Source: Oscillospiraceae bacterium (lineage in GTDB: Bacteria; Bacillota_A; Clostridia; Oscillospirales; Ruminococcaceae). Taken from it: a DNA stretch of 6,654 nucleotides. The notes under the pieces were generated by a model, which had not been told where the DNA came from, did not search any database, and was given only the letters and a program-made list of their open reading frames with translations. The stretch lies in the NCBI GenBank assembly GCA_900766795.1, contig CAAFWX010000037.1, forward strand, positions 1 to 6,654, given 5' to 3'. The position numbers and the translations under genes are program-made. Shown one piece after another: positions 1-6,654 of the stretch (positions within the stretch are counted from its first letter, which is position 1; the number at the start of each line of letters is the position of its first letter).

Positions 1-863
1 AGCATAATATAGATGAAGAAATTGATATTCGCCATAACCGCGTCAAGGTTTTCTGCGGGAATAACCTCGATGATTCGCCAGCCCGTTGTCGGCATAACCA
101 CAACCGCGCCCACAGCGCAGCTGCTGCCGCATTTTATTCGCAGGGAAACGTCCGTCTGCGCGTCAAAAATAAGCGAGATGTCCTCGTCCTTTGCCATGTC
201 GAGAGAAACGTCCGCGGGGAGGAGATAAGCGCCTGTATCAAAATTATGGGTGCATGAAATAATGCGGTTTTCGCTGTCAACCAGCACACCCGTCATCTCC
301 TGCCCGAGAAAGTCCGACCCGAGCAGGGAAGATATGGTGGTGTTTCCGCCGAGCGTGCCCGTGATTACCCCGACGATTTTTTCGTTGTAGCAGAGCGGGG
401 TGTAGAAATTCAGCAGCGGCTCTTTAGAGTATTTTGGCGCGAAGTTCACCCAGATTCCCGTTTTTCCCGCCATGCCGTTGATGTAGTACTCTCTGCCGCT
501 TGCGTCAAATGGCTCGCCCGCGTCGGTTGTGTTCATGCCGTCCGCGCGGATGTACTCAATGGAAGTGAACGGAGTATTCGTAAGGTGCTCGCTGATGGAT
601 TCGTGCGGGTTTTCAAGCTCCTCGCCGTCCATGTACTTTGAGATTTCGGCAGCAGTGACCTGAATGCTGTTTATCGCATAGCCGACGGAGCTTTCGATTG
701 AGCCGCAAATCTGCTTGGTTTCGCGCGAGATGGTGTATTCCGCGTCGCGCATGATTTGGCTGTTCTGCTTCTCAACGATGGCGTAGAGCGACAAAAGAAC
801 AATCAGCATTACCAAAACCGACAGAACTATGTACAGCCTTTTATATAAACTCTTGTTTTCCAT
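1..863 (-). CDS. Membrane sensor with extracytoplasmic double-Cache (dCache_1-like) domain, 3' end outside window
   Basis: Open on the minus strand from the ATG at 863-861 to the window edge, giving 287 residues with no stop. A GGGAG ribosome binding site precedes the ATG by a few bases. A short basic N-terminus (MENKSLYKR) leads into one hydrophobic helix at about residues 10-30. A long extracytoplasmic stretch (about 31-275) follows, and a second hydrophobic segment starts near residue 280 (INFFIYIM) at the cut. The loop has features of dCache_1 ligand-binding domains: GREYYINGM at 123-131, then KTGIWV at 134-139, a second lobe with VLVDSENRIIS, and the closing TTGWRIIEVIP around W262. In this family the domain senses small ligands outside the cell and passes the signal through the second helix to a GGDEF, histidine kinase or chemotaxis output. 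Which output applies cannot be told here. It has its own promoter at 897-925. Confidence 0.85.
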   Translation of the reverse strand, partial: MENKSLYKRLYIVLSVLVMLIVLLSLYAIVEKQNSQIMRDAEYTISRETKQICGSIESSVGYAINSIQVTAAEISKYMDGEELENPHESISEHLTNTPFTSIEYIRADGMNTTDAGEPFDASGREYYINGMAGKTGIWVNFAPKYSKEPLLNFYTPLCYNEKIVGVITGTLGGNTTISSLLGSDFLGQEMTGVLVDSENRIISCTHNFDTGAYLLPADVSLDMAKDEDISLIFDAQTDVSLRIKCGSSCAVGAVVVMPTTGWRIIEVIPAENLDAVMANINFFIYIM

Positions 864-894
864 ATTTACTCCCAATTATTTGTAGACTATAATA

Positions 895-913
895 GGATTA
901 TACCATATAATCC
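895..913. repeat. Perfect palindrome overlapping the Cache-gene promoter; possible operator
   Basis: The plus strand reads GGATTATA, then CCA, then TATAATCC: 8-base arms around a 3-base centre. It covers the whole -10 box of the minus-strand promoter and most of the adjoining spacer. Because of the symmetry the plus strand also carries a TATAAT (906-911), with a weak -35 (TAGACT, 883-888) exactly 17 bases upstream. A dimeric repressor site is a natural reading, but palindromy of the -10 itself could be chance in AT-rich DNA. No regulator gene for it is visible. Confidence 0.5.
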
Positions 914-925
914 AATATATTTCAA
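897..925 (-). promoter_or_regulatory. Sigma-A type promoter of the Cache sensor gene (extended -10)
   Basis: On the minus strand there is TTGAAA at 925-920, a 17-base spacer, and TATAAT at 902-897. A TGG lies directly before the -10 (extended -10 form). Transcription should start near 890, leaving a leader of about 27 nt before the ATG at 863. The -10 and the end of the spacer lie inside a perfect palindrome (895-913). Confidence 0.8.
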
Positions 926-1021
926 CACAAATTTCATTTTTTTACAGCAGAAAAATGGCTCGGCAGCGGCGCATTTAATTCCCGCGTCTGAATGCGGAAT
1001 ACCCTCGAAATTTGTCGGGAC

Positions 1022-1050
1022 TTGACAAATACGCGGCTTGGTTGTAAAAT
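1022..1050 (+). promoter_or_regulatory. Sigma-A type promoter of the FUSC/HAD-like fusion gene
   Basis: TTGACA at 1022-1027 (perfect -35), 17-base spacer, TAAAAT at 1045-1050. The expected start is near 1057, giving a leader of about 55 nt before the ATG at 1112. This position argues that the longer open frame reaching back to 992 is not translated, because it would begin upstream of the promoter. Confidence 0.8.
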
Positions 1051-1099
1051 AATCTTGTTAGGGCAAAACAGAAATAAACATCAAATGCCCTTGAACAAA

Positions 1100-1105
1100 A
1101 AGGAG
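1100..1105 (+). promoter_or_regulatory. Ribosome binding site fixing the start of the fusion gene at 1112
   Basis: AAGGAG lies 6 bases before the ATG at 1112. The other in-frame ATGs, at 992 and 1085, have no Shine-Dalgarno sequence at a suitable distance, so this site decides the start. Confidence 0.8.
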
Positions 1106-1111
1106 AACAAA

Positions 1112-2386
1112 ATGAAGGAAAAACACAAACTGCCGCCAATCGGCGCCAGAATCCTGAAATCTGCGGCGGGAGTCGCACTGTGCATGTTGGTATATTTACT
1201 GCGCGGAAACGGCGGAATGCCGTTTTACAGCGCGCTTGCCGTGCTGTGGTGTATGCAGCCCTACTCGGAAACAACGCTTGACATGGCGAAGCAGCGCACC
1301 ATAGGCACGCTTATCGGCGCGGGGTTCGGGCTGGTGTTTCTGCTTGCAGAGCGCCTTTTCGTAAACCCCAATTCTGCGGCGGTTTATCTGTGCGCGTCGG
1401 TAATGATTGTGCCGATAATCTACCTTACGGTGCTGCTTGACAAGCGCAACGCTTCGTTTTTCAGCTGCGTTGTGTTCCTGAGTATCACCATCACTCACAG
1501 CTTTGACGCGAACCCCTATCTTTTTGTGCTGAACCGCGTGCTTGACACCTTTATCGGAATTGCAATCGGCGTATTGATGAACATTCCGCTTGTGCACCGA
1601 AAGCACGACAATTCCGTACTGTATGTCAGCGGAATTGACGATGTGCTGGTGGGAAGCTCCAACGCGATGATTCCCTACAACAAGGTGGAGCTTAACCGAC
1701 TTATCTCAAAGGGCGCGATGTTCACCGTGTCAACGGTTGAAACGCCCGCAACGCTGCTGACGCTTATGGAGGGTGTGTCGCTAAAGCTCCCCGTTATCGC
1801 AATGGACGGCGCGGTGCTTTACGACACCGCCGAGAACAGCTATATCGAGAGGATAACGCTCCCCGAGGAAACCTCGCGCCGCTGTGAGGAAATCATCACC
1901 GCGCAGGGGCTGCACTGCTTTGTGAACACCCTGTGCGAAAACACGCTGCTGATATATTATGGCGATTTCACAAACGAGCCTGAGCGCGACATGTTCAGCC
2001 GCTTAAGCTGCTCGCCCTATCGCAACTACATAACAAAAGAGCACCGCACGGAGCATTCCGAAACGATTTATCTGCTGGTGCTTGCCGAAAACGAGAAAAT
2101 CGAGTCGCTGCGCGAGAAGCTGTCTGCCGAGCTGGGCGACAAAATCCGCGTCACGGTTGTAGAATCTAAGGAATACGACGGCTACTCAAAGCTTCGGATT
2201 TACTCCCGCGAATCGGGAAAGCAGCAAATGCTGAAAGTGCTTATGGAGCGCGTTGGCGCTTCCTCGTGCGTGACATTCGGAAGCATAGAGGGGCAGTATG
2301 ACGTGATTGTCCACGACGACGGCGGAAACTCCGCGGTCAAGGAGTTCAGACGGCGCTATAAAAAGAGCCGCGTGAAGAATAATTAA
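1112..2386 (+). CDS. ArAE_1/FUSC-like membrane protein fused to a degenerate HAD (Cof-type) domain
   Basis: 424 residues from the ATG with a good AAGGAG site. Residues about 10-160 form an integral membrane domain of about six helices (near 12-31, 37-50, 63-83, 90-109, 115-128, 137-160). The GARILKSAAGVALC opening and QRTIGTLIGAGFGL (61-74) resemble the aromatic acid exporter ArAE_1/FUSC family, putative efflux proteins. Residues about 168-424 match the layout of a type IIB HAD phosphatase: motif I region VSGIDDVLVG (172-181), motif II region FTVSTVE (204-210), VIAMDGAVLYD (228-238, like the VISANGAVIHD segment of Cof proteins), a possible motif III Lys (K370) and an end resembling motif IV (TFGSIEGQYD, 388-397). 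The nucleophile Asp of DxDGT is Gly174, the motif II GR is VE, and the GDxxND acid pair is gone, so I infer it is catalytically dead and perhaps a binding or regulatory module. Transported substrate unknown. The family calls are from pattern recognition; the membrane part is surer than its substrate. Confidence 0.8.
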   Translation: MKEKHKLPPIGARILKSAAGVALCMLVYLLRGNGGMPFYSALAVLWCMQPYSETTLDMAKQRTIGTLIGAGFGLVFLLAERLFVNPNSAAVYLCASVMIVPIIYLTVLLDKRNASFFSCVVFLSITITHSFDANPYLFVLNRVLDTFIGIAIGVLMNIPLVHRKHDNSVLYVSGIDDVLVGSSNAMIPYNKVELNRLISKGAMFTVSTVETPATLLTLMEGVSLKLPVIAMDGAVLYDTAENSYIERITLPEETSRRCEEIITAQGLHCFVNTLCENTLLIYYGDFTNEPERDMFSRLSCSPYRNYITKEHRTEHSETIYLLVLAENEKIESLREKLSAELGDKIRVTVVESKEYDGYSKLRIYSRESGKQQMLKVLMERVGASSCVTFGSIEGQYDVIVHDDGGNSAVKEFRRRYKKSRVKNN

Positions 2387-3084
2387 CAGTGCTCTGTAAA
2401 AGTGCGGAAAATCTTTCGGCTGTTCTCGTCCGCGAGGTAGGAGTATTCGGGGTGCCACTGCACCGCCCAGAGAAAGTACTGCCCCGGCGCATAGACCGCC
2501 TCTGTAAGCCCGTCAGCTGAGTAAGCCATCTCGCGAAGCTTCGGCGAAAGCTCCTTTATGCCTTGATGGTGGAAGCTGTTGACGCTTATTCTGTCCCTGC
2601 CGAGAAGCCGTCTGAGCGGCGACTCGGGGCAAATCTCCACATCGTGCGAGGGCACGTCAAACGGCGGCTTCTGGCAGTGCACCAGCCCTGACGGCAGCTG
2701 CGAGGGAATGTCCTGATAGAGAGTGCCGCCCAGCGCCGCGTTGATGAACTGTATTCCGCGGCAGATTCCGAGAATCGGCTTGTCCTCGGCAATCGCCCGC
2801 TCCAGAAGCAGCTTTTCCATAAGGTCGCGCTCAAAGCTGATTTCGCCGCAGCGCTCATCGGGCTTTTCCCCGTAAAGCGCGGGGTTCACGTCCTGTCCGC
2901 CCGTGAACAGAAATCCGTCGCAAAGCTCGCAAGCCTGCTCCGCCTCGCTCACGCTGCCAAATACAGGCAGTATTACGGGAAACGCCCCCGCGTCCTGCAA
3001 GCCCTTAAGATACCCCGGAACCATCCAAATGCGGTTCTTCTCATAGTTCAACAGCGGTACAACACCGATTTTCGGTCTGTTCAT
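2383..3084 (-). CDS. Gamma-glutamyl-gamma-aminobutyrate hydrolase family protein (peptidase C26, class I GATase fold)
   Basis: 233 residues, complete. Characterised relatives such as PuuD cleave gamma-glutamyl amides in the cytoplasm, including gamma-glutamyl-GABA in putrescine breakdown; the substrate here is not known. The fold is visible in order: MNRPKIGVVP start, the FTGGQDVNP loop (60-68), the nucleophile elbow GICRGIQ with Cys108, the NSFHHQG segment (169-175), and VQWHPE with His211 and Glu213 completing the Cys-His-Glu triad. Length fits the family (about 230-250). The start is taken as ATG 3084-3082. An in-frame GTG at 3093-3091 would add three residues, but its bases overlap the AGGAG site, which is 8 bases from the ATG. 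No puu pathway genes are nearby, so a polyamine role is unsupported. Its stop overlaps the stop of the convergent fusion gene. It has its own strong promoter and a hairpin leader. Confidence 0.9.
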   Translation of the reverse strand: MNRPKIGVVPLLNYEKNRIWMVPGYLKGLQDAGAFPVILPVFGSVSEAEQACELCDGFLFTGGQDVNPALYGEKPDERCGEISFERDLMEKLLLERAIAEDKPILGICRGIQFINAALGGTLYQDIPSQLPSGLVHCQKPPFDVPSHDVEICPESPLRRLLGRDRISVNSFHHQGIKELSPKLREMAYSADGLTEAVYAPGQYFLWAVQWHPEYSYLADENSRKIFRTFTEHC

Positions 3085-3092
3085 ATTTGTCA

Positions 3093-3097
3093 CTCCT
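3093..3097 (-). promoter_or_regulatory. Ribosome binding site of the C26 hydrolase, overlapping a decoy GTG
   Basis: On the minus strand AGGAG (3097-3093) is followed after 8 bases by the ATG at 3084. The G at the end of the site is also the first base of an in-frame GTG, which therefore cannot use this site as its own Shine-Dalgarno sequence. Confidence 0.75.
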
Positions 3098-3108
3098 ATA
3101 TAAAAATA

Positions 3109-3136
3109 GGCGCTCTTTCGTGAAGAAAAGAGCGCC
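3109..3136 (-). terminator. Terminator-like hairpin in the 5' leader of the C26 hydrolase (possible attenuator)
   Basis: A perfect 10-bp stem: GGCGCTCTTT (3109-3118) pairs with AAAGAGCGCC (3127-3136) around an 8-base loop. On the minus strand it is followed at once by TATTTTTATA and then the AGGAG site. It sits between the predicted transcription start (about 3143) and the ribosome binding site, so it forms almost the entire 5' end of the mRNA. It could be an attenuator, a 5' stabilising hairpin, or a barrier to rightward read-through from the fusion gene, though the plus-strand side has only a poor T-tract. No alternative antiterminator stem is obvious. Confidence 0.65.
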
Positions 3137-3149
3137 CTTGCTTATCTTG

Positions 3150-3178
3150 ATTATAAAACAAATGCGGAATTTTGTCAA
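3150..3178 (-). promoter_or_regulatory. Perfect consensus sigma-A promoter of the C26 hydrolase
   Basis: On the minus strand TTGACA (3178-3173), a 17-base spacer, and TATAAT (3155-3150), both boxes matching consensus fully. The expected start is near 3143, leaving a leader of about 59 nt that includes the hairpin at 3109-3136. Predicted to be strong. Confidence 0.85.
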
Positions 3179-3180
3179 GC

Positions 3181-3239
3181 GAATTTCAGAAAACCGTTAT
3201 TTTTTGCAGGATTATTCCCGCCGCTCTTGAAATTCAGAA
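3181..3239 (+). repeat. Pair of 11-bp near-identical direct repeats between divergent promoters
   Basis: GAATTTCAGAA (3181-3191) and GAAATTCAGAA (3229-3239) match at 10 of 11 positions, 48 bases apart. The first abuts the -35 of the C26 hydrolase promoter; the second overlaps the -35 of the glmS promoter. This placement would suit a shared regulator, but short AT-rich repeats arise by chance, so this is tentative. Confidence 0.3.
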
Positions 3240-3255
3240 GCATTCGTGATATAAT
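3227..3255 (+). promoter_or_regulatory. Sigma-A type promoter of glmS (extended -10)
   Basis: TTGAAA (3227-3232), a 17-base spacer and TATAAT (3250-3255), with TGA immediately before the -10 giving the TGn extension. Expected start near 3262, so the glmS leader is about 77 nt. It is divergent from the C26 hydrolase promoter; the two -35 boxes are about 50 bp apart. Confidence 0.85.
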
Positions 3256-3281
3256 ATAGATGGTTTTCATAAAATGAACAG

Positions 3282-3301
3282 GGCGGCGCTTGCGTGCCGT
3301 C
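3282..3301 (+). other. Short GC-rich hairpin in the glmS leader
   Basis: GGCGGCGC (3282-3289) can pair with GTGCCGTC (3294-3301) over 8 positions, two of them G-U, around the loop TTGC. It lies about 20 nt after the predicted start and 22 nt before the AGGAG site. No T-tract follows, so it is not a terminator. It could stabilise the mRNA or be a protein site; function unknown. Confidence 0.45.
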
Positions 3302-3338
3302 AGAGAAATAAACTGTTTTAGATAGGAGAAAATATATT

Positions 3339-5165
3339 ATGTGCGGAATCGTTGGTTATGTTGGTCGGCGCGATTGTGCCGATGTGCTTATGGACGGGCT
3401 GGAAAAGCTGGAATACCGCGGCTACGACAGCGCGGGAATTGCGGTGTTTGAGGACAACATCATAAAGACAATCAAAACCCGCGGCAAGCTTGAAGCGATG
3501 AAAGAAAAGCTCGCGCTTGAGGGAAAGCCACTGGGTCACTGCGGAATCGGTCACACCCGATGGGCAACCCACGGAGAGCCGTCGGACGTAAACTCCCACC
3601 CCCACAGCAACGGCAGGGTAACAATTGTACATAACGGAATCATCGAAAACTATATCCCCCTGAAAGAGTTTCTGACCGAAAAAGGGTACAAATTCGCGTC
3701 GCAGACGGACAGCGAGGTGGTTGCCTGCCTGCTGGACTATTACTACTCGGAGAGGAATCCGCTGCGTGCCATCATGGAAACGGTGAAGGAGCTTGAGGGA
3801 AGCTATGCCCTCGGGATTATCTTCAAGGACTTCCCCGACCGCGTTTACGCTACTCGAAAGGGAAGCCCGCTTATCGTCGGCGAGGGCGACAATGAGTTCT
3901 TTATCGCCTCGGATATTCCCGCGTTTTTGAAGTACACGAAGAACTACGTTCTGCTGGAGGACGACGAGATTGTCTGCATGGAGGGCGGGAGCATTGATTT
4001 CTTCGATGTTCACGGCATTTCCATCGATAAGGAGGTCAGTGTCGCGGAGTGGGACGTTGAGCAGGCGCAGAAGTGCGGCTACCCCCACTATATGCTCAAA
4101 GAAATCCACGAGCAGCCCGAGGTTGTTCAAAAGACCCTCGACAGCATTGTAAAGGACGGCGTTCCCGATTTTGAGGAAATAGGGCTTACAGACGAGCGGC
4201 TTCGCGGCGTGAAGCGGGTGTTTGTGGTTGCCTGCGGCACGGCAATGCACGCGGGCATTGTGGCGCGCTACGCAATCGAAAAGCTGGCGCGCGTGCCTGT
4301 TACCGTGGAGGTTGCGAGCGAGTTCAGATATATGGACCCCATTGTGGGGGAGGGCGACCTCGTTATTGTGGTGTCCCAGTCGGGCGAAACCGCCGACACC
4401 AAGGCAGGTCTGGAGCTTGCAAAGGAGCGCGGCGCAAAGACGCTTGCTGTCGTAAACGTGAAGTACAGCGCCATCGCACGCGAAGCGGATATGTTCATTC
4501 ACACGCTTGCAGGCCCCGAGATTGCCGTTGCTTCCACTAAGGCGTACACCGTGCAGATTGCGGTGTTGTATCTTATCGCGTTCCGTTTTGCCTTTGCAAA
4601 GGGGAAAATCGACCGCGCGGAGCTTCAGCGCCTGACATCGCAGCTTTACGCTGCCCCCAAAGCCATTCAGGACATCATCGACAACAAGGACCGCTGCCAG
4701 TATATCGCGTCCAAGCTTGTGAACGTTGAGAACCTGTTTTTTATCGGCAGAAGCTTCGACCACGCGCTGTCGCTTGAAGGCTCGCTTAAGCTTAAGGAGA
4801 TAACCTATATCCACTCCGAAGCGTATGCTGCGGGAGAGCTTAAGCACGGCACAATCTCGCTTATCGAGCAGGGAATCCCCGTTATCACGGTTGCCACGCA
4901 GTCCGACGTTCTTGCAAAGACCATAAGCAACATGGAGGAGGTCAAGGCGCGCGGCGCGTTCATTGTTGCGGTTTGCCGAAAGGGCACGCAGTTCAGCGAA
5001 AACACCGTTGACCTTAAGTTCGAGATAGACACCGAGCTTGACGATATGCTCATTCCGATTCCGACGGTGTGCGCGCTCCAGCTTATCGCCTACTACACCG
5101 CCGTGCTTCGCGGAATTGACCCCGACAAGCCCAGAAACCTCGCAAAGTCCGTTACCACCGAATAA
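3339..5165 (+). CDS. glmS: Glutamine--fructose-6-phosphate aminotransferase (isomerizing), GlmS
   Basis: 608 residues, complete, close to the 609 of E. coli GlmS. It converts fructose-6-phosphate and glutamine to glucosamine-6-phosphate and glutamate in the cytoplasm, the first step towards UDP-GlcNAc for peptidoglycan. The N-terminal class II amidotransferase domain (about 1-220) begins MCGIVGYVG, so Cys2 becomes the nucleophile after Met removal; LEYRGYDSAGI (24-34), HTRWATHG (72-79), HNGIIENY (98-105) and TDSEV (123-127) are family signatures. Two SIS sugar-isomerase domains follow (about 285-420 and 455-590), with the SQSGETADT phosphate loop (346-354), STKAYT (399-404) and SLKLKEITYIHSEAY (482-496). 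The tail KPRNLAKSVTTE is the usual GlmS ending. The ATG is preceded by AGGAG (3324-3328) at 10 bases. It is monocistronic, with its own promoter and a terminator just after the stop. No glmS ribozyme is present upstream. No odd residues at active-site motifs. Confidence 0.98.
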   Translation: MCGIVGYVGRRDCADVLMDGLEKLEYRGYDSAGIAVFEDNIIKTIKTRGKLEAMKEKLALEGKPLGHCGIGHTRWATHGEPSDVNSHPHSNGRVTIVHNGIIENYIPLKEFLTEKGYKFASQTDSEVVACLLDYYYSERNPLRAIMETVKELEGSYALGIIFKDFPDRVYATRKGSPLIVGEGDNEFFIASDIPAFLKYTKNYVLLEDDEIVCMEGGSIDFFDVHGISIDKEVSVAEWDVEQAQKCGYPHYMLKEIHEQPEVVQKTLDSIVKDGVPDFEEIGLTDERLRGVKRVFVVACGTAMHAGIVARYAIEKLARVPVTVEVASEFRYMDPIVGEGDLVIVVSQSGETADTKAGLELAKERGAKTLAVVNVKYSAIAREADMFIHTLAGPEIAVASTKAYTVQIAVLYLIAFRFAFAKGKIDRAELQRLTSQLYAAPKAIQDIIDNKDRCQYIASKLVNVENLFFIGRSFDHALSLEGSLKLKEITYIHSEAYAAGELKHGTISLIEQGIPVITVATQSDVLAKTISNMEEVKARGAFIVAVCRKGTQFSENTVDLKFEIDTELDDMLIPIPTVCALQLIAYYTAVLRGIDPDKPRNLAKSVTTE

Positions 5166-5170
5166 AAAAC

Positions 5171-5199
5171 AGCCGCCCCGAGTTTCAATCGGAGCGGCT
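5171..5199. terminator. Bidirectional intrinsic terminator between glmS and the mrp operon
   Basis: AGCCGC C CCGA (5171-5181) pairs with TCGG A GCGGCT (5189-5199): an 11-position stem with one C/A mismatch and a 7-base loop. Rightward it starts 5 bases after the glmS stop and is followed by a modest T-rich stretch (TGTCTTATTT). Leftward it starts 4 bases after the stop of the C_GCAxxG_C_C gene and is followed by GTTTTTTATT, a better U-tract. It therefore serves both convergent units, most efficiently the leftward one. Confidence 0.85.
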
Positions 5200-5203
5200 T
5201 GTC

Positions 5204-5662
5204 TTATTTCTCGATAGGATTTTCCCTGATAAATTCTTCGATGAGGTCAGCAGCGAAGCGGCACAATTCGGGGCAGGGGCGCTTTTTGTAGTATTCGGCG
5301 GTGCGCGCTTCGGGCACAGCGGATTTCTCCGGCTGCTTTAGTCCGAGGAGTTCCTTGCAGATTATGCTGCCGTTTGCCGCGCGGAATTTATCGGCAAGCG
5401 CGCGGATTTTTTCGTAGAGCGCGGTTTTTCCCTCAAGGTCTTTAGGGTTCTCGTAGCCGTACAGCCAGCTTATGACCATCACCACTCCCGAGAAAGTGCC
5501 GCAGACCTCCCGCATTCGTCCCATACCGCCGCCGAAGCCCGAGGATATCCTCGCGGCGGTGGCTTCCTCCATGCCGAGTTCCTCCGCAAAAGCCACCGCA
5601 ATGGACTGCGTGCAGTTGTAGCCCTTCAGAAAGTTTTCGTATGCGATATCTCCCTTGCTCAT
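5204..5662 (-). CDS. C_GCAxxG_C_C family protein (cysteine-motif redox-type protein)
   Basis: 152 residues, complete, typical length for this family of unknown biochemical function found mostly in anaerobes. Signature elements in order: GYNCTQS with Cys17, SGFGGGMG (41-48), EVCGTFSGV with Cys54 (the GCAxxG-like element), GSIICKELLG with Cys102, and a C-terminal CPELC with Cys130 and Cys134. The conserved Cys pattern suggests metal or Fe-S binding or thiol chemistry, but this is inference from spacing. No clear signal peptide; the VVMVISWLYGY stretch (60-70) is too short to call a membrane segment. Its ATG (5662-5660) overlaps the mrp TGA (ATGA), and its GGAGG site (5676-5672) lies within the mrp coding end, so it is probably translationally coupled to mrp. 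It ends 4 bases before the terminator at 5171-5199. Confidence 0.9.
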   Translation of the reverse strand: MSKGDIAYENFLKGYNCTQSIAVAFAEELGMEEATAARISSGFGGGMGRMREVCGTFSGVVMVISWLYGYENPKDLEGKTALYEKIRALADKFRAANGSIICKELLGLKQPEKSAVPEARTAEYYKKRPCPELCRFAADLIEEFIRENPIEK

Positions 5663-6486
5663 TTAAAGCTTCCCTCCAAAGCGTCCGCAATCGGGTTTGC
5701 GGCGGTTGTCGTCATTTCCTCCAGCTTTCCTCTGTCAATAAGCGCCGCAAGCGCGGGGTCAACGGGAAGCTGCGCCAGCACCCTAAGCCCGAATTTTTCG
5801 GCAGTGTCGTAAAGCCTGCTTTCGCCGAAGATGTTGATACGCTTTCCGCAGTCGGGGCACAGGGCATAGCTCATGTTCTCGACAAGCCCGATAATCGGCA
5901 CGTTCATCAGCTGCGCCATCTTAACCGCCTTGCCGACAATCATTGAAACCAGTTCCTGCGGCGAGGTGACAACGATGATACCGTCAAGCGGCAGCGACTG
6001 AAACACCGTCAGCGGAACATCACCCGTTCCGGGCGGCATATCGACGAACATGAAGTCAACGTCCCCCCAGACAACCTCGCTCCAGAACTGCTTGACGGTG
6101 CCCGCGATGATGGGACCGCGCCAGACAACCGGGTCGGTTTCGTCGGGAAGCAGCAGGTTCACGGACATAAGCTCGATTCCCGTGTTCGTCAGCACGGGGA
6201 GCAGGGAGTCCTCGGCGCTCTGCGCCTTTTCGTTTACGCCGAACGCTTTCGGGACGCTCGGTCCCGTGATGTCCGCGTCAAGCACCGCGGTTTTGTAGCC
6301 GCGCCGCCGCATAAGCACCGCCGCCATGCAGGTGACGAGGGATTTCCCGACGCCGCCCTTGCCGCTGACAATGCCGATTACCTTTTTTATTTTGCTGCCC
6401 TCATGCGGCTCAACGAGGAAGCTTTCGCTCTTGCGCTCGGAGCAGCTTTGCGAGCAGCTCCCGCAATCATGTGTACATTCGCTCAT
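5659..6486 (-). CDS. mrp: Mrp/ApbC/NBP35 family P-loop ATPase, Fe-S cluster carrier
   Basis: 275 residues, complete. Members bind and transfer [4Fe-4S] clusters to apoproteins in the cytoplasm in an ATP-dependent way. Visible: an N-terminal Cys cluster (Cys4, Cys8, Cys11, Cys15; CX3CX2CX3C), the deviant Walker A SGKGGVGKS (41-49) with Lys43 and Lys48, DADITGPSVP (70-79), VVWRGP (120-125), the PPGTGD loop (151-156), SPQELV (175-180), and CPDC (Cys210, Cys213), the CxxC that bridges a cluster between two subunits. The N-terminal Cys cluster resembles the eukaryotic Nbp35 arrangement in kind but not spacing. It lacks the N-terminal MIP18-like (DUF59) domain found in many bacterial Mrp proteins. 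The start ATG 6486-6484 has AGGA about 9 bases upstream. It lies 27 nt after the preceding gene and overlaps the next gene by 4 nt, so it is the middle of an operon. Confidence 0.95.
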   Translation of the reverse strand: MSECTHDCGSCSQSCSERKSESFLVEPHEGSKIKKVIGIVSGKGGVGKSLVTCMAAVLMRRRGYKTAVLDADITGPSVPKAFGVNEKAQSAEDSLLPVLTNTGIELMSVNLLLPDETDPVVWRGPIIAGTVKQFWSEVVWGDVDFMFVDMPPGTGDVPLTVFQSLPLDGIIVVTSPQELVSMIVGKAVKMAQLMNVPIIGLVENMSYALCPDCGKRINIFGESRLYDTAEKFGLRVLAQLPVDPALAALIDRGKLEEMTTTAANPIADALEGSFK

Positions 6487-6513
6487 TTCCTTTGTTCCTT
6501 TCCTAATATTGCC

Positions 6514-6654
6514 CTAGCACTCGTTCACTGCGTAAGCAATAGCGAGGTTTGCCTGTTCGGACAGCTTGTCCATAAGAGCGCGGTATTCCTCCGCTCTGCC
6601 TACGTTTTCCGCGGCTTCAAGCAGACCTTTGCTCGTGCGCCATGAGGGCGCACG
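6514..6654 (-). CDS. C-terminal fragment of an unidentified protein, first gene seen of the mrp operon
   Basis: The last 46 residues of a gene entering from the right edge on the minus strand, ending in TAG at 6516-6514. The other two minus-strand frames are closed by stops within about 60 bases of the edge, and this frame ends 27 nt before mrp, just ahead of the mrp ribosome binding site; together these support it as coding. The visible part is alpha-helical in character (SKGLLEAAENVGRAEEY, then MDKLSEQANLAIAYAVNEC) and ends in Cys. I do not recognise the family. Same strand and short spacing suggest cotranscription with mrp. Confidence 0.65.
   Translation of the reverse strand, partial: RAPSWRTSKGLLEAAENVGRAEEYRALMDKLSEQANLAIAYAVNEC

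Follow-up and report, generated by a model that had tools for sequence, protein, structure and literature searches.

The protein encoded at positions 1112 to 2386 of the window (the whole stretch of 6,654 nucleotides analyzed) joins a six-helix membrane domain to a Cof-type HAD domain that has lost its standard catalytic set. Because a channel-type fold here bears an appended domain that keeps its pocket but not its chemistry, the protein is best taken for a gated transporter: an organic-anion channel or exporter of the ALMT type, gated on the cytosolic side by what would be a pseudophosphatase that binds, and does not hydrolyze, its ligand. We infer the ligand, the gating and the transport itself, and give this reading a probability of about one half.

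A membrane domain fused to a HAD domain

The open reading frame encodes 424 amino acids on the plus strand, with an ATG at 1112, a TAA at 2384 to 2386 and an AGGAG at 1101 to 1105, so the gene bounds are correct. The strings by which an earlier note had described the protein (VSGIDDVLVG, FTVSTVE, VIAMDGAVLYD, K370 and TFGSIEGQYD) are all in its translation. The features, with the evidence for each in brackets, are as follows.

1112 to 2386, plus strand: whole gene, ALMT/ArAE-like membrane domain plus pseudo-HAD domain (open reading frame, AGGAG, Pfam, family search)
1136 to 1582, plus strand: membrane domain, residues 9-157, six helices, ALMT channel fold (structure models, fold matches, FUSC_2 and ArAE_1)
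1616 to 2380, plus strand: Cof-type HAD domain without the standard catalytic set, residues 169-423 (Hydrolase_3, fold searches)
1628 to 1651, plus strand: motif I SGIDDVLV, residues 173-180, with Gly174 at the nucleophile Asp position and Asp176 kept (alignment)
1724 to 1738, plus strand: motif II TVSTV, residues 205-209, with Thr208 kept (199/201 in the alignment)
2012 to 2029, plus strand: cap patch SPYRNY, residues 301-306 (0.92-0.99 conserved in 87 clade rows)
2219 to 2221, plus strand: motif III Lys370 (K in 188, R in 9 among 201)
2279 to 2302, plus strand: degenerate motif IV GSIEGQYD, residues 390-397, metal-binding acids replaced (Ser391 in 190/201)
2303 to 2383, plus strand: shortened tail past motif IV, residues 398-424 (Hydrolase_3 profile coverage)
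2383 to 3093, minus strand: convergent peptidase C26, class-I glutamine amidotransferase-like (Pfam 7e-63; near the family gene in 16/80 loci)

Three Pfam domains scored over their cutoffs in the window protein: FUSC_2 (2e-14, 54.3 bits; cutoff, 25.6), ArAE_1 (6e-10, 39.8 bits; cutoff, 22) and Hydrolase_3 (6.2e-14, 52.8 bits; cutoff, 20.9). The earlier note's proposal of an ArAE_1/FUSC-like N-terminal membrane domain followed by a Cof-type HAD domain was thereby borne out. TIGR00099, the NCBIfam Cof model, gave 36.6 bits and failed its cutoff of 137. Foldseek and VIA-align recovered the HAD core and C2 cap fold, and ArAE_1_C was absent from the Pfam matches at E values up to 1; a missing HAD fold and an ArAE_1_C match were the two outcomes that the earlier note had named as counting against it. 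The ArAE_1_C domain is not essential to the ArAE_1/FUSC_2 membrane family. The Pfam ALMT family (PF11744) was likewise absent from the matches of the window protein and was listed for one relative, P0155.

The six-helix domain matched the ALMT membrane fold, with a Foldseek E value for ALMT of only 0.016, and the hinge between the domains was modelled poorly (pLDDT of 50 to 70). No PDB chain matched a membrane-domain profile at E values up to 1. When the single HAD sequence was compared with the PDB by phmmer, there were seven matches, all with E values of at least 0.23 and none a HAD by name; a HAD profile built from 17 members recovered Cof-type HADs (12 sequences), as did the fold searches. 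The shortening past motif IV that the earlier note had described is also real: 27 residues follow D397, and the Hydrolase_3 match stops at profile position 202 of 255, versus positions 255 in P0179 and 253 in L103.

Among 7,999 candidates scored, 2,155 proteins passed an E value of 1e-3, and FUSC_2, ArAE_1 and Hydrolase_3 occurred together in all of the 120 proteins listed, so the fusion is not a chance event. A scan of one genome per species yielded 290 encoding stretches, the best 80 of which were used for the locus analyses; going by record titles, 79 of these 80 loci belong to Bacillota (49 to Oscillospiraceae). The other is a metagenome-assembled genome labelled Alistipes (Bacteroidota; L071), which carries the fused gene together with linked genes and is perhaps a misbinned contig. 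Among 391 genomes of the class, with up to four candidates scored in each, 16 had a full-length fused match at E ≤ 1e-20; at E ≤ 1e-40 the figures were 11 of 148 for the family and 2 of 398 for the phylum. Each of these samples contains the centre genome, G001, an already known carrier. A viral origin was considered and rejected, since six viral-contig stretches fit a pattern and none was confirmed. Public names for the fused proteins are often "hydrolase," a label that is probably wrong for the window's clade.

Loss of the catalytic set and retention of the fold

We counted residues at the motif positions across 201 sequences, comprising 121 proteins (the window's included) and the 80 loci. 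Position 174 was G in 187, E in 12 and A in 2, and D in none. Asp was invariant at position 176 (201/201), position 208 was T in 199, position 370 was K in 188 and R in 9, and position 391 was S in 190. Alignment to stand-alone Cof-type enzymes from other family-carrying genomes placed Gly174 at the nucleophile position and GSIEGQ at GDxxND, as the earlier note had read them. We take Asp176 to be the acid/base position and Thr208 and Lys370 to be phosphate-binding positions. From the counts at 174, 176, 208, 370 and 391, the clade has lost the nucleophile and the metal acids and kept the phosphate-binding and acid/base positions. HAD phosphoryl transfer requires the nucleophile and the motif IV acids. 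Because the nucleophile and the metal-binding acids are lost, the HAD domain of the window's clade should not, judging by these residues, hydrolyze phosphate esters.

Conservation was scored in 87 nonredundant rows selected for G, E or A at position 174. Asp176 (1.00) and Thr208 (0.98) lay at or above the 95th percentile of conservation within the HAD domain, and Lys370 stood at the 77th percentile when counted as Lys alone, with Arg in 13 of 87 rows and either residue in 85. The SPYRNY cap patch is kept in the clade, and ten stand-alone siblings have K at 304 and F at 306. These figures bear on the main rival to a ligand-sensing gate, namely, that the pseudo-HAD domain is a structural or docking module that senses no small ligand but stabilizes the dimer or tethers cytosolic partner enzymes to the membrane part. 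Residues on the surface, the cap patch among them, are indeed conserved like those of the pocket, and the pocket is not kept everywhere, since one broken lineage (the NDTV type) has also lost the motif III Lys. The cytosolic domains of GmALMT12, too, form a dimer interface, according to PMC11842843. The three pocket residues are nonetheless conserved far above the domain mean of 0.56, and we consider the docking explanation possible but rather improbable.

Stand-alone HAD proteins matching the HAD part also occurred in five of eight family-carrying genomes. All 11 stand-alone rows that we used had the full motif set; this sibling set omits L122, which has masked letters, and L120, a double HAD. 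The latter (L120:1258-3066) is a 602-amino-acid stand-alone protein in which a HAD_2 domain is followed by a Cof-type domain with full motifs, the two belonging to different subfamilies.

Fused relatives with intact motifs, which the earlier note had missed, came to light when the search was widened with 17 divergent fused proteins, giving 338 distinct fused rows. The nucleophile position was G in 211 of these, D in 59, E in 24, N in 23, S in 8, A in 6, T in 5 and R in 2. The whole catalytic set was present in 14 of the 338, four with Arg replacing Lys, a share that is no census because the rows were gathered as relatives of the window protein. P0179 and P0158 passed the Cof cutoff, which P0136 narrowly failed (132.8). 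Other fused HADs are broken in other ways, with NLDG, ELDN, SLFN, GLGG and more at motif I (L105-L108, L128-L133, P0122-P0241), and some of them retain a full-length Cof tail.

In a tree of 92 rows, built with the motif columns removed, the window protein belonged to a 49-row clade (support, 96) in which no row was intact; 12 intact fused rows lay outside it at several places, and at least five changes between intact and broken were needed. A tree of 58 rows, from which four long-branch rows had been removed and in which broken rows had been thinned, needed four. A single loss, with all broken fused rows in one clade, was disfavored in the 58-row set (p-AU, 0.023). The trees were quick ones with a weakly supported root (53), and their starred branches alone force no more than two to three changes. 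An active enzyme was probably the starting point of the architecture, given that the full catalytic set survives in some fused relatives. The trees lend modest support to the simplest history, which they suggest to be an active fused ancestor followed by several losses.

The intact relatives also bear on the possibility that the window's HAD domain is still catalytic, with an ordinary or a new activity exerted through Asp176 or other residues. Close fused relatives have the full set, and Asp176, Thr208 and Lys370 are still present, but the nucleophile and the motif IV acids are both replaced clade-wide, and we regard residual catalysis as quite unlikely.

In the 96 of 134 pairs with dS below 2, the median dN/dS was 0.107 for the HAD part, with a largest value of 0.21, and 0.096 for the membrane part. 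This supports the retention of the HAD fold by purifying selection although its catalytic residues are gone. That the domain is a functionless, decaying remnant is very improbable: its catalytic residues are lost, its mean column identity in the 87 rows is below that of the membrane part (0.56 versus 0.68) and one genome has the gene as two adjacent but separate frames and a truncated HAD part (L127:1395-2611), but dN/dS is about 0.1 and the match lies in a single open frame in 80 of 80 loci, spanning both domains in 79 and touching a contig end in three. One part of the earlier note's interpretation, a HAD fold kept without its catalytic residues on a membrane domain and not in simple decay, is upheld by the folds, the residue counts and the dN/dS values together.

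Genes linked to the fused family

In the window the fused gene is solitary. The gene upstream lies on the opposite strand and is dCache_1-like (37.7 bits, under the cutoff of 45), and the peptidase C26 gene converges on the fused gene with a four-base overlap and is followed by glmS. Rfam and tRNA scans of the window gave no match. Farther along (5204 to 6486, minus strand), a gene for a redox-type protein with a C_GCAxxG_C_C motif adjoins one for an Mrp/NUBPL-type iron-sulfur carrier.

The neighbors of the relatives, also missed in the earlier note, were examined in flanks of up to 8 kb, some on short contigs. Genes for CP-ATP-grasp, Alpha-E, transglutaminase and AstE-like proteins lie beside the fused gene in several arrangements: at least two of the four types were present in 42 of 80 loci and at least one in 47, leaving 38 with fewer than two. 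Where 4 kb was available on both sides, 24 of 38 loci had at least two. In 16 of 80 loci an ATP-grasp gene followed the fused gene on the same strand at a distance of at most 250 bases, in 9 an AstE gene ended no more than 60 bases upstream and in 5 an ATP-grasp gene was divergent within 450 bases. The 6.65-kb window itself has none of these four types, and peptidase C26 is the only linked type that it contains. Homologs of this peptidase occurred in 16 of 80 loci (45 to 66% identity, two by short alignments), and in L016 and L017 a peptidase C26 gene comes next on the strand of the fused gene after a gap of 18 bases; the peptidase is a possible partner of the fused protein.

A citrate synthase gene followed on the same strand at no more than 200 bases in 16 of 80 loci, and a gene that we named by eye as isocitrate dehydrogenase-like neighbors the fused gene in 10 loci; together these neighbors (L027, L040, L047, L058, L160 and others) hint at a link to 2-oxoglutarate or glutamate. 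A PPDK_N protein of about 860 to 910 amino acids is encoded directly upstream in 14 of 80 loci (L018-L021, L029, L034, L042 and others).

Across the class sample, CP-ATP-grasp was found in 12 of 391 genomes; a full-length fused gene, present in 16, accompanied it in five (Fisher p = 3.9e-5, with genome kinship ignored). Of the nine best-scoring fused genomes, five had CP-ATP-grasp (p = 1.3e-6, for a group picked post hoc and again with kinship ignored). In two of the five co-occurring genomes the two genes were on different contigs. Counting against the link, the sample's other seven fused genes (L149-L155) had no linked set nearby, seven genomes had CP-ATP-grasp with no full-length fused match, and the window has C26 alone.

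A five-gene set recurs in Clostridia (L156-L165, L002-L074), comprising CP-ATP-grasp, Alpha-E, a transglutaminase-like gene and two AstE/AspA-like genes; it was complete, both AstE-like genes included, in 8 of 10 regions. No proteasome-family (Anbu-type) gene stood beside it in the 12 CP-ATP-grasp genomes searched, one of which had a proteasome-family match over the cutoff on another contig.

Proposed function and comparison with known systems

From its fold and the literature, the six-helix domain would probably move an organic anion, as a dimer, with a former Cof-type phosphatase in the place of the ALMT cytosolic helices. Retaining the acid/base Asp, the phosphate-binding Thr and Lys and the cap patch, the HAD domain may bind a cytosolic anionic or phosphorylated metabolite, and its occupancy would be passed on to the membrane part as a gate. 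A ligand-sensing gate fits both the kept Asp176, Thr208 and Lys370 and the placement of the HAD domain like that of the ALMT cytosolic domain. In relatives the fused gene is often close to genes of a kind that couples small molecules through amide bonds. This linkage, which we extend to the window's own organism by inference, suggests that the compound would share a pathway with the CP-ATP-grasp, Alpha-E, transglutaminase, AstE-like hydrolase, peptidase C26 and citrate synthase proteins, and points to organic acids or amide-linked compounds.

A wider picture, which we hold as tentative and somewhat doubtful, is that Clostridia possess ligand-gated organic-anion channels of the ALMT fold, that an active fused phosphatase gave rise several times to their pseudophosphatase gate and that in the window's clade this gate governs whether a substrate or product of an ATP-grasp/Alpha-E/transglutaminase/AstE pathway without Anbu is taken up or released. 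If this is true, one fused transporter family links a working enzyme to a regulatory domain that has lost catalysis, both forms still existing today, and the step from catalysis to sensing is directly testable. Bacterial ALMT-type proteins would also gain a gating domain and a candidate pathway, and the ATP-grasp/Alpha-E/transglutaminase gene sets a membrane component.

We found no description of a FUSC/ArAE_1-HAD fusion in the open-access literature (PubMed Central). Among its nearest counterparts are the intact fused proteins (P0158, P0178, P0179 and 11 more), which have the same two-domain architecture but the full HAD motif set. Cof-type HAD-IIB phosphatases (TM0651, YidA and the Cof family; the stand-alone siblings L089-L093 and L114) share the fold, the domain order and Asp176, Thr208 and Lys370 with the window's HAD domain, which differs in lacking the nucleophile and the motif IV acids and in its short tail. 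With bacterial ArAE_1/FUSC_2 membrane proteins the window protein shares these two Pfam domains, both of which it matches over the cutoff, but others of that group stop after the membrane domain or bear C-terminal parts other than HAD. In L111 (1117-2817), for example, adjacent genes of 278 and 275 amino acids both encode ArAE_1/FUSC_2 proteins with a non-HAD C-terminal part, perhaps forming a heteromer.

Plant ALMT channels (AtALMT1, AtALMT9 and GmALMT12/QUAC1) have the same six-helix membrane fold followed by a cytosolic domain. That domain is helical there, consisting of six helices according to PMC11842843, and a HAD domain here, and no PDB chain matched at the sequence level. The Anbu-type operon, as given in PMC6376114 and PMC5666114, comprises ATP-grasp, Alpha-E, transglutaminase and Anbu; three of these four gene types adjoin the fused family in relatives, whose set has AstE-like genes where Anbu would follow. 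The role of ATP-grasp/Alpha-E/transglutaminase gene sets is termed unconfirmed in PMC6376114. RloB of Pseudomonas aeruginosa, as outlined in PMC12239564, combines an inactive transglutaminase domain with transmembrane helices and is encoded in an operon with an ATP-grasp gene. Like the window protein, it places a dead enzyme domain on a membrane part, an analogy without kinship, but its enzyme fold and membrane part are different ones and its domain lies on the periplasmic side.
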